Assembly (NCBI GenBank): GCA_018303805.1
Contig: JAGVXL010000001.1
Coordinates: forward strand, 241,528-305,527
Origin: Candidatus Pacearchaeota archaeon
GTDB taxonomy: Archaea; Nanobdellota; Nanobdellia; Pacearchaeales; DTIR01
DNA: 64,000 bases
Direction: 5' to 3'
Below, one piece after another: positions 1 through 64,000 of this stretch. How positions within the stretch are numbered: the first letter of the stretch is position 1; each line of letters opens with the position of its first letter. A program made the position numbers and the translations under genes. The notes beneath the pieces were generated by a model. That model made no database searches. It saw nothing but the letters and a program-made list of their open reading frames with translations, and was not told where the DNA came from.

Positions 1-1856
1 TTGTCATATGCCCTGCAGTTCCACTTGAAAACACCTTCATAGGGCAGTGCATAGGAAAAATTTGTCTGGTTATAAATGCCTGAGACATTTGTGCTGTTGG
101 TATGAACTGTTGCGGTTGAATTCCACACATAAAGGGTTATATTTGCCAAACTATTTGAATCAGATGCATTGCAAGAAAATATATGTGTGCTTACAGCAGT
201 TGATGTTGAATTTATTGGTAATGATAAATTCACAACAGGGGCTTCATTAACATTGAAAATAACACTTGTTGAATTCATGTTGCCTGCGGAGTCAAGTGCA
301 TAGAATATGAATGAGTGGCTTCCCAATGTTGTGTTAAATGTTGTGTTAGCACAATTTGCAAGCGAAATATTCGCTGCAGAATCAATACTATAAAGGCAGT
401 CACTTAAATTCAGATTATCAGATGCAGAGAAATTTATTGCTAAGGATGTGTTGGTTGTGTAAGTTGTGTTTTCTGGTTTGGCAAGTGTTAAGTTTGGCTT
501 TGTTTCATCAATTGAAAGCAGTGCAGCATAAACATTTATTCTTGGTAAATTCAAGCCACTCCCAGAATCATAAATAACTTTGCCTGTCCTGTTAAAAATA
601 TCCTTAATTTGAACTGTTGTTAAATTAGTATTTTTCTCAAGTTTCTTGTATTGCTTCAGCAATGCAATTGCTCCTGAAACATGCGGCGTTGCCATGCTTG
701 TGCCTGAAATAGAACAGTAGGAATTACCTGTTCCGCAGGCTGTCTGCACAGTGCCGCCTGTAACATGGGACATTGTTGAATTTATGCTAACTCCTGGAGC
801 AAGAACTATTGTAATGTTGTTCCTATTGTATGTCACAGCATCATTCTTGTTTACAGCACCAACAGCAGTTGCATTCCTTATGCATGCAGGATTTGCAATT
901 GAATTTGTGTTGCCGTTATTTCCAGTTGCTGCAACAACAGTTATGTTTGCAGCAGTTGCGTTGTCTATCGCGCTTGTAAATGCAGTTGAGAGATTATCGC
1001 AGTAACTTCTATAGACAGTTGTTGTGCCCAAACTCATGCTTATGACTGAAATGTTAAAAATAGTGGAATTATCAGCACACCATTGCACTCCTGCAGTAAT
1101 GTCTGATGTATAGCCATCACCATTAGAGTCCAATGCCTTTATTGCAACTATTCTTGCTCCTGGCGCAACTCCTGTGATGCTGCCATTTGCAGCAACTATG
1201 CCTGCAACATGAGTGCCATGCCCATTGTCATCAATTGGATTCTTATCAAGATTGACATAATCATACCCCGCTATGACTTTACATGAAAAATCAGTGTTAT
1301 TGCCGAAGCATCCGCCCAAATCTGGATGCGAGTAATTCACGCCAGTATCAATCACGCAAACTGTTTGTGTTTCTCCAGTAAGGTTTGTTCCATTAACCTT
1401 TATTGGCATGACAAGGCTTGCGTTAATCAAAGGCACAGAATCTTGCAGGAGTGCATGAACAGGCAAATCCTCATCGATTTTCTCCACACGCGCGTCATTT
1501 TTGAGCTGTTCAAGAACATCAGCTGAAACTTCAACTGCAATTGAATTGCCAAAATCATGCTTTAATCTGAACTTGCCAGCAGGAAATTTTGAAAAATCAG
1601 AAATAACCTCTGCTTTAACCTCTTTCACTTCCTTAACATTCCCAAAAGATTTTGCCTTAACCGCTGAAATTTGTGCAGGTTCTTTCATGTAAACAAAAAC
1701 CCTAACCTTACCTTCAGAGGCAATTTTCTCATAGACTGCATTGTCAACTTTAACGCTACCTGATTTACCACTTCCTGAACTTGAGGCAAAAGAATTTACA
1801 ATTACCAGAATGAATAATATGAAAAATAAAATTCCCAGCACATATTTCTTTTTCAT
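1..1856 (-). CDS. Subtilisin-like S8 serine protease, secreted (C-terminus runs off window start)
   Basis: Reverse-strand reading: signal peptide MKKKYVLGILFFILFILVIVNSFA, propeptide, catalytic motifs VIDTGVNYSHPDL, NGHGTHVAGI, GTSMATPHVSGA, then Ig-like repeats. Confidence 0.93.
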   Translation of the reverse strand, partial: MKKKYVLGILFFILFILVIVNSFASSSGSGKSGSVKVDNAVYEKIASEGKVRVFVYMKEPAQISAVKAKSFGNVKEVKEVKAEVISDFSKFPAGKFRLKHDFGNSIAVEVSADVLEQLKNDARVEKIDEDLPVHALLQDSVPLINASLVMPIKVNGTNLTGETQTVCVIDTGVNYSHPDLGGCFGNNTDFSCKVIAGYDYVNLDKNPIDDNGHGTHVAGIVAANGSITGVAPGARIVAIKALDSNGDGYTSDITAGVQWCADNSTIFNISVISMSLGTTTVYRSYCDNLSTAFTSAIDNATAANITVVAATGNNGNTNSIANPACIRNATAVGAVNKNDAVTYNRNNITIVLAPGVSINSTMSHVTGGTVQTACGTGNSYCSISGTSMATPHVSGAIALLKQYKKLEKNTNLTTVQIKDIFNRTGKVIYDSGSGLNLPRINVYAALLSIDETKPNLTLAKPENTTYTTNTSLAINFSASDNLNLSDCLYSIDSAANISLANCANTTFNTTLGSHSFIFYALDSAGNMNSTSVIFNVNEAPVVNLSLPINSTSTAVSTHIFSCNASDSNSLANITLYVWNSTATVHTNSTNVSGIYNQTNFSYALPYEGVFKWNCRAYD

Positions 1857-1894
1857 CTCGCAATAACCCCAAAGATTATTATAACTCCCTACAT

Positions 1895-2224
1895 CTATGA
1901 AACCGCTTCACACTTTCCCTGCACACAACTGCAGCTTTTAATCTGGCAGGCATACATTGCAATGCACATCAAGTCAGAAGGGCAGTTTTTTGCAGTTAAA
2001 TTTTCTGCTTGAATTTTGCCTGCACAAACCTCTTTTCCCCCCATGGCACAGGAGCAGCATGTTGTCTGCACTTTCACGCAGTCAGCATCAGTTACGCATT
2101 CAGCGGAGCCAGATTTATTCTGGTTAAAAGTCCTGTTTGAAAACACTGCCAGAACCACAACTAAAAACAGCGCAATAATCCCCGCCGCCTTAAACAAAAC
2201 ACCCCTTTTCCAGCCCATATCCAA
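1895..2224 (-). CDS. Small membrane-anchored Cys-rich secreted protein
   Basis: N-terminal TM segment, then ECVTDADCVKVQTTCCSCAMGG...C...C pattern. Confidence 0.6.
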   Translation of the reverse strand: MDMGWKRGVLFKAAGIIALFLVVVLAVFSNRTFNQNKSGSAECVTDADCVKVQTTCCSCAMGGKEVCAGKIQAENLTAKNCPSDLMCIAMYACQIKSCSCVQGKCEAVS

Positions 2225-2317
2225 GAATATATCCCCATGTTAAAAAACCTTTCCCCAATGCAACTGCAAATATTTTTAAATCAGTGAAGATTAAAATTAA
2301 TATACAAAAAGGGCAAA

Positions 2318-3253
2318 ATGGCAGGTTCAATTCTTAAAATAGAAAATTTGAAAAAGAGTTTCGGCAGGAAGGAAATCCTCAAGGGGATAAATCTAGATAT
2401 AGGGGAAGGCGAGGTTTTCGGCATAATAGGCATGTCAGGCAGCGGCAAAAGTGTGTTTTTAAAAACAATAGTTAATTTCTGGAAGCCATCTGCGGGGAAG
2501 GTTATGTATAAAAATGCTGACACGAAAAAGTTTGCATTCAGGAAGCACTTTGGATTTTCAACACAGGAATCATGCTTCTATCCTGAACTGAGTGTTGAAG
2601 AAAACCTGATGCATTATGGCAGGCTTTATGGCTTAAAGGGGAAGGAAATTAAAGACAGGATAAAAAATCTGCTTGAGATGCTGAAACTTGAAAGCTGCGC
2701 GAAACAGATTTCAGCAGAGCTTTCCGGAGGCATGCAAAAAAGGCTTGATATTGCATGCTCGTTAATACACAAGCCCAAACTTCTGCTGCTGGATGAGCCG
2801 ACAGTTGAGCTTGACCCCATATTAAGAAGAGAAGTCATGAACTTAATTAGCAAGGTGAATAAAGAAGAGAAAGTCACAATTTTGATGGCTTCCCATCTGC
2901 TAGGCGGTATAGAGGCAATGTGCAGCAATATTGCGATATTGCATGAAGGAAAGATAATCAAAACAGGCAACCCTAGCAGGATAAGGGAAGAATATGGGAA
3001 GAACGAGGAAATCCATATTAGGCTTGCATCTGGGAACTACAAGAAGGCTGAAAAGCAGCTTGAAAGCAAGAAAAGCAGTTTTGGCATAAACAAGATAATA
3101 ACCAATCACTTGCTTACAATTTACTGCAAAGATGCTGAAAAAATCCTGCAGCATATCTTGAGCATGCTAAAAAACATGAATGAAAAAATTGTGGAGTTGC
3201 ATGTAAGCAAGCCGAGTTTGACAGAAGTGTTCACTTCATTAATAAGAGAGTAG
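2318..3253 (+). CDS. ABC transporter ATP-binding protein
   Basis: Walker A GMSGSGKS, signature LSGGMQKR, Walker B LLLLDEPT. Confidence 0.95.
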   Translation: MAGSILKIENLKKSFGRKEILKGINLDIGEGEVFGIIGMSGSGKSVFLKTIVNFWKPSAGKVMYKNADTKKFAFRKHFGFSTQESCFYPELSVEENLMHYGRLYGLKGKEIKDRIKNLLEMLKLESCAKQISAELSGGMQKRLDIACSLIHKPKLLLLDEPTVELDPILRREVMNLISKVNKEEKVTILMASHLLGGIEAMCSNIAILHEGKIIKTGNPSRIREEYGKNEEIHIRLASGNYKKAEKQLESKKSSFGINKIITNHLLTIYCKDAEKILQHILSMLKNMNEKIVELHVSKPSLTEVFTSLIRE

Positions 3254-3316
3254 AAAAAACAGCCGCTTAATGAAGCAAAAAGGGCAAAATAATAAATAAA
3301 AAAGAGGGAATTGAAA

Positions 3317-4906
3317 ATGAGGAATCTGATTGAGTTGATAAAGAAAGATTTTAAACTCCTGTTCAGAAATAAAAGCTCAACATTGATTTTTGTTTTAGGG
3401 CCATTGCTGATTGTCCTTATTCTCGGATTTGCCTTTAATAGCGCTGATTTATACGGCTTGAAGCTCGCGACATACTCTCAGCAATACAGCACATTAACCG
3501 ATGGCCTGCTTAACAAGCTATCAAGCCAATTTACAATAATCAAAACAGCAACCCAGCAGGCATGCATAAATGGGGTAAAGCTAAGCGAGTGGCATGTCTG
3601 CCTTGTTTTTCCAAATGGATTTGACATAAAAGGAAATAACAACATTGATTTCTACATAAACCCCACAAAGATGAATTTAGTGTATATCATAACAAATCTT
3701 ATCTCGGCGAAGGTGGGTGAGCAAACTACAGAGATAAGCAAGGAGCTGGTTGAAGCCCTATTGAAAAAAATGAGTTTTGTAAAAGATGAAGTTGATAAAA
3801 ACAAGGAGCTGCTTGCAAACATAAATGAAGCTACTGTAGACATAAAAGACAGGTCTTCAAGGCTGTATGATAAGTTTGCAGCCCTCAATATCTCTTTTAA
3901 TGAAACCGGCCTGAACACAACAGGAATTGAAGAACAGCTCAAGACCTTGAGGATTAATGCCGCAAAAATCGGCACTGCAAAAGAGAACATAAGTGATTCA
4001 GAAATAAAGTCAATAATCTCAAGCGCTTACACAAACGTAAGCAGCGAGATAACGATACTCACTTCATCCATAACTGACTTAAAGGATGCTGTGCAGTCAG
4101 CAAGAGACACTTTAAACAATGCTTCAAGCAGCCAGGTGATGGCAAAAACAAGCCTGGCAACGACACTGCTGCAGCTTGACAATTCTCTTAATGACATAAA
4201 TAACATGAGCAGCAGTTTTGCAGTCATGCAGGAACAATTGATAACTGGGCTGGATGCAAGCAAACTTGTCCAGCCAATCACAACAAGCATCAAGGAGGTT
4301 ACAACAGAGAAGCGTTATATCAGCTTTATATTTCCCATCCTGCTTGTAATGATGCTTATGTTCGGGGGAATTTTTTTCGGCTCAAGCCTTGTGATAAGCG
4401 AGAAAACCTCAAAGGCATATTTCCGCAATTTGATTGTCCCTGTGAGAAGGATAACCTTTATTCTATCAGCATATATAACAACGATGATTGTTCTTGCAGC
4501 AGAAGCAGGAATTGTTTTTGGTGCCGTGTATTTTTTTACAAAGTCGGCGATAAGGCCTGATTTGTTGGCAGCACTTGTGCTTATAGCAAGTGTTTTTACA
4601 TTCATAGGCTTGCTGATTGGCTATATTTCAAGGAACTCGGAAGTTGCCATGCTCCTCTCAATAGCGATTGTTGCCCTGCTGATGTTCTTCTCAAACTTAA
4701 TCCTGCCGATAGAAACCATTGCATACATGAAAGAAGTTGCAGTTTACAACCCCTTCACCATAGCATCCAACATAATCAAGGAGAGTATGCTCTTAAGCAT
4801 AGGCTACAAGGCACAACTCAAATATATAACAGTCCTATTCTCTTATCTTGCAATTGCTTTCATCTCAAGCCTGCTTGCGCAGAAACTCAGCAAAAGGCAT
4901 GTTTAA
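3317..4906 (+). CDS. ABC-2 type transporter permease
   Basis: N-terminal TM, large extracytoplasmic domain, C-terminal TM bundle; directly downstream of the ATPase. Confidence 0.85.
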   Translation: MRNLIELIKKDFKLLFRNKSSTLIFVLGPLLIVLILGFAFNSADLYGLKLATYSQQYSTLTDGLLNKLSSQFTIIKTATQQACINGVKLSEWHVCLVFPNGFDIKGNNNIDFYINPTKMNLVYIITNLISAKVGEQTTEISKELVEALLKKMSFVKDEVDKNKELLANINEATVDIKDRSSRLYDKFAALNISFNETGLNTTGIEEQLKTLRINAAKIGTAKENISDSEIKSIISSAYTNVSSEITILTSSITDLKDAVQSARDTLNNASSSQVMAKTSLATTLLQLDNSLNDINNMSSSFAVMQEQLITGLDASKLVQPITTSIKEVTTEKRYISFIFPILLVMMLMFGGIFFGSSLVISEKTSKAYFRNLIVPVRRITFILSAYITTMIVLAAEAGIVFGAVYFFTKSAIRPDLLAALVLIASVFTFIGLLIGYISRNSEVAMLLSIAIVALLMFFSNLILPIETIAYMKEVAVYNPFTIASNIIKESMLLSIGYKAQLKYITVLFSYLAIAFISSLLAQKLSKRHV

Positions 4907-5512
4907 GCGTTTTGGCACTCTTTCTTTTCCATTTCTTGTTTCTCAGGCATTTTATTATACTCTCTGAAACAAACAAGGGAGTTGAAGCACTTGCAATAAT
5001 CCCGATTTTTCTGGCTCCAACAGGGATTTTTTCAGCATCCTTGACTGCCTGAACAAGTTCAGCCCTGCAAAACTTCCTGCACACATCAACAAGATTGTTC
5101 GCATTTTTTGAAATGCTGCCCCCAACAACAAGAACCAAATCAGATTTTCCTGCAATTTCAGCAGCATTCTCCTGCCTTGATTCTGTCTCTGGGCACCTTG
5201 TTGGGATAAAAACAACATTCTCGGGGTTCTTGCATTTTCGCTTTATAACCGGCAAAATCTCATTTATCCTGTCAAGCGTTTGAGTTGTTTGGGTGAGCAC
5301 AACAGCTTTGGAAAGGCGGGGGATTTTCACTGCTTCTTTTATGCTGCCGACAATTATCGGCTTTTTTAAAAAACTGCAGATGTTCTTTGTTTCTGCATGT
5401 TTCTTGTCAGCGATAATAACAACCAGATAGCCTTTTTTTTCAAAACTCAAGGCAAGATTAAGCAGTTTCTTTACAAAAGGGCATATCAAATCTAAAAATT
5501 CTAAGTCTTTTT
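4887..5512 (-). pseudogene. ispH: IspH (HMBPP reductase) C-terminal fragment, N-terminal region missing
   Basis: LEFLDLICPFVKK..., KKHAETKN, TQTT, CPETESRQ, VVGGSISKNANNL, ASASTP match IspH order; no N-terminal GFCAGV region; only a TTG start available. Confidence 0.75.
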
Positions 5513-5707
5513 TTCTGATTCCATGTCTGGGATTGCTATTCTAACAATCTCGCAGCCAGCTTCCTCCAGCTGGCTAATCTGTTTGATTGTTTCTTCTGCA
5601 TTTCGTGTTCTTATATCGCACATTGACTGGACCCTAACAGGATTATTGCCGCCAAGAATAAGTTTCCCAACTCCAACCTCTTTTGTCCTTTTTCTCTTAA
5701 TCCGCAT
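5501..5707 (-). pseudogene. ispG: IspG/GcpE N-terminal fragment, truncated after about 65 aa
   Basis: MRIKRKRTKEVGVGKLILGGNNPVRVQSMCDIRTRNAEETIKQISQLEEAGCEIVRIAIPDME matches the IspG N-terminus, then a stop. Confidence 0.8.
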
Positions 5708-5803
5708 AATAATAAGCAGAATCAAAAATTTAAATAACTTGCTAAACAGCAAGTTAGCACTCTCAAGGAGAAAATTTAAATAGTTTTATAGGTTGGAATA
5801 GGA

Positions 5804-6661
5804 ATGGCTAAACAGATAGATATTGAAAAGCTTATAGAAATGCTTTATAACCAAGACAGCGATTTGGGTAAAGCAGCTAATGAAGGGGTGAATGAGGGCT
5901 TGTTCAGGGCAATGCATACAAAAGAAAGCGGGCTTGTTCATTATGTTGATGAAGCGAAAGTTGATAAGGCTATAAAATACATGCAGAAAAAAGGCCGTAG
6001 TGCTGCAGAAATCAAGCAGAAAATTTCAAGTGAAATTGCAAACGGACTGTATTTGAATACTGCTGGCAAAAAGGTTTTCTTGCGTGAGAGAACCGAGGAA
6101 AAAAAGGAGCATGGCTTGCTTTACAAGATTGAGCATCCAGTACAGACAATCAAAAGCTATCTTGCACCGAGACCTGTAGACAATATCCTGAGGGCGGCAG
6201 GTAAATTCTATGACATATTAAAAATGGGCGGGGATTTTGCGTCTGAAAAATTTAAGAACGCTGTTATAAAACTTAACCAGTATGATTTTCTGCACCCTAT
6301 ATTGCAGATAGCAAAAGAGGAAAAATTAAAGGGGATTAACTATAACCAAACGCTAAAGAGTATAAACGAGAATATCAAAAAGTATGGGAAGGATATGACA
6401 GAGGGCATTAAAGAGATGGCCAAAGAATATGTTCCAGCCAAGGTTACAGCATCAATCCTCCTCATAGCATCATTCCTTATGCTTGGCTTTTCTGCATCAA
6501 ACCTGACAGGATTTGCAATAGCTGGAAACAAGATTCCTTCAGGGTATCCTATCGGCGCGGGATTTGTCCTTCTCGCCATCGCATTCTGCCTGTCTTTCTT
6601 CAAGAGAAAGCCAAAAAAACAAAAGGGAAAGGCAGGAAAAATTAAGGGAAAAAGCAAGTAG
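5804..6661 (+). CDS. Conserved membrane protein, two C-terminal TM helices
   Basis: Open frame with upstream TATA-like sequence; hydrophobic ASILLIASFLMLGFSASNLTGFAIAG and a basic tail. Confidence 0.6.
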   Translation: MAKQIDIEKLIEMLYNQDSDLGKAANEGVNEGLFRAMHTKESGLVHYVDEAKVDKAIKYMQKKGRSAAEIKQKISSEIANGLYLNTAGKKVFLRERTEEKKEHGLLYKIEHPVQTIKSYLAPRPVDNILRAAGKFYDILKMGGDFASEKFKNAVIKLNQYDFLHPILQIAKEEKLKGINYNQTLKSINENIKKYGKDMTEGIKEMAKEYVPAKVTASILLIASFLMLGFSASNLTGFAIAGNKIPSGYPIGAGFVLLAIAFCLSFFKRKPKKQKGKAGKIKGKSK

Positions 6662-6713
6662 AAGAAAATAAGCAATAACAAACTTTATAAAACTTCTTTT
6701 TTTACTCCTTGAC

Positions 6714-7433
6714 ATGATAATGAAGCTGCTTGTTGACGCCGGTGACATGAAACCAAATCCTGCAATTAGCCAGAAAATCGGGCCTTTGGGCCTGAACCTT
6801 GGCAAGATAATACAGGATGTGAACAAGGCAACTTCAGAGTTTAAGGGAATAAAGGTTCCTGTTGCATTAGACATAGACACAAAAACTAAAACCTTCAAAG
6901 TGGAGGTTTCAACACCCCCGACTTCTGAACTGCTTAAGAAAGAGTTTGGCTTGGAAAAAGGTTCTGGTGAGCCAAACAATATTAAGGTTGCCAATGCAGC
7001 CATTGAGCAGGTTATTTCAATTGCAAAGACAAAGCAGCAGGCATTGCTCACAGAGGATTTCAAGAAGGCAGTAAAAAATGTTTTAGGAACTTGCGTCAGC
7101 TTGGGCATTCTCGTTGAAAACAAGAATGCCAAGGATGCCTGCAAGGAAGTTGATGAAGGCAAGTATGATGAAGCTATAAAACAGCAAAAAACTCAGGTTA
7201 GCCCTGAAAAAAAATCCGAGCTTGAGAGCCATTTCGCAAAAGTCAAGGCCAAGCAGGATGAGATGCTGAAGAAGAAGGCAGAAGAGGAAGCAGCAAAGGC
7301 AGCTGCAGCTGCCCCAGCAGCAGGAGCAACTCCGGCAGCAGGAACAGCAACTGCAGCAGGGGCGGGGGCTTCAGTAGCAGGGACAAAAACAGAGGCAAAG
7401 GCAGAAGCTAAGCCTGCAAAAGCAGGAAAGTAA
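6714..7433 (+). CDS. rpl11: 50S ribosomal protein uL11 with Ala-rich C-terminal extension
   Basis: KLLVDAGDMKPNPAISQKIGPLGLNLGKIIQDVN...; Ala/Lys-rich tail. Confidence 0.93.
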   Translation: MIMKLLVDAGDMKPNPAISQKIGPLGLNLGKIIQDVNKATSEFKGIKVPVALDIDTKTKTFKVEVSTPPTSELLKKEFGLEKGSGEPNNIKVANAAIEQVISIAKTKQQALLTEDFKKAVKNVLGTCVSLGILVENKNAKDACKEVDEGKYDEAIKQQKTQVSPEKKSELESHFAKVKAKQDEMLKKKAEEEAAKAAAAAPAAGATPAAGTATAAGAGASVAGTKTEAKAEAKPAKAGK

Positions 7434-7585
7434 AAACCTGGATGAGAGCCAAAAATCCACATAAAAATAACAAAACCTGCAAAAAATAACCCTATATAAT
7501 AATAGTAATATTAAATCAGTTTAAACTCATTAAAATTCAAGGGCTTAACAAAATTTTATAAACCGCTTGCCTCTAATCAAAAAGA

Positions 7586-7659
7586 GGGGCTGTGGGATAG
7601 TCTGGTTAGCCTTCGAGCTTTGGGAGCTTGCGACCCCAGTTCAAATCTGGGCAGCCCCA
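7586..7659 (+). tRNA. tRNA-Pro (UGG)
   Basis: Acceptor GGGGCTG/CAGCCCC, anticodon arm CGAGC-TTTGGGA-GCTTG, T arm CCCAG-TTCAAAT-CTGGG, discriminator A; TATA TTTATAAACC about 30 nt upstream. Confidence 0.93.
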
Positions 7660-7663
7660 TCGA

Positions 7664-7767
7664 GGAGTTTCGCTCTGCTAACATAGGAGATATCAATAAC
7701 CAGAGCGTAACTCCGAGTAGCATTTTGGTTTGCTAAAATAGGAAATAGCAATAACAAATCAAAATGC
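7664..7767 (+). ncRNA. Tandem stem-loop element with conserved loop and unrelated stems
   Basis: GGAGTTTCGCTCTG[CTAACATAGGAGATATCAATAAC]CAGAGCGTAACTCC and GCATTTTGGTTTG[CTAAAATAGGAAATAGCAATAA]CAAATCAAAATGC. Confidence 0.6.
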
Positions 7768-7794
7768 GAGACCCATTCATAATCAATTTAAAAC

Positions 7795-8007
7795 ATGTCA
7801 AAAAGAAACAAAGTAGGCTCTGCAGGGAGATTCCGCGCAGGATACGGAAGGAAAGTAAGGGAAAAAGTATGGAAGGTTGAAAAGATACAGAAGCAAAAGC
7901 AATTATGCCGCTGCTGCGGAAAGCCAAAAGCGAAAAGGCTTTCTAAAGGATTATGGGAATGCAAGGCATGCAATAAAAAATTCACAAGCCATGCCTATCA
8001 CACTTAA
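7795..8007 (+). CDS. rpl37ae: 50S ribosomal protein L37Ae (eL43)
   Basis: KVGSAGRFRAGYGRKVREKV and zinc ribbon CRCCGK...CKACNKKF. Confidence 0.9.
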   Translation: MSKRNKVGSAGRFRAGYGRKVREKVWKVEKIQKQKQLCRCCGKPKAKRLSKGLWECKACNKKFTSHAYHT

Positions 8008-8076
8008 AAACAATCAAAAAAGGCACTAACAGTAAATTTTTAAATCATAATCAAGTAATAAAAACACCTTTAGAAA

Positions 8077-8208
8077 CAGAGGAAATCAGGCAAGGCTTAC
8101 CGAGGTGAGAATTACGGGATTTCCTACAGGGAAAATCTATAGATTTTCCATGCCCCAAAAACCGAAAGGTTTTTGCGGTGCCCCGAAAATCTCTCAAGAT
8201 TTTCGCGG
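8077..8208 (+). repeat. Composite multi-hairpin intergenic repeat, copy 1
   Basis: Shares about 75 identical bp (8118-8192) with 62332-62406; stems GGGAAAATCT/AGATTTTCC, AAAAACC-GAAA-GGTTTTT, CGAAAATCT/AGATTTTCG. Confidence 0.85.
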
Positions 8209-8228
8209 GGGTGTAACCAAAAAGAAAG

Positions 8229-8366
8229 ATGGCAAATTACAAATGTTTTTTTTGCAGCAGGCAAATCTCCAGCAAGAGCCTCGAGAAAAGGTTTGTATGC
8301 CCAAGCTGCGGCAGCAGGGTTTTCTTCAAGCCAAGGGGCGCTGTAAAAAAGGTTAAGGCTGTGTAA
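8229..8366 (+). CDS. rpoP: DNA-directed RNA polymerase subunit P (RpoP/Rpb12-like), 45 aa
   Basis: MANYKCFFCSRQISSKSLEKRFVCPSCGSRVFFKPRGAVKKVKAV; CxxC...CxxC zinc ribbon; below the ORF-track cutoff. Confidence 0.85.
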   Translation: MANYKCFFCSRQISSKSLEKRFVCPSCGSRVFFKPRGAVKKVKAV

Positions 8367-8420
8367 AGATGGAAAAGGGAATTGGGGGAATAAAATATTC
8401 AAAAACAAATAAGGTAGAAA

Positions 8421-8759
8421 ATGCCAACAAAACAGATTGATGAGGAAACTGGCAGGCAGATTCAGGAACTGCAATTGTTAGAGCAGAACCTGCAGAATTT
8501 TCTTCTGCAAAAGCAGGCATTCGTGTTTGAAAAGAACGAAACAGAAAATGCGCTTGAAGAAATAAAGAAAACAGATGAAGACGTCTACAAGATAATAGGG
8601 CAGGTAATGCTGAAATCAAAAAAGGCAGCGGTTGAGAAGGAATTGCAGCACAAAAAGGACATACTTGAGCTCAGAGTCAAGGCAATAGAAAGGCAGGAAG
8701 AGCAGATAAAAGAGCAGCTCATAAAAAAAAGAGACGAAGTAATGAAAAAACTGAAGTAA
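8421..8759 (+). CDS. pfdB: Prefoldin beta subunit
   Basis: Coiled coil ...LEEIKKTDEDVYKIIGQVMLKSKKAAVEKEL... typical of prefoldin beta. Confidence 0.85.
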   Translation: MPTKQIDEETGRQIQELQLLEQNLQNFLLQKQAFVFEKNETENALEEIKKTDEDVYKIIGQVMLKSKKAAVEKELQHKKDILELRVKAIERQEEQIKEQLIKKRDEVMKKLK

Positions 8760-8846
8760 TGGCCAGAACCGTTAATAAAACCAGAAAAATGCCTGAAAAG
8801 TATTCATAACAGAAAAGTTTATAAATATCTTGTTGATTAAAACAAT

Positions 8847-9242
8847 ATGGTGATTAAAAAAATAAAAGAGGGCTTGTCTAGGGTTTTTGCCAGGGGAAAG
8901 GAGCCTGTTGAGGATTATATTGAAATTGATTTAGGAAGAGACGCGATAAGAAAGTCAAAGATACTAATCAGGCCTTTTGTTCTGAAGGTTTTTGAGGACA
9001 TCAATCCTATTCTTAACACATTAAGAGAGGGCTATACAATTGCAGTCATAGATATCAAGCATCTTAAGAGCAAGGATATTGTTGAGCTTAAGCGCGCAAT
9101 TGCAAAGCTCAAGAAAACAGCTGATGCCCTTGAAGGCAGTATTGCAGGATTTGGCGAAAACACAGTCATTGCCGCGCCAAGCTTCGCTGAAATCTACAAG
9201 GGCGAGACGCTCAAGTCTGTTGAATCTGTAGAAAGAAGGTAG
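8847..9242 (+). CDS. sepF: SepF-like cell division protein
   Basis: YIEIDLGRDAIRKSKILIRPFVLKVFEDINPILNTLREGYTIAVIDIKHL matches archaeal SepF. Confidence 0.8.
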   Translation: MVIKKIKEGLSRVFARGKEPVEDYIEIDLGRDAIRKSKILIRPFVLKVFEDINPILNTLREGYTIAVIDIKHLKSKDIVELKRAIAKLKKTADALEGSIAGFGENTVIAAPSFAEIYKGETLKSVESVERR

Positions 9243-9444
9243 ATTCCTTTAAAAATGGGCGGTAGTAGTGGCGGTATATAATTTTCAAGGAAATTCTTCT
9301 ATAAGATTAAATAAATACTTTCTTGATGGATATTTCTAAGCAAGGGGGGGGTACATTCCTAAAAGAATAAATTAATAGGATAAATATTCCTATTAGAATA
9401 GAAATGTCAGGAAAATATATATAGAAGCTGCCATTTAAGTATAA

Positions 9445-10182
9445 ATGGCAGAAAAAATAAGCAAGGTTTCATTGGATGGAATTTTAGAATTGAAAGAAAA
9501 AGGCAAGAGGTTATACAAGATAGAAGAGCTACAAAAACCATTTGAAGATAAAGACATCAAAATTAAAGCCATAGTAAACAGCAAAAACAAGATTTATTTT
9601 TATGAAGATAAATTTTGGTTTTATGGTTATGAAAGAGATAATAAAATTAGGTTTGATTCAGATGACCACCCTTACTTTAATGCATATTTTGGGCAAAAGC
9701 CACAGAATTCATTTAAGTTATATGATGGCTACTTTCTTGGCCGTTACGGATGCGGAGGTTCTCATAGGGGGGTAGGAATTATAGAAAGGGTATACAATCT
9801 TATCACCGCATCTAATAGCAGACGCCATAAGGAACTTTTGGATGAATTTGATTCTTTTTATGATAACATCAAAGATAATGAAGTTTATGAACTTAAAGAA
9901 GAGTTTGGATTATGCAATATAAACCCAAAAAAGATACTGGAATCTAAGACAACCTCCCTTCCACTATGCGAAAAAGAAAAAAAGTTTATTATAGCATTTG
10001 GAAATTGGTATGGGCAATTTATAAACAAAAATGGAGAATATAATCGGAAAATAAAAGTGGTAAGGAAAAAAGAACACGAAACAGCTTTCAAAAAATATAT
10101 CCAAGAAACAATTAAGAAACTTGAGATTAATGGTTTTAAAAAATGTGAGAAATATTGCAAGCAAAAAATTCTAATGCCTTGA
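9445..10182 (+). CDS. Hypothetical protein
   Basis: Intact 245-aa ORF with upstream palindromic regulatory-looking sequence. Confidence 0.5.
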   Translation: MAEKISKVSLDGILELKEKGKRLYKIEELQKPFEDKDIKIKAIVNSKNKIYFYEDKFWFYGYERDNKIRFDSDDHPYFNAYFGQKPQNSFKLYDGYFLGRYGCGGSHRGVGIIERVYNLITASNSRRHKELLDEFDSFYDNIKDNEVYELKEEFGLCNINPKKILESKTTSLPLCEKEKKFIIAFGNWYGQFINKNGEYNRKIKVVRKKEHETAFKKYIQETIKKLEINGFKKCEKYCKQKILMP

Positions 10183-10234
10183 ACAGTTAATCTTAAAAAT
10201 CTATTTCTGTTTTGTTTGTTATGGAAAGAGTGGT

Positions 10235-10310
10235 TGCTGAAGGTATCGGAACCAAGAAAAGCAAAGCTTTTCTGGTCCAGAAAATCTCAAGATTTTCTTG
10301 GAACCGCTGG
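10235..10310 (+). repeat. Hairpin cluster related to the composite repeat family
   Basis: GAAAAGCAAAGCTTTTC and CAGAAAATCTCAAGATTTTCTTGG hairpins just upstream of the Dph2-like ORF. Confidence 0.55.
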
Positions 10311-10321
10311 AGTTTCTAATT

Positions 10322-11011
10322 ATGGAGTTCATGTTTATAGAAGCCAGAAAGATATTTTCTCAGGAAGAGATTGAACAAGTTAAACAGGCAGTGAAAAATT
10401 TTGCAAAAAACAACCCTAAAATCAGAAGAATTGGCATGGCTGCATCATTGCAGTATCTCGGCTTGCTGCCAATAATCGGGGAAGAACTGGAAAAAAACAA
10501 AATTAGCGCAGTAACCAGCAGGGGCAATCTGGCGAAACATGAGGCACAAATTCTCGGCTGTGACATAAATGCAACGAAGAACATAGAAAAAAAGGTTCAG
10601 GCATTTCTGCTTGCAAGCAATGGAAAATTTCATGCATTGCAGCTTGCAAATTCAACAAGCAAGCCAATATTTATCCTATCTGGCGGCATTATAGCAAAAA
10701 TAAGCAAGGAAGAAATTGAAAGTATGAGGAAAAAAAGGCTTGGAGCAATAAAAAATTTCCTTGCAAGCAAAGAAATCGGGATAATTGTCTCAACAAAGCC
10801 AGGACAGAACAAGATTAAAGATGTTAAAAAAATCAAGGAAATGCTTGAAAAGCAAGGGAAAAAGGCATTCCTTTTCATAGCAGACACCATTGATATAAAC
10901 GAGCTTGAGAATTTTTCATGTGAGGCATGGATAAACACGGCATGCCCTGCACTTATCTTGGATTCAACGAAAATCGTGAACTGGAATGAGGTTGAAAAAT
11001 TTTTCAGATGA
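10322..11011 (+). CDS. Dph2-like protein, N-terminally shortened
   Basis: RRIGMAASLQYLGLLP..., AQILGCDINAT, ASNGKFHALQLA, ACPALILDSTKIVNWNEVEKF resemble Dph2 domains 2-3; region expected to hold the first Cys is absent. Confidence 0.6.
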   Translation: MEFMFIEARKIFSQEEIEQVKQAVKNFAKNNPKIRRIGMAASLQYLGLLPIIGEELEKNKISAVTSRGNLAKHEAQILGCDINATKNIEKKVQAFLLASNGKFHALQLANSTSKPIFILSGGIIAKISKEEIESMRKKRLGAIKNFLASKEIGIIVSTKPGQNKIKDVKKIKEMLEKQGKKAFLFIADTIDINELENFSCEAWINTACPALILDSTKIVNWNEVEKFFR

Positions 11012-11101
11012 AAAATTTTTAAAGAGTAAAGCTAAGGCAGTTTCAAGAAATCCAAAAAAGGAAATATTTATAAATAGTAACAACTGTAAAATAACAACAC
11101 T

Positions 11102-13015
11102 ATGGAGAGAGAAATGAAAACAAGGATATTGCTTACAACAGCATTTTTATCAATTCTTGTACTATTAACAACTGCAAATGCATTCACGATAACCAGCCCT
11201 GATTCTCTTACTGCCTTGCATAATTATGTTCTGCCAATCAATATAACAGTTAACAATTCCGGCTTTGAAGCCATGCAAAACATGACAATAACCGCAACAG
11301 ATATATCAAACCAATCTAATATTCTAAGCACCTCTGCATCAAATATCTCTGCAGGACAAGTAAAGGTATACACGCTAAATTATACAATACCCCAATACAC
11401 CTATGCAAAGGCATACCCAATAACAATAAACATCTCAGGGCAGAACATGTCTGGCAATATGTCCTCTGCAGCAAAAACAATAACAATAACCGTGAATGAA
11501 AACAAGGGGTTGAGCAGTTCTGCAACAGCAATGAGCGTTTCCTCTGCAGCCGGTACCACAAAGCAAGCAACTTTCGCAATAACAAACACAGGAAATGTCA
11601 ACTTGACAAACATCACTGTAACGCAGCAGACAATATTGAATGATTCTGACAATAATATAATAACACTTTCAATAACCTCTGACAAGAATTTGCAGGCGTT
11701 GGCTCCTGGCAACACAGCCACTATTTTTATTAATGCCACTGTTCCAAATTCCCAGCAGAGAAAAACATACAGCACAAACCTCCTTGTAAATTCAAGTGAA
11801 GGAATAGGCGCAACTATTGCTTACCAAATTACAATAAAAGAAAGTTACTGCGAGCTGGGAAACAAGGGCTCATACCTTACAGTTGATATAAAAGAGCCAG
11901 ATAATGGAGATGATTTTTACCCTAATGATGAAATCCCGGTTATGGTAAGAGTGAAAAACACCGATAATGACGAAAGGGATGTTATAGTAAGGGCTGACTT
12001 GTATGACGAGACAGATGACCAGTTCCTTGATGTTGAGTATGAGACAGACGCAACAATAGGAGATGACTCAAGCGAGGATTTTGAATTCACCCTGAAAGTC
12101 CCTCTTGATATTATAAACACGCATGATTTCAGGATTTATGCCAAGGTGTATGAGGACGGAGAAGAAGAAAGCCAATGTTATGAGGATTACATATCAACAG
12201 ACCTCAAGAAAGAATCGCACTCTTTGCTTATAGACAAGGTTGAAATGCCTTCAACTGCAAAATGCGATGACAGCATAGAAGCAGATGTAAAGCTGGCTAA
12301 TGCAGGCAAGAATGATGAAGAGGATGTAAAGCTGGAGGTAATAAATTCAGAACTCGGCATAAGCGAGGAAAAGCTTTTCAACCTGGACACGGGAGAGGCA
12401 AGGACTTCAACATTGGCAATAAAAATCCCAAAGAACACAACAGAAAAGGATTACACAATAACAATAAGGGCATCCTATTACCTTTCAAATGACGAGTATA
12501 AGAAGGATGTGCAGGCGGTTAAGACAGTCAAGGTTTCAGGAAACTGCATGCCCGTAATAGAGAATACTGTTGTAAATGCCGAAGTGCTGAACACAGCAGT
12601 TGTAAAAGAGCAACTGGGCATCAAGCTTACCATATTCAACACAGGCACATCAACGGCAACATACAATGTTGCTGCTTCAGGATATGAAACATGGGCAACA
12701 CTTGATAAGGTTGAGCCGGCAACAGTAACTGTTGAGGCAGGAAGGTCAGAATCAAGCTACGTTTATCTAACTCCATTGGAGAACACTGCAGGCGCACACA
12801 CCATCACATTGAAAGCGATGTGGGGCAGCAGGAGCCTTACAAAAACAATAACAATCCCTGTAACAGAGAAGATGACACCGCAAAGCGCATATCAGAAAAT
12901 CTCGCAGAGATTGAGCAACCTAAGCGGATTTGACTTGGCAACAGTAAATATTGTGCTTGTCGTGGCAATAGTTCTGGTTTTTGCATGGATAATGCGTGTG
13001 AGAAGGGCTTACTAG
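11102..13015 (+). CDS. Secreted, C-terminally anchored multi-Ig-like surface protein
   Basis: Signal peptide, many N-x-S/T sequons, NEW3/CARDB-like repeats, C-terminal TM plus RVRRAY. Confidence 0.7.
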   Translation: MEREMKTRILLTTAFLSILVLLTTANAFTITSPDSLTALHNYVLPINITVNNSGFEAMQNMTITATDISNQSNILSTSASNISAGQVKVYTLNYTIPQYTYAKAYPITINISGQNMSGNMSSAAKTITITVNENKGLSSSATAMSVSSAAGTTKQATFAITNTGNVNLTNITVTQQTILNDSDNNIITLSITSDKNLQALAPGNTATIFINATVPNSQQRKTYSTNLLVNSSEGIGATIAYQITIKESYCELGNKGSYLTVDIKEPDNGDDFYPNDEIPVMVRVKNTDNDERDVIVRADLYDETDDQFLDVEYETDATIGDDSSEDFEFTLKVPLDIINTHDFRIYAKVYEDGEEESQCYEDYISTDLKKESHSLLIDKVEMPSTAKCDDSIEADVKLANAGKNDEEDVKLEVINSELGISEEKLFNLDTGEARTSTLAIKIPKNTTEKDYTITIRASYYLSNDEYKKDVQAVKTVKVSGNCMPVIENTVVNAEVLNTAVVKEQLGIKLTIFNTGTSTATYNVAASGYETWATLDKVEPATVTVEAGRSESSYVYLTPLENTAGAHTITLKAMWGSRSLTKTITIPVTEKMTPQSAYQKISQRLSNLSGFDLATVNIVLVVAIVLVFAWIMRVRRAY

Positions 13016-13045
13016 GGCTTTATTTTTTTATCCTAAGCAAGAGAA

Positions 13046-13294
13046 ATGAAAAATTTGCTAAAAAAACTGATTTATGAGATTGAGAGGAGAAAGTATATTC
13101 ACTGCCTCAAGGAGAATCCAGAGGACACAGAAGTAAGGAGAGGGCTGCTTACATGGCATCTTAAGCATGGATATTACGCAAAGGCATTTGAGCAATATAA
13201 ATTAATCAAGGATAAATACAGCAAGGGTGCAAGATTTGAAGAGCTTCTGGAAGCAAAAGAGGCTTTGAAAAGCAAGGGTTTTTCTATAGATTAA
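13046..13294 (+). CDS. Small alpha-helical hypothetical protein
   Basis: 82-aa ORF, TPR-like pattern. Confidence 0.45.
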   Translation: MKNLLKKLIYEIERRKYIHCLKENPEDTEVRRGLLTWHLKHGYYAKAFEQYKLIKDKYSKGARFEELLEAKEALKSKGFSID

Positions 13295-13953
13295 ATCAGT
13301 GGCAAAAACTTGCTGAGCAGATACAGGGTTGTTGCGGCAACGAGCGGCACAACTAAATTGTCATCAACATCATCCCCTCTGAGCTGCAGGGTTAACGCCT
13401 CAGCAAGCATTGCCATGCTAGCGGCAAGCAATGCCTTGATTGGGGAAACAAAAAACAATGCGGCAATGAAACCTGAAATTATGCCTACAATTGTGCCTTC
13501 AATCTTCTTTAAAGTATTAAATGGCTTCCTGTGATTCTTCCTGCCGATAAAAATGCCGGAAATAGTTGCAAAGGGATCAGCAACTGTCAAAATTGCAATT
13601 GATGCAAGCGCAATGCCATAAGGAAAAATCTTCAGAACAAGCAGACAGCCGGCAACAAAAAACAATGTGCCCTTTCCAGGGAACCTCCTGATATACCTTG
13701 GCTTCTCAAACGCTTTAAGCATGAGATAGATAAACGGCAATTTAAAGCGCAATGAAATCAATGAGAGGATTATGCCTGAAACAAGCAGGGAAAACAGGAA
13801 CCATCTTATGCCGGAGGCAAAGTTCATTGCAAGCCATAGGATTGCAAAACCCATTAGGATATGGAATATTGCCCTTCTCACCCTCAAGAAGCTTACTGCG
13901 CTTCCTCGCTTTTTCCGCTGTTCTTTCTTTGGCATTTTACTTTTTAATTCCAA
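13291..13953 (-). CDS. Dolichol kinase/phosphatidate cytidylyltransferase-like integral membrane protein
   Basis: ADPFATISGIFIGRKNHRKPFNTLKKIEGTIVG...DDNLVVPL and multiple TMs. Confidence 0.7.
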   Translation of the reverse strand: MELKSKMPKKEQRKKRGSAVSFLRVRRAIFHILMGFAILWLAMNFASGIRWFLFSLLVSGIILSLISLRFKLPFIYLMLKAFEKPRYIRRFPGKGTLFFVAGCLLVLKIFPYGIALASIAILTVADPFATISGIFIGRKNHRKPFNTLKKIEGTIVGIISGFIAALFFVSPIKALLAASMAMLAEALTLQLRGDDVDDNLVVPLVAATTLYLLSKFLPLI

Positions 13954-14596
13954 AAATTTTTTTCAGCACAGAAAAGATATTGCTGTATCCATATCCTTCT
14001 TCAAGCCTGACAGCAGCCAAGCCGATAAAATAACCTAAAAACGCCCCTGCAAGAACATCGCTCATATAGTGCAGCGAGAAATAAACCCTTGAAAATCCCA
14101 CCAAACAGGCAAAAACAAGCCAGAAAAACTTTAATCTGGGGAATTCCCTGTCTAAGATTGGCAATGCTGCGAAGGCGACTGCTGCATGCAGGCTTGGGAA
14201 ACTTGAGGCAAGCAAGCCCTGGGTCTGGACAAGAACCTTCAGTGTGGGAAACCCTATGTAATAAGGCCTAACCCTTATAAAAACAAGTTTAAGCGCTGCT
14301 ACAACCGCAAATGAGGACAGCAAGCTCATCCATAAAGGGAAAAGCCATTTTCTCTTATGTTCATGCCACAAGAATAGCGATGTAAGCACAAATAGAACAA
14401 CGATGACTGAGCCGGCATAAGTAACAACAAGCATGAACTTATCCAGCAGGGGATTCTGCAGCTCAGAGGCAAATTTTACTATGGAATTGTCAAACTTTAA
14501 CGAGAGAAGCAGCATAGCTGTAAAAGCCGCAATAAGCAGGGCTAACTTGGCTAATAAAAATCTTGATTTTCCCACACTCCTTTTCCCCATAAACAA
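13937..14596 (-). CDS. PAP2-superfamily phosphatase
   Basis: KLVFIRVRP, SSFPSLHAA, SRVYFSLHYMSDVLAG. Confidence 0.9.
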   Translation of the reverse strand: MFMGKRSVGKSRFLLAKLALLIAAFTAMLLLSLKFDNSIVKFASELQNPLLDKFMLVVTYAGSVIVVLFVLTSLFLWHEHKRKWLFPLWMSLLSSFAVVAALKLVFIRVRPYYIGFPTLKVLVQTQGLLASSFPSLHAAVAFAALPILDREFPRLKFFWLVFACLVGFSRVYFSLHYMSDVLAGAFLGYFIGLAAVRLEEGYGYSNIFSVLKKIFGIKK

Positions 14597-14668
14597 AAAA
14601 CAGGAAATCTATTTAAATAGATTTTGCCTTAAGCTTTCTCTAAAGAGAAACCTTAGAAAGAGAAAAAA

Positions 14669-15253
14669 ATGGCAGGAAGAAAGAGAGGGAAGGGCAGAAT
14701 AAACAGAAAAAAAGGGATAGAGAACAAAAGGGCGGCAATGGACATAGCAGCAAGATATTTGCTGCTTCTTCTTGCATCTCTGAACAGCCTCTGGATTTTT
14801 TATATTATTTTCACGCCATTAACAATTCAGGCAGCCGCATTGCTGCTAAAAATTTTTTACACAACAGAGGTTTACAAAAATATTATCCTGCTGAACTATG
14901 AAGTTGTGATAGATATGGTGAGGGCATGCATTGCCGGCTCGGCATATTACCTTCTGCTGATATTAAACCTGACAACTGCAAGGATAAAACTGAAAAAAAG
15001 AATCTGGATATTCCTCTTTGATTCTTCACTTTTCTTTCTGCTGAACATAGCAAGGATATCCCTGCTTGCTATAATGCAAGTCAACAAGATTGCGGCTTTT
15101 GACATAACACACAAGCTGTTCTGGTATGGCATGAGCACTATCTATGTGGTTTTAATCTGGATTCTAACAATCAATATCTTTAAGATAAAAAACATTCCAG
15201 TTTACTCTGATGTAAGGTTTCTTCTGGAACAGGCAAAGAGAAAATTACAATAA
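14669..15253 (+). CDS. Archaeosortase/exosortase-family membrane protein
   Basis: Polytopic; ordered Cys (VRACIAGSAYY), Arg (LNIARISLL), His (DITHKLFWYG) as in the archaeosortase triad. Confidence 0.65.
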   Translation: MAGRKRGKGRINRKKGIENKRAAMDIAARYLLLLLASLNSLWIFYIIFTPLTIQAAALLLKIFYTTEVYKNIILLNYEVVIDMVRACIAGSAYYLLLILNLTTARIKLKKRIWIFLFDSSLFFLLNIARISLLAIMQVNKIAAFDITHKLFWYGMSTIYVVLIWILTINIFKIKNIPVYSDVRFLLEQAKRKLQ

Positions 15254-15730
15254 AGCCCTGAACATGCTTAATCCAGCAAGTGTCAATAAAGTGACAATCA
15301 CTCCTGCAATTAAAACACCCAAAGCAATAGCAGCAAAACTTTTTTTCCTGTTCAAGCCAAGAAGCCAAGCAATTAAAGCGCCTGTCCAAGCCCCTGTAAC
15401 AGGCAAGGGCACTGCAACAAACAAGGCAAGGGAAATATATCCATATTTGTTTATCTGCGGCTCAAGCTTCTTTGCTTTTCTCTGGATTCTTGTAATAAAT
15501 AAATTAAACAGTTTTCTGTAAAAATTAATGCCCAAAAACCTGTGATGCAGAAAGTCAAGGAAAAAGAAAACAGGCAGCACAACAAGGATGTTCGCAAGAA
15601 TGCAGATTAAAGGCAGGGCAATTGCATTTGCAAAGGTTAGCGTAGAGACACTTAAAATATAAGGAATGCCCCCTCTAAGTTCAGAAATTGGAGAGATGCT
15701 CAATAGTATAGCCAAAAATATGCTGTTCAT
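15245..15730 (-). CDS. Small multidrug export-like membrane protein (COG2426-like)
   Basis: SPISELRGGIPYILS start and FVAVPLPVTGAWTGALIAWLLGL. Confidence 0.75.
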   Translation of the reverse strand: MNSIFLAILLSISPISELRGGIPYILSVSTLTFANAIALPLICILANILVVLPVFFFLDFLHHRFLGINFYRKLFNLFITRIQRKAKKLEPQINKYGYISLALFVAVPLPVTGAWTGALIAWLLGLNRKKSFAAIALGVLIAGVIVTLLTLAGLSMFRALL

Positions 15731-15736
15731 TTTAAC

Positions 15737-16447
15737 TTATGAAGCTGAAATCTTCCACAGCCCTTTTATAATTTCCAGCATAAATGCCTCTGTTGTCTCA
15801 ACAATCCTGCAGTTGGATACATTCAGGACATAGCAGTCACCCCGCTGTGAGATGGAATTTTCAGGGGACTGCTGCAGCACGATTACTGTCTTGTTCAGGG
15901 CATCTGCACAGTCTCTTTCAGGGATATTCTCATCAATTGCAGTCTCATGGGAAGTTGTCGCGCCCTTGACATCTATGCCTAAAGCAGAAAGAAGGGAAGC
16001 CAGCTCAAAAGCGGCGAGGCTGCTTGCATAGCACTTGCTTGTTTCAGGCTGAAAAGAGATATATCCTGTCTTCCTCAATGCCACAGAAACATTTACCGGC
16101 ATTTTTAACTTGCGGGGGTCATTTCTTATGTATAAATTATAGTTAAAAGTTCCCTTTGAATTTGACAAGCCAATCCTGCCGTGGTATATTGTAACGCCCC
16201 CCTGAACAACCTTCTGGAACTTTATGCCGTGATACAGGAATGTCCCGATATTCCTGTAAACAAAGAAGAATATCAGGAATGCGGCAACAGCAGCAACCAT
16301 GAAAAGGACTATAACCAGTGTTTGTTTCTCCTCTTTTGAAAGCTTTCCTTTCCTGCCTCTAACAGGATTTTTTATTTCGCGCCCTGTTTTGTTTTCAGGC
16401 TTTTTTCCCCTCACCTTTTTTTTACCCCTCTTTTCTTTTTGCGCCAT
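15737..16447 (-). CDS. Single-TM extracytoplasmic protein
   Basis: Basic N-terminus, one TM, soluble domain; resembles next gene in layout. Confidence 0.5.
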   Translation of the reverse strand: MAQKEKRGKKKVRGKKPENKTGREIKNPVRGRKGKLSKEEKQTLVIVLFMVAAVAAFLIFFFVYRNIGTFLYHGIKFQKVVQGGVTIYHGRIGLSNSKGTFNYNLYIRNDPRKLKMPVNVSVALRKTGYISFQPETSKCYASSLAAFELASLLSALGIDVKGATTSHETAIDENIPERDCADALNKTVIVLQQSPENSISQRGDCYVLNVSNCRIVETTEAFMLEIIKGLWKISAS

Positions 16448-16518
16448 TTTTCAGTTTATTTCTGAGCTTTTTTAGTTTCTTCTCTCCGAAGTCTCTTCTT
16501 TTCTAAAGAAGAGAGCTC

Positions 16519-17133
16519 TTATATAATTCCGTAAATCCCAAATAACAACCTATCTGCCGCCCTTATTAAATTTTTTGCTGTTGAATCAATATAGATGCAA
16601 TTCTCATCCTGATAAATTCCTTCATTTACGAGAGTGGCATTATTAAATTTTTTCTCGTTTATAACAATCAGGATATCCCAGCATGTCTTGACAGGCAAAT
16701 CTGCGCATTCAGCCAGATTTGCCTGCTCCTCAAGGCAGGCAAGCTGCACCCTTAATGCAGGCAGGTTTCTGGCTATCTCATTCGCCGCTATCTTGGTTTC
16801 ATCATTCAGGGCAACAAAATAAATCTCCCTGCCTGAAAAAAGGTTTTGCGATAACTTGGCAGAGTAGGAGATGTTTTCAACATCCTGCGGCAAATATCTT
16901 ACAACAAGCCCAAAGTTTTGGTTCTGCAGCTGCCATAATCCACCTGAACTGGCAAACTCAAAATTGTTGTACTGCTTTCTCTCGCCCCGCCCCTGCTGCT
17001 GCCTCGCACTCCTGTCCATAATGCTGTAACCTGCAGTGCTTAACACCATTATTGCAACAAGTATTACTCCAACAACAATCTGGTTTCTCCTCTGTTTTTT
17101 TTCCCTCTCAGCTTTTGTTTCAATCCTCTTCAT
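16519..17133 (-). CDS. Single-TM extracytoplasmic protein
   Basis: Same layout as 15737-16447. Confidence 0.5.
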   Translation of the reverse strand: MKRIETKAEREKKQRRNQIVVGVILVAIMVLSTAGYSIMDRSARQQQGRGERKQYNNFEFASSGGLWQLQNQNFGLVVRYLPQDVENISYSAKLSQNLFSGREIYFVALNDETKIAANEIARNLPALRVQLACLEEQANLAECADLPVKTCWDILIVINEKKFNNATLVNEGIYQDENCIYIDSTAKNLIRAADRLLFGIYGII

Positions 17134-17246
17134 AAATCATTAATCAAGAAAAGAGATTTAAAGCTTTCGCTTGATTGTTGTTAAATGCAATAAATCTGGG
17201 CTTTTGAAAGATAACTTTATTAAATACTAACCTTTTACCTATTTAA

Positions 17247-17831
17247 ATGACAAACATTAATTCGATATCTAAGAAAAAATATCTACTTTTTAGTGTTATT
17301 GGATCTCACGCAGGGGAATCTGAGCAAGAAATTTTTAATAGAAAAAAAAGAGAAATTCTTAATGCTGATAAATCGTTTTGGTTAATTAAATCATTTAAAT
17401 CTAAAACTGAAGATATCCAGAATTTCTGTAGATTGGCTTCTGAAGAGGGTGAAGATATTTTTTGTATTTTTCTTGAAGCTTCTCAAAAAGGTGGTGCACA
17501 ACCTACAAAAACAAATTCAGTTGCTTATCAATTTTCATCAAATAATATTCATTGGTCAGATATTCCGAAAGGGATTAGAGTAACTGGAAAAATTGATAAA
17601 AAAACTACTGCTTTAGTTTTAGAGAGTTTAGAAATCAATAATGAAAAGAAAGTTGAAATGGATTTATGGAATTATTCAAATTTTTTAAATGATTTAGAAC
17701 CCATAAAATTCATGCAAGGAGCATCAACAATATGTGCAATAGAAAAACACAATAAAGGGATGAAATCAAGATATCGAAAAATTATTGCATTTGGAAAATT
17801 AACTAAGCCATTTGCAGTTTGGTTGAAATAA
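17247..17831 (+). CDS. Hypothetical protein, flanked by a 13-bp inverted repeat
   Basis: TAAATCTGGGCTT upstream (~17188) and AAGCCCAGATTTA downstream (~17830). Confidence 0.5.
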   Translation: MTNINSISKKKYLLFSVIGSHAGESEQEIFNRKKREILNADKSFWLIKSFKSKTEDIQNFCRLASEEGEDIFCIFLEASQKGGAQPTKTNSVAYQFSSNNIHWSDIPKGIRVTGKIDKKTTALVLESLEINNEKKVEMDLWNYSNFLNDLEPIKFMQGASTICAIEKHNKGMKSRYRKIIAFGKLTKPFAVWLK

Positions 17832-18020
17832 GCCCAGATTTACTCAAGCCACGCTGCGCTCTCCCTACGCTTCGCTTCGGTCGGGTCACTTAACAAGGGA
17901 TATACGGTTCAGCCCTCGGCACGGGCTTCACCCAAATTTTGCTCCGTTTCACTCCGCAAAACTTCTGTTAATCGCATTTATATCCCCAATTTCTGGTAAA
18001 TTTTGTCGTGGCTTCAGAAA

Positions 18021-18311
18021 TTAATAATTTCTGATAGTGCTCAAGAATTGAAGATTCTTGACATGGTCAAAATCATCAAGGAAAATCAGGTCATTTGGCT
18101 TATCATATTTAAAAACAAGAACAAAATGCCCAACATGAACCCTTTTGTACTCTTTCAAATCGTAATGTAGATTCTTATAATGCTCTATGTCTAAGATGTT
18201 TAAAATTTCATTCATTTTATTTAGGAGATTTTCATAAAGCTGTTTGTCTTTCTTTTGCAGCTTGGCAAGAACTCTATCAAAATTTTTACTTGTTTTATAC
18301 TTTCGGGGCAT
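18021..18311 (-). CDS. RelE/ParE-superfamily toxin
   Basis: YENLLNKMNEIL...YKNLHYDLKEYKRVHVGHFVLVFKYDKPNDLIFLDDFDHVKNL. Confidence 0.7.
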   Translation of the reverse strand: MPRKYKTSKNFDRVLAKLQKKDKQLYENLLNKMNEILNILDIEHYKNLHYDLKEYKRVHVGHFVLVFKYDKPNDLIFLDDFDHVKNLQFLSTIRNY

Positions 18312-18312
18312 T

Positions 18313-18549
18313 TTACCCTTTTTCTATTTTCCTTCTTAATTGTTCAATAGAAGTAAAAGTTTCGCCATATCCCTCTTTTTCTATTCTTTTCAATTTTTCC
18401 AGATACTCTGGCCTTAATTCCGGCTCTAAAATGCTTGCTCCGCAGTCAATAACTATCTTTGCTATTGCCTCGCTTTTCGTTTTCAAGTTGTATCTGGCTT
18501 TCACTATGTTCAGGATGTGGTTTGCTTCATCTGGAATTTCAATCTATAA
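18313..18549 (-). CDS. Cognate antitoxin (DUF2683/RHH-like); normal start codon not visible
   Basis: In-frame reading IEIPDEANHILNIVKARYNLKTKSEAIAKIVIDCGASILEPELRPEYLEKLKRIEKEG, immediately preceded by TAG at the edge of a hairpin. Confidence 0.6.
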
Positions 18550-18562
18550 ACCTTTCGGTTTT

Positions 18563-19270
18563 TTATTTAAGAATTCTTTTGAAAAAAAGATTTTCTTTTT
18601 CACCACTACTTATCTTTTCTAAAATATAATCTGTTAACAATTCTTTCAATCTATCTTCGCAATTTCTGACTATTTTTGCTGCTGAGGAAATGCCCGACAC
18701 AATAAAAATCATTGAAAGATGAGAGCTAATAATTGTTGTAGTTTGTTTGATTACATCTCTTTCTTTATCATCTTTTTTTACAAATAAAACATGTTTCTCT
18801 ATATTTTCCAAAATGTTTATGATATCTTTCTTGAATTTTTCAATAGAGATAATATCGTCTATTAATATCCCAATATACCTGTTTAAAATCCCATTTTCTA
18901 CAAATTGAGCAATATGCAATCCCTTTACTTTATATTTATTAAAAATCTTATTTCGTAAATTCATTTTTCTTTCTTCTTCTTTTTCCTTCTCTAAACTTCT
19001 TAATGTTAAACCCATTTTCAATAAAAAAAGCATTTCACTATCTTCAATATACTCTTTATAAAAAGATAATTCACCAGACCTATATTGTTCTTTGACTATC
19101 TTAATTGTTTTTTCATCTTGAATAAAAGCGAGTTTCCTATCTTTAAATTTAGAAGCCAGCTTTTTAACAAATTCTTCTCCCCATTTAAGAAACCCTTCTG
19201 TTGCTCCCTTTGAAGCACTTTCTATAGGATCATAGGACATCTCCAAACTCCTCCAGATATTTAGAGACAC
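18563..19270 (-). CDS. Hypothetical protein
   Basis: 235-aa ORF, start overlaps the preceding ORF. Confidence 0.5.
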   Translation of the reverse strand: MSLNIWRSLEMSYDPIESASKGATEGFLKWGEEFVKKLASKFKDRKLAFIQDEKTIKIVKEQYRSGELSFYKEYIEDSEMLFLLKMGLTLRSLEKEKEEERKMNLRNKIFNKYKVKGLHIAQFVENGILNRYIGILIDDIISIEKFKKDIINILENIEKHVLFVKKDDKERDVIKQTTTIISSHLSMIFIVSGISSAAKIVRNCEDRLKELLTDYILEKISSGEKENLFFKRILK

Positions 19271-19472
19271 TTAACTCATTATCGTCAAGGATTATTTCGC
19301 TACCGGGAAAAATAACCATATTCTCCATTTTAACAGGTATTTCTAAATATCTATCTAAAACTTTATTTCCTTTAGAATCCAATACAAATTCCCCGTCAGA
19401 ATTATACCCTAATTCTTTTAACAGTAGAATTTTAGATTCAGGAGAAACTTGTTTTAATGAGACTAATTCCAT
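19230..19472 (-). CDS. Hypothetical protein
   Basis: 80-aa ORF; probable two-gene operon with 18563-19270. Confidence 0.45.
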   Translation of the reverse strand: MELVSLKQVSPESKILLLKELGYNSDGEFVLDSKGNKVLDRYLEIPVKMENMVIFPGSEIILDDNELSVSKYLEEFGDVL

Positions 19473-19642
19473 TTTATTTTTCCTCTTTTATACAAAATAA
19501 TGTAGAGTATTTAAATATTTATCTTTTATGCACAGTTTATAGTTTATGTTTTTTATGCCTGTCCAAAGATTCAAAATTCATGCTTGCCAGCAAGCAATAA
19601 AAAAATAAAAGAAAAAGAAAAAAATAAATAAAACAAAGCTAA

Positions 19643-22288
19643 TTACACAACGTCTGCGTATGTAGCAGTTTGCTTCTTCAGTGCTGTTCCAACAGTTGTT
19701 GCAGGCTTGTTTGCTGTCACGTAAGTTACAGCCTTTCTTGTGTCTGCTCCCTCATAACCAGCGACAAGCATTGCAACCTTTCCAGTTGCGTAAGGCGAGT
19801 CCAAAACCTTTATGAGGAATTGGTCTGCGCTAATGCCTGACTTGTTTGTGAAGTCTGCTCCACAGATAGGCATGTCACTTCCGAGCAACTTTGCGGCAAC
19901 AGTATTGATACAGCTTCCGCCAACAACAATCAGGTTCTTTGAGCTGACAGTGTCAATCTCAGAGTCCATCACTGCCACTGAACCAAGTTCAGCAACAGCG
20001 CTTCCTGTTGTTGAAGCTGAAACTTCTGCACTTGTTGTAGCAATAACAACATCCGCAAGCATCTGCTCATCAGGATATTTTATTGTAACTCTATCGTTGT
20101 CTGTTGAGTCATACTCGTTGAAAGTTCCATATCTTGTAACCTGCCTTCTCAAGTTTGAATCGCTTGTCAAACTTGTAAGAGGTGAAGCAATGTTTGTTAC
20201 TAGAGGTGTAGAAACGCTAATCTCTACTGGTGATGTACTTCCAGATTTGTCAACATTTACACAAATGGCATCTCCATTGTCAGCATTGCCTGTTTCTGAA
20301 GTCTTCTTTTCCTCAATGAAAAGAATTGCTGCTCCGTTCTCTGTTGTTGAGTTGAACAAACAATCTGTTCCTGCTACTAAGGCACTGCCATCATTCTGAT
20401 TTATGTCAATACCAATAATGGTATTGTTTGTACTGCCTCTGAAATCTATGGTATAGTTAACATTGCCGAACTTCTTGCTTCCATACCCGCTAGCAGCATT
20501 GCTGTTGTTGATGATAGATAATCCTGTCTCATAGTCAGCAAGTGTCTGTATACCTGGCAGTGAATAAGTGCCGGAATTTGATAGCGTGACAGGCTTTAAG
20601 ATTGCAATCCAGCCACCTTTCGCAAGCTTTATTCTTGGATAGATGGTATTCTGCGTACCTGTTCCATTAGTTCCATAAGTGGCACCTGCACCCCATGTGA
20701 TAGACGCATTTGAAGTGCTGCCGTTGTATACCTTGAACTTGTATTGATTGCCATCAATGTTTGTTGTTGCCTGACCTGATGTACCAACAGTTAATCCTCC
20801 CTCAAAGAGGTTTTTGCCTGTTATAACATCCTCAAATTGAACCTTTGAGGTAGTATCAAGGTCTCCTGTAGGCACCTCAGTAAGCTTTATGATTCTACCA
20901 TAGTCGCCTACATTAATCACCGCATATTCGTTTATTAATACAGCATCGCTCTCAACAACATGTACGGTTTTGTTTGCTGAATCCGTAAGCAATGTTCTTA
21001 TTCCTGTATCTGCATCATCGTCATCATGCCCGAAGTAGATTGTTTTTTCTCCTGCTTCGCCAGCAAGAGCACTTGTAAAGGTTACCTTTGCATTCCTGCT
21101 ATTGTCTGTGTCAATCTTTACCTTATCTCTTGTTACAGCATCCAAATCTGGAGTTACAGAAACAAACTGTGTCTTGATCCCACCAAAAACAGGATCAACA
21201 AAACTTTCTCCTGCTTTGATGTAATCCTTTGTGGATGTTGTCATAGACACATTCACCTTGACTGCTGACACCAACGAATCAGATGTTGGGTCAATATCAA
21301 CCTCTGTGCCATAGATAGATGTTTCATCACTGCCTTGTTTCACTGCTGAACCATGCTGCAAGATAATCTTCTTGCTCCCTATGTTTAAGTCGGCATAGCT
21401 AACCTGTGCTTCTTTTGCAAGGTAATGGACTGTTTTTGCATAAACCTCCAAGCCGCCAACCTTAGATGAGCTGCCTTCTGCGATTCTTCTTACTGTGCTT
21501 CCATCAATAGATACAGACACATAGTTCACAGAACTGATTAGCTCAATACTCGATACCTGAACAGAATAGGTTTTGCCGCCTATCTCAATTGAAGCAGTTT
21601 CGCCTTCTTTCAAGGTTTTCTCTGTTCCTGCACCAAACAATACAAGCTTGTCTGTTCCTGATGTTGTAGAGCCAGAGCCAATTGTGTAATCCTGACCCAT
21701 TATCTTTATGCTGTTGCCTTGCACATCAGTATGTGTAATGTTCAAGTTCTTGTTGAAGGTAGTCACATATTGGTACAGATAATTTTCAGCAGCTGTTCCA
21801 ACCTCTACAAGCAATGCAGGGTCATTCAAATCGCCTCCTGAAGTGCTGTAGTTAATTGCTCTACTGCCGAGTGTCAAGGTCTGGGTGTAGCTGTATTCTG
21901 TTCCTGCATCATCAAGAATTTTACCATTTCCAAGCAAAGTTGGTAACTCTGATTTTGTCAAAGAGGTTCTTGCATCATTCAACTTGCTGTTAAGATAAAT
22001 CTTTTGGCTTGTTGTTGCAAGATTTGCTGACTCCTCCGTTGAGCTTGTGCTTGCTGAGCCGCCTGTTGCTGTCTGTTTTGCAAGCTCTGCCTGCAAGTTT
22101 GAAGCAATGTCAACAGCTGCAATATTGTCTATTGTGGCTGCACTTGCCCCTATGACTATCGCAACATCAGCTGCCCCGCTCTTGATAAAAGGTGAAGGGT
22201 ATGCTGCGGCACTTGCTACAGCTATGCTTGAACCAATCATTACTGCGCTAGCTAACACTGAAGTAATTTTTCTAAAGTTAAATTTCAT
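19643..22288 (-). CDS. S-layer protein
   Basis: MKFNFRKITSVLASAVMIGSSIAVASAAAYPSPFIKSGAADVAIVIGASAATIDNIAAVDIASNLQ; 881 aa, Ser/Thr-rich; SD AGGAGGT upstream. Confidence 0.85.
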   Translation of the reverse strand: MKFNFRKITSVLASAVMIGSSIAVASAAAYPSPFIKSGAADVAIVIGASAATIDNIAAVDIASNLQAELAKQTATGGSASTSSTEESANLATTSQKIYLNSKLNDARTSLTKSELPTLLGNGKILDDAGTEYSYTQTLTLGSRAINYSTSGGDLNDPALLVEVGTAAENYLYQYVTTFNKNLNITHTDVQGNSIKIMGQDYTIGSGSTTSGTDKLVLFGAGTEKTLKEGETASIEIGGKTYSVQVSSIELISSVNYVSVSIDGSTVRRIAEGSSSKVGGLEVYAKTVHYLAKEAQVSYADLNIGSKKIILQHGSAVKQGSDETSIYGTEVDIDPTSDSLVSAVKVNVSMTTSTKDYIKAGESFVDPVFGGIKTQFVSVTPDLDAVTRDKVKIDTDNSRNAKVTFTSALAGEAGEKTIYFGHDDDDADTGIRTLLTDSANKTVHVVESDAVLINEYAVINVGDYGRIIKLTEVPTGDLDTTSKVQFEDVITGKNLFEGGLTVGTSGQATTNIDGNQYKFKVYNGSTSNASITWGAGATYGTNGTGTQNTIYPRIKLAKGGWIAILKPVTLSNSGTYSLPGIQTLADYETGLSIINNSNAASGYGSKKFGNVNYTIDFRGSTNNTIIGIDINQNDGSALVAGTDCLFNSTTENGAAILFIEEKKTSETGNADNGDAICVNVDKSGSTSPVEISVSTPLVTNIASPLTSLTSDSNLRRQVTRYGTFNEYDSTDNDRVTIKYPDEQMLADVVIATTSAEVSASTTGSAVAELGSVAVMDSEIDTVSSKNLIVVGGSCINTVAAKLLGSDMPICGADFTNKSGISADQFLIKVLDSPYATGKVAMLVAGYEGADTRKAVTYVTANKPATTVGTALKKQTATYADVV

Positions 22289-22508
22289 TTTGTTTTCACT
22301 TAACCTCCTTTCAACTGTATAATAATTCGGCCTTTGATACCATGCCTGGCATTAATAGGGTAATTGCCAAGCCAGATATCTTAGATAGTAATCTTCGTAG
22401 CCCCTATTTAAGAATCACTGTTACTGGCCAGTCTATGTTAAGCACTAATTTCCAGGCGTTTAAAAAGCTTTCGCTGGCTCTCCAGGATTCCAAGCTAGAG
22501 ATAGAAGG

Positions 22509-22541
22509 GAAAAGCCGGATTTTCCGGCTTTTCTTTATAAA
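22509..22541 (-). promoter_or_regulatory. Palindrome plus TATA-like box upstream of the S-layer gene
   Basis: GAAAAGCCGGA-TTT-TCCGGCTTTTC abutting TTTATAAA, about 220-250 nt from the start codon. Confidence 0.5.
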
Positions 22542-22712
22542 TATGACGTCGTTACCGGGTTATAGTTACAACTTAGGAGAGCTAAGGAAGGGTTATTGCA
22601 TCGGCTCATAATATTAGGTAAAAAATACCCTAGATATTACTTACCATAGAAGGGATTACTAAACATATAAGTAAAACATAATATTTAAATAGCTCTATTG
22701 CTTAAAAAGGAT

Positions 22713-23081
22713 ATGGCAAAAGAGGAAAAAACAGGGCATTTTGAAATCAAGTTAAGGCATGGGGCTTTCTCCACTTTTTTCAGGCGCTTTAAAGTTGAAG
22801 GCAGAAGGTATGCTGGCTTGGATTTCTCTGATATCTCTGCATTAAGGCAGCTTTTAAGCAATGAAAAAGCAAGGATACTCTGGACACTGCAGAACAAAAA
22901 GCCAGGCTCGCTCTACGAACTTTCAAAAATGCTAGGAAGGGATTTTAAATCAGTAAGGCAGGATATAGAGCTTTTGAGGCAGTTTAATCTTGTGAGGTTT
23001 GTGCAGGAAACAAAGGGGAAGAGAAAAAAATTAAGGCCAGTGATAAATATAGAGAAGCTGGATATAACAATAAGCCTCTAA
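22713..23081 (+). CDS. Winged-HTH transcriptional regulator
   Basis: ALRQLLSNEKARILWTLQNKKPGSLYELSKMLGRDFKSVRQDIELLRQFNLV. Confidence 0.75.
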   Translation: MAKEEKTGHFEIKLRHGAFSTFFRRFKVEGRRYAGLDFSDISALRQLLSNEKARILWTLQNKKPGSLYELSKMLGRDFKSVRQDIELLRQFNLVRFVQETKGKRKKLRPVINIEKLDITISL

Positions 23082-23085
23082 ATTC

Positions 23086-23616
23086 TTAATAGCAAAATTT
23101 AAGCACTATTTCTATGTCTCCTGCATCAAGGGGAACAAGCTCTTTTGCAGATAGGGTGTTTCCTGAACACTTTCCTTTGCTTAATGCAAGGATGTCTGCC
23201 TGCTGTTTCATGCCGAAAGTTGACTGCGTTGTTGAATAGCTGATATTTAAATGGTATGCACTAACTGGCCTGTCAATGCCCATATTGGGCATGGCTGCGT
23301 TAAGCATCTTCTCAGCTGTTTCCTTTAAACCCTGGCACGCTGGAATGCCGCTGCTGCACTGCATCCCCTCATAGCAGCTCTTAGCCAAATCTCTGAAAGT
23401 TTCATATGCTGGCTTGTAAACACTGCAGTCAGTTGTGTATTGCAGCATTGCACCAAGCAAATTTGAAACCTGCCTGCTTTCTATTGGTTCCTGCTTTTTT
23501 GTAAGCGACAAGCCAAGAAAAACAAGGGCAATAACCGCAATCAGCACAATAACAACAACAAAGCCTACTATCTCCTCCTGTGATTTTTTATTTTTCAAAC
23601 TTCCAACCTTGTTCAT
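23086..23616 (-). CDS. Pilin-like protein with class III-type signal
   Basis: KNKKSQEEIVGFVVVIVLIAVIALVFLGL. Confidence 0.55.
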   Translation of the reverse strand: MNKVGSLKNKKSQEEIVGFVVVIVLIAVIALVFLGLSLTKKQEPIESRQVSNLLGAMLQYTTDCSVYKPAYETFRDLAKSCYEGMQCSSGIPACQGLKETAEKMLNAAMPNMGIDRPVSAYHLNISYSTTQSTFGMKQQADILALSKGKCSGNTLSAKELVPLDAGDIEIVLKFCY

Positions 23617-23618
23617 TT

Positions 23619-24116
23619 TTATCTCCTCTCAAGCTTTACATTTTCAACTGAAACCAGCAGTTTCGCCAGGCTGCACTGCTGCCATGTATATCCTTCCTGC
23701 TGCAAAGTCCTGCACAAAGGCACAAAAGAGGCATAGCTCACTTCTGGCTTGCCCTTCTGGTAAATAGTAATGGTTTCTGATTTTGGATAAATCCTGACAA
23801 CCTGTATCCTTACTATGCCTTTCCACAAATCATTGTATGCAGACATATTTCTTAGGGCATACAGCTTGTCCTCATCTATGCAAGCCCCATGCAAGCAGGA
23901 GAATTCAGGCATTGCCATGAACTTGTCAAGCAGGCTTATGGCCTGCTCTTCCAGCCGGTTATTCTTGGCAGCATAAACCTGCCTTACCTGATAATTTGAA
24001 TAAAAGATAAACAGGATGGCAAATAATAATGCGAGAGCCAGCAGCATAAATGCAGTCTCCTGAATTTTCAGCTGGGCTTTTCTTGCCATATAGATTATTT
24101 TCTTATTATTGTCCAT
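23619..24116 (-). CDS. Pilin-like protein
   Basis: ARKAQLKIQETAFMLLALALLFAILFIF. Confidence 0.55.
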   Translation of the reverse strand: MDNNKKIIYMARKAQLKIQETAFMLLALALLFAILFIFYSNYQVRQVYAAKNNRLEEQAISLLDKFMAMPEFSCLHGACIDEDKLYALRNMSAYNDLWKGIVRIQVVRIYPKSETITIYQKGKPEVSYASFVPLCRTLQQEGYTWQQCSLAKLLVSVENVKLERR

Positions 24117-24122
24117 TTTTAT

Positions 24123-25091
24123 CTAAAACACCCTGCAAACCAAGCCATTATTCTCATTTTCAGCTTGCTTGACAAAATCATTTATCATCTGTATATTCCC
24201 CCCTTTTGTGAGATAGGAAGCCTGCGTGCTTAAAACACTCATTTTTTCCCTGAGCTTGCCTGTGCCGCAGCCTCTCGCATCAAGCAGTTTGGATTTCTCT
24301 GCATAGAGCTTTGAAACCAAGCTTAACCTGCTCATCAATCTCTGGACATTGCACTTATACATCTCAGAATCAGAGAACACAGCAGCATACATAAGGGGCA
24401 GGCCAAGATAATAAACTATCTCAACCTTGCTGTCTGCCCTGTTCTCTACAATTCCATAATCATAAATATCTTCGCATAAACCAAAACACTGCCCATACAC
24501 ATTGATTTCACAGGCAGAATTCTGAAAGCATACTGTCCTGCTGCCTTTCCTGCATTCTCCTAACCTGTAAACAGCATGCATATTGCTCATGTTAAGCTCA
24601 TTCAGTTCAGAAAGCACCTTGTCAGGAGGATTGACAAAGCAGTAATCCTGCATGACAGCATAGGTTAAATCAGCAACCTTAAATGGCATCTCAAATGGCT
24701 TTGAAAATACATACAAAACCTTGCCCTCCTGAAATTTGGAAAAAACATACTTGTTGTAGATGTTCTGGGTTGCTCCATACTCCTGCCATTTTTTCCCGAA
24801 TGTGGAGAATGTTGCAATCTTCAGGTCCTCCCTGCCTATGCCAGAATAAACGCAGCTTAACTGCATTCTTGTCTGGACAGGCAGGTCTATCCTTGTAGCA
24901 ACAGCAGAGGCAATGCTGCTTTCAATAGGGTTAAGCAAAACAGACAGTTTTGCCGCCAGTTCAGTGTCATACTGGTATCTCTGAATATTCATATATCTTG
25001 AAACAGCAAACAAAGCCAAGAAGAGTATTACAGCCCCGACAATGATTGCAAACACAAACTGGAATGGGATTTGCGCCTTTTTTTCTGTCAT
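24123..25091 (-). CDS. Pilin-like protein, large Cys-containing ectodomain
   Basis: TEKKAQIPFQFVFAIIVGAVILFLALF. Confidence 0.55.
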   Translation of the reverse strand: MTEKKAQIPFQFVFAIIVGAVILFLALFAVSRYMNIQRYQYDTELAAKLSVLLNPIESSIASAVATRIDLPVQTRMQLSCVYSGIGREDLKIATFSTFGKKWQEYGATQNIYNKYVFSKFQEGKVLYVFSKPFEMPFKVADLTYAVMQDYCFVNPPDKVLSELNELNMSNMHAVYRLGECRKGSRTVCFQNSACEINVYGQCFGLCEDIYDYGIVENRADSKVEIVYYLGLPLMYAAVFSDSEMYKCNVQRLMSRLSLVSKLYAEKSKLLDARGCGTGKLREKMSVLSTQASYLTKGGNIQMINDFVKQAENENNGLVCRVF

Positions 25092-25093
25092 TT

Positions 25094-25663
25094 TTAATTT
25101 CCTATCCTTACAAGGGCATCGTTAAATCCCTTAACCAGCTTTATCCTGATTTTGCCTTTGACCTCTAGGAAGCATAATGGATTGGTTGCATTCTGGATAC
25201 GGATATGCTTTATATCGCTGGCAGCCATGCTGCATGCCTTCTGCCACGGATAAAGAAAGAAGTTTGCGTTCCTGTACTTGAAATAAGCTGCCAAATCATC
25301 ATAAATCTGCGAGGCAGTTTCCCTCTCCGCATCATTCAAGCCGGCAAGAATCTTGCCTATCTGGAGGTCAGCAAAACATGCATAGTCCAGCCCAGAGGGC
25401 AGTTCATGTTCAAAGAATGTTGATGCTTCCTGCGCCTGCCAGACCTCATCAATCTTATCCTGCAACTGCCTTGTAAACAAGCCGATATCTGCGCACCTCT
25501 TAACTTCCAAAAAATGCCTGATGACAAAAAAGGCAACAGCGAGAAAAACTGCGATTATAAACAGGGAAAAAATCATTTCAAGAGGAAGATGCATCTGCCC
25601 TGACTTTCCAAAATTAAACCTCTTTCTTGCCAAAATTGCCATGTTCCCTCTTTTGTATCCCAT
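25094..25663 (-). CDS. Pilin-like protein
   Basis: FGKSGQMHLPLEMIFSLFIIAVFLAVAFF. Confidence 0.55.
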   Translation of the reverse strand: MGYKRGNMAILARKRFNFGKSGQMHLPLEMIFSLFIIAVFLAVAFFVIRHFLEVKRCADIGLFTRQLQDKIDEVWQAQEASTFFEHELPSGLDYACFADLQIGKILAGLNDAERETASQIYDDLAAYFKYRNANFFLYPWQKACSMAASDIKHIRIQNATNPLCFLEVKGKIRIKLVKGFNDALVRIGN

Positions 25664-25735
25664 ATAAAATAAACCACTATCTAAAAATCTTTTGGTTTAT
25701 TAAAAGGTATTTAAACTTTGCTTGTTCATAACCCT

Positions 25736-27181
25736 ATGATTATTAAAATGCCTGAGAAAATAAGCCACAATTGCGGCTTCTGTGTTGCACATACATTGCA
25801 TGATGCATATTCTTTGATAAAATCACTCCAGCACAGAGGCAGGGAAGCAACGGGAATAGCTGCTGTGGGAACCAACAGAATAGACGTCATAAAGTGGAAA
25901 GGGCCTGTAGACAGGTTTGATATAATAGATTTGTATAAATTATTTCCAAGCACGCAGTATCATACCTATATGGCGCATGTCAGGTATGCAACAAGAGGAA
26001 GAAAAGACAGGATATTGGAGGATGCACACCCCCATACAATAGGCGGCAAAGCAGAAGATAAGGGCAATCACATATTAATATTGGATTGTGAAATGGCTGC
26101 GGTGCATAATGGCCAGATAAATGAAGGGTATTTTGACGGAATTGACAGGAATTTATTAAAAACAGAATGCGATACAGAGGCGCTGCTTCATTTATTTCGG
26201 GAAAAAGGCGAATATGAAATCTTAAAACAAATTCCCGGTGCATATACCCTGTCCATAGCAGATAAAAAGAGAAAAGAGATTATTATTTTAAGGGATAGGA
26301 CGGGGATAAAGCCGGGCGTGTTGGGATGGAAGGACGGAAAATATTGCATTGCTTCAGAAGACATAGCCCTCAAAAAAAATGAAGGAATGTTCATAGAGGA
26401 CCTTGATTTGGGCTCTGCATACTATTTGAATCCTGATGGCAGTTACGGTAAAAAGAATATTGCCAAGCAGCAAGCAGCATACTGCTTCTTTGAATGGAAT
26501 TATATTGCAGATGTTGATTCTATCTTGAATGGAATAAGCGTGAGAAGGATAAGGGAATCTTTGGGGGAGATGCTTGTAAGGGAATTTTATGCCCAGGCGG
26601 ATTTGGTGACATTCCTACCAAGATGCCCCGAAGTGGCCGCAAGAAGCTACGCCAAAAAAAGAGGCATCCCTTTTGAGCCTATTTTTTACAAGATGAGGGG
26701 CGAGAGGGCTTTTCAGGGCTCAACAATGGATGAGCGGAAAATTTCTATTGAAGAAAACCTGCACCTCCTGCCTGCAAAGGATAATCTGAAGGGAAAAAGG
26801 GTTATCTTGATAGATGACAGCACAGTAAGAGGCAATAATGCAAAGAGGGTAAGAGAGCTGCTGTATAAGCAGGCAGAAGTTGGAATTGCTTACCATGTAA
26901 ATTATACGCCTGCAATAGGCATAGTTGGCAAGGACGGCACAGCAAGAGGATGCATGTTTGGGGTTGATATGCCGCCAAATGACAGTTTTATAGCCAGAGG
27001 CAGGACACTGGAAGAAATCAGCAGTGAAATGGGAATGCCTGTGAATTATATCTCCCTAGAGGGAATGTTAAGGGCATATGAAGAATCAGGAATGCCAAGA
27101 GAGGATTTATGCACCTATTGCATCGGGGGCAAGCATCCATTTGGAATTCTAAATCAGGATAGTTTTATGGCAAAAATTTAA
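25736..27181 (+). CDS. purF: Amidophosphoribosyltransferase-like protein (PurF family)
   Basis: Class II GATase NCGFCVAH...LQHRGREATGIA, PRPP loop RVILIDDSTVRGNN. Confidence 0.88.
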   Translation: MIIKMPEKISHNCGFCVAHTLHDAYSLIKSLQHRGREATGIAAVGTNRIDVIKWKGPVDRFDIIDLYKLFPSTQYHTYMAHVRYATRGRKDRILEDAHPHTIGGKAEDKGNHILILDCEMAAVHNGQINEGYFDGIDRNLLKTECDTEALLHLFREKGEYEILKQIPGAYTLSIADKKRKEIIILRDRTGIKPGVLGWKDGKYCIASEDIALKKNEGMFIEDLDLGSAYYLNPDGSYGKKNIAKQQAAYCFFEWNYIADVDSILNGISVRRIRESLGEMLVREFYAQADLVTFLPRCPEVAARSYAKKRGIPFEPIFYKMRGERAFQGSTMDERKISIEENLHLLPAKDNLKGKRVILIDDSTVRGNNAKRVRELLYKQAEVGIAYHVNYTPAIGIVGKDGTARGCMFGVDMPPNDSFIARGRTLEEISSEMGMPVNYISLEGMLRAYEESGMPREDLCTYCIGGKHPFGILNQDSFMAKI

Positions 27182-27205
27182 ATACAACTTTATCATTTTA
27201 ACAGC

Positions 27206-28516
27206 ATGATTGACATAAAACTCATAAGAGAAAATCCAAAGATAGTCAAGGAAAGCCAGAAAAAAAGGGGGCTTGATGAGAAAGAGATAGACAATCTAGT
27301 AGAGATTGACAGCAAGTGGAGGGTCATAAAGCAGGAAACAGACAGCACGAGGGCAGAAAGAAACAAGATAACCCTTGAAATAAATGAAGCCAAGAAACAA
27401 GGTAAAGATGTTAATGAGTTGATAAAAAAAGCAAGAGAACTTCCAGGCTTGCTTGCAAAAAATGAGGCAGGGCTGCAGAAACTTGAGCAGGAGAGAATTT
27501 CAATTCTTGAGAACATTCCCAATATCGTGGATAAGTCAGTTCCAGTGGGAGATGAAAGCAAAAATAAGGTTATAGAAAAAGTCGGCAAGGCAAAAAAGAT
27601 TGCCTATGCAAAAGGGCATGAAGAACTGCTTCTCACACTTGAGCAACTGGATATAGAGAGGGCGGGCAAGGTTGCAGGGGCAAGGTTTTACTATCTGAAA
27701 AATGATATTGTAAAATTAAATTATGCCATAATCAATTTTGCGCTTGATTTGTTCAGGAAAAAGGGTTTTATCCTTATGCAGCCGCCGTACATGCTGAGGA
27801 GAGATGCATTAAAAGGCGCATTAAATCTCGCGACCTTTGAAGAAATGATTTACAAGATACAGGATGAGGACTTGTATCTTATAGGCACGGCAGAGCATGC
27901 CTTGAACGCTTACTATATGAATGAGGTTCTACAGGCAGACAAGCTGCCGGTAAGGTTCGCAGGAATCTCACCATGCTTCAGGAAAGAAGCTGGCTCGCAT
28001 GGCAAGGACACAAAGGGAATTTTCAGGATACACCAGTTTGAAAAGGTTGAGCAGTTTGTTTTCTGCAAGCCAGAACAGGCATGGAAGGAATTTGATGAAA
28101 TACTCAAAAACACAAAAGAGATTTTCAGGAAGCTTGAAATCCCATTCCAAGTTGTTATTTTGTCTTCGCGAGACATGGGCAGGACTGCAACAAAAACTGT
28201 TGATATTGAGGGATGGTTTCCATCGCAGAAGGCATACAGGGAACTCGGCTCTTGTTCAAACTGCACAGATTATCAGGCGAGAAGGAGCAACATAAAATAT
28301 GATGAAAAAGGGGAAAGGAAATTTGTATACACCTTAAACAACACTGCAATTGCAACAGAGAGGGCAATTGTTGCCTTGGTTGAAAATCACCAGCAGAAAG
28401 ACGGCAGCATAAAAATTCCTTCTGCACTCTGGCAATATACTGGCTTCAAGGAAATCAAGCCAAAAAATAAGGCAGCCAATAGGAAAAAGGCAAAGTTGCG
28501 GGAAAGAAAAAAATAG
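27206..28516 (+). CDS. serS: Seryl-tRNA synthetase
   Basis: MIDIKLIRENPKIVKESQKKRG; motif 2 FRKEAGSHGKDTKGIFRIHQFEKVEQF; motif 3-like NNTAIATERAIVALVENHQQ. Confidence 0.96.
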   Translation: MIDIKLIRENPKIVKESQKKRGLDEKEIDNLVEIDSKWRVIKQETDSTRAERNKITLEINEAKKQGKDVNELIKKARELPGLLAKNEAGLQKLEQERISILENIPNIVDKSVPVGDESKNKVIEKVGKAKKIAYAKGHEELLLTLEQLDIERAGKVAGARFYYLKNDIVKLNYAIINFALDLFRKKGFILMQPPYMLRRDALKGALNLATFEEMIYKIQDEDLYLIGTAEHALNAYYMNEVLQADKLPVRFAGISPCFRKEAGSHGKDTKGIFRIHQFEKVEQFVFCKPEQAWKEFDEILKNTKEIFRKLEIPFQVVILSSRDMGRTATKTVDIEGWFPSQKAYRELGSCSNCTDYQARRSNIKYDEKGERKFVYTLNNTAIATERAIVALVENHQQKDGSIKIPSALWQYTGFKEIKPKNKAANRKKAKLRERKK

Positions 28517-28573
28517 CAGGCAGGAAAACAGGGAAAAGAAAGAAAAAGTGAAGGGGGTTCTAATCAAGGTTAA

Positions 28574-28672
28574 AAAGGAAAGTTCACCGCAAAAAGCTCT
28601 TGCTTTTTGGGGCCCCGAAAATCTATAAAGATTTTCGCGGTAAGAAAACCTTGCTTTTGAAAGGAAAGTTCA
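28574..28672 (+). repeat. Two-hairpin element flanked by 13-bp direct repeats
   Basis: AAAGGAAAGTTCA at 28574-28586 and 28660-28672; between them CCGC[AAAAAGC-TCTT-GCTTTTT]GGGGCCC[CGAAAATCT-ATA-AAGATTTTCG]CGG. Confidence 0.7.
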
Positions 28673-28696
28673 TAAGAAAACCTTGGTTGTCTTATA

Positions 28697-29236
28697 ATGA
28701 TTATTACTATTTCTGGGATGCCAGGCAGCGGAAAGAACACTGTTGCAGACATTCTTGCAAAAAAGCTTAAGCTGAAGAGATACAGCGTCGGGAATTACAG
28801 GAGAGGGATGGCAAAAAAACATGGAATGACATTACAGGAATTAAACAAGCTTGGAGAAAAACAGGGCTTTACTGACAAGGAAGCTGATGAATGGCAGAAA
28901 AGGATAGGAAAAAAACAAGGCAATTTCATAATTGACGGCAGGTTAAGCTGGCATTTTATCTCCAACTCCATAAAAATTTTTCTTGATGTCAAGCCGGAAA
29001 TAGGGGCAAAGAGAATCATGCTTGACAACAGGCAGGAAGAAACTGCAAAAACAAATAGGCAGGCAATAAAGATGTGGAAAACAAGGGTTGCGTCAGATAT
29101 CAAACGATACAAGAAATACTACAACCTCAATCCATACAGCAAGAAAAATTATGATTTTGTGCTTGATACTTCCAGCCTTAACATTAAAGAGGCAGCAGGC
29201 AAGGTTCTGGAGTTTATTAAAGCCTGTAAAAAATAA
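28697..29236 (+). CDS. cmk: Cytidylate kinase-like protein
   Basis: MIITISGMPGSGKNTVADILAKKLKLKRYSVGNYRRGMA...IDGRLSW. Confidence 0.8.
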   Translation: MIITISGMPGSGKNTVADILAKKLKLKRYSVGNYRRGMAKKHGMTLQELNKLGEKQGFTDKEADEWQKRIGKKQGNFIIDGRLSWHFISNSIKIFLDVKPEIGAKRIMLDNRQEETAKTNRQAIKMWKTRVASDIKRYKKYYNLNPYSKKNYDFVLDTSSLNIKEAAGKVLEFIKACKK

Positions 29237-29335
29237 AACCTGGGATAATCCTCCTTTTTTCCTGAACCACTCAACTATTGCCCCCGATTACCCACCATAA
29301 AACCAAACAGGTTATTTAAAAGTGCCAAGGATTAT

Positions 29336-29998
29336 TTATTTAATCCATTTGCTAACCCTAAACTTCCTTGCAATTCTGCTCCTGCTTAATCTCTCTCCCT
29401 GCTTCAATAGAAAATAATCAAGATTTTTCAGCTCTGCAGGCGTTATTCCAATAACAGGGATCCTGTGGGCAGGATACAGCTTGTTCTTCAGGACTTTCTT
29501 TTTCCATGCCAAAGGATAGCCGCCGTAAAATTCAACAAATATATTCCAATGGGGGATGTAAAAATCCGGGGTGCAGATGTTACCCCTGAATGGCTTTTTT
29601 GTTATCATCAGTGAAATTGATTCATACAGGCAGGGGATTTTGTTTTCGTAGAGAAAATTTGCTATCTTCTGTTCTCCCTTGCTCCTGACGAGAAATTTCT
29701 GTTTTGTTCTGAGGTGCTTTTTTAATGGGTTTTTTCCATGTTTTAAGAATTCCTTGAAAGCATCAGGGTTTTTCATGAAAAAATTCCTTATTTTCTCGGA
29801 GAATTCTTTTCTCACCCTCTTATCCCTAAATCTCGCATGTTGGGCTTTGCCCAGCTTTTCCCTATAGGCAGGATTTTTGTATGCCTTCACGATTGCATTA
29901 ATCCGTTTCAGCTCAATTTTCCTGCTCTTCCTCAACCTTGCCTGCAATTCCTTTCCAGATTTAACTCTGCCCTTGCTTACAAAGCTGTAGCGCGACAT
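29336..29998 (-). CDS. Putative free-standing endonuclease; paralog of 58790-59857
   Basis: KKHLRTKQKFLVRSKGEQKIANFLYE...TPDFYIPHWNIFVEFYGG...KNKLYPAHRIPVIGITPAEL. Confidence 0.6.
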   Translation of the reverse strand: MSRYSFVSKGRVKSGKELQARLRKSRKIELKRINAIVKAYKNPAYREKLGKAQHARFRDKRVRKEFSEKIRNFFMKNPDAFKEFLKHGKNPLKKHLRTKQKFLVRSKGEQKIANFLYENKIPCLYESISLMITKKPFRGNICTPDFYIPHWNIFVEFYGGYPLAWKKKVLKNKLYPAHRIPVIGITPAELKNLDYFLLKQGERLSRSRIARKFRVSKWIK

Positions 29999-30080
29999 TC
30001 ATCAGGAAGGAAAGGAGGATTTTTAAACTTCTACACATTATAACCGAAAAGCTTAAATATCTCTACCTATTAGGAACGAT

Positions 30081-30185
30081 ATGGAAGAAGATAGTATTGA
30101 AGTGATTTGCAAGAGTAAAAATGAGAATTTGGAAGTAAAGAACTTTGAGATGGGATGCTCAGAGAACTGCCCTTGTTGCACATAA
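30081..30185 (+). CDS. 34-aa Cys-rich peptide, candidate RiPP precursor
   Basis: MEEDSIEVICKSKNENLEVKNFEMGCSENCPCCT; BRE/TATA-like CCGAAAAGCTTAAATATC about 25-30 nt upstream; convergent with rSAM gene, 3-bp gap. Confidence 0.6.
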   Translation: MEEDSIEVICKSKNENLEVKNFEMGCSENCPCCT

Positions 30186-30188
30186 GGG

Positions 30189-31460
30189 TCAGGCGACTCT
30201 AAGTTGTGTAAATCTTTCTGGAAAATTTTGTTTAAGATATAGTTTTATACGTGTTTTTATTATATTCTCCTTTAAATAACATGCGGGTTTATCTAATTTG
30301 ATATTTTTGAGGACAAGAGGGCACCCCCCACAGCAGAGAGGCAAAATCTTGCAAACTCTACACTTATCAATTTTAAGAGGGTCTCTAGCTAACCATTTGT
30401 AATAATTATAAGACATCGTCGCATTACCCCGACTGTCTATTTCTCCATCTAAGAAATTATCTAAAGGTAAAGCAATGCAAGAGTATAATTTTCCTTCTGG
30501 GTCTATTGTATATCCGTTAGCTGTGAGTTGCTTGCAGTATGAAAAAGAATGTGGTAGACCCATACCAAGTGCCATCTTAAATCCTTTATTTACCGCCATC
30601 TGCCATAATTTTGGTAGGAGTTTGATAGATGCAGGATAAGGATAATTACATGCGTTGCGTATGGGCAAAATTATCCCAAAATTAAGTGGCAATTCATTTA
30701 ATTTGACTGCGACAAGTGAATCTAACAATTCTTCAACATGGGAATATGCTCTCTTATCTATATTTATACATACATAAGCACTAATATTTTGTTTTTTAAT
30801 TTCAAGAAGATTTTTTATAATTTGGTCGTATGTCCCTTTACCACTTAGAAACGGCCTATTTCTATCATGTATACTCTTAGGTCCATTTAAGGTTATAGCA
30901 AGGGTTATAGGATACCTCTTTAATTTTTTAATGATCTTGTGGTTAAAAAGTGTGCCATTAGATACTATGCTGACAGAATATCTAATCCTATTTTGTTTAA
31001 TAAATTGATTCATTTTTTCTAAAAAATAGAAAACAATCTCCCCATTTACCATGGGCTCACCACCATAAAATCTCAAAGAAAAACTTTGGCTGTTCTTTGC
31101 TAACACTGTTTTTTTAATGAATTTTATTATACTCTTTGCAGTAGGCTTATCCATAGATTTAGATAATTTTTCGCCTTCATAGCAATATTTGCAATTAAGG
31201 TTACACGAATAGGTTGGAATAACAACAAATTCTAATTCTGTGTTATTGTACTTATAACTTTCAAAAAGAACTTTAAAAATAGTTTTTTCATCAACTCTAT
31301 CTTCGATCATTATCCCCTGATTTTTTAATAAAAAGACATCTTTAGAGAAAAGATTGTCAATTCTTCTGCCTTTTTTGAATATAAGTGAGCCTGTTAGGCA
31401 GTTATAGATTATCAAATTATTTTTATAAGGTATATTTAGATTATAATATGAAGGTTTCAT
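30189..31460 (-). CDS. Radical SAM/SPASM peptide-maturase-like protein
   Basis: CNLNCKYCYEG; GGEP; SPASM GYTIDPEGKLYSC...CRVCKILPLCCGGCPLVLKNIKLDKPAC. Confidence 0.88.
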   Translation of the reverse strand: MKPSYYNLNIPYKNNLIIYNCLTGSLIFKKGRRIDNLFSKDVFLLKNQGIMIEDRVDEKTIFKVLFESYKYNNTELEFVVIPTYSCNLNCKYCYEGEKLSKSMDKPTAKSIIKFIKKTVLAKNSQSFSLRFYGGEPMVNGEIVFYFLEKMNQFIKQNRIRYSVSIVSNGTLFNHKIIKKLKRYPITLAITLNGPKSIHDRNRPFLSGKGTYDQIIKNLLEIKKQNISAYVCINIDKRAYSHVEELLDSLVAVKLNELPLNFGIILPIRNACNYPYPASIKLLPKLWQMAVNKGFKMALGMGLPHSFSYCKQLTANGYTIDPEGKLYSCIALPLDNFLDGEIDSRGNATMSYNYYKWLARDPLKIDKCRVCKILPLCCGGCPLVLKNIKLDKPACYLKENIIKTRIKLYLKQNFPERFTQLRVA

Positions 31461-31461
31461 T

Positions 31462-32892
31462 TTATACCTTAGTTAATTTGGGTCCATCTGAAGTGTCACT
31501 GATTTGATAGCCTTTGTTTTTTATTTGTGTTCTTACTTCATCAGCTTTTTTCCAGTTACCAGATTTTCTATATAACTCTCTTTCATCAATAAGTCTTTTA
31601 ATATCCCGAGATAGATCTCCTAAAAATCTAGAGGTAGTCTCTGTCAAGTCAAGAGCTAACACTTTATCAAAATCTTTAATTAAATCATATTTTTCTTTGT
31701 TTCCTATCCCCTTTTCAGCCATTAGATTCCACAATGTAGCCAAAGCTTCGGGCATGTTAAGATCATAACTTATATTTTCAGTGAATTCTTTTTTATACGA
31801 GTCTATTAATTTATGATTAGTTTTGCTAAATTGGTCTCCTTGAATAATTGAAACAAGATTCTTTAGTCTTTCATAAGCATTTTTTGCAGATTGGAGGTTT
31901 TTCATGCTAAATACTAGGGGTTTTCTATAACTGGCTGTAAGGCAGAAATATCTATAGGCAAGAGGGTCAAAACCTTGTTTTTCTAAATCGTTTATGGTTA
32001 GAAAATTTCTTTCTGATTTGCCCATTTTCCCTTCTTTTAATATTAAAAATTCCCCATGAAGCCAATAATTCACAAATTTACTGCCTGTAGAAGCCTCTGA
32101 CTGAGCTATTTCGTTAGTATGATGAACTGGGATGTGGTCTGTTCCTCCACAATGGACGTCAAAATGTTTACCAAGATACTTCATAGACATTGCTGAACAT
32201 TCAATATGCCAGCCCGGAAAGCCCTTGCCCCATGGACTGTCCCATTCCATTTGCCTTTTTTTGTCTGTTGGAGAAAATTTCCACAAAGCAAAATCGGTAG
32301 GGGAGTTTTTTTCACCCATCTCTATTCTTTTGCCTGCCTTTAATTTTTCTATTCTTAGCTTAGCTAATTTTCCATAATCTTTTAATTTCGAGGTATCAAA
32401 GTAGATACCCTCGCTTGTTTTGTAAGTATATCCTTTACCTTCTAATCCCCTAATTAATTCTATCTGTTCTTTTATGTGGTCTGTAGCCTTACATATTATA
32501 TCTGGTTTTTTTATATTCAATTTTTTCTCATCTACAAGAAAGGCTTTTGTGTAAAATTCTGCTATATCCCATATAGACTTTCCTTCCCTTTTTGCGCCTA
32601 TCTCCATCTTGTCTTCACCAGTATCGGCATCGCTTGTTAAATGCCCCACATCAGTTATATTCATCACATGTTTCACTTTGTAGCCATTATATTCCAAGAC
32701 CTTCTTCAAAACATCCTCAAAAATGTAAGTTCTTAGGTTGCCTATATGTGCATAATTATATACCGTAGGCCCACAACAATACATCTTAACATTTGGGGGG
32801 TTAATTGGCTTGAATTCTTCGAATCTTCTTCCTAAGGTATTAAAAAATACTATTTTGTTCTCCATTTTACCTAATACAGTCTCCAAGCTCAT
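31462..32892 (-). CDS. cysS: Cysteinyl-tRNA synthetase
   Basis: [63 protein letters not shown]. Confidence 0.95.
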
Positions 32893-33018
32893 TTTTATCT
32901 TTTACTATTCTAATTTTTTATATATCTATACCCTTTGTTTAAAAAGCAGGTCTTAATAAACCCTTCTATTATTACTCCTTAAGAATAGTATCAAATAGAA
33001 AGATTTAAATATCCTTTA

Positions 33019-33231
33019 TTGTTAATAATAACAATTAAAATGCCAGACATAACACATCTTTATGAGTGGATTCCAAAGGGCTTTGGGATAACCATAGAAG
33101 AAGATGTAGACCACTTGCTGTATGTGAAGCATAATGGAAAAACCAAGGGAACATTTAACCAGATGAATTTTACTGAGGAAATATTAAAAGAGCATGTTAA
33201 GAAGTTAAATCTTGAAGGAGTTATAAAGTAA
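33019..33231 (+). CDS. Small hypothetical protein
   Basis: ORF with upstream TATA-like sequence. Confidence 0.4.
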   Translation: MLIITIKMPDITHLYEWIPKGFGITIEEDVDHLLYVKHNGKTKGTFNQMNFTEEILKEHVKKLNLEGVIK

Positions 33232-33240
33232 ACTTGAAAA

Positions 33241-33921
33241 ATGGCACAAAATATTGAGAACAAATTAAGCAATGAGAATAAAGTTGAGGGGATATTGAAG
33301 GTAGGCAGGCATCTCAGGGAAATCCAAAGAAGGGGCGCAAGTTCAGGCATCTCAGGTGACAGGCAGGATAATCAGAACAATCAGGGCAATTCAAATTCTA
33401 ACCATCAAAATCCTTTTTACAGCAAGTTCAGGAGAGGCGCAGGAGCCTTTCTTTTAGGGGTGAGTTTGATAGGGGGTGGTTTGGGGTTGATTTCAACTAA
33501 TAAAGGATATTGTCAAGAAGTAAACGAACAAAAAATTGAAGATTCTGTCACCTCAAACCTTACGCAAGAATATGACCATCAGGAGATATGGAACAATAGG
33601 ATTGATGATGATGTGTACAAGGGCAATGTTGCCTTTACTTCATATATTGGAAGCGGAACAAGCAGACAGACAGAATTATTCGCTGGGAAGATGGATGATG
33701 ATGGAAATGTCAAGGATATAAAAAGGCTGACACATACACAAGAATGTGAAATAGGCCCAATTTTCACAGATACTCTGAGGATAGATTACGGAAGGGCTAA
33801 ATCAACTTTGATAAAAGATATGGAGTTAGATAAGTGGTTTCGCATTAATAAAGACGGAACCAATATCCAGCCAATTGATTTTATGACATGGCTAGGGGAA
33901 TACAGCAGAAACCACCGTTAA
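33241..33921 (+). CDS. Hypothetical protein with one TM segment
   Basis: Asn/Gln-rich N-terminus then GAGAFLLGVSLIGGGLGLI. Confidence 0.45.
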   Translation: MAQNIENKLSNENKVEGILKVGRHLREIQRRGASSGISGDRQDNQNNQGNSNSNHQNPFYSKFRRGAGAFLLGVSLIGGGLGLISTNKGYCQEVNEQKIEDSVTSNLTQEYDHQEIWNNRIDDDVYKGNVAFTSYIGSGTSRQTELFAGKMDDDGNVKDIKRLTHTQECEIGPIFTDTLRIDYGRAKSTLIKDMELDKWFRINKDGTNIQPIDFMTWLGEYSRNHR

Positions 33922-33947
33922 AACACATTTGTCTTCTCACTTGCCTT

Positions 33948-33998
33948 AACATCATACGCATTAACCTGCATGCTGCACTCTGAAGGTGCAGGCATGTT
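33948..33998 (-). repeat. Left copy of 51-bp direct repeat; duplicate of the 3' end of the 35222-38914 gene
   Basis: aacatcatacgcattaacctgcatgctgcactctgaaggtgcaggcatgtt vs 35234-35284, two mismatches. Confidence 0.9.
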
Positions 33999-34085
33999 AG
34001 CAAACTTTCCCTATTATCAAATTGCCTAATAAAATATATTTTATAGTATAGATAAATTTATATATAGTTATATACAAAATTATAT

Positions 34086-34598
34086 ATGGTTATCGAAGAC
34101 ATAATACCAACTCTGCCAAAAAAGAAAGAGGGGATTGAGAATGCATATAAGAATTGTTGCAAAAATAAAAAATTCATTCCTGTAAAAAAAGATAATTTTT
34201 CTGTTTACTTAGAAAAAGCAAAAAGCGATTTATCAAACACAAAAACTGATTTTGGAAATCAGGCATGGGACGGGGTTATAATCAAATGCTATTATGCTAT
34301 ACATCATGCAATCAACGCCTTGCTTGTCAAATCACAAGGATTTTATTCAAAAGACCATATATGCGCAATATTAGCATTAAATTATCTTAAATTGATATCA
34401 GAAAGTTTCTATAAAAAATTAAGAGAGATAAATACAAAATTCTCGGATTTTACTGGTTTTGAGATAAGCTATTCATTGAGAAAATTAAGCCAGTATGATG
34501 TCCTAAAGTGGAAATCGATAAACAAAAAAGACGCTGAACAAATATACTCTCTGGCAAAAGAACTTATTTTATTTGTTGAAGTGGAGTGCTACAAATGA
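34086..34598 (+). CDS. HEPN-domain protein
   Basis: VYLEKAKSDLSNTK...AWDGVIIKCYYAIHHAINALLVKSQGFYSKDH, four-helix HEPN pattern. Confidence 0.75.
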   Translation: MVIEDIIPTLPKKKEGIENAYKNCCKNKKFIPVKKDNFSVYLEKAKSDLSNTKTDFGNQAWDGVIIKCYYAIHHAINALLVKSQGFYSKDHICAILALNYLKLISESFYKKLREINTKFSDFTGFEISYSLRKLSQYDVLKWKSINKKDAEQIYSLAKELILFVEVECYK

Positions 34599-35206
34599 TA
34601 TTCCCAACATCTAAAGCAGAATACAAAATAATCAAGGAGATATATGAAAATCCTGGGATAAATATCTCGACATTGTTAAAAAAAACAAGAACTTCCCCCC
34701 AAGCAGGATACAAGTATATAAAAGAACTATTAAAGGCACAAATTATAAAAGAGGCAAAAGAAGGAGAGAAGCCTATTCTCAGGCGTTTCTATCCAAATTT
34801 CTCAGAAGTAGGAAAATTAATTTTTGCATTGATTGAAGAAAACAAAAAGCAGGATTTCTTGAATATTCATCCTATATTCAAAGGTGCAATAATTCAGTTT
34901 GAAAAAGAAATAATTGATCAGGTTGACTGTGTACTTATTTTTGGTTCATTCGCCAGAAAAAGTGAAACTAAAGAAAGCGATGTTGATATGCTTGTTCTTG
35001 GCAAAAAAGAAATCAAGAAATATATAGAGAAATTGACAGAGCGTGCTTTTATCACTATAAGAAATAAGATTTCATTAAGATTTAATAAAACCAAAGATTT
35101 CATTAAAAAAATTGAGAATAATGACTCTTTTGCAGTTCAGATACAAAAGGAGCATGTTGTTACAGTAAATGCCAAAAAATGGGTTGAAATAGTTTCAGAA
35201 TTATAA
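34595..35206 (+). CDS. wHTH-MNT nucleotidyltransferase
   Basis: CVLIFGSFARKSETKESDVDMLVLGKK (GSxxRxxxxxxSDxD) plus N-terminal wHTH. Confidence 0.85.
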   Translation: MIFPTSKAEYKIIKEIYENPGINISTLLKKTRTSPQAGYKYIKELLKAQIIKEAKEGEKPILRRFYPNFSEVGKLIFALIEENKKQDFLNIHPIFKGAIIQFEKEIIDQVDCVLIFGSFARKSETKESDVDMLVLGKKEIKKYIEKLTERAFITIRNKISLRFNKTKDFIKKIENNDSFAVQIQKEHVVTVNAKKWVEIVSEL

Positions 35207-35221
35207 ATCTAAATAAAAAAT

Positions 35222-38200
35222 TCAACCTGTTGGAACATCATACGCGTTTACCTGCATGCTGCACTCTGAAGGTGCAGGCATGTTTCCATAAATATCCCTG
35301 CACTTGATATAGTAAGTTATGTCTGTTCTCCAGTCTGCTGTGTGCTCTGTTGATGTTGTGAAAGGCATTTCAGTAGCAGCAGTAAAGTCAAACTTACAAT
35401 CTTTAATGCTGTATCTGCACTCACTCTCTTCATCAGTTATTATTTTAAGCATGCCTGCATCCTGGTAGACCCTGACAATCAAAGGTGCAGTCCTGTCAAC
35501 TTCTGTCTTGAAGCTGGTTATTGCCTTATCTGTATTGCCCCCTAAATCTCTGCATAGCACATAATAGGTATTGTTTTCTGCTGCATACAAATCTAACTTT
35601 TGTTCATGTATGCTGCTTCCAGTTGTAAAGAATTCTACCATTGCATTTTCATAACCTGCAGGAGAGAAATAGCAAGACGCATCTCCATTATTGTAGCCAT
35701 TTGAAGTCTCAATCTTTAATGTAACAGGAACTGGCTCTGAGCCATACTTGATAGTTCCATTTGGCTCAATCTTTGTTATGTTAAGAGGAATTGTCCCTTT
35801 TAATGTGAAAACATAACTTTCCTTGTTCACATTCCTGTCACTTTCATTAGCAGTTCCAATAAGCCAAGGCTGGTCTCTGCACCTGAAATAAAATTTATTT
35901 TCAACTTTGTCCTGTATCTTCGTTAAAGTTGTTGAACATTTGTAAGTCATATCCCATTCCATTTGCTCAAGTGAGGAAGAACAAGCAAATGTGCTGTTCA
36001 TATTTGAATAGTCCTGGTCTGTCTTGCTCCACTTGCATTCTGCTGGCTCGTTCAAATAAACATCTAAATCAGAATTTTTAGTGCCATAGGCGACAGGAGC
36101 GCCATTCTCAATGCCTGTTCTCATAACTGTTGCAGGAGTTGTATCAGGGCCAGGGTCAACGCAGAATTGCATTGCCATCTCCCCAAGATTCCAGTTTCCA
36201 TTTCCATCCCTGCATCTTGCATAAAGCGTATACTTTCCATCATTCTTAAGTTCAGGGCTTTCAAGCTGTGCATTGATATGTGCAGGAGCAGGCAGGCTCA
36301 TCTGCATGCTGTGATTATACATATACAGATTATCGCCAAAGAAGAACTGCATGTCATCAAACTTAGATGTGTGATTTGTGTCAACCTTGCATTGCGCAGG
36401 CTCATTTGTCTCTATGCCAAATGTCAAAGGTGTAAATGCCTTGATACAGCCATCTTGTGCGCCCTGCCTAATAATATTCCAGCAACCAGGTCCTGGAGGG
36501 CATGGCTTAACGCTTTGATAAGAATGGTCTTTTGTAAGCACGCCATCCCATGGCTTTATAGTCGGAGCATTTGTATCATCTTTATTGAGCCATGCGCAGA
36601 TATCCTTGCCAGTTCCCTCATTCAACAAACTGCATCCAGTGCCCAAGCTCTCACACCTGTACTTGCTGCACGGCTTCATTGGCCCGCCAAGAGGTGCCTT
36701 ATTGCATTTTTCGCAATCCTCTCCGCCTGTTGGTGGCTGCCAAGGCATACAAGTAAAGGTTACGGTTTCAGTTCTTGTTGAACCTATCTTCATAACTTTA
36801 AGGATTATTGCAACTATAATCATTGCAACAACCGCCCAAATAAGAGGGCCGAACCATGGCCCTTTCGGACCTAAAAGAAGCCACTTACCTGTTGCTCCTC
36901 CAAAACCTTTAACAAATCCTGCCATGGATGTCAAAGCAGCAGTACTAACGCCCGTCATTGTTACGGTATTAGCAGCTTCGCCTTTCAGACCAAACATTTG
37001 ATTTATTAGAATTGATGTCAAATAAGCACCTGCTACATTAACTGCAAGATTAGCAAAGCCACCTTGTTGGGCGTTTATTGTTAACCATTGATTTAATGTT
37101 AATTCTTTACCTGGAGCATATCCTAATTTCAAACCTTTAAGACTAGTAACTCCCTTTTGCGTCCCTCCAAAGAATTTAGCAGCTTCTAATGCTGTCTCTC
37201 CAGAAACAGGTATGAAATGGAAACTATTAAATAATATCCCTACACCAATGGCAACACCCCCAGCAAATAAAATCCCGCCAAACTGCCCCATGCCAGCATC
37301 CTGATTGCTGACGTTCTTGTCTGGCTCGTTCTGCGTTCCAGAAATTTGATAACCATCATCTGTGAACTTTCCTGCAATATTATACTTGCCACCGCAATCA
37401 CCCAGGCTTGTGCAGAATTTACTAATTGCATTTATCCAATTCTTCTCCTTGCATTCGCAATTTTGTATGCATTTCCATCCGCTCTTTAATGTCTTTTGAT
37501 AAATAACAGTGCATGATTGTGTTGCCATGCTGCAATAAGTATTAGCAGATAAACCCCCGCCCTCTGTCTTTAAATTAAATCCCGGTGGAAAGTTAGGCAC
37601 ACACATCTTTGATTTTGTTGCAACAGTGTTTAATTCCATATACATGCAGTCATTATTATCCTTGCATGCCTTCTCAACATTCGGCTTTGTATTATAATCA
37701 AAGCACATCTTCCATGCATTTGCACGGCACATTGCCTCTGTAAAATTGCCAGAGCCTTCAACTTTAACACTATCCTGAACACAAATTGCCTGCCTGTAAT
37801 CATCGCAGGGCTCAACCTTTTCCTCACCCTGCACACAAAGATTTCTCCAATGCCTTGAGCCAGGCGCATCTCTTCCCTTGCCAACCAACCCATCAAAAAC
37901 GCACCAGCTCTCACCATGCTTGTAATCATTGCCATTTGAGGTTTTATAACAATTCAAGTCCCTGCAAATATAATCTCCTGAAGCTGGGCGCGGCTCAACT
38001 CCTGTTCTTGCCTTTCCGCACATTGAGCCAAGATAATACTGGCAGTTCCCGCAGGAAGGATCTTTTGCATTATTCTCATTAGGGTCACAGGATTTTTCCT
38101 TGCTCAAAATCTTCCCAAAATTATAGCTTCTCGTCTTGTCTGAATCATAAATATTCTCGGCATTGCCGCATGAATCAAACCAATATACTTCATCCTTGCC

Positions 38201-38914
38201 TTCTATGCATCCTGTTCTTGCCTGCCTTGCGCAGTTTGTTCCAAGCTGTTCTGCTGAACAGAGAAAATCTTTATAGAAAGCAGACTCATTTCTTGTTAAT
38301 GTCTTGCACTCTGCCCTTGTGGCAAATTTGCATGTTCTTTCTGTTGCTGTGTCAATCACACAGGCACCTTTATCCTGGGATTGCGCAATCGCAACGCATG
38401 CAGATTCAGTTGTAATGCCGCTCCTGAAATCTGTTTCCAAGCCATAATATGAAGCAAGCTTCTTGCATTTTACTAATGTAGTGAGAGAAGCATCACTTCC
38501 TAAAACACAGCATCCTAATGAGCATTGCGCTATTTTGCAGTCTGCATTCACATCAAAGGTTCCATTTCTCAACTCGCATAATTTTCTTGGGGTATTCTCT
38601 GCGCAAGTTCCCTCAACAGAATCATAACAGCAGCCGAGCTTGCAGAATGAAGTTGAAGCGCATGCAGTCGGAGCAGACTTAAAAGCAGTATTACAAGTGT
38701 CAGACATGGAATTCTGGCAAAACAATCCAGAATCCTTGACTTTCTCGCAGCATGCCGGCTGTGCAGCTTTAACAACAGGAATCGGCGCTGCAATCAAAAC
38801 TGAAAAAGCAAAGATTGAAACTATCAAAATAGCAATCTGGAAAAAAGCCTCGCTAACGACGCTCGGCTTTTTCAGCGCCTCTTTCAGCTTGATTTGAATT
38901 TTGGCTTTATCCAT
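35222..38914 (-). CDS. Very large secreted Cys-rich surface protein
   Basis: N-terminal TM/signal, Cys-rich modules (SLGCCVLGS...), central TM helices, C-terminal Ig-like repeats. Confidence 0.7.
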   Translation of the reverse strand: MDKAKIQIKLKEALKKPSVVSEAFFQIAILIVSIFAFSVLIAAPIPVVKAAQPACCEKVKDSGLFCQNSMSDTCNTAFKSAPTACASTSFCKLGCCYDSVEGTCAENTPRKLCELRNGTFDVNADCKIAQCSLGCCVLGSDASLTTLVKCKKLASYYGLETDFRSGITTESACVAIAQSQDKGACVIDTATERTCKFATRAECKTLTRNESAFYKDFLCSAEQLGTNCARQARTGCIEGKDEVYWFDSCGNAENIYDSDKTRSYNFGKILSKEKSCDPNENNAKDPSCGNCQYYLGSMCGKARTGVEPRPASGDYICRDLNCYKTSNGNDYKHGESWCVFDGLVGKGRDAPGSRHWRNLCVQGEEKVEPCDDYRQAICVQDSVKVEGSGNFTEAMCRANAWKMCFDYNTKPNVEKACKDNNDCMYMELNTVATKSKMCVPNFPPGFNLKTEGGGLSANTYCSMATQSCTVIYQKTLKSGWKCIQNCECKEKNWINAISKFCTSLGDCGGKYNIAGKFTDDGYQISGTQNEPDKNVSNQDAGMGQFGGILFAGGVAIGVGILFNSFHFIPVSGETALEAAKFFGGTQKGVTSLKGLKLGYAPGKELTLNQWLTINAQQGGFANLAVNVAGAYLTSILINQMFGLKGEAANTVTMTGVSTAALTSMAGFVKGFGGATGKWLLLGPKGPWFGPLIWAVVAMIIVAIILKVMKIGSTRTETVTFTCMPWQPPTGGEDCEKCNKAPLGGPMKPCSKYRCESLGTGCSLLNEGTGKDICAWLNKDDTNAPTIKPWDGVLTKDHSYQSVKPCPPGPGCWNIIRQGAQDGCIKAFTPLTFGIETNEPAQCKVDTNHTSKFDDMQFFFGDNLYMYNHSMQMSLPAPAHINAQLESPELKNDGKYTLYARCRDGNGNWNLGEMAMQFCVDPGPDTTPATVMRTGIENGAPVAYGTKNSDLDVYLNEPAECKWSKTDQDYSNMNSTFACSSSLEQMEWDMTYKCSTTLTKIQDKVENKFYFRCRDQPWLIGTANESDRNVNKESYVFTLKGTIPLNITKIEPNGTIKYGSEPVPVTLKIETSNGYNNGDASCYFSPAGYENAMVEFFTTGSSIHEQKLDLYAAENNTYYVLCRDLGGNTDKAITSFKTEVDRTAPLIVRVYQDAGMLKIITDEESECRYSIKDCKFDFTAATEMPFTTSTEHTADWRTDITYYIKCRDIYGNMPAPSECSMQVNAYDVPTG
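35234..35284 (-). repeat. Right copy of 51-bp direct repeat
   Basis: See 33948-33998. Confidence 0.9.
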
Positions 38915-38915
38915 T

Positions 38916-39059
38916 TTAACTTAAAAATTTAATTAATATCAAGAGGAATAATACCAACAGCAGGGATATTGAAATCTCCTTCTTTTTTGTGAATAAACTT
39001 ATAATTGCGGCGATTGCCACTCCTATTATCCCATAATCATAAGGTGTTATGTTTATCAT
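38916..39059 (-). CDS. Small membrane protein (47 aa)
   Basis: MINITPYDYGIIGVAIAAIISLFTKKKEISISLLLVLFLLILIKFLS; ATGA overlap with next ORF. Confidence 0.5.
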   Translation of the reverse strand: MINITPYDYGIIGVAIAAIISLFTKKKEISISLLLVLFLLILIKFLS

Positions 39060-39223
39060 TTTAAAATTGCAAGCATTAGAGCTCCAATTGTTGAGATAAT
39101 GCCTCCAACTATAATTAAAGTTTTATCCTGAATTATGCTGCCGTAAGTTGTTAATATTATGCCTATTACAGCAATTCCTTTCTTTATATTCTCTGCCAAA
39201 TTTCCTTTTTCTTTCTTTGCCAT
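39056..39223 (-). CDS. Small membrane protein (55 aa)
   Basis: MAKKEKGNLAENIKKGIAVIGIILTTYGSIIQDKTLIIVGGIISTIGALMLAILK. Confidence 0.5.
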   Translation of the reverse strand: MAKKEKGNLAENIKKGIAVIGIILTTYGSIIQDKTLIIVGGIISTIGALMLAILK

Positions 39224-39336
39224 TTTTTGTTAAGGCCCTGAAGCGCCACTACTTTCCATTTTTAGCTTCCTATCACATCCATTCCAAGTTCCTCTGAATA
39301 TTTAAATTCCACCAATTATTCCTTCCATTTTTCATC

Positions 39337-40110
39337 TTAAAATCCCGGAGGCATGACATAGCTCCTTGTCGCAAACAGGAATCTCTGCCCGCTTCCCCTT
39401 TCCTTTAGCATGTATATTGTGGCTTCTCCTGAGAGCTTCTTCTCTATATCTGTATTAGACTTGTAGAGCATATAGCTTAACTGGTCATAATCTCCGTAGC
39501 TTATCTCTGAGTTTACTATGTCCTGGGCGAGCATTGCCTGCTCATAAATTGGCGAGAGGATTATGGCTTGGAAATTCTCAAATGTCTTTGTCTCTTCCTT
39601 GCTTATTGTCAATGGAATTGAGGCAGAGATTATAACCTTTTTTGGCTGCAATGTTGTCTGCAACTGCAGGTTTCCTGTTTTTACTATATAGCCCTTCTTC
39701 TCCAGCTGGCTTTTTAACTGGGACACGCATGCCTGGACTTTCGGAGCAGTATAAGAGGTTATCTCTTCTTCAATGCTGTATTTCAGCATTGGCTGCTGAT
39801 TAACACACTTTGAGTAATAGTCAGAAGTATAGCAAAGATAGTTTATCTTGTTGCTGTCATATGTTGCGTATGCCAGAGGTTTCAAAGTGCCGCCTTGTTT
39901 TGTTAATAACTGAATGGCGTCTGTTGCATAATCCTCCATGCATTTTTCTACATATGCCTGGGGCTCTGTAGCTTTTGGCATTACTTTGATTCCCCCCCTT
40001 AAGGAAAAAAACAAGGCAATCCCAGCAACGATGACAACGGCGATGATAACAAAGAGGGCAACTTGTGCTTTTTTGTTCAGAATAGCTGTTTTGCTCCCTC
40101 TTATTTGCAT
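39337..40110 (-). CDS. Pilin-like/secreted protein with KKAQ-type signal
   Basis: AILNKKAQVALFVIIAVVIVAGIALFFSL. Confidence 0.55.
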   Translation of the reverse strand: MQIRGSKTAILNKKAQVALFVIIAVVIVAGIALFFSLRGGIKVMPKATEPQAYVEKCMEDYATDAIQLLTKQGGTLKPLAYATYDSNKINYLCYTSDYYSKCVNQQPMLKYSIEEEITSYTAPKVQACVSQLKSQLEKKGYIVKTGNLQLQTTLQPKKVIISASIPLTISKEETKTFENFQAIILSPIYEQAMLAQDIVNSEISYGDYDQLSYMLYKSNTDIEKKLSGEATIYMLKERGSGQRFLFATRSYVMPPGF

Positions 40111-40443
40111 GCCTTTCAAACGAACAAGAAGTTTATAAATATTTTGAAATAACTGAAAATCACTCAGATTTTCTGAAAAGCACTCCCGCATTCAATAGGG
40201 AAAATAGGCAACTAAAATTAATAATCGATTGGGATATCCATTTTTTTTATTATCTTTCTGCCGTAAAAATCCGCATTTTTTGCTGATTTTTTTATTATGC
40301 CCCTAACTTTTTTCTCCAAAATAACCTCTAATTCTTTGATAGCCTGCTTGCTGATTTTTTTATTTTTCTGTTTGTATTACCAACTTGTTGGTAGAACCAA
40401 CAAGTATTAATAAAATTGTTTAGTTTGTTGGTACTATAAAAAA

Positions 40444-41970
40444 CTAATCTCTTTTAGGGAAAAGCACTCCAGCATTCTTAACCTTGCAGTCTTCCAGCAA
40501 TCCAAACCTGCAATCTTCCAATCTTGCTTTTGTTAAATCAACTCCCAGCACAAAGGCAATTTTTTCTGCTGATGCAGGGATGAATGAATAAAGCAGGATT
40601 GAAATTATGCGCAATGAATCTGCAAGAGTATAAAGCACTTGCTCAAGCTCCTTGCCCTGCAGCAGCCATGCCTTTTTGCCCTGAACATAAAGATTGCATG
40701 CATTGACAAACTCAAAAATTAAAGCCAATGCCCTGTCAATCTCCAGGTTTTCCATTTTCTTTTTTATCTCATCAAGCTTCAGCTTTTTGCTTAGAATCTC
40801 ATCAATTTTTGCCCTGCAAATCTTCCCGCCCAGTTTTTTCTCAATCAAACCAACAACCCTCGAAACCAGATTGCCTAAGTTATCTGCTAATTCTGAATTA
40901 TATCTCTCCTTCAAAGCATCTTCAGAAAAATCCCCGTCTGATCCAAAGGGGATTCCTCTAACAAAGAAATATCTTAAGGCATCAACGCCATACTCTCCAG
41001 CGAGATAAACTGGGGAAATGACATTGCCAAGGGATTTTGAAATTTTCTGCCCGTTTATTGTGAAATAGCCATGGACAAACAGTTTTTTTGGCAGTGCTAT
41101 TCCAAGTGCTAAAAGCAAAGCAGGCCATATTGTCGCATGAACTCGTAAAATATCATTGGCCATAAGCTGCACATCCGGCGGCCAGAATTTTTTAAAATTT
41201 TTTTTGTCATCAAGGCCGGTAATATAATTCCAGAAAGCATCAACCCACACGAAAGTGGTATGATCCTTATCAAATGGCAATCCTATGCCCCAGTATACCT
41301 CTGATTTTTTTCTTGATATGGATATATCCTGCAAGCCCTGCTCAATAAAGGAGATTACTTCATTTCTTCTTTTGATTGGCAATATGCAATATTTCCCTTG
41401 CTTAATTAAATCTAAAAGCTTGGGCTGAAAAGCTGAAAGTTTGAACAGATAGGCTTCTTCTTTCTTTATCTCTGGCTCTTTCTGATGTAAAGGACATTTG
41501 CCCTCTACCAAATCACTTTGAGTTAGATACTGCTCGCAGCCGACACAATAATATGCTTCATAATACCCCTTGAAGATAAATTTTTTATCATAAAGTTTCT
41601 GCAACACATTTTTAACTTCTTTTTCATGTTCTGGCTGAGTTGTTCTGAGGAAATTATTGTAAGATATATTCAAAATTTTCCATGTTTCTTTAAATTTATT
41701 AACAGTTTTATCAACAAATTGTTTTGGATTGGTGCCTTGGGATTCAGCAGTTCTCTGTATTTTAATGCCATGCTCATCTGTTCCTGTCAAGAAAAAAATA
41801 TCTTCACCAAGAAGTTTATGCCATCTTGTGAGTATATCTGCCGCTATGGTAGTATATGCCGACCCCACATGGGGCTCTGCATTAGCATAATAGATTGGTG
41901 TTGTGACATAAAACTTCTTTCCTGCCTTCTCCGCAGTTCTGCCAGATTTCTGTTTAGTTTTGCTTGCCAT
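40444..41970 (-). CDS. metG: Methionyl-tRNA synthetase
   Basis: FYVTTPIYYANAEPHVGSAYTTIAADILTRW; TGTDEHGIKI; ISKSLGN. Confidence 0.95.
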   Translation of the reverse strand: MASKTKQKSGRTAEKAGKKFYVTTPIYYANAEPHVGSAYTTIAADILTRWHKLLGEDIFFLTGTDEHGIKIQRTAESQGTNPKQFVDKTVNKFKETWKILNISYNNFLRTTQPEHEKEVKNVLQKLYDKKFIFKGYYEAYYCVGCEQYLTQSDLVEGKCPLHQKEPEIKKEEAYLFKLSAFQPKLLDLIKQGKYCILPIKRRNEVISFIEQGLQDISISRKKSEVYWGIGLPFDKDHTTFVWVDAFWNYITGLDDKKNFKKFWPPDVQLMANDILRVHATIWPALLLALGIALPKKLFVHGYFTINGQKISKSLGNVISPVYLAGEYGVDALRYFFVRGIPFGSDGDFSEDALKERYNSELADNLGNLVSRVVGLIEKKLGGKICRAKIDEILSKKLKLDEIKKKMENLEIDRALALIFEFVNACNLYVQGKKAWLLQGKELEQVLYTLADSLRIISILLYSFIPASAEKIAFVLGVDLTKARLEDCRFGLLEDCKVKNAGVLFPKRD

Positions 41971-42066
41971 ATAAAAAAATAGGAACTCAGATTTATAAAT
42001 TTAGTTAATTTTACCTCGCAGAAATTACAGGGATAGTTTTTTATAATCTCTCTGGGTTATATAATT

Positions 42067-42561
42067 ATGAAAAGAAACAGGGCAAAAGTGGTGAGAAATG
42101 AGTTTGTTGTTCTTGCATCTTCATTGGTAATAACCGGCTTTTTGCTATTGTTTGAAAGTTTTGGCTATCTCAATGGAATAAGCCGGCTCTGGCCTGTCTT
42201 TTCCCTGATAATCGGCATTGGCCTGGCAATGCTATTCAGAAATCAGGGGGATACAGGCTTATTGTGGCTTGGCTCGCTTATGATAATGCTCAGCCTGTTT
42301 TTCTTTTACTTGAATTTCACTTCATGGAGGCGGCTTGCAATGCTATGGCCTGTTTTCATAGCAATATTTGGGCTGGCTTTTTTGTTCTGCTATTCCATAA
42401 ACAAAAACAGGGCAGTCCTGATAGCAAGCATCTTCACGATACTATTAAGCATAGCTTTCATATTAATATTCAGCCTGTCAATAAAATTATGGCCTATCTC
42501 ACTGATAATCGCAGGCATATTCATGTATATAGTGTCTAAATGCAATCAAAAAAATGGCTAA
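42067..42561 (+). CDS. Multi-TM membrane protein (LiaI/DUF5668-like layout)
   Basis: RLWPVFSLIIGIGL... alternating TMs. Confidence 0.5.
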   Translation: MKRNRAKVVRNEFVVLASSLVITGFLLLFESFGYLNGISRLWPVFSLIIGIGLAMLFRNQGDTGLLWLGSLMIMLSLFFFYLNFTSWRRLAMLWPVFIAIFGLAFLFCYSINKNRAVLIASIFTILLSIAFILIFSLSIKLWPISLIIAGIFMYIVSKCNQKNG

Positions 42562-43957
42562 ACAAAATATTCTGGAAGAGTGCAATAAGGACAAAAAGAT
42601 AATCTTTGTTGAGCCTCAAGGCAGCAAGGAGAATGTTTTTTCTAAATGGATGAATATGCCTCTGCTTGGGCCAATATATCTTGCAACAATGCTGAAACAA
42701 AAGGGGTATGACGTTATTGTGCATAATGAAAATATGAGTGGCAGGGTTTCAAAGCATCAATTAAATGCAGATGTGTTATGCCTCACAGGGTTAACATCAA
42801 CAATAGAGCGGGGATATGGGATATCCAAGGAATTTAGGGTAGTAAATCCTGACGGCAGGATAGTAATTGGCGGAATCCATGTCTCCTTCAATAAAGAGGA
42901 AGCGGCAAAATATGCGGATAATGTTGTGATAGGGGAAGGAGAGAATGTGATTCTAGATGTTATAGAGAACAAACCCCGACAGAAATTTATATTTGCTGAC
43001 AGACAGACCAATATAAGCGGGCTGCCAACACCTGATTTTAGCGTTTTGAAGGATTATAAAAGGATGAGGATAACCCCTGTTATGACTTCTCGTGGATGCC
43101 CGTTTGCATGTAATTTTTGCTCTGTTACTGCAATGTTTGGCAGGCAGTACAGGACAAATAATGAAGAGCAGGTTATCAAAGAGATGAGGATGATAAAAAC
43201 AAAAAGCAGCTTCATTTACGACGATAATTTCTGCGCGAATAAGGAAAGAAGCCACAGAATTTTGGATTCAATGAAAAGGGAAGATTTTAGATTTAAGTGG
43301 ACTGCCCAAGTAAGATGTGATGCTGCAAAGGATGAAAAGCTGATCAAAAAAATGGCTGAAACAAATTGCCAATTGGTATGCATAGGATTTGAATCTGTAA
43401 ACTCAAAAACATTGGATGGATACCAAAAGAGCCAGTCGTTAGAGGATATTAAATTAGCAATCAAAAGATTCCACGATTATGGCATAAGGATTCATGGAAT
43501 GTTCATCTTCGGCTCAGATGAAGACAACAAATCCACATTCAAGCAAACAAACAATTTCTGCAACAACCAGGATATAGATTCTGTGCAGTACTCTGTCCTG
43601 GTGCCATTGCCAGGCACCCCCCTCTTTCAGAATCTAGAAGCGCAGAACAGATTGCTGCATAAGAAATGGAAATTTTATGACGGCATGCATGTTGTTTTCA
43701 AGCCAAAGAATTTCACTCCAATAGAACTTCAAGAGGGGGCGATAGACTGCTACAAGGACTTCTACACTTACGCAAAAGCGCTGAATGGCGCGGCAAATGT
43801 TGTCTATGACAGCACTATCAACTGCCTGAAGTCATCAGGCGAGAGGTTAAGGAGATATTTCTCAAAAAACTGGGACACAACACTCTTGGGGAAGTATATA
43901 ATAAAAAAATGGCTGAAACAAAACAAGAATTATGTAGATTATCTCAAGACAGTATAA
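42554..43957 (+). CDS. B12-binding-domain radical SAM protein
   Basis: N-terminal cobalamin-binding-like domain (PLGPIYLATMLKQKGYDV) and TSRGCPFACNFCS. Confidence 0.88.
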   Translation: MAKQNILEECNKDKKIIFVEPQGSKENVFSKWMNMPLLGPIYLATMLKQKGYDVIVHNENMSGRVSKHQLNADVLCLTGLTSTIERGYGISKEFRVVNPDGRIVIGGIHVSFNKEEAAKYADNVVIGEGENVILDVIENKPRQKFIFADRQTNISGLPTPDFSVLKDYKRMRITPVMTSRGCPFACNFCSVTAMFGRQYRTNNEEQVIKEMRMIKTKSSFIYDDNFCANKERSHRILDSMKREDFRFKWTAQVRCDAAKDEKLIKKMAETNCQLVCIGFESVNSKTLDGYQKSQSLEDIKLAIKRFHDYGIRIHGMFIFGSDEDNKSTFKQTNNFCNNQDIDSVQYSVLVPLPGTPLFQNLEAQNRLLHKKWKFYDGMHVVFKPKNFTPIELQEGAIDCYKDFYTYAKALNGAANVVYDSTINCLKSSGERLRRYFSKNWDTTLLGKYIIKKWLKQNKNYVDYLKTV

Positions 43958-44188
43958 ACAAGATTTCTGCTATTTTATTTTTTGCAAAACTCTTCACATA
44001 ACCTAAGATATTTTTTATGAACAATAGGTTTTATCATATAACGTATGTTATAAAATAGAACTATTTAAGTCGTGTTCTTTTAATCCGGCAGAATTCTCCA
44101 GCAGCCAGGAATATTTTTGCAGATTTTAGTTGAGTGTTAATCCTCTTCTCAGATTATCTTCGTTATTCTTAGATAATTTTTGTCTCAG

Positions 44189-44929
44189 CTAATCTTCGGT
44201 TTCAACCCTCGGCGCCAGAACAAATCCAAGTTCAATCCCTTCTGTTTTAAAATCAAGCTGCATCGGATAATCTGTAGAAAACTGCAATAATGCCTTCTCG
44301 CTTAACTTTGATGCCTTGATGAATTTCTTGAGGTATTCAACTGAATATTTTGATTTTGCATCCTGAACATTGAGCTTTGCCTCGTCTGAGCTGAATTCTG
44401 CCCTTGCAGAATTCAAGGAGCCCTTTGCCTCAATTGCAAAAATGCCATCTTTCTTATTTGTAAGGAATGTGCATGCATCAGCAACGATAGAGGCGTCTTC
44501 AATTGCATCAGCAAACAGGGAAGAATCAATCTCAACCTTGCTGCTGAATTCCAGCTTTGGAGCCTGCTTATCCTCTGCATTGGTATCAATCAATGCAAGC
44601 GAAAAGCTCCTTTTCACTTTATCCTGGATATTGAAATTAAGTGTATTATCCTGCCTTTCAATGACAAGGCTGCTTCCAGCACCGCATCTTCTCAAAACTG
44701 CCTTTAAATCAGAAAGGTTCAAGCCGAGCTCTTCTGTTTCATCGTTCTCAAGCTTGAATTGTGAGAATGAAGATGCAGGCAGTTTCAGCATAACAAGGGC
44801 AACATTGGCCGGATCAATGGCAATAATGCTAATGCCCTGTTTTGTGACTCTTGCCCTTACTTCTGTGACAAGCTCTGAAATAATTGCAACTGCATCGCTC
44901 AATAATTTTGGCTCGTCAAGCTTAAGCAT
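44189..44929 (-). CDS. pcn: DNA polymerase sliding clamp (PCNA)
   Basis: AVAIISELVTEVRARVTKQGISIIAIDPANVALVMLKL...YPMQLDFKTEGIELGFVLAPRVE. Confidence 0.93.
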   Translation of the reverse strand: MLKLDEPKLLSDAVAIISELVTEVRARVTKQGISIIAIDPANVALVMLKLPASSFSQFKLENDETEELGLNLSDLKAVLRRCGAGSSLVIERQDNTLNFNIQDKVKRSFSLALIDTNAEDKQAPKLEFSSKVEIDSSLFADAIEDASIVADACTFLTNKKDGIFAIEAKGSLNSARAEFSSDEAKLNVQDAKSKYSVEYLKKFIKASKLSEKALLQFSTDYPMQLDFKTEGIELGFVLAPRVETED

Positions 44930-45038
44930 CATTTTTCTTACACTCCCTTTTTTGCATATCATCCTTAGTATTCAAATCTTACAGCATGAAGGCACTTTTA
45001 AATTTTGTTGTTGCAAGAAATAACAATCATTAGCCATT

Positions 45039-45554
45039 TTATTTTCTTCTCAAAAAAGCAGAAACTATAACAAGAGAAAATAAAATTGCCAAACCTGCTA
45101 TGCCTGATGCTTTTGGGTTCTTATCTGTGAAATCCATGACTGCATAGCCTGTTGCCTGCAAGAATCCATGTGACAAAATTTTTATTGTGCTGCTCTGCAG
45201 TTCAGAAACATGCCCATAAACATCTACTGCATTAATCCTGCATGAAACTTCATCTCCTAGCTGCAGGCTTGCATGCAAAATTCTATCTTTACTTTCCTGT
45301 ACAACAGCATTATTAACAAGCCATTCATATTCTACCTGCAAGGAGCTCATGTTCGCATCGTAAATATCTGCCTCGCATAAAACAGCAGAATCAGGATAGG
45401 CAAGTTCAGGCTTAATTTGCAGGGAATTTATTCTTGGGGGGGCATCTGCAACCCTTACATAAACATATGCTGTATTGCCTGCAAAAATTAACTGGCTGAG
45501 CAAAACAGCATAGAGGATTGATATTCCCAACACTAGTAATTTTTTTATACTCAT
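45039..45554 (-). CDS. Secreted protein with C-terminal TM and basic tail
   Basis: Signal peptide; C-terminal AGLAILFSLVIVSAFLRRK. Confidence 0.55.
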   Translation of the reverse strand: MSIKKLLVLGISILYAVLLSQLIFAGNTAYVYVRVADAPPRINSLQIKPELAYPDSAVLCEADIYDANMSSLQVEYEWLVNNAVVQESKDRILHASLQLGDEVSCRINAVDVYGHVSELQSSTIKILSHGFLQATGYAVMDFTDKNPKASGIAGLAILFSLVIVSAFLRRK

Positions 45555-45601
45555 TTTCTCTTCTAAGAATAAAAGAGGGGAAGGTTAAATATATTCCTAA
45601 A

Positions 45602-46867
45602 ATGCCAGACACAACAGAAAGAATAAGGGAAACCGCAAGATTCTACTACAAGAGGAGGGACATACAAAAAGCATTAGTTGGATTCTCTGGGCATAGGGAG
45701 GTTGTTCCAAGATATCTCGACAGTTTTGGCAGGCGCCCAGACACCTTGCAGTATGAATCAGATGTTTCAGCCCTGGCAGACAAAGGAGCAACATCATTTC
45801 ATTGTTCAGAAGAGCTTTGGAGAGACCCATTAAAACTGAACACAGAAATGACAGAGGAGCAGGTAAGAGAGCTAAGGCAGGGCTGGGACTTGCTCATAGA
45901 CATTGACACGCAATATCTTGATTATGGGAAAGTAACAGCTGAACTGCTTGTTGAGGCATTGAAATTCCACAACATGCATTCTTTTGGCATTAAATATTCA
46001 GGAAGCAGGGGGTTTCATATAGGAATTTCCTACAGGGCATTCCCGGAAAAAATAGGGGAAATAGAAACAAGGAATCTCTTTCCAGAAGGGGCGAGGGCAA
46101 TAACCTCTTACCTGTATGAAATAATCAAAAACAGGCTGGCAGAAAGGATAAATGAAATTTCAGGGATAAAATTCAAGGATGCTGTCCTTCCTGATTTTGT
46201 TCTTGTTTCTCCAAGGCACTTATTCAGGATGCCTTGGTCACTGCATGAAAAAACAAGCCTTGCAAGCATAGTTATCAAGCCAGAGCAATTAAGGCAGTTC
46301 AAGCCAAGCTGGGCAAAGCCTGAACTTGTAATGCCAAAGCCATTTTTGCCAGAGCCGGAGAAAAATGAGGCAAAAGAATTATTAATCCAGGCAATGGACT
46401 GGCAGGCAAGATTAAAGGCAAGCGAGAAGGAAAAATCAGTTGGAAAGAGAGGCGCATATTCAGAAGTAATCATAAAAGATTTGACTCCTGCATTGTATCC
46501 CCCATGCATCACAAACATTTTGGCAGGCATGAAGCAGGACGGCAGGAAAAGGGCATTGTTTATCCTGCTGAACTTTTTCAAAAGCTTAAAGCTGAATGAG
46601 GAGGAGATTGAAAAGAGGTTAGCAGAATGGAACAAAAAGAACTATAAGCAGTTAAGAGAAGGCTATGTAAGGACGCAGATTTCATGGTTCAAGAGACAGC
46701 AGGCAGTGCTCCCGCCAAACTGTGATAAAACAGTCTATAAAGAGATAGGTGTCTGCATGCCAGATGGCATGTGCGGGCTGATAAAAAATCCTGTAAATTA
46801 CACAAACAGAAAGGCAAGATTGCTGAACCAGCAGGATAAGCCAGGAAAAAGGGTGAAGGAAAAATAA
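45602..46867 (+). CDS. priS: DNA primase: PriS catalytic domain fused to PriL-like Fe-S C-terminal domain
   Basis: ERIRETARFYYKRRDIQKAL, LLIDIDTQY, GIKYSGSRGFHIGI; tail PPC...GRKRALFILLNFFKSL...LPPNCDKTVYKEIGVCMPDGMCGLIKNPVNY. Confidence 0.85.
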   Translation: MPDTTERIRETARFYYKRRDIQKALVGFSGHREVVPRYLDSFGRRPDTLQYESDVSALADKGATSFHCSEELWRDPLKLNTEMTEEQVRELRQGWDLLIDIDTQYLDYGKVTAELLVEALKFHNMHSFGIKYSGSRGFHIGISYRAFPEKIGEIETRNLFPEGARAITSYLYEIIKNRLAERINEISGIKFKDAVLPDFVLVSPRHLFRMPWSLHEKTSLASIVIKPEQLRQFKPSWAKPELVMPKPFLPEPEKNEAKELLIQAMDWQARLKASEKEKSVGKRGAYSEVIIKDLTPALYPPCITNILAGMKQDGRKRALFILLNFFKSLKLNEEEIEKRLAEWNKKNYKQLREGYVRTQISWFKRQQAVLPPNCDKTVYKEIGVCMPDGMCGLIKNPVNYTNRKARLLNQQDKPGKRVKEK

Positions 46868-46868
46868 A

Positions 46869-47702
46869 ATGAACGATGGGAACAAGGATGTAAGGCAGGC
46901 ACTAAATGTAAGGGACATCTCAGACTACTTATACTGCGCAAGAAAAGTTTATCTGAGAAAAACCCTCAATCTAAGGGAAAAAACCAATGCAAAAATGATA
47001 AAGGGCATGATACGGCATGAAATTTTTGATGAACTCAATAAAACCGAAGCAAACATTGTTTCAGGCATAACACAGCAGAAGAACCTGACAGAGATGGGGG
47101 ATATCTACAAGATGCATCTGCTTGGAATTACAGAACGGATTTTCAGAAAATATGAGAATCTTGCGGTTTCATTTGAGATAAACATGCAGGAATACTGGCA
47201 GGACTTCTGGAAAAATGTGCAGCAGGAAATACAGCTCAGAATCAAGGCAATCTCAAAACTACTTGAGAAAAATATTTTGGGCTATGAACTCTGGCAGAGC
47301 CTTGAGCCAAAATACCTGACAGAATTCAAGATTAGTTCAGAAAGATTGCAGCTTGTCGGCAGGATTGACAGGGTGATGATTGAAAAGCAGGACGGCAGGA
47401 CAATTTATGTGCCATGCGAGATTAAAAATGCAGATGCAATAAAGCCATATGAATCAGACATGCTGCAGCTTGCATGTTATGCTATCCTGCTTGAGGACAA
47501 GTTTAACACAAAAGTCATGGAAGGCATAATACAATACAAAAACAAGAGCATCAGGATTGCGATTGATGAAAGCCGAAGGCAGAAAGTTTTCAGCATAATC
47601 AAATCAATAGACAATTTTCCTTCCTCGCAGATTCCAAAGATACAGGAAAATTTCAGGAAATGTGAGTCATGCGGCTTGCGGGATGAATGCTTTGATATCT
47701 AG
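46869..47702 (+). CDS. Cas4-like RecB-family Fe-S nuclease (no CRISPR context)
   Basis: ISDYLYCARKVYLR, GRIDRVMI...IYVPCEIKN, LQLACYAILLE, CESCGLRDEC. Confidence 0.82.
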   Translation: MNDGNKDVRQALNVRDISDYLYCARKVYLRKTLNLREKTNAKMIKGMIRHEIFDELNKTEANIVSGITQQKNLTEMGDIYKMHLLGITERIFRKYENLAVSFEINMQEYWQDFWKNVQQEIQLRIKAISKLLEKNILGYELWQSLEPKYLTEFKISSERLQLVGRIDRVMIEKQDGRTIYVPCEIKNADAIKPYESDMLQLACYAILLEDKFNTKVMEGIIQYKNKSIRIAIDESRRQKVFSIIKSIDNFPSSQIPKIQENFRKCESCGLRDECFDI

Positions 47703-47835
47703 TAAAAGATATATTACAATATATACTATTAAAAAATAATATACAACATTATTACTAAATTTAAAAGGAGATCTTCCCTTCTTTAAACAAGGGGTTATTA
47801 GGGATACCGTCTCGCTGTCTTTGACATGTTGGGAC

Positions 47836-48318
47836 TTAACTAATTTTGCCTTTGTGCAACCCCTTACCTATTTTTTCTAGAATTTGTTTGGGGTTTACAA
47901 TGGTATTAGCTTCTTTGGGATGTTTATGGATATGGTTAACATAATTATCTGCAGGGGATCTTCTGCTACCGTCTTTGCCGAAAATTATTTTTATATTTTT
48001 AAGATTTGGAAACAGATTAAAGAGTTCCCTTGAAAGCATTGCCTTAGGAAAATCTGGGCATATTATCATCTCTTTTATTTGTTTTAAGAAAGGTTCAATG
48101 CAGAAAAAGATAAGGGAACAATGTACCTTGCATTCCCTATTTTTAATCTGGATATCGGAATCAATTATCTTTTTGATTCCCTCCCGCGGAATGAAGACAC
48201 TATTTTTAATAGTTTTAGTCTCATTCACAAAACCTACAACGGTACCTGGAAAGAGCTTCTCATTCCTTCTTTTATAACACTGGGTTACTTGGCAACTTGC
48301 GTCTACATAAATCTTCAT
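47836..48318 (-). CDS. Hypothetical protein (possible RNase H-like start)
   Basis: MKIYVDASCQVTQC... Confidence 0.4.
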   Translation of the reverse strand: MKIYVDASCQVTQCYKRRNEKLFPGTVVGFVNETKTIKNSVFIPREGIKKIIDSDIQIKNRECKVHCSLIFFCIEPFLKQIKEMIICPDFPKAMLSRELFNLFPNLKNIKIIFGKDGSRRSPADNYVNHIHKHPKEANTIVNPKQILEKIGKGLHKGKIS

Positions 48319-48467
48319 TAACTTTTCACTTCCAATGGATATTTAAAATTTTATATATTCTTATTGCTGGTTTTAATATAAGCCATTTTCAAAGCAAGGG
48401 AGAACAAAAAAGCATAATAAAGGCAAAACAACGAAAGGATTTTAAAGTAAGCCGACTATAAAATTCC

Positions 48468-50240
48468 ATGAACAAAAAACATATGGTTTTTTGCCTTGCG
48501 GCATTTTTTATGCTGGCAATTTTCAGCTCTAATGCCCTTGCTGCTTATAATGCAACAGAGGAGACAGGGCTTGTAAACAAGGGATACACATGGCTGTCTG
48601 ATTCTGTGAGGGGAAAATGGCCTGTTGGAACAGAGGATACGGCATTTTCATTGCTGGCATTGGCATATGACGATATGCTTGCCTCTCAGGGCAAGGCGGC
48701 ACTAGAAGAAACAAGCAAGGATTTGGAGTGCTGGCCAAAGGCATCCTGCAATGTCAAGGAGACTGCCTTGGCTGTAATGGCGTTGGCAAGAATAGGGCAG
48801 GATACAAGCAAGGCAGAGGAATGGCTGATGGCAAAAAATAGCACGCCTTCTGAATTAAACTGGTTCCTGCAGATTGACTCCGCAGAAAAAACAACATGCA
48901 CTGTATATTACAACCAGGACAGCTTAAGCTACAACATAACACTTGACACAAACAAGAAAATAAATAAGGCAGCTGGAAGCTGCCTAAGCCTGAGCTATGG
49001 AAACTACTGGCTCAAGATTTCAAGAGACTGTTATGAGAAAAAATTCTCAATTTCCTGCGACAGGGAGTTTGTTACAACACTATTTTACCAGAAGCCAGGC
49101 ACTCCGACAATATATATATCCAGCGACACAAAACGAATGTCAGCAGGGGGGGAGGCAGCATTAAAGATAAGCTCAATCTGCCTGAAATCACAGGATTCAT
49201 GTGATTATGAAGGCACTGCATGGGCAGCATTTGCCTTATCCAAAAACAGGGACGCCTCTGTGTTCATTCCGTATCTGGTTGGATACGCAGAAGCAAACAA
49301 GAATGTTATGCCTGAAGCATTTTTGTTGCTGTTGACAGGGCAGGATGATTATGCAAATTCCCTTATAAGCCAATTCAAAAGAGAGGGTTATTGGAGTTCA
49401 GGAAGCAGAAATTCATATTTTGACACTGCACTTGCATTGCTCGCCTTGAAAGATAAGGCACCAAAACAAAAAGATATAGCAAAGAACTGGCTTTTAAAAG
49501 AGCAGGCAAAATCAGGTCCAGATACTGGAAGCTGGCAGAATAGCAGGAAAGATACTGGTTTTGTATTGTATTCAGTCTGGCCAAAGGACGCAACATATGT
49601 CAGAACAGAAAAAACCTACTGCAATGACTATGGCTATTTCTGCCTGCCAACCTATGACTGCAATTTTGATGCAAGGCTGCCTGATTATTACTGCTCTGGC
49701 TCAGATGTTTGCTGTATGGAAAAACAGGAGGAAAAACTGCAGAGCTGCAGCGAAATGGAAGGGAATATCTGCGATTACAATGCAATATGCAGTGGGACAA
49801 GCAAAAATTCATTGAATGGATTATGCTGCATAGGAGACTGTGAAACACCTCAGGAATTAAGCGAGTGCGAGAAATTAGGGGATACATGCAGATATAATAA
49901 ATGTGTAGAAGGAGAAAAGAAAAATGATTTGGAATGTGCAGGGGCAAGAATATGCTGCCAGCCAGAAATTGCAAAAAAGGGCAGCAAGCTGCTCTTGTGG
50001 ATAATGCTTGGAATAATCGCTGCAGGAATTATCGCATTTTTCCTGGCAGGCAAGAAATTCAAATTCAAGCCAAGGCAAAAACCTGGCATGATAATAAAGC
50101 CAGGCCCAAGATTTCCCCCTTTCCCTCCCCAGCAAGCAAGGCCTTTCGCTAGGTCATTCGGCAGAAGCCAGCCAAGGGAGCTAAGCTCAAACAAGGACTT
50201 GGAGGAAACATTAAGAAAATTAAGGGAAAGGGGGTTGTGA
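48468..50240 (+). CDS. Secreted alpha/alpha-toroid-like protein, C-terminal TM; paralog of next gene
   Basis: DTAFSLLALAYDD, ECWPKASCNVKETALAVMAL, DSCDYEGTAWAAFAL. Confidence 0.65.
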   Translation: MNKKHMVFCLAAFFMLAIFSSNALAAYNATEETGLVNKGYTWLSDSVRGKWPVGTEDTAFSLLALAYDDMLASQGKAALEETSKDLECWPKASCNVKETALAVMALARIGQDTSKAEEWLMAKNSTPSELNWFLQIDSAEKTTCTVYYNQDSLSYNITLDTNKKINKAAGSCLSLSYGNYWLKISRDCYEKKFSISCDREFVTTLFYQKPGTPTIYISSDTKRMSAGGEAALKISSICLKSQDSCDYEGTAWAAFALSKNRDASVFIPYLVGYAEANKNVMPEAFLLLLTGQDDYANSLISQFKREGYWSSGSRNSYFDTALALLALKDKAPKQKDIAKNWLLKEQAKSGPDTGSWQNSRKDTGFVLYSVWPKDATYVRTEKTYCNDYGYFCLPTYDCNFDARLPDYYCSGSDVCCMEKQEEKLQSCSEMEGNICDYNAICSGTSKNSLNGLCCIGDCETPQELSECEKLGDTCRYNKCVEGEKKNDLECAGARICCQPEIAKKGSKLLLWIMLGIIAAGIIAFFLAGKKFKFKPRQKPGMIIKPGPRFPPFPPQQARPFARSFGRSQPRELSSNKDLEETLRKLRERGL

Positions 50241-50306
50241 TAGGCAGCTGTATCTATCGTTAGATTTATTAATCTTTTTTATTTAATTCTTGGAAGAGGT
50301 TATAGA

Positions 50307-52595
50307 ATGAAAAGAATTTGCCTTGTCTTGGCAGCATTACTTGCTGTATTTTCATTGCTCCCGTTAAATTATGCATTTGAAATAAAAACAAGTAAGATGT
50401 CATATCTCACAGGAGAAACATTTCTTGCAGAAGTGAACGCAGAATTTATTGAGCAGCTTGCAGCGAAAAATATTTTCTTTTACAAAAATAACCAGGAGAT
50501 TGAGCCGGCATTTTACATTTTGCAGGCATCAAAACAACAGTATTTCATCTGGGTTAACCTGCAGGACACAGGAAATTACAGTTTTGTGATAAAAAACATG
50601 CTCTACAAAGAAAATGGGGTTTTGAAGGGAGATGAGAAGGGGGTTGAGTTTGAAGTAGAGCCATCAATCAATGTTCTTTACCAATCATTAATCCAGACTG
50701 TGAAAAGCAAATGGCCTAGTTCTATAGACGAAAACGCGCTTTCATTAATGGCTTTGTCTTATGATGATGCGCTTGTATCAGCCGGCAGGGCAGTATTGAT
50801 GAGTAAGAGCAAGGATGGTGGAGAGTGCTGGCCAAAGGCATCCTGCAATGTAAAGGAAACTTCTCTTGCAATAATGGCATTGGATAAGATGAATATAGCA
50901 GTAAAAACAGAATGGCTTGTTGACAGCCAGAACAATCTTGATTTGGGATTGTGGAATCTGCAAATCAACTCTGCATCCCAGCAGGAATGCAAGCTGCTTA
51001 TCAATACTGAATCCCAGACATTAAACCTTTCACAGAGCACAAACACAATAGAGCTGGACTTGAAAAGCAAGCCGGAAACTGCAAGCATAAAAGTAAACTG
51101 CTCTATTGTCTCTGGAAAAATTATCCATACATATCTCGGCAGAATAACTGAATTTCCAATGCAAATCCAAAGCAATGAAGCAGGCATTGAATTAAACAAT
51201 AAAAAATGCTTTGGAGCAGGATACAGAAGCGAGTGCGATTCAGAATCAACTGCTTATGCGGTATTGGCATTGAAGAGCATAGATGCAGAGAAAACCAAGG
51301 CAGTTGAATGGCTCAAGAAAAATGCGCAGACAACAAAGGAAAAATCCATTGTTTTATACCTGTCAAGCTCTTCTGATATTGAAAACTGGCTTGTAAACAA
51401 CCAGCATTCCTCTGGATATTCCAGCAGCAAGTCCCTGCTTGAATCACAGCAGGCAGATTTTGAATCAACTGTTTTTGCGGCATTGGCATTAAAAAAGGAG
51501 AAGAAAACAGCAGAATATGGAAAAGCTGAAACATGGCTTAAAGATAATTTTGTTAATGCAAACTTAAAAGACAAGGCATTGGCAGCCGCATATATATTCA
51601 TAGCATCAGGCATAGAACCGATAATAACAATTAATCCTGCTGCATTAAAGGCAAAAACAAACACCACGATTAACACAGTCATCTCTAACAAGGCAGTCCT
51701 GCCTGTAAACATAACAGCGGAATTTTTGCCATTCAAGACAAAGCAGACTCTGAGCATCAAGGCAGGCAGCTCTGAAAAATTAACATTTGAAGTGCCGATA
51801 AAGATAGGCAGGCAGGAAATAATAAACGACACTCCAGGCAGTATTAATTTAGAAGGCAAAACAAGCCTGCTTGCAGAAAACAGCTACAGCATCCCGGTTA
51901 TTATTCTTGCAACTGAAAATGAGACAGCAAATGAGACAATAGAGATTCCTGCATGGCACTTCAAATTCTCAACAGATAGCATCAAAGCAACAATTCTTGC
52001 CGGAGATGAGACATTGATGCCATTAACCTTGAGAGATTTGTCGCATTATGTCATAAGGGACATTTCAATAACCTATAGCAGGGATTTGAAAGACATAATA
52101 AACATAACCCCAACAAGCATGGCATTTATCAATCCGGGGGAAGAGGCAGGGATAAACCTGACATTCAAATCAGGAAAAATAAGGAACATTTCCGGCTTTA
52201 TTGAGGCAAGGGCAGCAAGCCCTGTAGAGATTTCAGCAATGCTGCCTGTTGAAATTTCATTCACAACAAATGCAACTGCAGTCAGCATCAAAATCAACAC
52301 AACTGAAGAAGAAAAAACATGCAGGGAGATGAACGGAACAGTATGCAAGGGCAAGCTTGTATGCACAAAGACAACAAAGGCAAAGGATAATGACAGGTGC
52401 TGCATCGGGACATGCAAAAGCGGCATAAACATGACAAGGATTGTAGGCATTCTGCTCATAACAATCGCAGTAATAATCCTTGCAGTTTTTGTTATGATTG
52501 GGCTAAAAAAGCCGAAAAAGCAGTCAAGGGATATTTATTCAGACATAGAAAAGAAATATTCAAAGCCAAGCAGGATAATTGAGCCGAAGGGCTAA
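50307..52595 (+). CDS. Secreted alpha/alpha-toroid-like protein, C-terminal TM; paralog of previous gene
   Basis: ENALSLMALSYDDAL, ECWPKASCNVKETSLAIMAL, SECDSESTAYAVLAL. Confidence 0.65.
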   Translation: MKRICLVLAALLAVFSLLPLNYAFEIKTSKMSYLTGETFLAEVNAEFIEQLAAKNIFFYKNNQEIEPAFYILQASKQQYFIWVNLQDTGNYSFVIKNMLYKENGVLKGDEKGVEFEVEPSINVLYQSLIQTVKSKWPSSIDENALSLMALSYDDALVSAGRAVLMSKSKDGGECWPKASCNVKETSLAIMALDKMNIAVKTEWLVDSQNNLDLGLWNLQINSASQQECKLLINTESQTLNLSQSTNTIELDLKSKPETASIKVNCSIVSGKIIHTYLGRITEFPMQIQSNEAGIELNNKKCFGAGYRSECDSESTAYAVLALKSIDAEKTKAVEWLKKNAQTTKEKSIVLYLSSSSDIENWLVNNQHSSGYSSSKSLLESQQADFESTVFAALALKKEKKTAEYGKAETWLKDNFVNANLKDKALAAAYIFIASGIEPIITINPAALKAKTNTTINTVISNKAVLPVNITAEFLPFKTKQTLSIKAGSSEKLTFEVPIKIGRQEIINDTPGSINLEGKTSLLAENSYSIPVIILATENETANETIEIPAWHFKFSTDSIKATILAGDETLMPLTLRDLSHYVIRDISITYSRDLKDIINITPTSMAFINPGEEAGINLTFKSGKIRNISGFIEARAASPVEISAMLPVEISFTTNATAVSIKINTTEEEKTCREMNGTVCKGKLVCTKTTKAKDNDRCCIGTCKSGINMTRIVGILLITIAVIILAVFVMIGLKKPKKQSRDIYSDIEKKYSKPSRIIEPKG

Positions 52596-53323
52596 CCAGA
52601 TTTTTGTTTCTCTTTTTCATCAACTATTCCTTCTTTTTTCTCTGCTGGCTTTTCTTCATTATGCTCTTTCTTTACCTCAGAAACCTTAATCTCAACATCA
52701 ATCCCCATAATCTCCTTAACTTTCTTCGCAAACTCCTTTTCTATTGCCTCGGGGACTTTAACAAAGAATTCAATTATGCCCTTGCCATTCTCAATCCTGA
52801 CATTTTCTGCCTTTCCAAGCAAGAAACCTGCAAGAATTTTCAGCTTCTCTGCTGCATCTTCAATTGCCTTATTTACCCTGAATCTGTAAACAACAGCCCT
52901 GCCTGCCAAGGGATTATTAAAATCCGTTATCACCCTGCCTGAGGAAACAGATGCAATCCTTACAAGCATGCCGTCCAGATTAAGCATCATCCCCTGCATT
53001 GGCATAATGCCCTTTTCCCTGAAAATTTTTAATGGTATAACTTTGACAAGCTTTGTGTCTCTCTCGCCAAATGCCTCTTTTGGGGAGATTTCAACTTCAT
53101 GCCATTTCCCAAGTTCCTTGCCTTCAAGCGCCTTGTCCAAGCCAGGCAAAAGCATGCCCTGCCCTATGCAAATCCCCAATGGCATGAACTTGCTTTTTTC
53201 AGAAGCATCATGCAAGAGCCCTGCCTTTTCTGCCTCGTCAAGCAGTGTTGTGTCAAAAACAGCGTTTGTTTCCCTGACTCTTGCTGTAAAGTCCATCTCA
53301 ACAAAATCATTTTTCTTGACCAT
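52592..53323 (-). CDS. FKBP-type peptidyl-prolyl isomerase (SlyD-like)
   Basis: VEMDFTARVRETNAVFDTT...MPLGICIGQGMLLPGLDKALEGKELGKWHEVEISPKEAFGERD. Confidence 0.9.
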   Translation of the reverse strand: MVKKNDFVEMDFTARVRETNAVFDTTLLDEAEKAGLLHDASEKSKFMPLGICIGQGMLLPGLDKALEGKELGKWHEVEISPKEAFGERDTKLVKVIPLKIFREKGIMPMQGMMLNLDGMLVRIASVSSGRVITDFNNPLAGRAVVYRFRVNKAIEDAAEKLKILAGFLLGKAENVRIENGKGIIEFFVKVPEAIEKEFAKKVKEIMGIDVEIKVSEVKKEHNEEKPAEKKEGIVDEKEKQKSG

Positions 53324-53412
53324 TTGAAAGCAAGAAAAAGCAGGTTTAAAAATTTAATCCTGAAAATAACAACAACAAAAAATTTTATAAACCATTCTAA
53401 TCTACAACTTGC

Positions 53413-53811
53413 ATGCCAATCAAGATGGTTTATGTTACTGAATTAAGAGAGGGGAATTATGTGATTATTGAAGGGGTTCCATGCATTGTCAGGAACATAG
53501 AGATAAGCAAGACAGGGAAGCACGGGCATTCCAAGGCAAGATTTGATGCTATTGGCTTGATTGACAACAAGAAGAGGGTCGTTCTTTTGCCTGGGCATGA
53601 AAAACTTGATGTTCCTTTGGTTGAGAAGAAAAGGGGGCAAGTCCTGTCAATAAGAGAAAAAGCAAGCATAATGGATTTGGAAAGCTTTGAAACAATTGAG
53701 ATTGCAGTTCCTGATGATTTAAAAGAAGAGATTAAAGAAGGCGTTCAAGTGGAGTACTGGGATGTTGAGGGGCAGAAAGTAATAAAAAGGGTAATGGGTT
53801 CTGCTGCCTGA
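53413..53811 (+). CDS. eif5a: Translation initiation factor 5A (aIF5A)
   Basis: GNYVIIEGVPCIVRNIEISKTGKHGHSKARFDAIGL including hypusine-site motif. Confidence 0.95.
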   Translation: MPIKMVYVTELREGNYVIIEGVPCIVRNIEISKTGKHGHSKARFDAIGLIDNKKRVVLLPGHEKLDVPLVEKKRGQVLSIREKASIMDLESFETIEIAVPDDLKEEIKEGVQVEYWDVEGQKVIKRVMGSAA

Positions 53812-53818
53812 CTGAAAA

Positions 53819-53998
53819 ATGGCTGTAAAGATTCCTGCTGCGCAGGCAAGGTTGTTGAAGAATATATGGATTTGCAAAAACTGCAATTCAAAAATCAGGG
53901 CAAAGTCAAGGCAGATAATTGAAGGCAAAGTCAAGTGCAGGAAATGCAAGTCAAGGAATTTTAGGCCCATGAGGAAGAGGGGAACAACAGCCAAATAA
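53819..53998 (+). CDS. rpl40e: 50S ribosomal protein L40e, 59 aa
   Basis: MAVKIPAAQARLLKNIWICKNCNSKIRAKSRQIIEGKVKCRKCKSRNFRPMRKRGTTAK. Confidence 0.88.
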   Translation: MAVKIPAAQARLLKNIWICKNCNSKIRAKSRQIIEGKVKCRKCKSRNFRPMRKRGTTAK

Positions 53999-54051
53999 GC
54001 CCTGAAAGGTTGAAGAGAAGCGAAAGAGAGGAGCAATAAAGTTTTGTAAAA

Positions 54052-55542
54052 ATGAATTTTTTATATTATGATTTGATTTTTCTTGCCTTATTCTGCCTGT
54101 CAATGGTCTTGATTTTCTTGAAGAATAAAAAGAATGTCAAGGTTGAAAGCAGATTTTTTATCCTTTATAAGACAAAAGTAGGGCTGAAAATCATAAATTT
54201 CATTGGAAACAGGTTCAAAAAAACACTTAAGATTTTGAGTTATATTGTTATGGCTACAGGATACATGCTTATGGCTCTCGCAGTATTTCTTTTTGTGCAG
54301 ATGATTGCCTCCGTAATAAAAATGCCGGAAATCCTCAAGATAGCAAAAGTTCCGCCTATAATGCCTTTAATACCTTACTTGCCCCAGATGTTTAATATAG
54401 ATTTCCTTCCACCTTTTTACTTTACTTACTGGATTATTGCAATTGCCATTATAGCCGTATTCCATGAAGGGGCGCATGGCATATTCGCAAAGTTTTACAA
54501 GGTTAAAGTCAAATCAACAGGATTTGGCTTTCTTGGGCCTTTCCTTGCGGCATTTGTTGAGCCAGATGAAAAACAGCTCGCAAAAAAGAGGGGCAGGGAG
54601 CAGATTGCAATCCTCGCAGCAGGAAGCTTCGCAAATCTTCTGATGGCACTGATTTTTATAGCCCTTATAGCCCTGTTCTTTTACTTCTTTTTTTCACCGC
54701 AGGGGGTGCAGTTTGAAACCTATGCTTCTAGTGCAATCAACATAAGCAGCATAACTGCGATAAGCGGTATTTCCATTGAAAATCCAAGCATCCAGGATAT
54801 CGCCTTGGCAATGCAAAATCTGAATACAATAGACGTGAATCTTAAAGTTGACCGCAAAACAATAAACCTCACAAAAATAGAAACTCTAGATGGCACCTAT
54901 TTTGCTGTCACTAAAAATTTGAAGTCTGAGTTGAAGCAGGAGATGAAAAAAGGTAACTCTTCTGTGCAGCAGCTTCTTGTTTTTGATGACACGCCTGCGC
55001 TGCATGCAGGATTGCAGGGGGCAATAACCAAAATAGACTCTGCAACAATAAGGAATCTGGATGAGTTTGAAGCGCAGCTCTTAAAATACAAGCCAAATGA
55101 TGAAGTAATTATTGAAACTAAGAACAAAGACAGCTACAATTATTACAAAGTCAGGCTTGCGGCAAGGCATGAGAACAAATCTTTAGCTTACTTAGGGGTG
55201 GGCTTTATTAATGTGAAGGCAAGAACAGGAATCCTTGGCTATATCGGAAGGATAATAAACAAATTAAAGAATCCAACAATATTCTACCTGCCAAAATATT
55301 CACCCGGATTAACAATTTTTGTCTATAACCTTTTATGGTGGATAATCATGATAAATCTCTCGGTTGCAATAATGAACATGCTGCCTCTCGGCATTTTTGA
55401 CGGCGGCAGGGTTTTCTATCTCACTATTCTTGCCATAACAAAATCAAAGAAAAAAGCAGGCTTGATTTTCAAGATAATGACTTATCTGCTTCTAGGGCTT
55501 GTTATTGCCCTTACAGTAATGTGGGTAATCGTGATGATATAA
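54052..55542 (+). CDS. M50-family (site-2 protease-like) metalloprotease with PDZ domain
   Basis: FHEGAHGIFAKFYKVK (HExxH), PDZ-like region, NMLPLGIFDGGRVF. Confidence 0.9.
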   Translation: MNFLYYDLIFLALFCLSMVLIFLKNKKNVKVESRFFILYKTKVGLKIINFIGNRFKKTLKILSYIVMATGYMLMALAVFLFVQMIASVIKMPEILKIAKVPPIMPLIPYLPQMFNIDFLPPFYFTYWIIAIAIIAVFHEGAHGIFAKFYKVKVKSTGFGFLGPFLAAFVEPDEKQLAKKRGREQIAILAAGSFANLLMALIFIALIALFFYFFFSPQGVQFETYASSAINISSITAISGISIENPSIQDIALAMQNLNTIDVNLKVDRKTINLTKIETLDGTYFAVTKNLKSELKQEMKKGNSSVQQLLVFDDTPALHAGLQGAITKIDSATIRNLDEFEAQLLKYKPNDEVIIETKNKDSYNYYKVRLAARHENKSLAYLGVGFINVKARTGILGYIGRIINKLKNPTIFYLPKYSPGLTIFVYNLLWWIIMINLSVAIMNMLPLGIFDGGRVFYLTILAITKSKKKAGLIFKIMTYLLLGLVIALTVMWVIVMI

Positions 55543-55546
55543 CAAA

Positions 55547-55576
55547 AGCTCTTTTAGAAAAGACCTTGGAGAAAAA
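55547..55576 (+). repeat. Intergenic hairpin/SD-like module matching the flanks of composite repeat copy 2
   Basis: AGCTCTTTTAG-A-AAAGACCTTGGAGAAAAA vs AGCTCTTTTAG[repeat]AAAGACCTTGGAGAAAAA at 62304-62440. Confidence 0.75.
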
Positions 55577-55670
55577 CAAAATAACAAAAGGTTTTTATCT
55601 TATTCCTTCTGAATTAAATATAACTCTTTAAAAGGAAAAGATCTTAAGAAAAACCATTGGTTTGTCTTAT

Positions 55671-55742
55671 GGGCCTGTAGTCCAACGGTTAAGACGCGTC
55701 CCTCGCATGGATGAAATCTGAGTTCAATTCTCAGCAGGTCCA
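55671..55742 (+). tRNA. tRNA-Ala (CGC)
   Basis: Acceptor GGGCCTG/CAGGTCC with G3-U70, anticodon arm CGTCC-CTCGCAT-GGATG, T arm CTGAG-TTCAATT-CTCAG, discriminator A. Confidence 0.9.
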
Positions 55743-55765
55743 TCTTCAGTTTCAAAATTTGAAAA

Positions 55766-56716
55766 ATGATTCCCAAAAGCATAAAATCTGAATTTGAGAG
55801 GCAGGGCTACAGGATTGTAGGCAGGCACTCAGCAATAAAGATTTGCCTTTGGTGCAAGAATGCAATAAGGGGCGAAGGCACATGCTACAAGCATGCTTTC
55901 TATGGCATTAAAAGCTGGAGATGCGTGCAGATGTCATGCAGTTTAGTAAACTGCTCAAACAGATGCCTGCACTGCTGGAGGGATATGAAGCTGACAATCA
56001 ATGAAGAAATAAAAAATCCAGACGAGCCCAAGTTTATAGTTGAGCAGAGCATTAGGGAACAGAAAGAAATCTTGCAGGGTTTTAAAGGCAGCGCAAAAAT
56101 AAACAGGAAAAGAATTGAAGAGGCAATGAATCCTCTACACTTTGCAATAAGCCTGGCTGGAGAGGCATTTTTCTATCCAAAACTTGCAGAACTGATACAG
56201 GAGATACACAAAAGAGGCATGACTTCTTTTCTTGTTTCAAACGGGCAGCTGCCTGACAAGATTTCCGAGCTAATCAAGCAAGACATATTTCCAACACAGT
56301 TTTATATTTCACTTAATGCACCAAACAAAAAACTGTATTCAAAAATGTGCAGGCCATTGTTCAAGGATGCATGGCAGAGATTTAACAAAAGCTTAGAAAT
56401 AATGAGGAAAATTGGAACAAGAACTGTGTTGAGAATGACACTTGTGAGGGATTTAAACATGATTGAGCCGGAAAATTATGCAAAACTCATAAAAAAAGCC
56501 CAGCCAGACTTTGTGGAGGTAAAAAGTTATATGGCTGTTGGGTCATCAAGGCAGAGATTGCCTTATGACAGAATGCCTTTGCATTCTGAAGTCAGGGGAT
56601 TTGCAGAGAATATTGCAAAACATGCCGGCTTGAGAATTCTTGATGAGAAAAAAGAGAGCAGGGTTGTTTTGTTAGGCAAAAGCAGGAAGAATTTGAAATT
56701 GAAATTTAGAGATTAA
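55766..56716 (+). CDS. taw1: tRNA 4-demethylwyosine synthase (TYW1/Taw1), radical SAM
   Basis: SWRCVQMSCSLVNCSNRCLHCWRDM and conserved C-terminal YMAVGSSRQRL. Confidence 0.9.
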   Translation: MIPKSIKSEFERQGYRIVGRHSAIKICLWCKNAIRGEGTCYKHAFYGIKSWRCVQMSCSLVNCSNRCLHCWRDMKLTINEEIKNPDEPKFIVEQSIREQKEILQGFKGSAKINRKRIEEAMNPLHFAISLAGEAFFYPKLAELIQEIHKRGMTSFLVSNGQLPDKISELIKQDIFPTQFYISLNAPNKKLYSKMCRPLFKDAWQRFNKSLEIMRKIGTRTVLRMTLVRDLNMIEPENYAKLIKKAQPDFVEVKSYMAVGSSRQRLPYDRMPLHSEVRGFAENIAKHAGLRILDEKKESRVVLLGKSRKNLKLKFRD

Positions 56717-56736
56717 GCAAAATAAAACTGCAAGAA

Positions 56737-57351
56737 TTAAAGTTCAATCACTTTCCCTTCTGCACCAGGATTCAAAATTGTTGTTCTACTTAATTTTTCC
56801 TCTTTTCCGGCATTCTCATGGAAATGCCCACATATGCAAAAGTCTGGCTCATGCTTCCCAATAAATTCCCTTATTGCCTTGCTTCCAACATGCATGCCAT
56901 CAATCCTGTCAAGCATTGTGTTAAGCGGGGGCTCGTGAACAACAAGAACAGCCTTTTTTCCCTTTCCTGCAAACCTTCCAAACTTTCTAAGCTGCCTATC
57001 AATTTCCATGTCATCCAGCTCAAACGGAGTTGAAAAGGGCGTTATCTTGCTTCCCCCCAGGCCGATAAATATCCTTCCCTCAAGCTCAAGAACAGAGTTG
57101 TGCAGATTCCTTACAAACTTGAATTTCCTTGCGGCATCCCTAATATCATTAGGCAGTTCGTGGTTGCCAGGAATGAGAATCAAAGGCAAGCCAATATCCA
57201 GTCTTTCAATGAGGTTATCTAGATTGCTTCCAAAAAAAGTCAAATCCCCTGCACAAACAAGAGCAGAAACCTCTTCTTTCCTTGCTATCTCAACAATATT
57301 CTTTATTCTGCCAATCTCTCCGTGAACATCCACAAAAACAAGGATTTTCAT
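56737..57351 (-). CDS. Metallophosphoesterase (YfcE-like)
   Basis: VDVHGEIGRI, CAGDLTFFG, PGNHE, VVHEPP, CGHFHENAG. Confidence 0.92.
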   Translation of the reverse strand: MKILVFVDVHGEIGRIKNIVEIARKEEVSALVCAGDLTFFGSNLDNLIERLDIGLPLILIPGNHELPNDIRDAARKFKFVRNLHNSVLELEGRIFIGLGGSKITPFSTPFELDDMEIDRQLRKFGRFAGKGKKAVLVVHEPPLNTMLDRIDGMHVGSKAIREFIGKHEPDFCICGHFHENAGKEEKLSRTTILNPGAEGKVIEL

Positions 57352-57404
57352 TTTCCACTAAGGAGAGAAAAAAGAGATGTTTTTAAAGATTGTGAAAGCA
57401 AGAA

Positions 57405-57444
57405 ATGACATCCTCCTCGCCCTAAAGGGCGAGGTATCCTCCGT
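57405..57444 (-). repeat. Orphan IS200/IS605-IS1341-type end-like hairpin
   Basis: GACATCCTCCTCGCCCTAAAGGGCGAGGTATCCTCC; reverse complement GGAGGATACCTCGCCCTTTAGGGCGAGGAGGATGTC resembles known tnpB-element termini; no tnpA/tnpB in window. Confidence 0.5.
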
Positions 57445-57647
57445 TATCAAATATTGAACACAAGAAAAGCATAAAGAAAAATGGCAAATGCAATCCCCCT
57501 CAAGATAAAATTAAATAGAAGGTATTAGAAACCAAGGAATTCAAAAGAACCTTGGTTCTTTTATGGAAGCATGGCAATTCCTCCTCTATTTGAAAATAGG
57601 GGGTTGATAAGGGGTTTCCCCTTATTTGCGATATTGTAATGAAGAAA

Positions 57648-58001
57648 TTAAAGTTCCTTCACACCCTCTTTTGTCAAAACCATGAACCTTATGCCAACAG
57701 GCAGGCATAAAAGGGCGGCAATCAGGGCCATGTGCTCTTTGCCTGAGCCAGAAGCAATGCTCAATGCAACCTCTGTGCCCTGCAGCTTGTCTCTTAGCTT
57801 GCTCATCAAATCCTCTTTTAGATTTATAATCGGCTGGTTAAAATCAACAAAAATAAACTCTGAAGGCTTGTCCCCCTTGAATTTTTCTGCATATTGCTCA
57901 CCAACAAGGATAACCTTTTCCCAGCTTCCTTGCTTAATCAAGCCGGAAATTTGAGCCCAGCTCCCCTTGCCTGTGGAGAGCAATGCAACTAATTCCATCA
58001 T
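57648..58001 (-). CDS. Small Rossmann/CARF-like hypothetical protein
   Basis: LVALLSTGKGSWAQI...EVALSIASGSGKEHMALIAALL. Confidence 0.4.
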   Translation of the reverse strand: MMELVALLSTGKGSWAQISGLIKQGSWEKVILVGEQYAEKFKGDKPSEFIFVDFNQPIINLKEDLMSKLRDKLQGTEVALSIASGSGKEHMALIAALLCLPVGIRFMVLTKEGVKEL

Positions 58002-58102
58002 GTTTTTTGCCCTTTTTAATTTATAAAGTTTGTTTATTACTTGATTAAGGTACTAAAATTTCCCAAGGAAAGGTTTAATAACAAATCTGCATAAAAAAGT
58101 TT

Positions 58103-58561
58103 ATGGCAAAAGTGGTGAAAGATTCTGCCTTAAGCGAATTGATTCTAAGAAAATATGAAAAGCCCTATAATCTCAACAGAAGAGATACTGTAAAGAAAAT
58201 TTGTCTGAGCTTGGGCTTGTTGCAGGCAGGTGACAGCAGGGATATTATTGTAGATATTCTGCTTGTGTTGATAGAAACAAGCAAGGAAAAAAGGGAGCTT
58301 GAAGTTAAACAAATACAAGAGAAAGCAGTAAAAATCAGGCAAGAAAACAGCTTAGAGGCAAAGGGCATAGCAGAGTCAAACATTAGAAGGCAGCTGAAGA
58401 GATTAAGGGATTTGATGATTGTTGAAAAGCAGGCAAACGGCTACAAGCTGAGCGAGTTTGAATCTTTAAGTAGCATATTCAAGAATAAGATAGAGGGTTT
58501 TTTGCTGCCCCAAATCCTCACAAGGATAAAGGAATATCTTGCTGAACTGGAAAAGAGTTAA
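58103..58561 (+). CDS. Winged-helix-like hypothetical protein
   Basis: IAESNIRRQLKRLRDLMIVEKQANGYKLSEF. Confidence 0.5.
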   Translation: MAKVVKDSALSELILRKYEKPYNLNRRDTVKKICLSLGLLQAGDSRDIIVDILLVLIETSKEKRELEVKQIQEKAVKIRQENSLEAKGIAESNIRRQLKRLRDLMIVEKQANGYKLSEFESLSSIFKNKIEGFLLPQILTRIKEYLAELEKS

Positions 58562-58789
58562 CTTAATCCTTTTATTATTCCGCTTAAATATGGCATTTGC
58601 CTTTCGATAACCTCTTTCTTGCATTCTCATTCGATTTTAAAAAATCCAAAAGGTTTATCCCTTGATATAAATAACCTTTATTTAGGTTGTAATAACCCTG
58701 ATGATAGTTATATTCAGACATTTCTATAAAAGTTGTCAGGATTGAAAGGCAGGAAATGTTTTTATTTGTTCATGCTATAGATTATTAGG

Positions 58790-59857
58790 ATGAAACTAAA
58801 AAGAGATGCTCGCGGGAGGTTTGCGAAAGGCAATGTTCCCCCATTGAAGGCATTGGGGAACATGCCTGAATGGTGGAGGATGAAGGATTCCTTTGCAAAG
58901 AAGAAGCTGTATGCTGAAAACCCTTCACTTGCGAAACAGCATTCTGATTTTATGTATGAATATTACAAAAATCCTGCAAACAGGGAAAAGACAAGGAAGG
59001 CTGTTCTTGATTTCTTGAAGAAGAATAAGGATTTTGGAAGGAGAGTGAGTGCAAAGCTGGTTGAATATAATAAAAAAAATCCTGAAGCTTCTGCAAGGCA
59101 TAGAAGATTTATGCATGATTACTGGAGCAATGATAAGAAAAGGAAAGAAAAAAGCCTTGAGATGAAGCAGATGTACAGGGAAAATCCTGACAAAAGAAAG
59201 AGGTTAAGCGAGTTCAAGATTTTGTATTACAAAAAGCATCCTGAACTGAAAATCCTGATTGGAAGGAATACTGCCAGGTTTTTTGCATCAGCAAAAAATA
59301 GAAAGCTGGCTGCTGAAAGGATGAATGAAAGATACAAGAATCACCCTTATTTAAAAAAAGAGATTAGTGAGGCAAAACAGCTTTACTATGAAAAGCATCC
59401 TGCTGCATTAAGGAAGCTTCTTGAATATGGCAAAAAGGCATGCAAGAGGCATCTTAGAACAAAACAGAAATGGCTTGTCATGAGTTTTGGAGAAAAAAGG
59501 ATTGCGGATTTCTGCTATGATATAAAAGAGCCGTTATTGTATGAATCTGTGGAATTAAATTTTCCTGAAATGGACCCTGTGCCTGATTTTTTCATGCCAA
59601 GGCTTAATGTTCTTGTGGAGTTTTATGGAGGGCATTACAAGGCATGGAAGTCAAAGGTAAAAAAGAACAGGCTCTATAAAAAATACAAAATTCCTGTTAT
59701 TTTTATAACTCCTGCAGAACTTGACAATTTGGATTATTATCTTATCAAAGAGGCTGAAAGAATGAGCAAGACTGCAATTTGTAGGGATTTTAATGTTAAG
59801 AATTGGGCTTTGAATAAGAAAGGGCTGACAGAAGGGGAATTGAAAAGCCAAAAATAA
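58790..59857 (+). CDS. Putative free-standing endonuclease with repeated helical modules; paralog of 29336-29998
   Basis: N-terminal KRDARGRFAKGN; repeats (YYKNPANREK...); CKRHLRTKQKWLVMSFGEKRIADF...VPDFFMPRLNVLVEFYGG...ITPAEL. Confidence 0.65.
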   Translation: MKLKRDARGRFAKGNVPPLKALGNMPEWWRMKDSFAKKKLYAENPSLAKQHSDFMYEYYKNPANREKTRKAVLDFLKKNKDFGRRVSAKLVEYNKKNPEASARHRRFMHDYWSNDKKRKEKSLEMKQMYRENPDKRKRLSEFKILYYKKHPELKILIGRNTARFFASAKNRKLAAERMNERYKNHPYLKKEISEAKQLYYEKHPAALRKLLEYGKKACKRHLRTKQKWLVMSFGEKRIADFCYDIKEPLLYESVELNFPEMDPVPDFFMPRLNVLVEFYGGHYKAWKSKVKKNRLYKKYKIPVIFITPAELDNLDYYLIKEAERMSKTAICRDFNVKNWALNKKGLTEGELKSQK

Positions 59858-59889
59858 ATAAGAAAAAGGTTTAAAGCTAAAAAATACCC

Positions 59890-60777
59890 CTATCTTAAAT
59901 AACCCCTGTTTGAATCAAGATATTTTCTGAAAAACCACTGCAGGAATATGCCTTTATCCTTCTTTATTTGCGCCCTCTCCAGCGCATTATAATAGCTGTT
60001 CCTTTTTTCATAGGTTATATCCAGCATAGGAAGTTTATTCTTATTCAGAATGAAATTCATCATCATCCTTGAGATTCTCCCATTACCATCTCCAAAAGGG
60101 TGGATTGTTACAAATTTTAAATGCACTAACGCTGCCAATTCAACTGGATTCAGCTTATTCCTGCTTTTGCCATACCACTCAAAAAATTCTCTCAGCAAAG
60201 GCTGCAATTCTGCAGGAAAGGGCGGCAGAAACCTGCTTCCTGAAATCTTAACCTGATGCTCCCTTATCCTGCCCGCCATGTCTGGCTTCGTATTCTCAAG
60301 CAGTTTCTTATTCCAGTATAACACTATCTGCAATGTTAAGTCTTTTTTGTAATCCAGCATTTCATAGAAAAGTTTTTTGTGGGCTTCTGCTTCCTTTATG
60401 TCCCTGACTGGCTTGTCTTTTGGTGTTATGCCCCGCTCAAGCAGGTTTGCAGTGTCCCTAAGGCTTAATTTAGAGCCCTCTATCCTCTGGGTGTTGTAAG
60501 TAAACCTGACTGCAAAATCCTCCCTTTCCTTTTCTTGTGCAGACAGTGGTGTAACCTTTGTTTCCTGTGCATAATTTTTTCTTATTTTATCAAACAAGCC
60601 AAACCACTTTTCCTTGTAAATCTCAAGAATAAATTTTCTTTTTAATTCCTCAATATTCTCTGGAATCTGCTTGCCGAGATAAAGCTCTTTCTTCTCAACT
60701 CTATCTTTCACTCTCCTGCTATGGTTCAGGTAGTAGTATTCTTCCCCTTTTATTATTTTCTTGCTTACGGATACCAT
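59890..60777 (-). CDS. Fic-family protein with N-terminal inhibitory-type motif
   Basis: HPFGDGNGRISR; TQRIEGS. Confidence 0.92.
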   Translation of the reverse strand: MVSVSKKIIKGEEYYYLNHSRRVKDRVEKKELYLGKQIPENIEELKRKFILEIYKEKWFGLFDKIRKNYAQETKVTPLSAQEKEREDFAVRFTYNTQRIEGSKLSLRDTANLLERGITPKDKPVRDIKEAEAHKKLFYEMLDYKKDLTLQIVLYWNKKLLENTKPDMAGRIREHQVKISGSRFLPPFPAELQPLLREFFEWYGKSRNKLNPVELAALVHLKFVTIHPFGDGNGRISRMMMNFILNKNKLPMLDITYEKRNSYYNALERAQIKKDKGIFLQWFFRKYLDSNRGYLR

Positions 60778-60876
60778 ATTGCTTATTATATCTACATATT
60801 TATAAATATTTCTATTTTATCAGAATTGTAGGGTTAAATATCCTTTGGGCAGTGCTCCTTTCGCCGCAAGAAAAAG

Positions 60877-60884
60877 TTTAAAAA
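60877..60884 (+). promoter_or_regulatory. TATA box of the 60907 ncRNA
   Basis: AAGTTTAAAAAGG centred about 26 nt before the 5' stem. Confidence 0.6.
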
Positions 60885-60906
60885 GGGGAGGGTATAAGGT
60901 ATATAT

Positions 60907-60987
60907 GTATCCTAGCTAGGGAGGTCGTCCTGTAAAGTCTGGAGGGACAAACTAGATTTCGGCCCTCTCATGGGGGTCCACGGATAC
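60907..60987 (+). ncRNA. Independently transcribed structured RNA of unassigned class (~81 nt)
   Basis: Closing stem GTATCC/GGATAC, inner GGGAGG/CCTCTC pairing, TATA at expected distance, T-rich run TTTTTATTTTTT just downstream. Confidence 0.6.
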
Positions 60988-60995
60988 ATCAATTT

Positions 60996-61304
60996 TTATT
61001 TTTTCAAAAATTTCTCTACTTCCTCAAGGCTTATTTTAACATACCCTTTCATCTGGTTTTTTGTATCTTTTCTCATTAAATAAGCATATTTGTCTGCATT
61101 AGACTCCTTAGGCAGTTTGGTATATCTAAAGATAGGTTTTAATTTCAGCAAGTCCCCTAAGAAATATTTTAAATTTGAAGTTATGTCTTTTTCATGTCCC
61201 TGAAAATCCTTGCAAATTTCAATACCTGCTTCTCTATTGCTATGTCTAAAATCTATACTCTTAAAGAGATAGTAAATAATGATGCAGTAAACTCTCACTC
61301 TCAA
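60996..61304 (-). CDS. Hypothetical protein
   Basis: 102-aa ORF overlapping the next one by ATGA. Confidence 0.4.
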   Translation of the reverse strand: MRVRVYCIIIYYLFKSIDFRHSNREAGIEICKDFQGHEKDITSNLKYFLGDLLKLKPIFRYTKLPKESNADKYAYLMRKDTKNQMKGYVKISLEEVEKFLKK

Positions 61305-61486
61305 TAGGGCTTTTCCTTGTTGCGAGTCTGCATATCTATTTCTTTATTAGCATGTTTAAATCTTAGTTTCCTAATCAAATCCCTATCAAACTTAAACCCC
61401 TTTATCAGATTGTTTTTATCTGCAACAACAATGGTGTAATCTGAACTGAATATATCTTCCCCACTTACATCAATTTCAAAAAGCAT
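61301..61486 (-). CDS. Hypothetical protein, possibly 5' part of a split gene
   Basis: MLFEIDVSGEDIFSSDYTIVVADKNN... Confidence 0.35.
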   Translation of the reverse strand: MLFEIDVSGEDIFSSDYTIVVADKNNLIKGFKFDRDLIRKLRFKHANKEIDMQTRNKEKPY

Positions 61487-61668
61487 TACCGTTATATAAT
61501 AAATTAATATAAAAATCTAACTATCAATTCACAAATATAAAAAACCCCGGAGTAAGGTTTAAAAACCTCTTTTTTCTTAGTGCCTTACCGGTATTACTAC
61601 AAGGAGACTATAAAGGTTCAAGGAAAGGTATCGGAAAACCTTGGTTTTCTGATGTAGGAGGTTGAAAT

Positions 61669-62304
61669 ATGAAAGAAGAATTTTTACAAGCATTGCAGGA
61701 TTTAAGGAAGATAAGTGCAGAAAAGCCAAGAAAATTTGAGCAGACAGTTGATTTAATTCTTAATTTAAGGGATTTTGATGTAAGGAAACAGTCATTGAAT
61801 TTGTTTGTGCCAATGCCCCATAAAGCAAAAGATGTCAGAATTTGCGCCTTTCTGGAAAGGCAGAGCAAGAATTTTGATTTCTGCATAACAAAGGCGGAGA
61901 TTGAAGGGTGGCAAAACAAGAAAGATGTTAAGAAGCTTGTAAAGGACTATGATTTTTTTGTTTCTCTTGCAAGTCTGATGCCTAAAATAGCAACGCAATT
62001 CGGCAGGGTTCTTGGCCCAGTAGGAAAGATGCCCTCCCCCCAGCTAGGCGTTTTGGCAAGCCAGGATGAAGCAAGAGAAAAAGAGCTTGTTGAAAAAATA
62101 AGGGGCATGGCAAGAATAAAAGCAAAAGAGCCAAGCATAAAAATAGCCATAGGCAAAGAGAAAATGCCTGATGAAGAACTCGTAGAAAATGCTGTTGCAA
62201 TATATAATGCTGTCCTGCCTGCATTGCCAAAAGGCAGGGACAATTTTAGGTCAGTCATGCTCAAATTTACAATGAGCAAGCCAGTAAAAATAAAGTTCAA
62301 ATAA
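61669..62304 (+). CDS. rpl1: 50S ribosomal protein uL1
   Basis: QFGRVLGPVGKMPSPQLGVLA; KGRDNFRSVMLKFTMSKPVKIK. Confidence 0.95.
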   Translation: MKEEFLQALQDLRKISAEKPRKFEQTVDLILNLRDFDVRKQSLNLFVPMPHKAKDVRICAFLERQSKNFDFCITKAEIEGWQNKKDVKKLVKDYDFFVSLASLMPKIATQFGRVLGPVGKMPSPQLGVLASQDEAREKELVEKIRGMARIKAKEPSIKIAIGKEKMPDEELVENAVAIYNAVLPALPKGRDNFRSVMLKFTMSKPVKIKFK

Positions 62305-62316
62305 GCTCTTTTAGGA

Positions 62317-62422
62317 CAGAGGAAATCTGCTGATTTCCTACAGGGAAAATCTATAGATTTTCCATGCCCCAAAAACCGAAAGGTTTTTGCGGTGCCCCGA
62401 AAATCTTGGAAGATTTTCGCGG
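62317..62422 (+). repeat. Composite multi-hairpin intergenic repeat, copy 2
   Basis: About 75 bp identical to copy 1 (8077-8208); lies between uL1 and uL10. Confidence 0.85.
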
Positions 62423-62445
62423 AAAGACCTTGGAGAAAAAATAAA

Positions 62446-63372
62446 ATGGAAGCAAAAATCATGGCTGAAAAACCAGAAAAGAAAGAAGAGAAAAAAATGA
62501 AAAAGATAGAGACAAAAGTGTCAGCAAGAAAGCTGAAAATTTTGGATGAACTCGTAAAACTGTTGATAGGGCACAATACAGTTATAATCTCTTCATTAAA
62601 GGGGATGCCATCTGCGCAATTCCAGAAAATCAGGAAAAAACTGAAAGGCAGGGCTGCAATCAAGGTTATCAAGAAGAATGTCATGGCAAGGGCGATGGAA
62701 GAGGCAAGCAAAAAGAAAGGCGAGGAGCATCTGAAAGAAATAGAAAAGTATCTTGAAGAGGGCTCAGCAGTTTTATTCTCTGAGCTGGATGCATTTGAGC
62801 TTGCGGGAATCCTGGCGGATGAGAGGGTTTTAGTCAAGGCAAAGCCAGGGCAGATTGCATTGCAGGACATACAGATAGATGCAGGCCAGACTGACATTCC
62901 AGCAGGGCCGATGATAAGCGAGTTTGGGAGTATCGGAATAAAGATAGGCATTGAGCAGGGCAAGATTACAGTAAAAGAATCCAAGACACTTGTAAAGCAG
63001 GGAGAGAAAATTTCAGAGGGTGTTGCAGGAATACTCGCAAAGATTGAGATACTGCCATTCAGCATAGGCTTGGAGCCAATAGCAGCCTTTGACGCAAAAA
63101 CAGGGAAAACCTATGCGGGCATCAAAGTAAACAAGCATGAAGCCCTTGAAACATTCAAGAAATCATTCTCAGATGCAAGGGCATTGGCGATTTCAGTAAG
63201 TTATCCTGCTGCTGAAGTCATAAGCATGATTATTGCAAAGGCGGCAATGCAGGAAAAGGCAGTTGCTGCTTTGATAAAGCCTGAGACAGGTAAAGAACAA
63301 GTTGCTTCATCAGCTGAAACAAGCACTCAAGAGACTAAATCTACTCAAGGAGAAAATTTACAAGGAGGTTAA
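62446..63372 (+). CDS. rplP0: 50S ribosomal protein uL10 (P0)
   Basis: [52 protein letters not shown]. Confidence 0.93.
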
Positions 63373-63377
63373 AAAAA

Positions 63378-63653
63378 ATGGAATATGTATATGCAGCTTT
63401 GTTGCTTCACAAACTAGGCAAGGGAATAGAAGAAGATGCAGTGAAGAGGATAGTTGAATCTGCAGGCATAACAGCAGATGAAGCCAAGGTGAAGACACTT
63501 GTCGCTTCATTGAAGGGAGTTGACATTGAGAAGGCAATCGCAGAATCAGCAGCCCAGTTGGCAGCGCCAGCGGCAAAAACAGAAGCAAAGGCAGAGCACA
63601 AGGAAGAGAAGAAAGAAGCAGCTGCAGAAGGATTGTCAGCTTTATTTGGCTAG
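63378..63653 (+). CDS. rpl12: 50S ribosomal protein P1 (L12)
   Basis: [54 protein letters not shown], Ala/Lys-rich hinge. Confidence 0.95.
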
Positions 63654-63690
63654 TTTTTATTTTTTGCATAATTCTAAAGCCAATAAGCTG

Positions 63691-63886
63691 ATGCCTTCTG
63701 AAAATAGTAAAATGGAAACTCCCTTAATGAGGAAAGCAGGAGAAAACAAAAACAGCATTTCTGAATTATTGAAAATATTGTGCTGCCCTAAATGAAATGG
63801 CGATTTAAAAAAATCAAAAAAAAATACTTTTCTGCACAAAATGCAAGAAAATTTCAAATAATACTCCTTTCATGCTTGCAAATTAG
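63691..63886 (+). pseudogene. Trm112/UPF0434-like zinc-ribbon remnant
   Basis: ISELLKILCCPK-(TGA)-NGDLKKSKKK, then frameshift, CTKCKKISNNTPFMLAN; compare family pattern LLxILxCPxCxGxL...CxxCxxxYPIxxGIPVML. Confidence 0.5.
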
Positions 63887-63931
63887 GGGAAAAGGCAAAA
63901 ATTAAAAAGCGGTTTTTCTTCTTGTTATCAA

Positions 63932-64000
63932 GCCGACGTGGGACAATGGCACTCCGCCTGCCTTGAGTCTACAGTTTCTTTTTAGAAACAGAGGAAATCA
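63932..64000 (+). tRNA. 5' part of an interrupted or split tRNA-Ser (UGA), running off window end
   Basis: GCCGACG-TG-GGA-CAATGGCAC-TCC-G-CCTGC-CTTGAG; TATA ATTAAAAAG about 27 nt upstream; no 3' anticodon-stem partner GCAGG follows directly. Confidence 0.5.

Follow-up and report, generated by a model that had tools for sequence, protein, structure and literature searches.

Does a radical SAM/SPASM gene lying between a short Cys-rich reading frame and a cysteinyl-tRNA synthetase gene belong to a RiPP-type locus, and do its two neighbours take part in its pathway? The window, which is the whole stretch of 64,000 nucleotides analysed, contains the following features at this locus. The peptide ORF, the SPASM gene and cysS described in the earlier note were re-read, and all three were recovered at its positions.

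30044-30060, plus strand: BRE/TATA-like promoter (CCGAAAAG CTTAAATAT), from a PWM trained on 34 window genes
30081-30185, plus strand: candidate RiPP precursor of 34 aa with 5 Cys, from ORF reading and gap simulation
30189-31460, minus strand: radical SAM/SPASM peptide maturase of 423 aa, CefB-like, from profiles, motifs and a structural model
31462-32892, minus strand: cysteinyl-tRNA synthetase of 476 aa, the second copy in the genome, from profile, genome search and synteny

The three genes are closely packed. Between the peptide stop and the convergent SPASM stop codon (30189-30191, opposite strand) lie 3 nt, in agreement with the 3-bp distance reported earlier. The cysS TAA (31462-31464) and the SPASM ATG at 31460 are one base apart (TAA-A-ATG; minus strand ...GGTATAAAATGAAACC...), so that the SPASM gene does begin directly after the cysS stop, in a tightly coupled arrangement. 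The SPASM start codon is confirmed by the conserved MKxSxYN N-terminus of the homologues. The cysS-SPASM pair would be transcribed leftward as one unit and translationally coupled. Neither a transporter nor a peptidase gene was recognised beside the SPASM gene. On the other side, the peptide ORF adjoins a divergently transcribed gene on the minus strand (29336-29998), whose product, 220 aa long, matches a PD-(D/E)XK-like nuclease entry of PADLOC (PDC-S69, E 6e-13).

The SPASM protein is of the peptide-maturase type and is not a sulfatase maturase. It matches the Pfam Radical_SAM domain with 62.7 bits. Its best NCBIfam profile is CefB (NF038107; 279.5 bits, below the cutoff of 600), aligned over residues 1-413, followed by TIGR04463 (190.8 bits, cutoff 525), the Clo7bot maturase profile (186.7 bits) and the geopeptide maturase TIGR04280 (166.2 bits, cutoff 400). 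The anSME profile TIGR03942 reaches 106.8 bits (cutoff 349) and the SCIFF maturase profile TIGR03974 reaches 66.2 bits (cutoff 425). The possibility raised earlier, that the protein groups with anSME-type enzymes, is thus answered by its grouping with CefB, TIGR04463, Clo7bot and geopeptide maturases. Because neither this protein nor its nearest homologues reach any curated family cutoff, it is assigned to a CefB-like branch that has no name. It forms a deep lone branch in a tree of 57 homologues, where a protein of genome G429, a Spirochaetaceae protein and a Methanosaeta cluster lie nearby without strong support. The radical SAM motif CX3CX2C is complete (C86-X3-C90-X2-C93) and invariant in 30 homologues. 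The seven-Cys SPASM motif is also complete (309-394) and is formed by C309-X13-G-X4-C328, C367-X2-C370-X5-C376-X3-C380 and C394. Nine of the ten motif Cys residues are invariant in the 30 homologues and the tenth is nearly so. A weak PADLOC match of the radical SAM core to viperin-type enzymes was discarded in favour of the SPASM families.

The AlphaFold model of the enzyme, built from 30 sequences, has a mean pLDDT of 86.7. Its best PDB match is CteB (5wgg, TMq 0.70); TigE also scores 0.70, and anSME structures score 0.56-0.60. The match to CteB spans the whole length, including an N-terminal part that is absent from anSME. In the model, the N-terminus consists of three strands followed by helices and is predicted to be RRE-like; its helical part is about 12 residues shorter than in the L071 homologue and 9 residues shorter than in the L070 homologue. 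No RRE profile matched the SPASM protein. The RRE of CteB binds the leader as a β-strand that lies between its strand 3 and its helix 3 (PMC8326336). Judging from the model, the three N-terminal strands and the helix of the SPASM protein could bind a leader in the same manner.

The synthetase gene raises a separate question. The genome is a single contig of 575,132 bases with an estimated completeness of 77%, and the copy count proposed in the earlier note reveals two full-length cysS genes (490.6 and 459.4 bits), which is the new result of this follow-up. The window CysRS matches TIGR00435 with 459.7 bits, above the cutoff of 340, and its motifs are intact: HIGN is present, and KMSKS is replaced by KMGKS, as also occurs in relatives. 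Matches to cysS were found in 51 of 54 relatives, one in each, two of which carry their single gene as two pieces. The other copy is located at 55.7 kb of the contig. Homologues of its neighbours accompany the single cysS in five relatives (G001, G020, G004, G036 and G005), and homologues of the window copy's neighbours do not. This synteny identifies the window cysS as the extra copy; the suggestion that it is simply the housekeeping gene therefore does not hold. The window copy shares about 50% identity with the native copy and up to 63% with cysS of its own order and class. In a tree of sequences selected for their similarity to the window copy, the two cysS genes of this genome fall into different groups, which argues against a recent duplication. 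No SPASM neighbour was observed at any of 53 other cysS loci, each covered with both flanks to at most about 1.5 kb. Conversely, the homologous SPASM loci contain no cysS besides one in Anaerococcus, 4 kb from a SPASM homologue, which was set aside as part of a housekeeping gltX-cysS cluster.

The window cysS and the SPASM gene were probably acquired together, to judge by their composition. GC and GC3 are 31/26% for the SPASM gene and 34/30% for the window cysS, compared with 39/45% for the native cysS and 39/41% for window genes; this AT-richness fits joint acquisition without proving it. A donor, if there was one, was probably a related archaeon, given the identity of the window cysS to genes of its own order and class. 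No direct repeats flanking the cysS-SPASM module were present among the matches listed. Viral contigs gave no relative of the SPASM or the CysRS protein, and the plasmid search gave distant relatives only, with <30% identity among the matches listed.

A 51-nt direct repeat with 96% identity (33948-33998 and 35234-35284) is found elsewhere in the window. It brackets a low-GC pair of genes that encode an HEPN-domain protein (34086-34598) and an MntA-like winged-helix/nucleotidyltransferase protein (34586-35206). The repeat corresponds to the 3´ end of a gene for 1230 aa on the minus strand (35222-38914), suggesting that the HEPN/nucleotidyltransferase pair was inserted there with duplication of the gene end.

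The chances are evenly balanced that the link between cysS and the SPASM gene is accidental, that is, that two biochemically unrelated foreign genes landed together and the redundant housekeeping cysS is heading for loss or replacement. This reading concerns the role of cysS only. It agrees with the occurrence of the pairing in one genome only, with the AT-richness of both genes and with the presence of another low-GC, foreign-looking module in the window at 34-35 kb, but it is less easily reconciled with the TAA-A-ATG coupling and with an intact full-length cysS ORF in a reduced genome.

The peptide has the sequence MEEDSIEVICKSKNENLEVKNFEMGCSENCPCCT and terminates in CSENCPCCT. Its Cys residues are located at positions 10, 26, 30, 32 and 33, with four of the five within the last 12 residues. 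At least four Cys among the C-terminal 12 residues are present in only 5 of the window's 773 small ORFs, and of these 5 only the peptide ORF belongs to the 130 situated largely outside larger ORFs. When 190-nt gaps were simulated with a second-order Markov model, 0.135% of them contained an ORF of this kind (25-60 residues, four Cys among the final twelve), the Cys criterion having been picked after the peptide was seen; a chance ORF is thus unlikely (P about 0.001, with the criterion set afterwards). The TATA-like element CTTAAATAT starts 29 nt before the peptide ATG. In the 34 window genes scored with the same PWM, TATA spacing is most often -27 to -29, suggesting that leaderless or near-leaderless starts are usual in the window. 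The BRE/TATA-like element placed about 25-30 nt upstream in the earlier note is accordingly present and scores better than 92% of decoys. The promoter alone is weak evidence, since its score is matched by 42 of 514 small decoy ORFs (8%), 21 of them (4%) at the proper spacing.

The expected conservation of the peptide beside SPASM homologues was not observed. No homologue was found in 132 genomes of the order, where chance matches only were obtained (best E 0.035 per genome). The nearest homologue of the enzyme, at 34-36% identity (G429, locus L070), has instead a Cys-free peptide ORF upstream, with three 14-residue repeats DAPVMGLGHALDLP, which implies that the class of substrate does not follow from an enzyme similarity of 30-36%. 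Eight precursor-like peptides encoded at homologous loci were aligned with the window peptide. A weak pattern is shared with the start of the G429 repeat peptide (IEVICKSKN / MEIVSRNKS), for which 63 of 2000 shuffles were as good, or 20 of 2000 with Cys masked. Leader kinship was rejected, as G429 alone gives this weak signal and it is not significant after correction for eight comparisons.

Small Cys-rich ORFs are present beside the enzyme gene in at least seven DPANN loci from the order and class of this archaeon, where the SPASM proteins are more distant homologues: L020 (75 aa), L021, L024, L029 (three), L033, L035 (two) and L073. The precursor-like ORFs of homologous loci are mostly upstream and co-directional, in contrast to the convergent ORF of the window. 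Several of these neighbourhoods have an elaborate organisation. In a genome of the same archaeal order (G027, L029 2-818), three successive similar Cys-rich ORFs of 66, 65 and 125 aa adjoin the SPASM gene. In G429, the repeat peptide ORF (L070 5588-5758) has a TTG start and is located about 220 nt upstream of the CefB-like SPASM gene; a 33-aa ORF (MQKKYRIVRKINQ..., L070 5880-5981) overlaps the SPASM start codon with its stop (ATGA), and the SPASM gene is followed by a glycosyltransferase-like gene. In Methanosaeta sp. PtaU1.Bin112 (L080 6440-16007), a 53-aa Cys-rich peptide MGTVKMDVLDEGTKKSGKIKSSSSCSSCDERGSLLGCCIIHFWCWEAGHGACC precedes seven tandem CefB-like SPASM genes. In an uncultured Clostridia genome (L088 6271-7663), eight short, similar Cys-rich ORFs (MKYIVKP.../MKFVVKP...) lie in a row before the SPASM gene.

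With a probability a little below even, the SPASM protein is indeed a peptide maturase but has another substrate: the 34-aa ORF would have arisen by chance or encode a small metal-binding protein unrelated to it, the actual precursor would be elsewhere in the genome or lost, and an orphan maturase would have been acquired with cysS. The lack of conservation within the order, the convergent gene order, the different kind of peptide beside the nearest homologue and the proportion of decoys that reach the promoter score all favour this explanation. Against it stand the rarity with which a comparable ORF arises in the gap by chance (about 0.1%), its being the only window ORF both outside larger ORFs and so Cys-rich C-terminally, and its direct contact with the maturase gene. 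The 34-aa peptide is a plausible but unproven precursor of the SPASM enzyme; both the peptide and the spare cysS are tied to the enzyme by position only.

We favour, at about even probability, a horizontally acquired, lineage-specific RiPP-type locus whose enzyme cross-links a short precursor, for which the convergent 34-aa peptide is the best candidate. The SPASM enzyme would most likely bind the acidic, strand-like N-terminal half of such a precursor. Chemistry based on the 5´-deoxyadenosyl radical, together with two auxiliary 4Fe-4S clusters, would then install thioether or similar cross-links; in the candidate 34-aa precursor, the C-terminal C-x3-C-x-CC would be the modified part. Thioethers are the natural guess, given a tail rich in Cys and a fold like that of CteB. 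Chemistries other than thioether formation are known in these maturase families. The second CysRS would be a functional-looking spare that arrived with the module and may supply Cys-tRNA, protect the host or be a passenger.

A stronger proposal takes the convergent peptide as the substrate and the second CysRS as dedicated to the pathway, either to confer immunity to a product that targets CysRS or to provide Cys-tRNA; this combination is unlikely. The Cys-tRNA-dependent tailoring considered in the earlier note gains no support: the peptide-aminoacyl-tRNA ligase domain (PEARL, Lant_dehydr_N-type, PF04738) gave no match in the genome, a weak negative because the control genomes gave none either. 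Extra synthetases are found beside some antibiotic clusters. It is conceivable, though improbable, that the second CysRS likewise serves self-protection, being resistant where the mature product, or a Cys-derived fragment of it, inhibits the normal CysRS, a role compatible with the favoured explanation. The presence of two cysS genes in a genome of 575 kb, the extra one a single base away from the maturase gene, points in this direction, as does its divergence from the native copy, through which sensitivity could differ; however, the SPASM-cysS association is a single case among the inspected cysS and SPASM loci, the Anaerococcus housekeeping cluster aside. A formylglycine-generating anaerobic sulfatase maturase is very improbable, since the structural match to anSME is outweighed by a profile score far below those of the peptide maturases and by the fit of CteB to the N-terminal part that anSME lacks.

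This is a real RiPP-type maturase locus, probably acquired, with an unusual passenger; the links from the enzyme to the peptide and to cysS are unproven. RiPP pathways of DPANN archaea appear to be little described: in the literature covered, three papers bring radical SAM, RiPP and DPANN together. With its SPASM maturase gene joined to that of a second aminoacyl-tRNA synthetase in a reduced genome, the locus allows one to test directly whether cysteinylation is a target or a requirement of the product. A positive answer would hint at a role of such peptides in archaea; a negative one would leave one more lineage-specific maturase.

Among known systems, CefB (NF038107) is the best family for the SPASM protein and has the same domain order. 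The literature covered yielded nothing on Cys-every-fifth (Cef) peptides, and a single paper that connects cysteinyl-tRNA synthetase with radical SAM and RiPP. The Cys residues of the window peptide are not placed at every fifth position. PEARL pathways (TglB, TmoB) add Cys to a ribosomal peptide from Cys-tRNA (PMC9303977, PMC9016710), but they need the ligase, and an ordinary CysRS is not a PEARL. TIGR04463 maturases are the second-best profile family, and TigE (PDB 8vpo) resembles the model in fold, with 15% identity in the fold search. The SCIFF thioether maturase CteB (PDB 5wgg/5why) has the closest solved fold, with N-terminal strands, a SAM barrel and a SPASM domain with two cluster sites, although its sequence is only 17% identical to the window enzyme; SCIFF itself contains six Cys in forty-five residues, as opposed to five in 34 for the convergent window peptide. 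The closest enzymes in named genomes, at about 30% identity, are those of the Methanosaeta PtaU1.Bin112 cluster, which differs from the window in its seven tandem SPASM genes, its co-directional 53-aa peptide and its lack of cysS, and shares with it a short Cys-rich peptide ORF.
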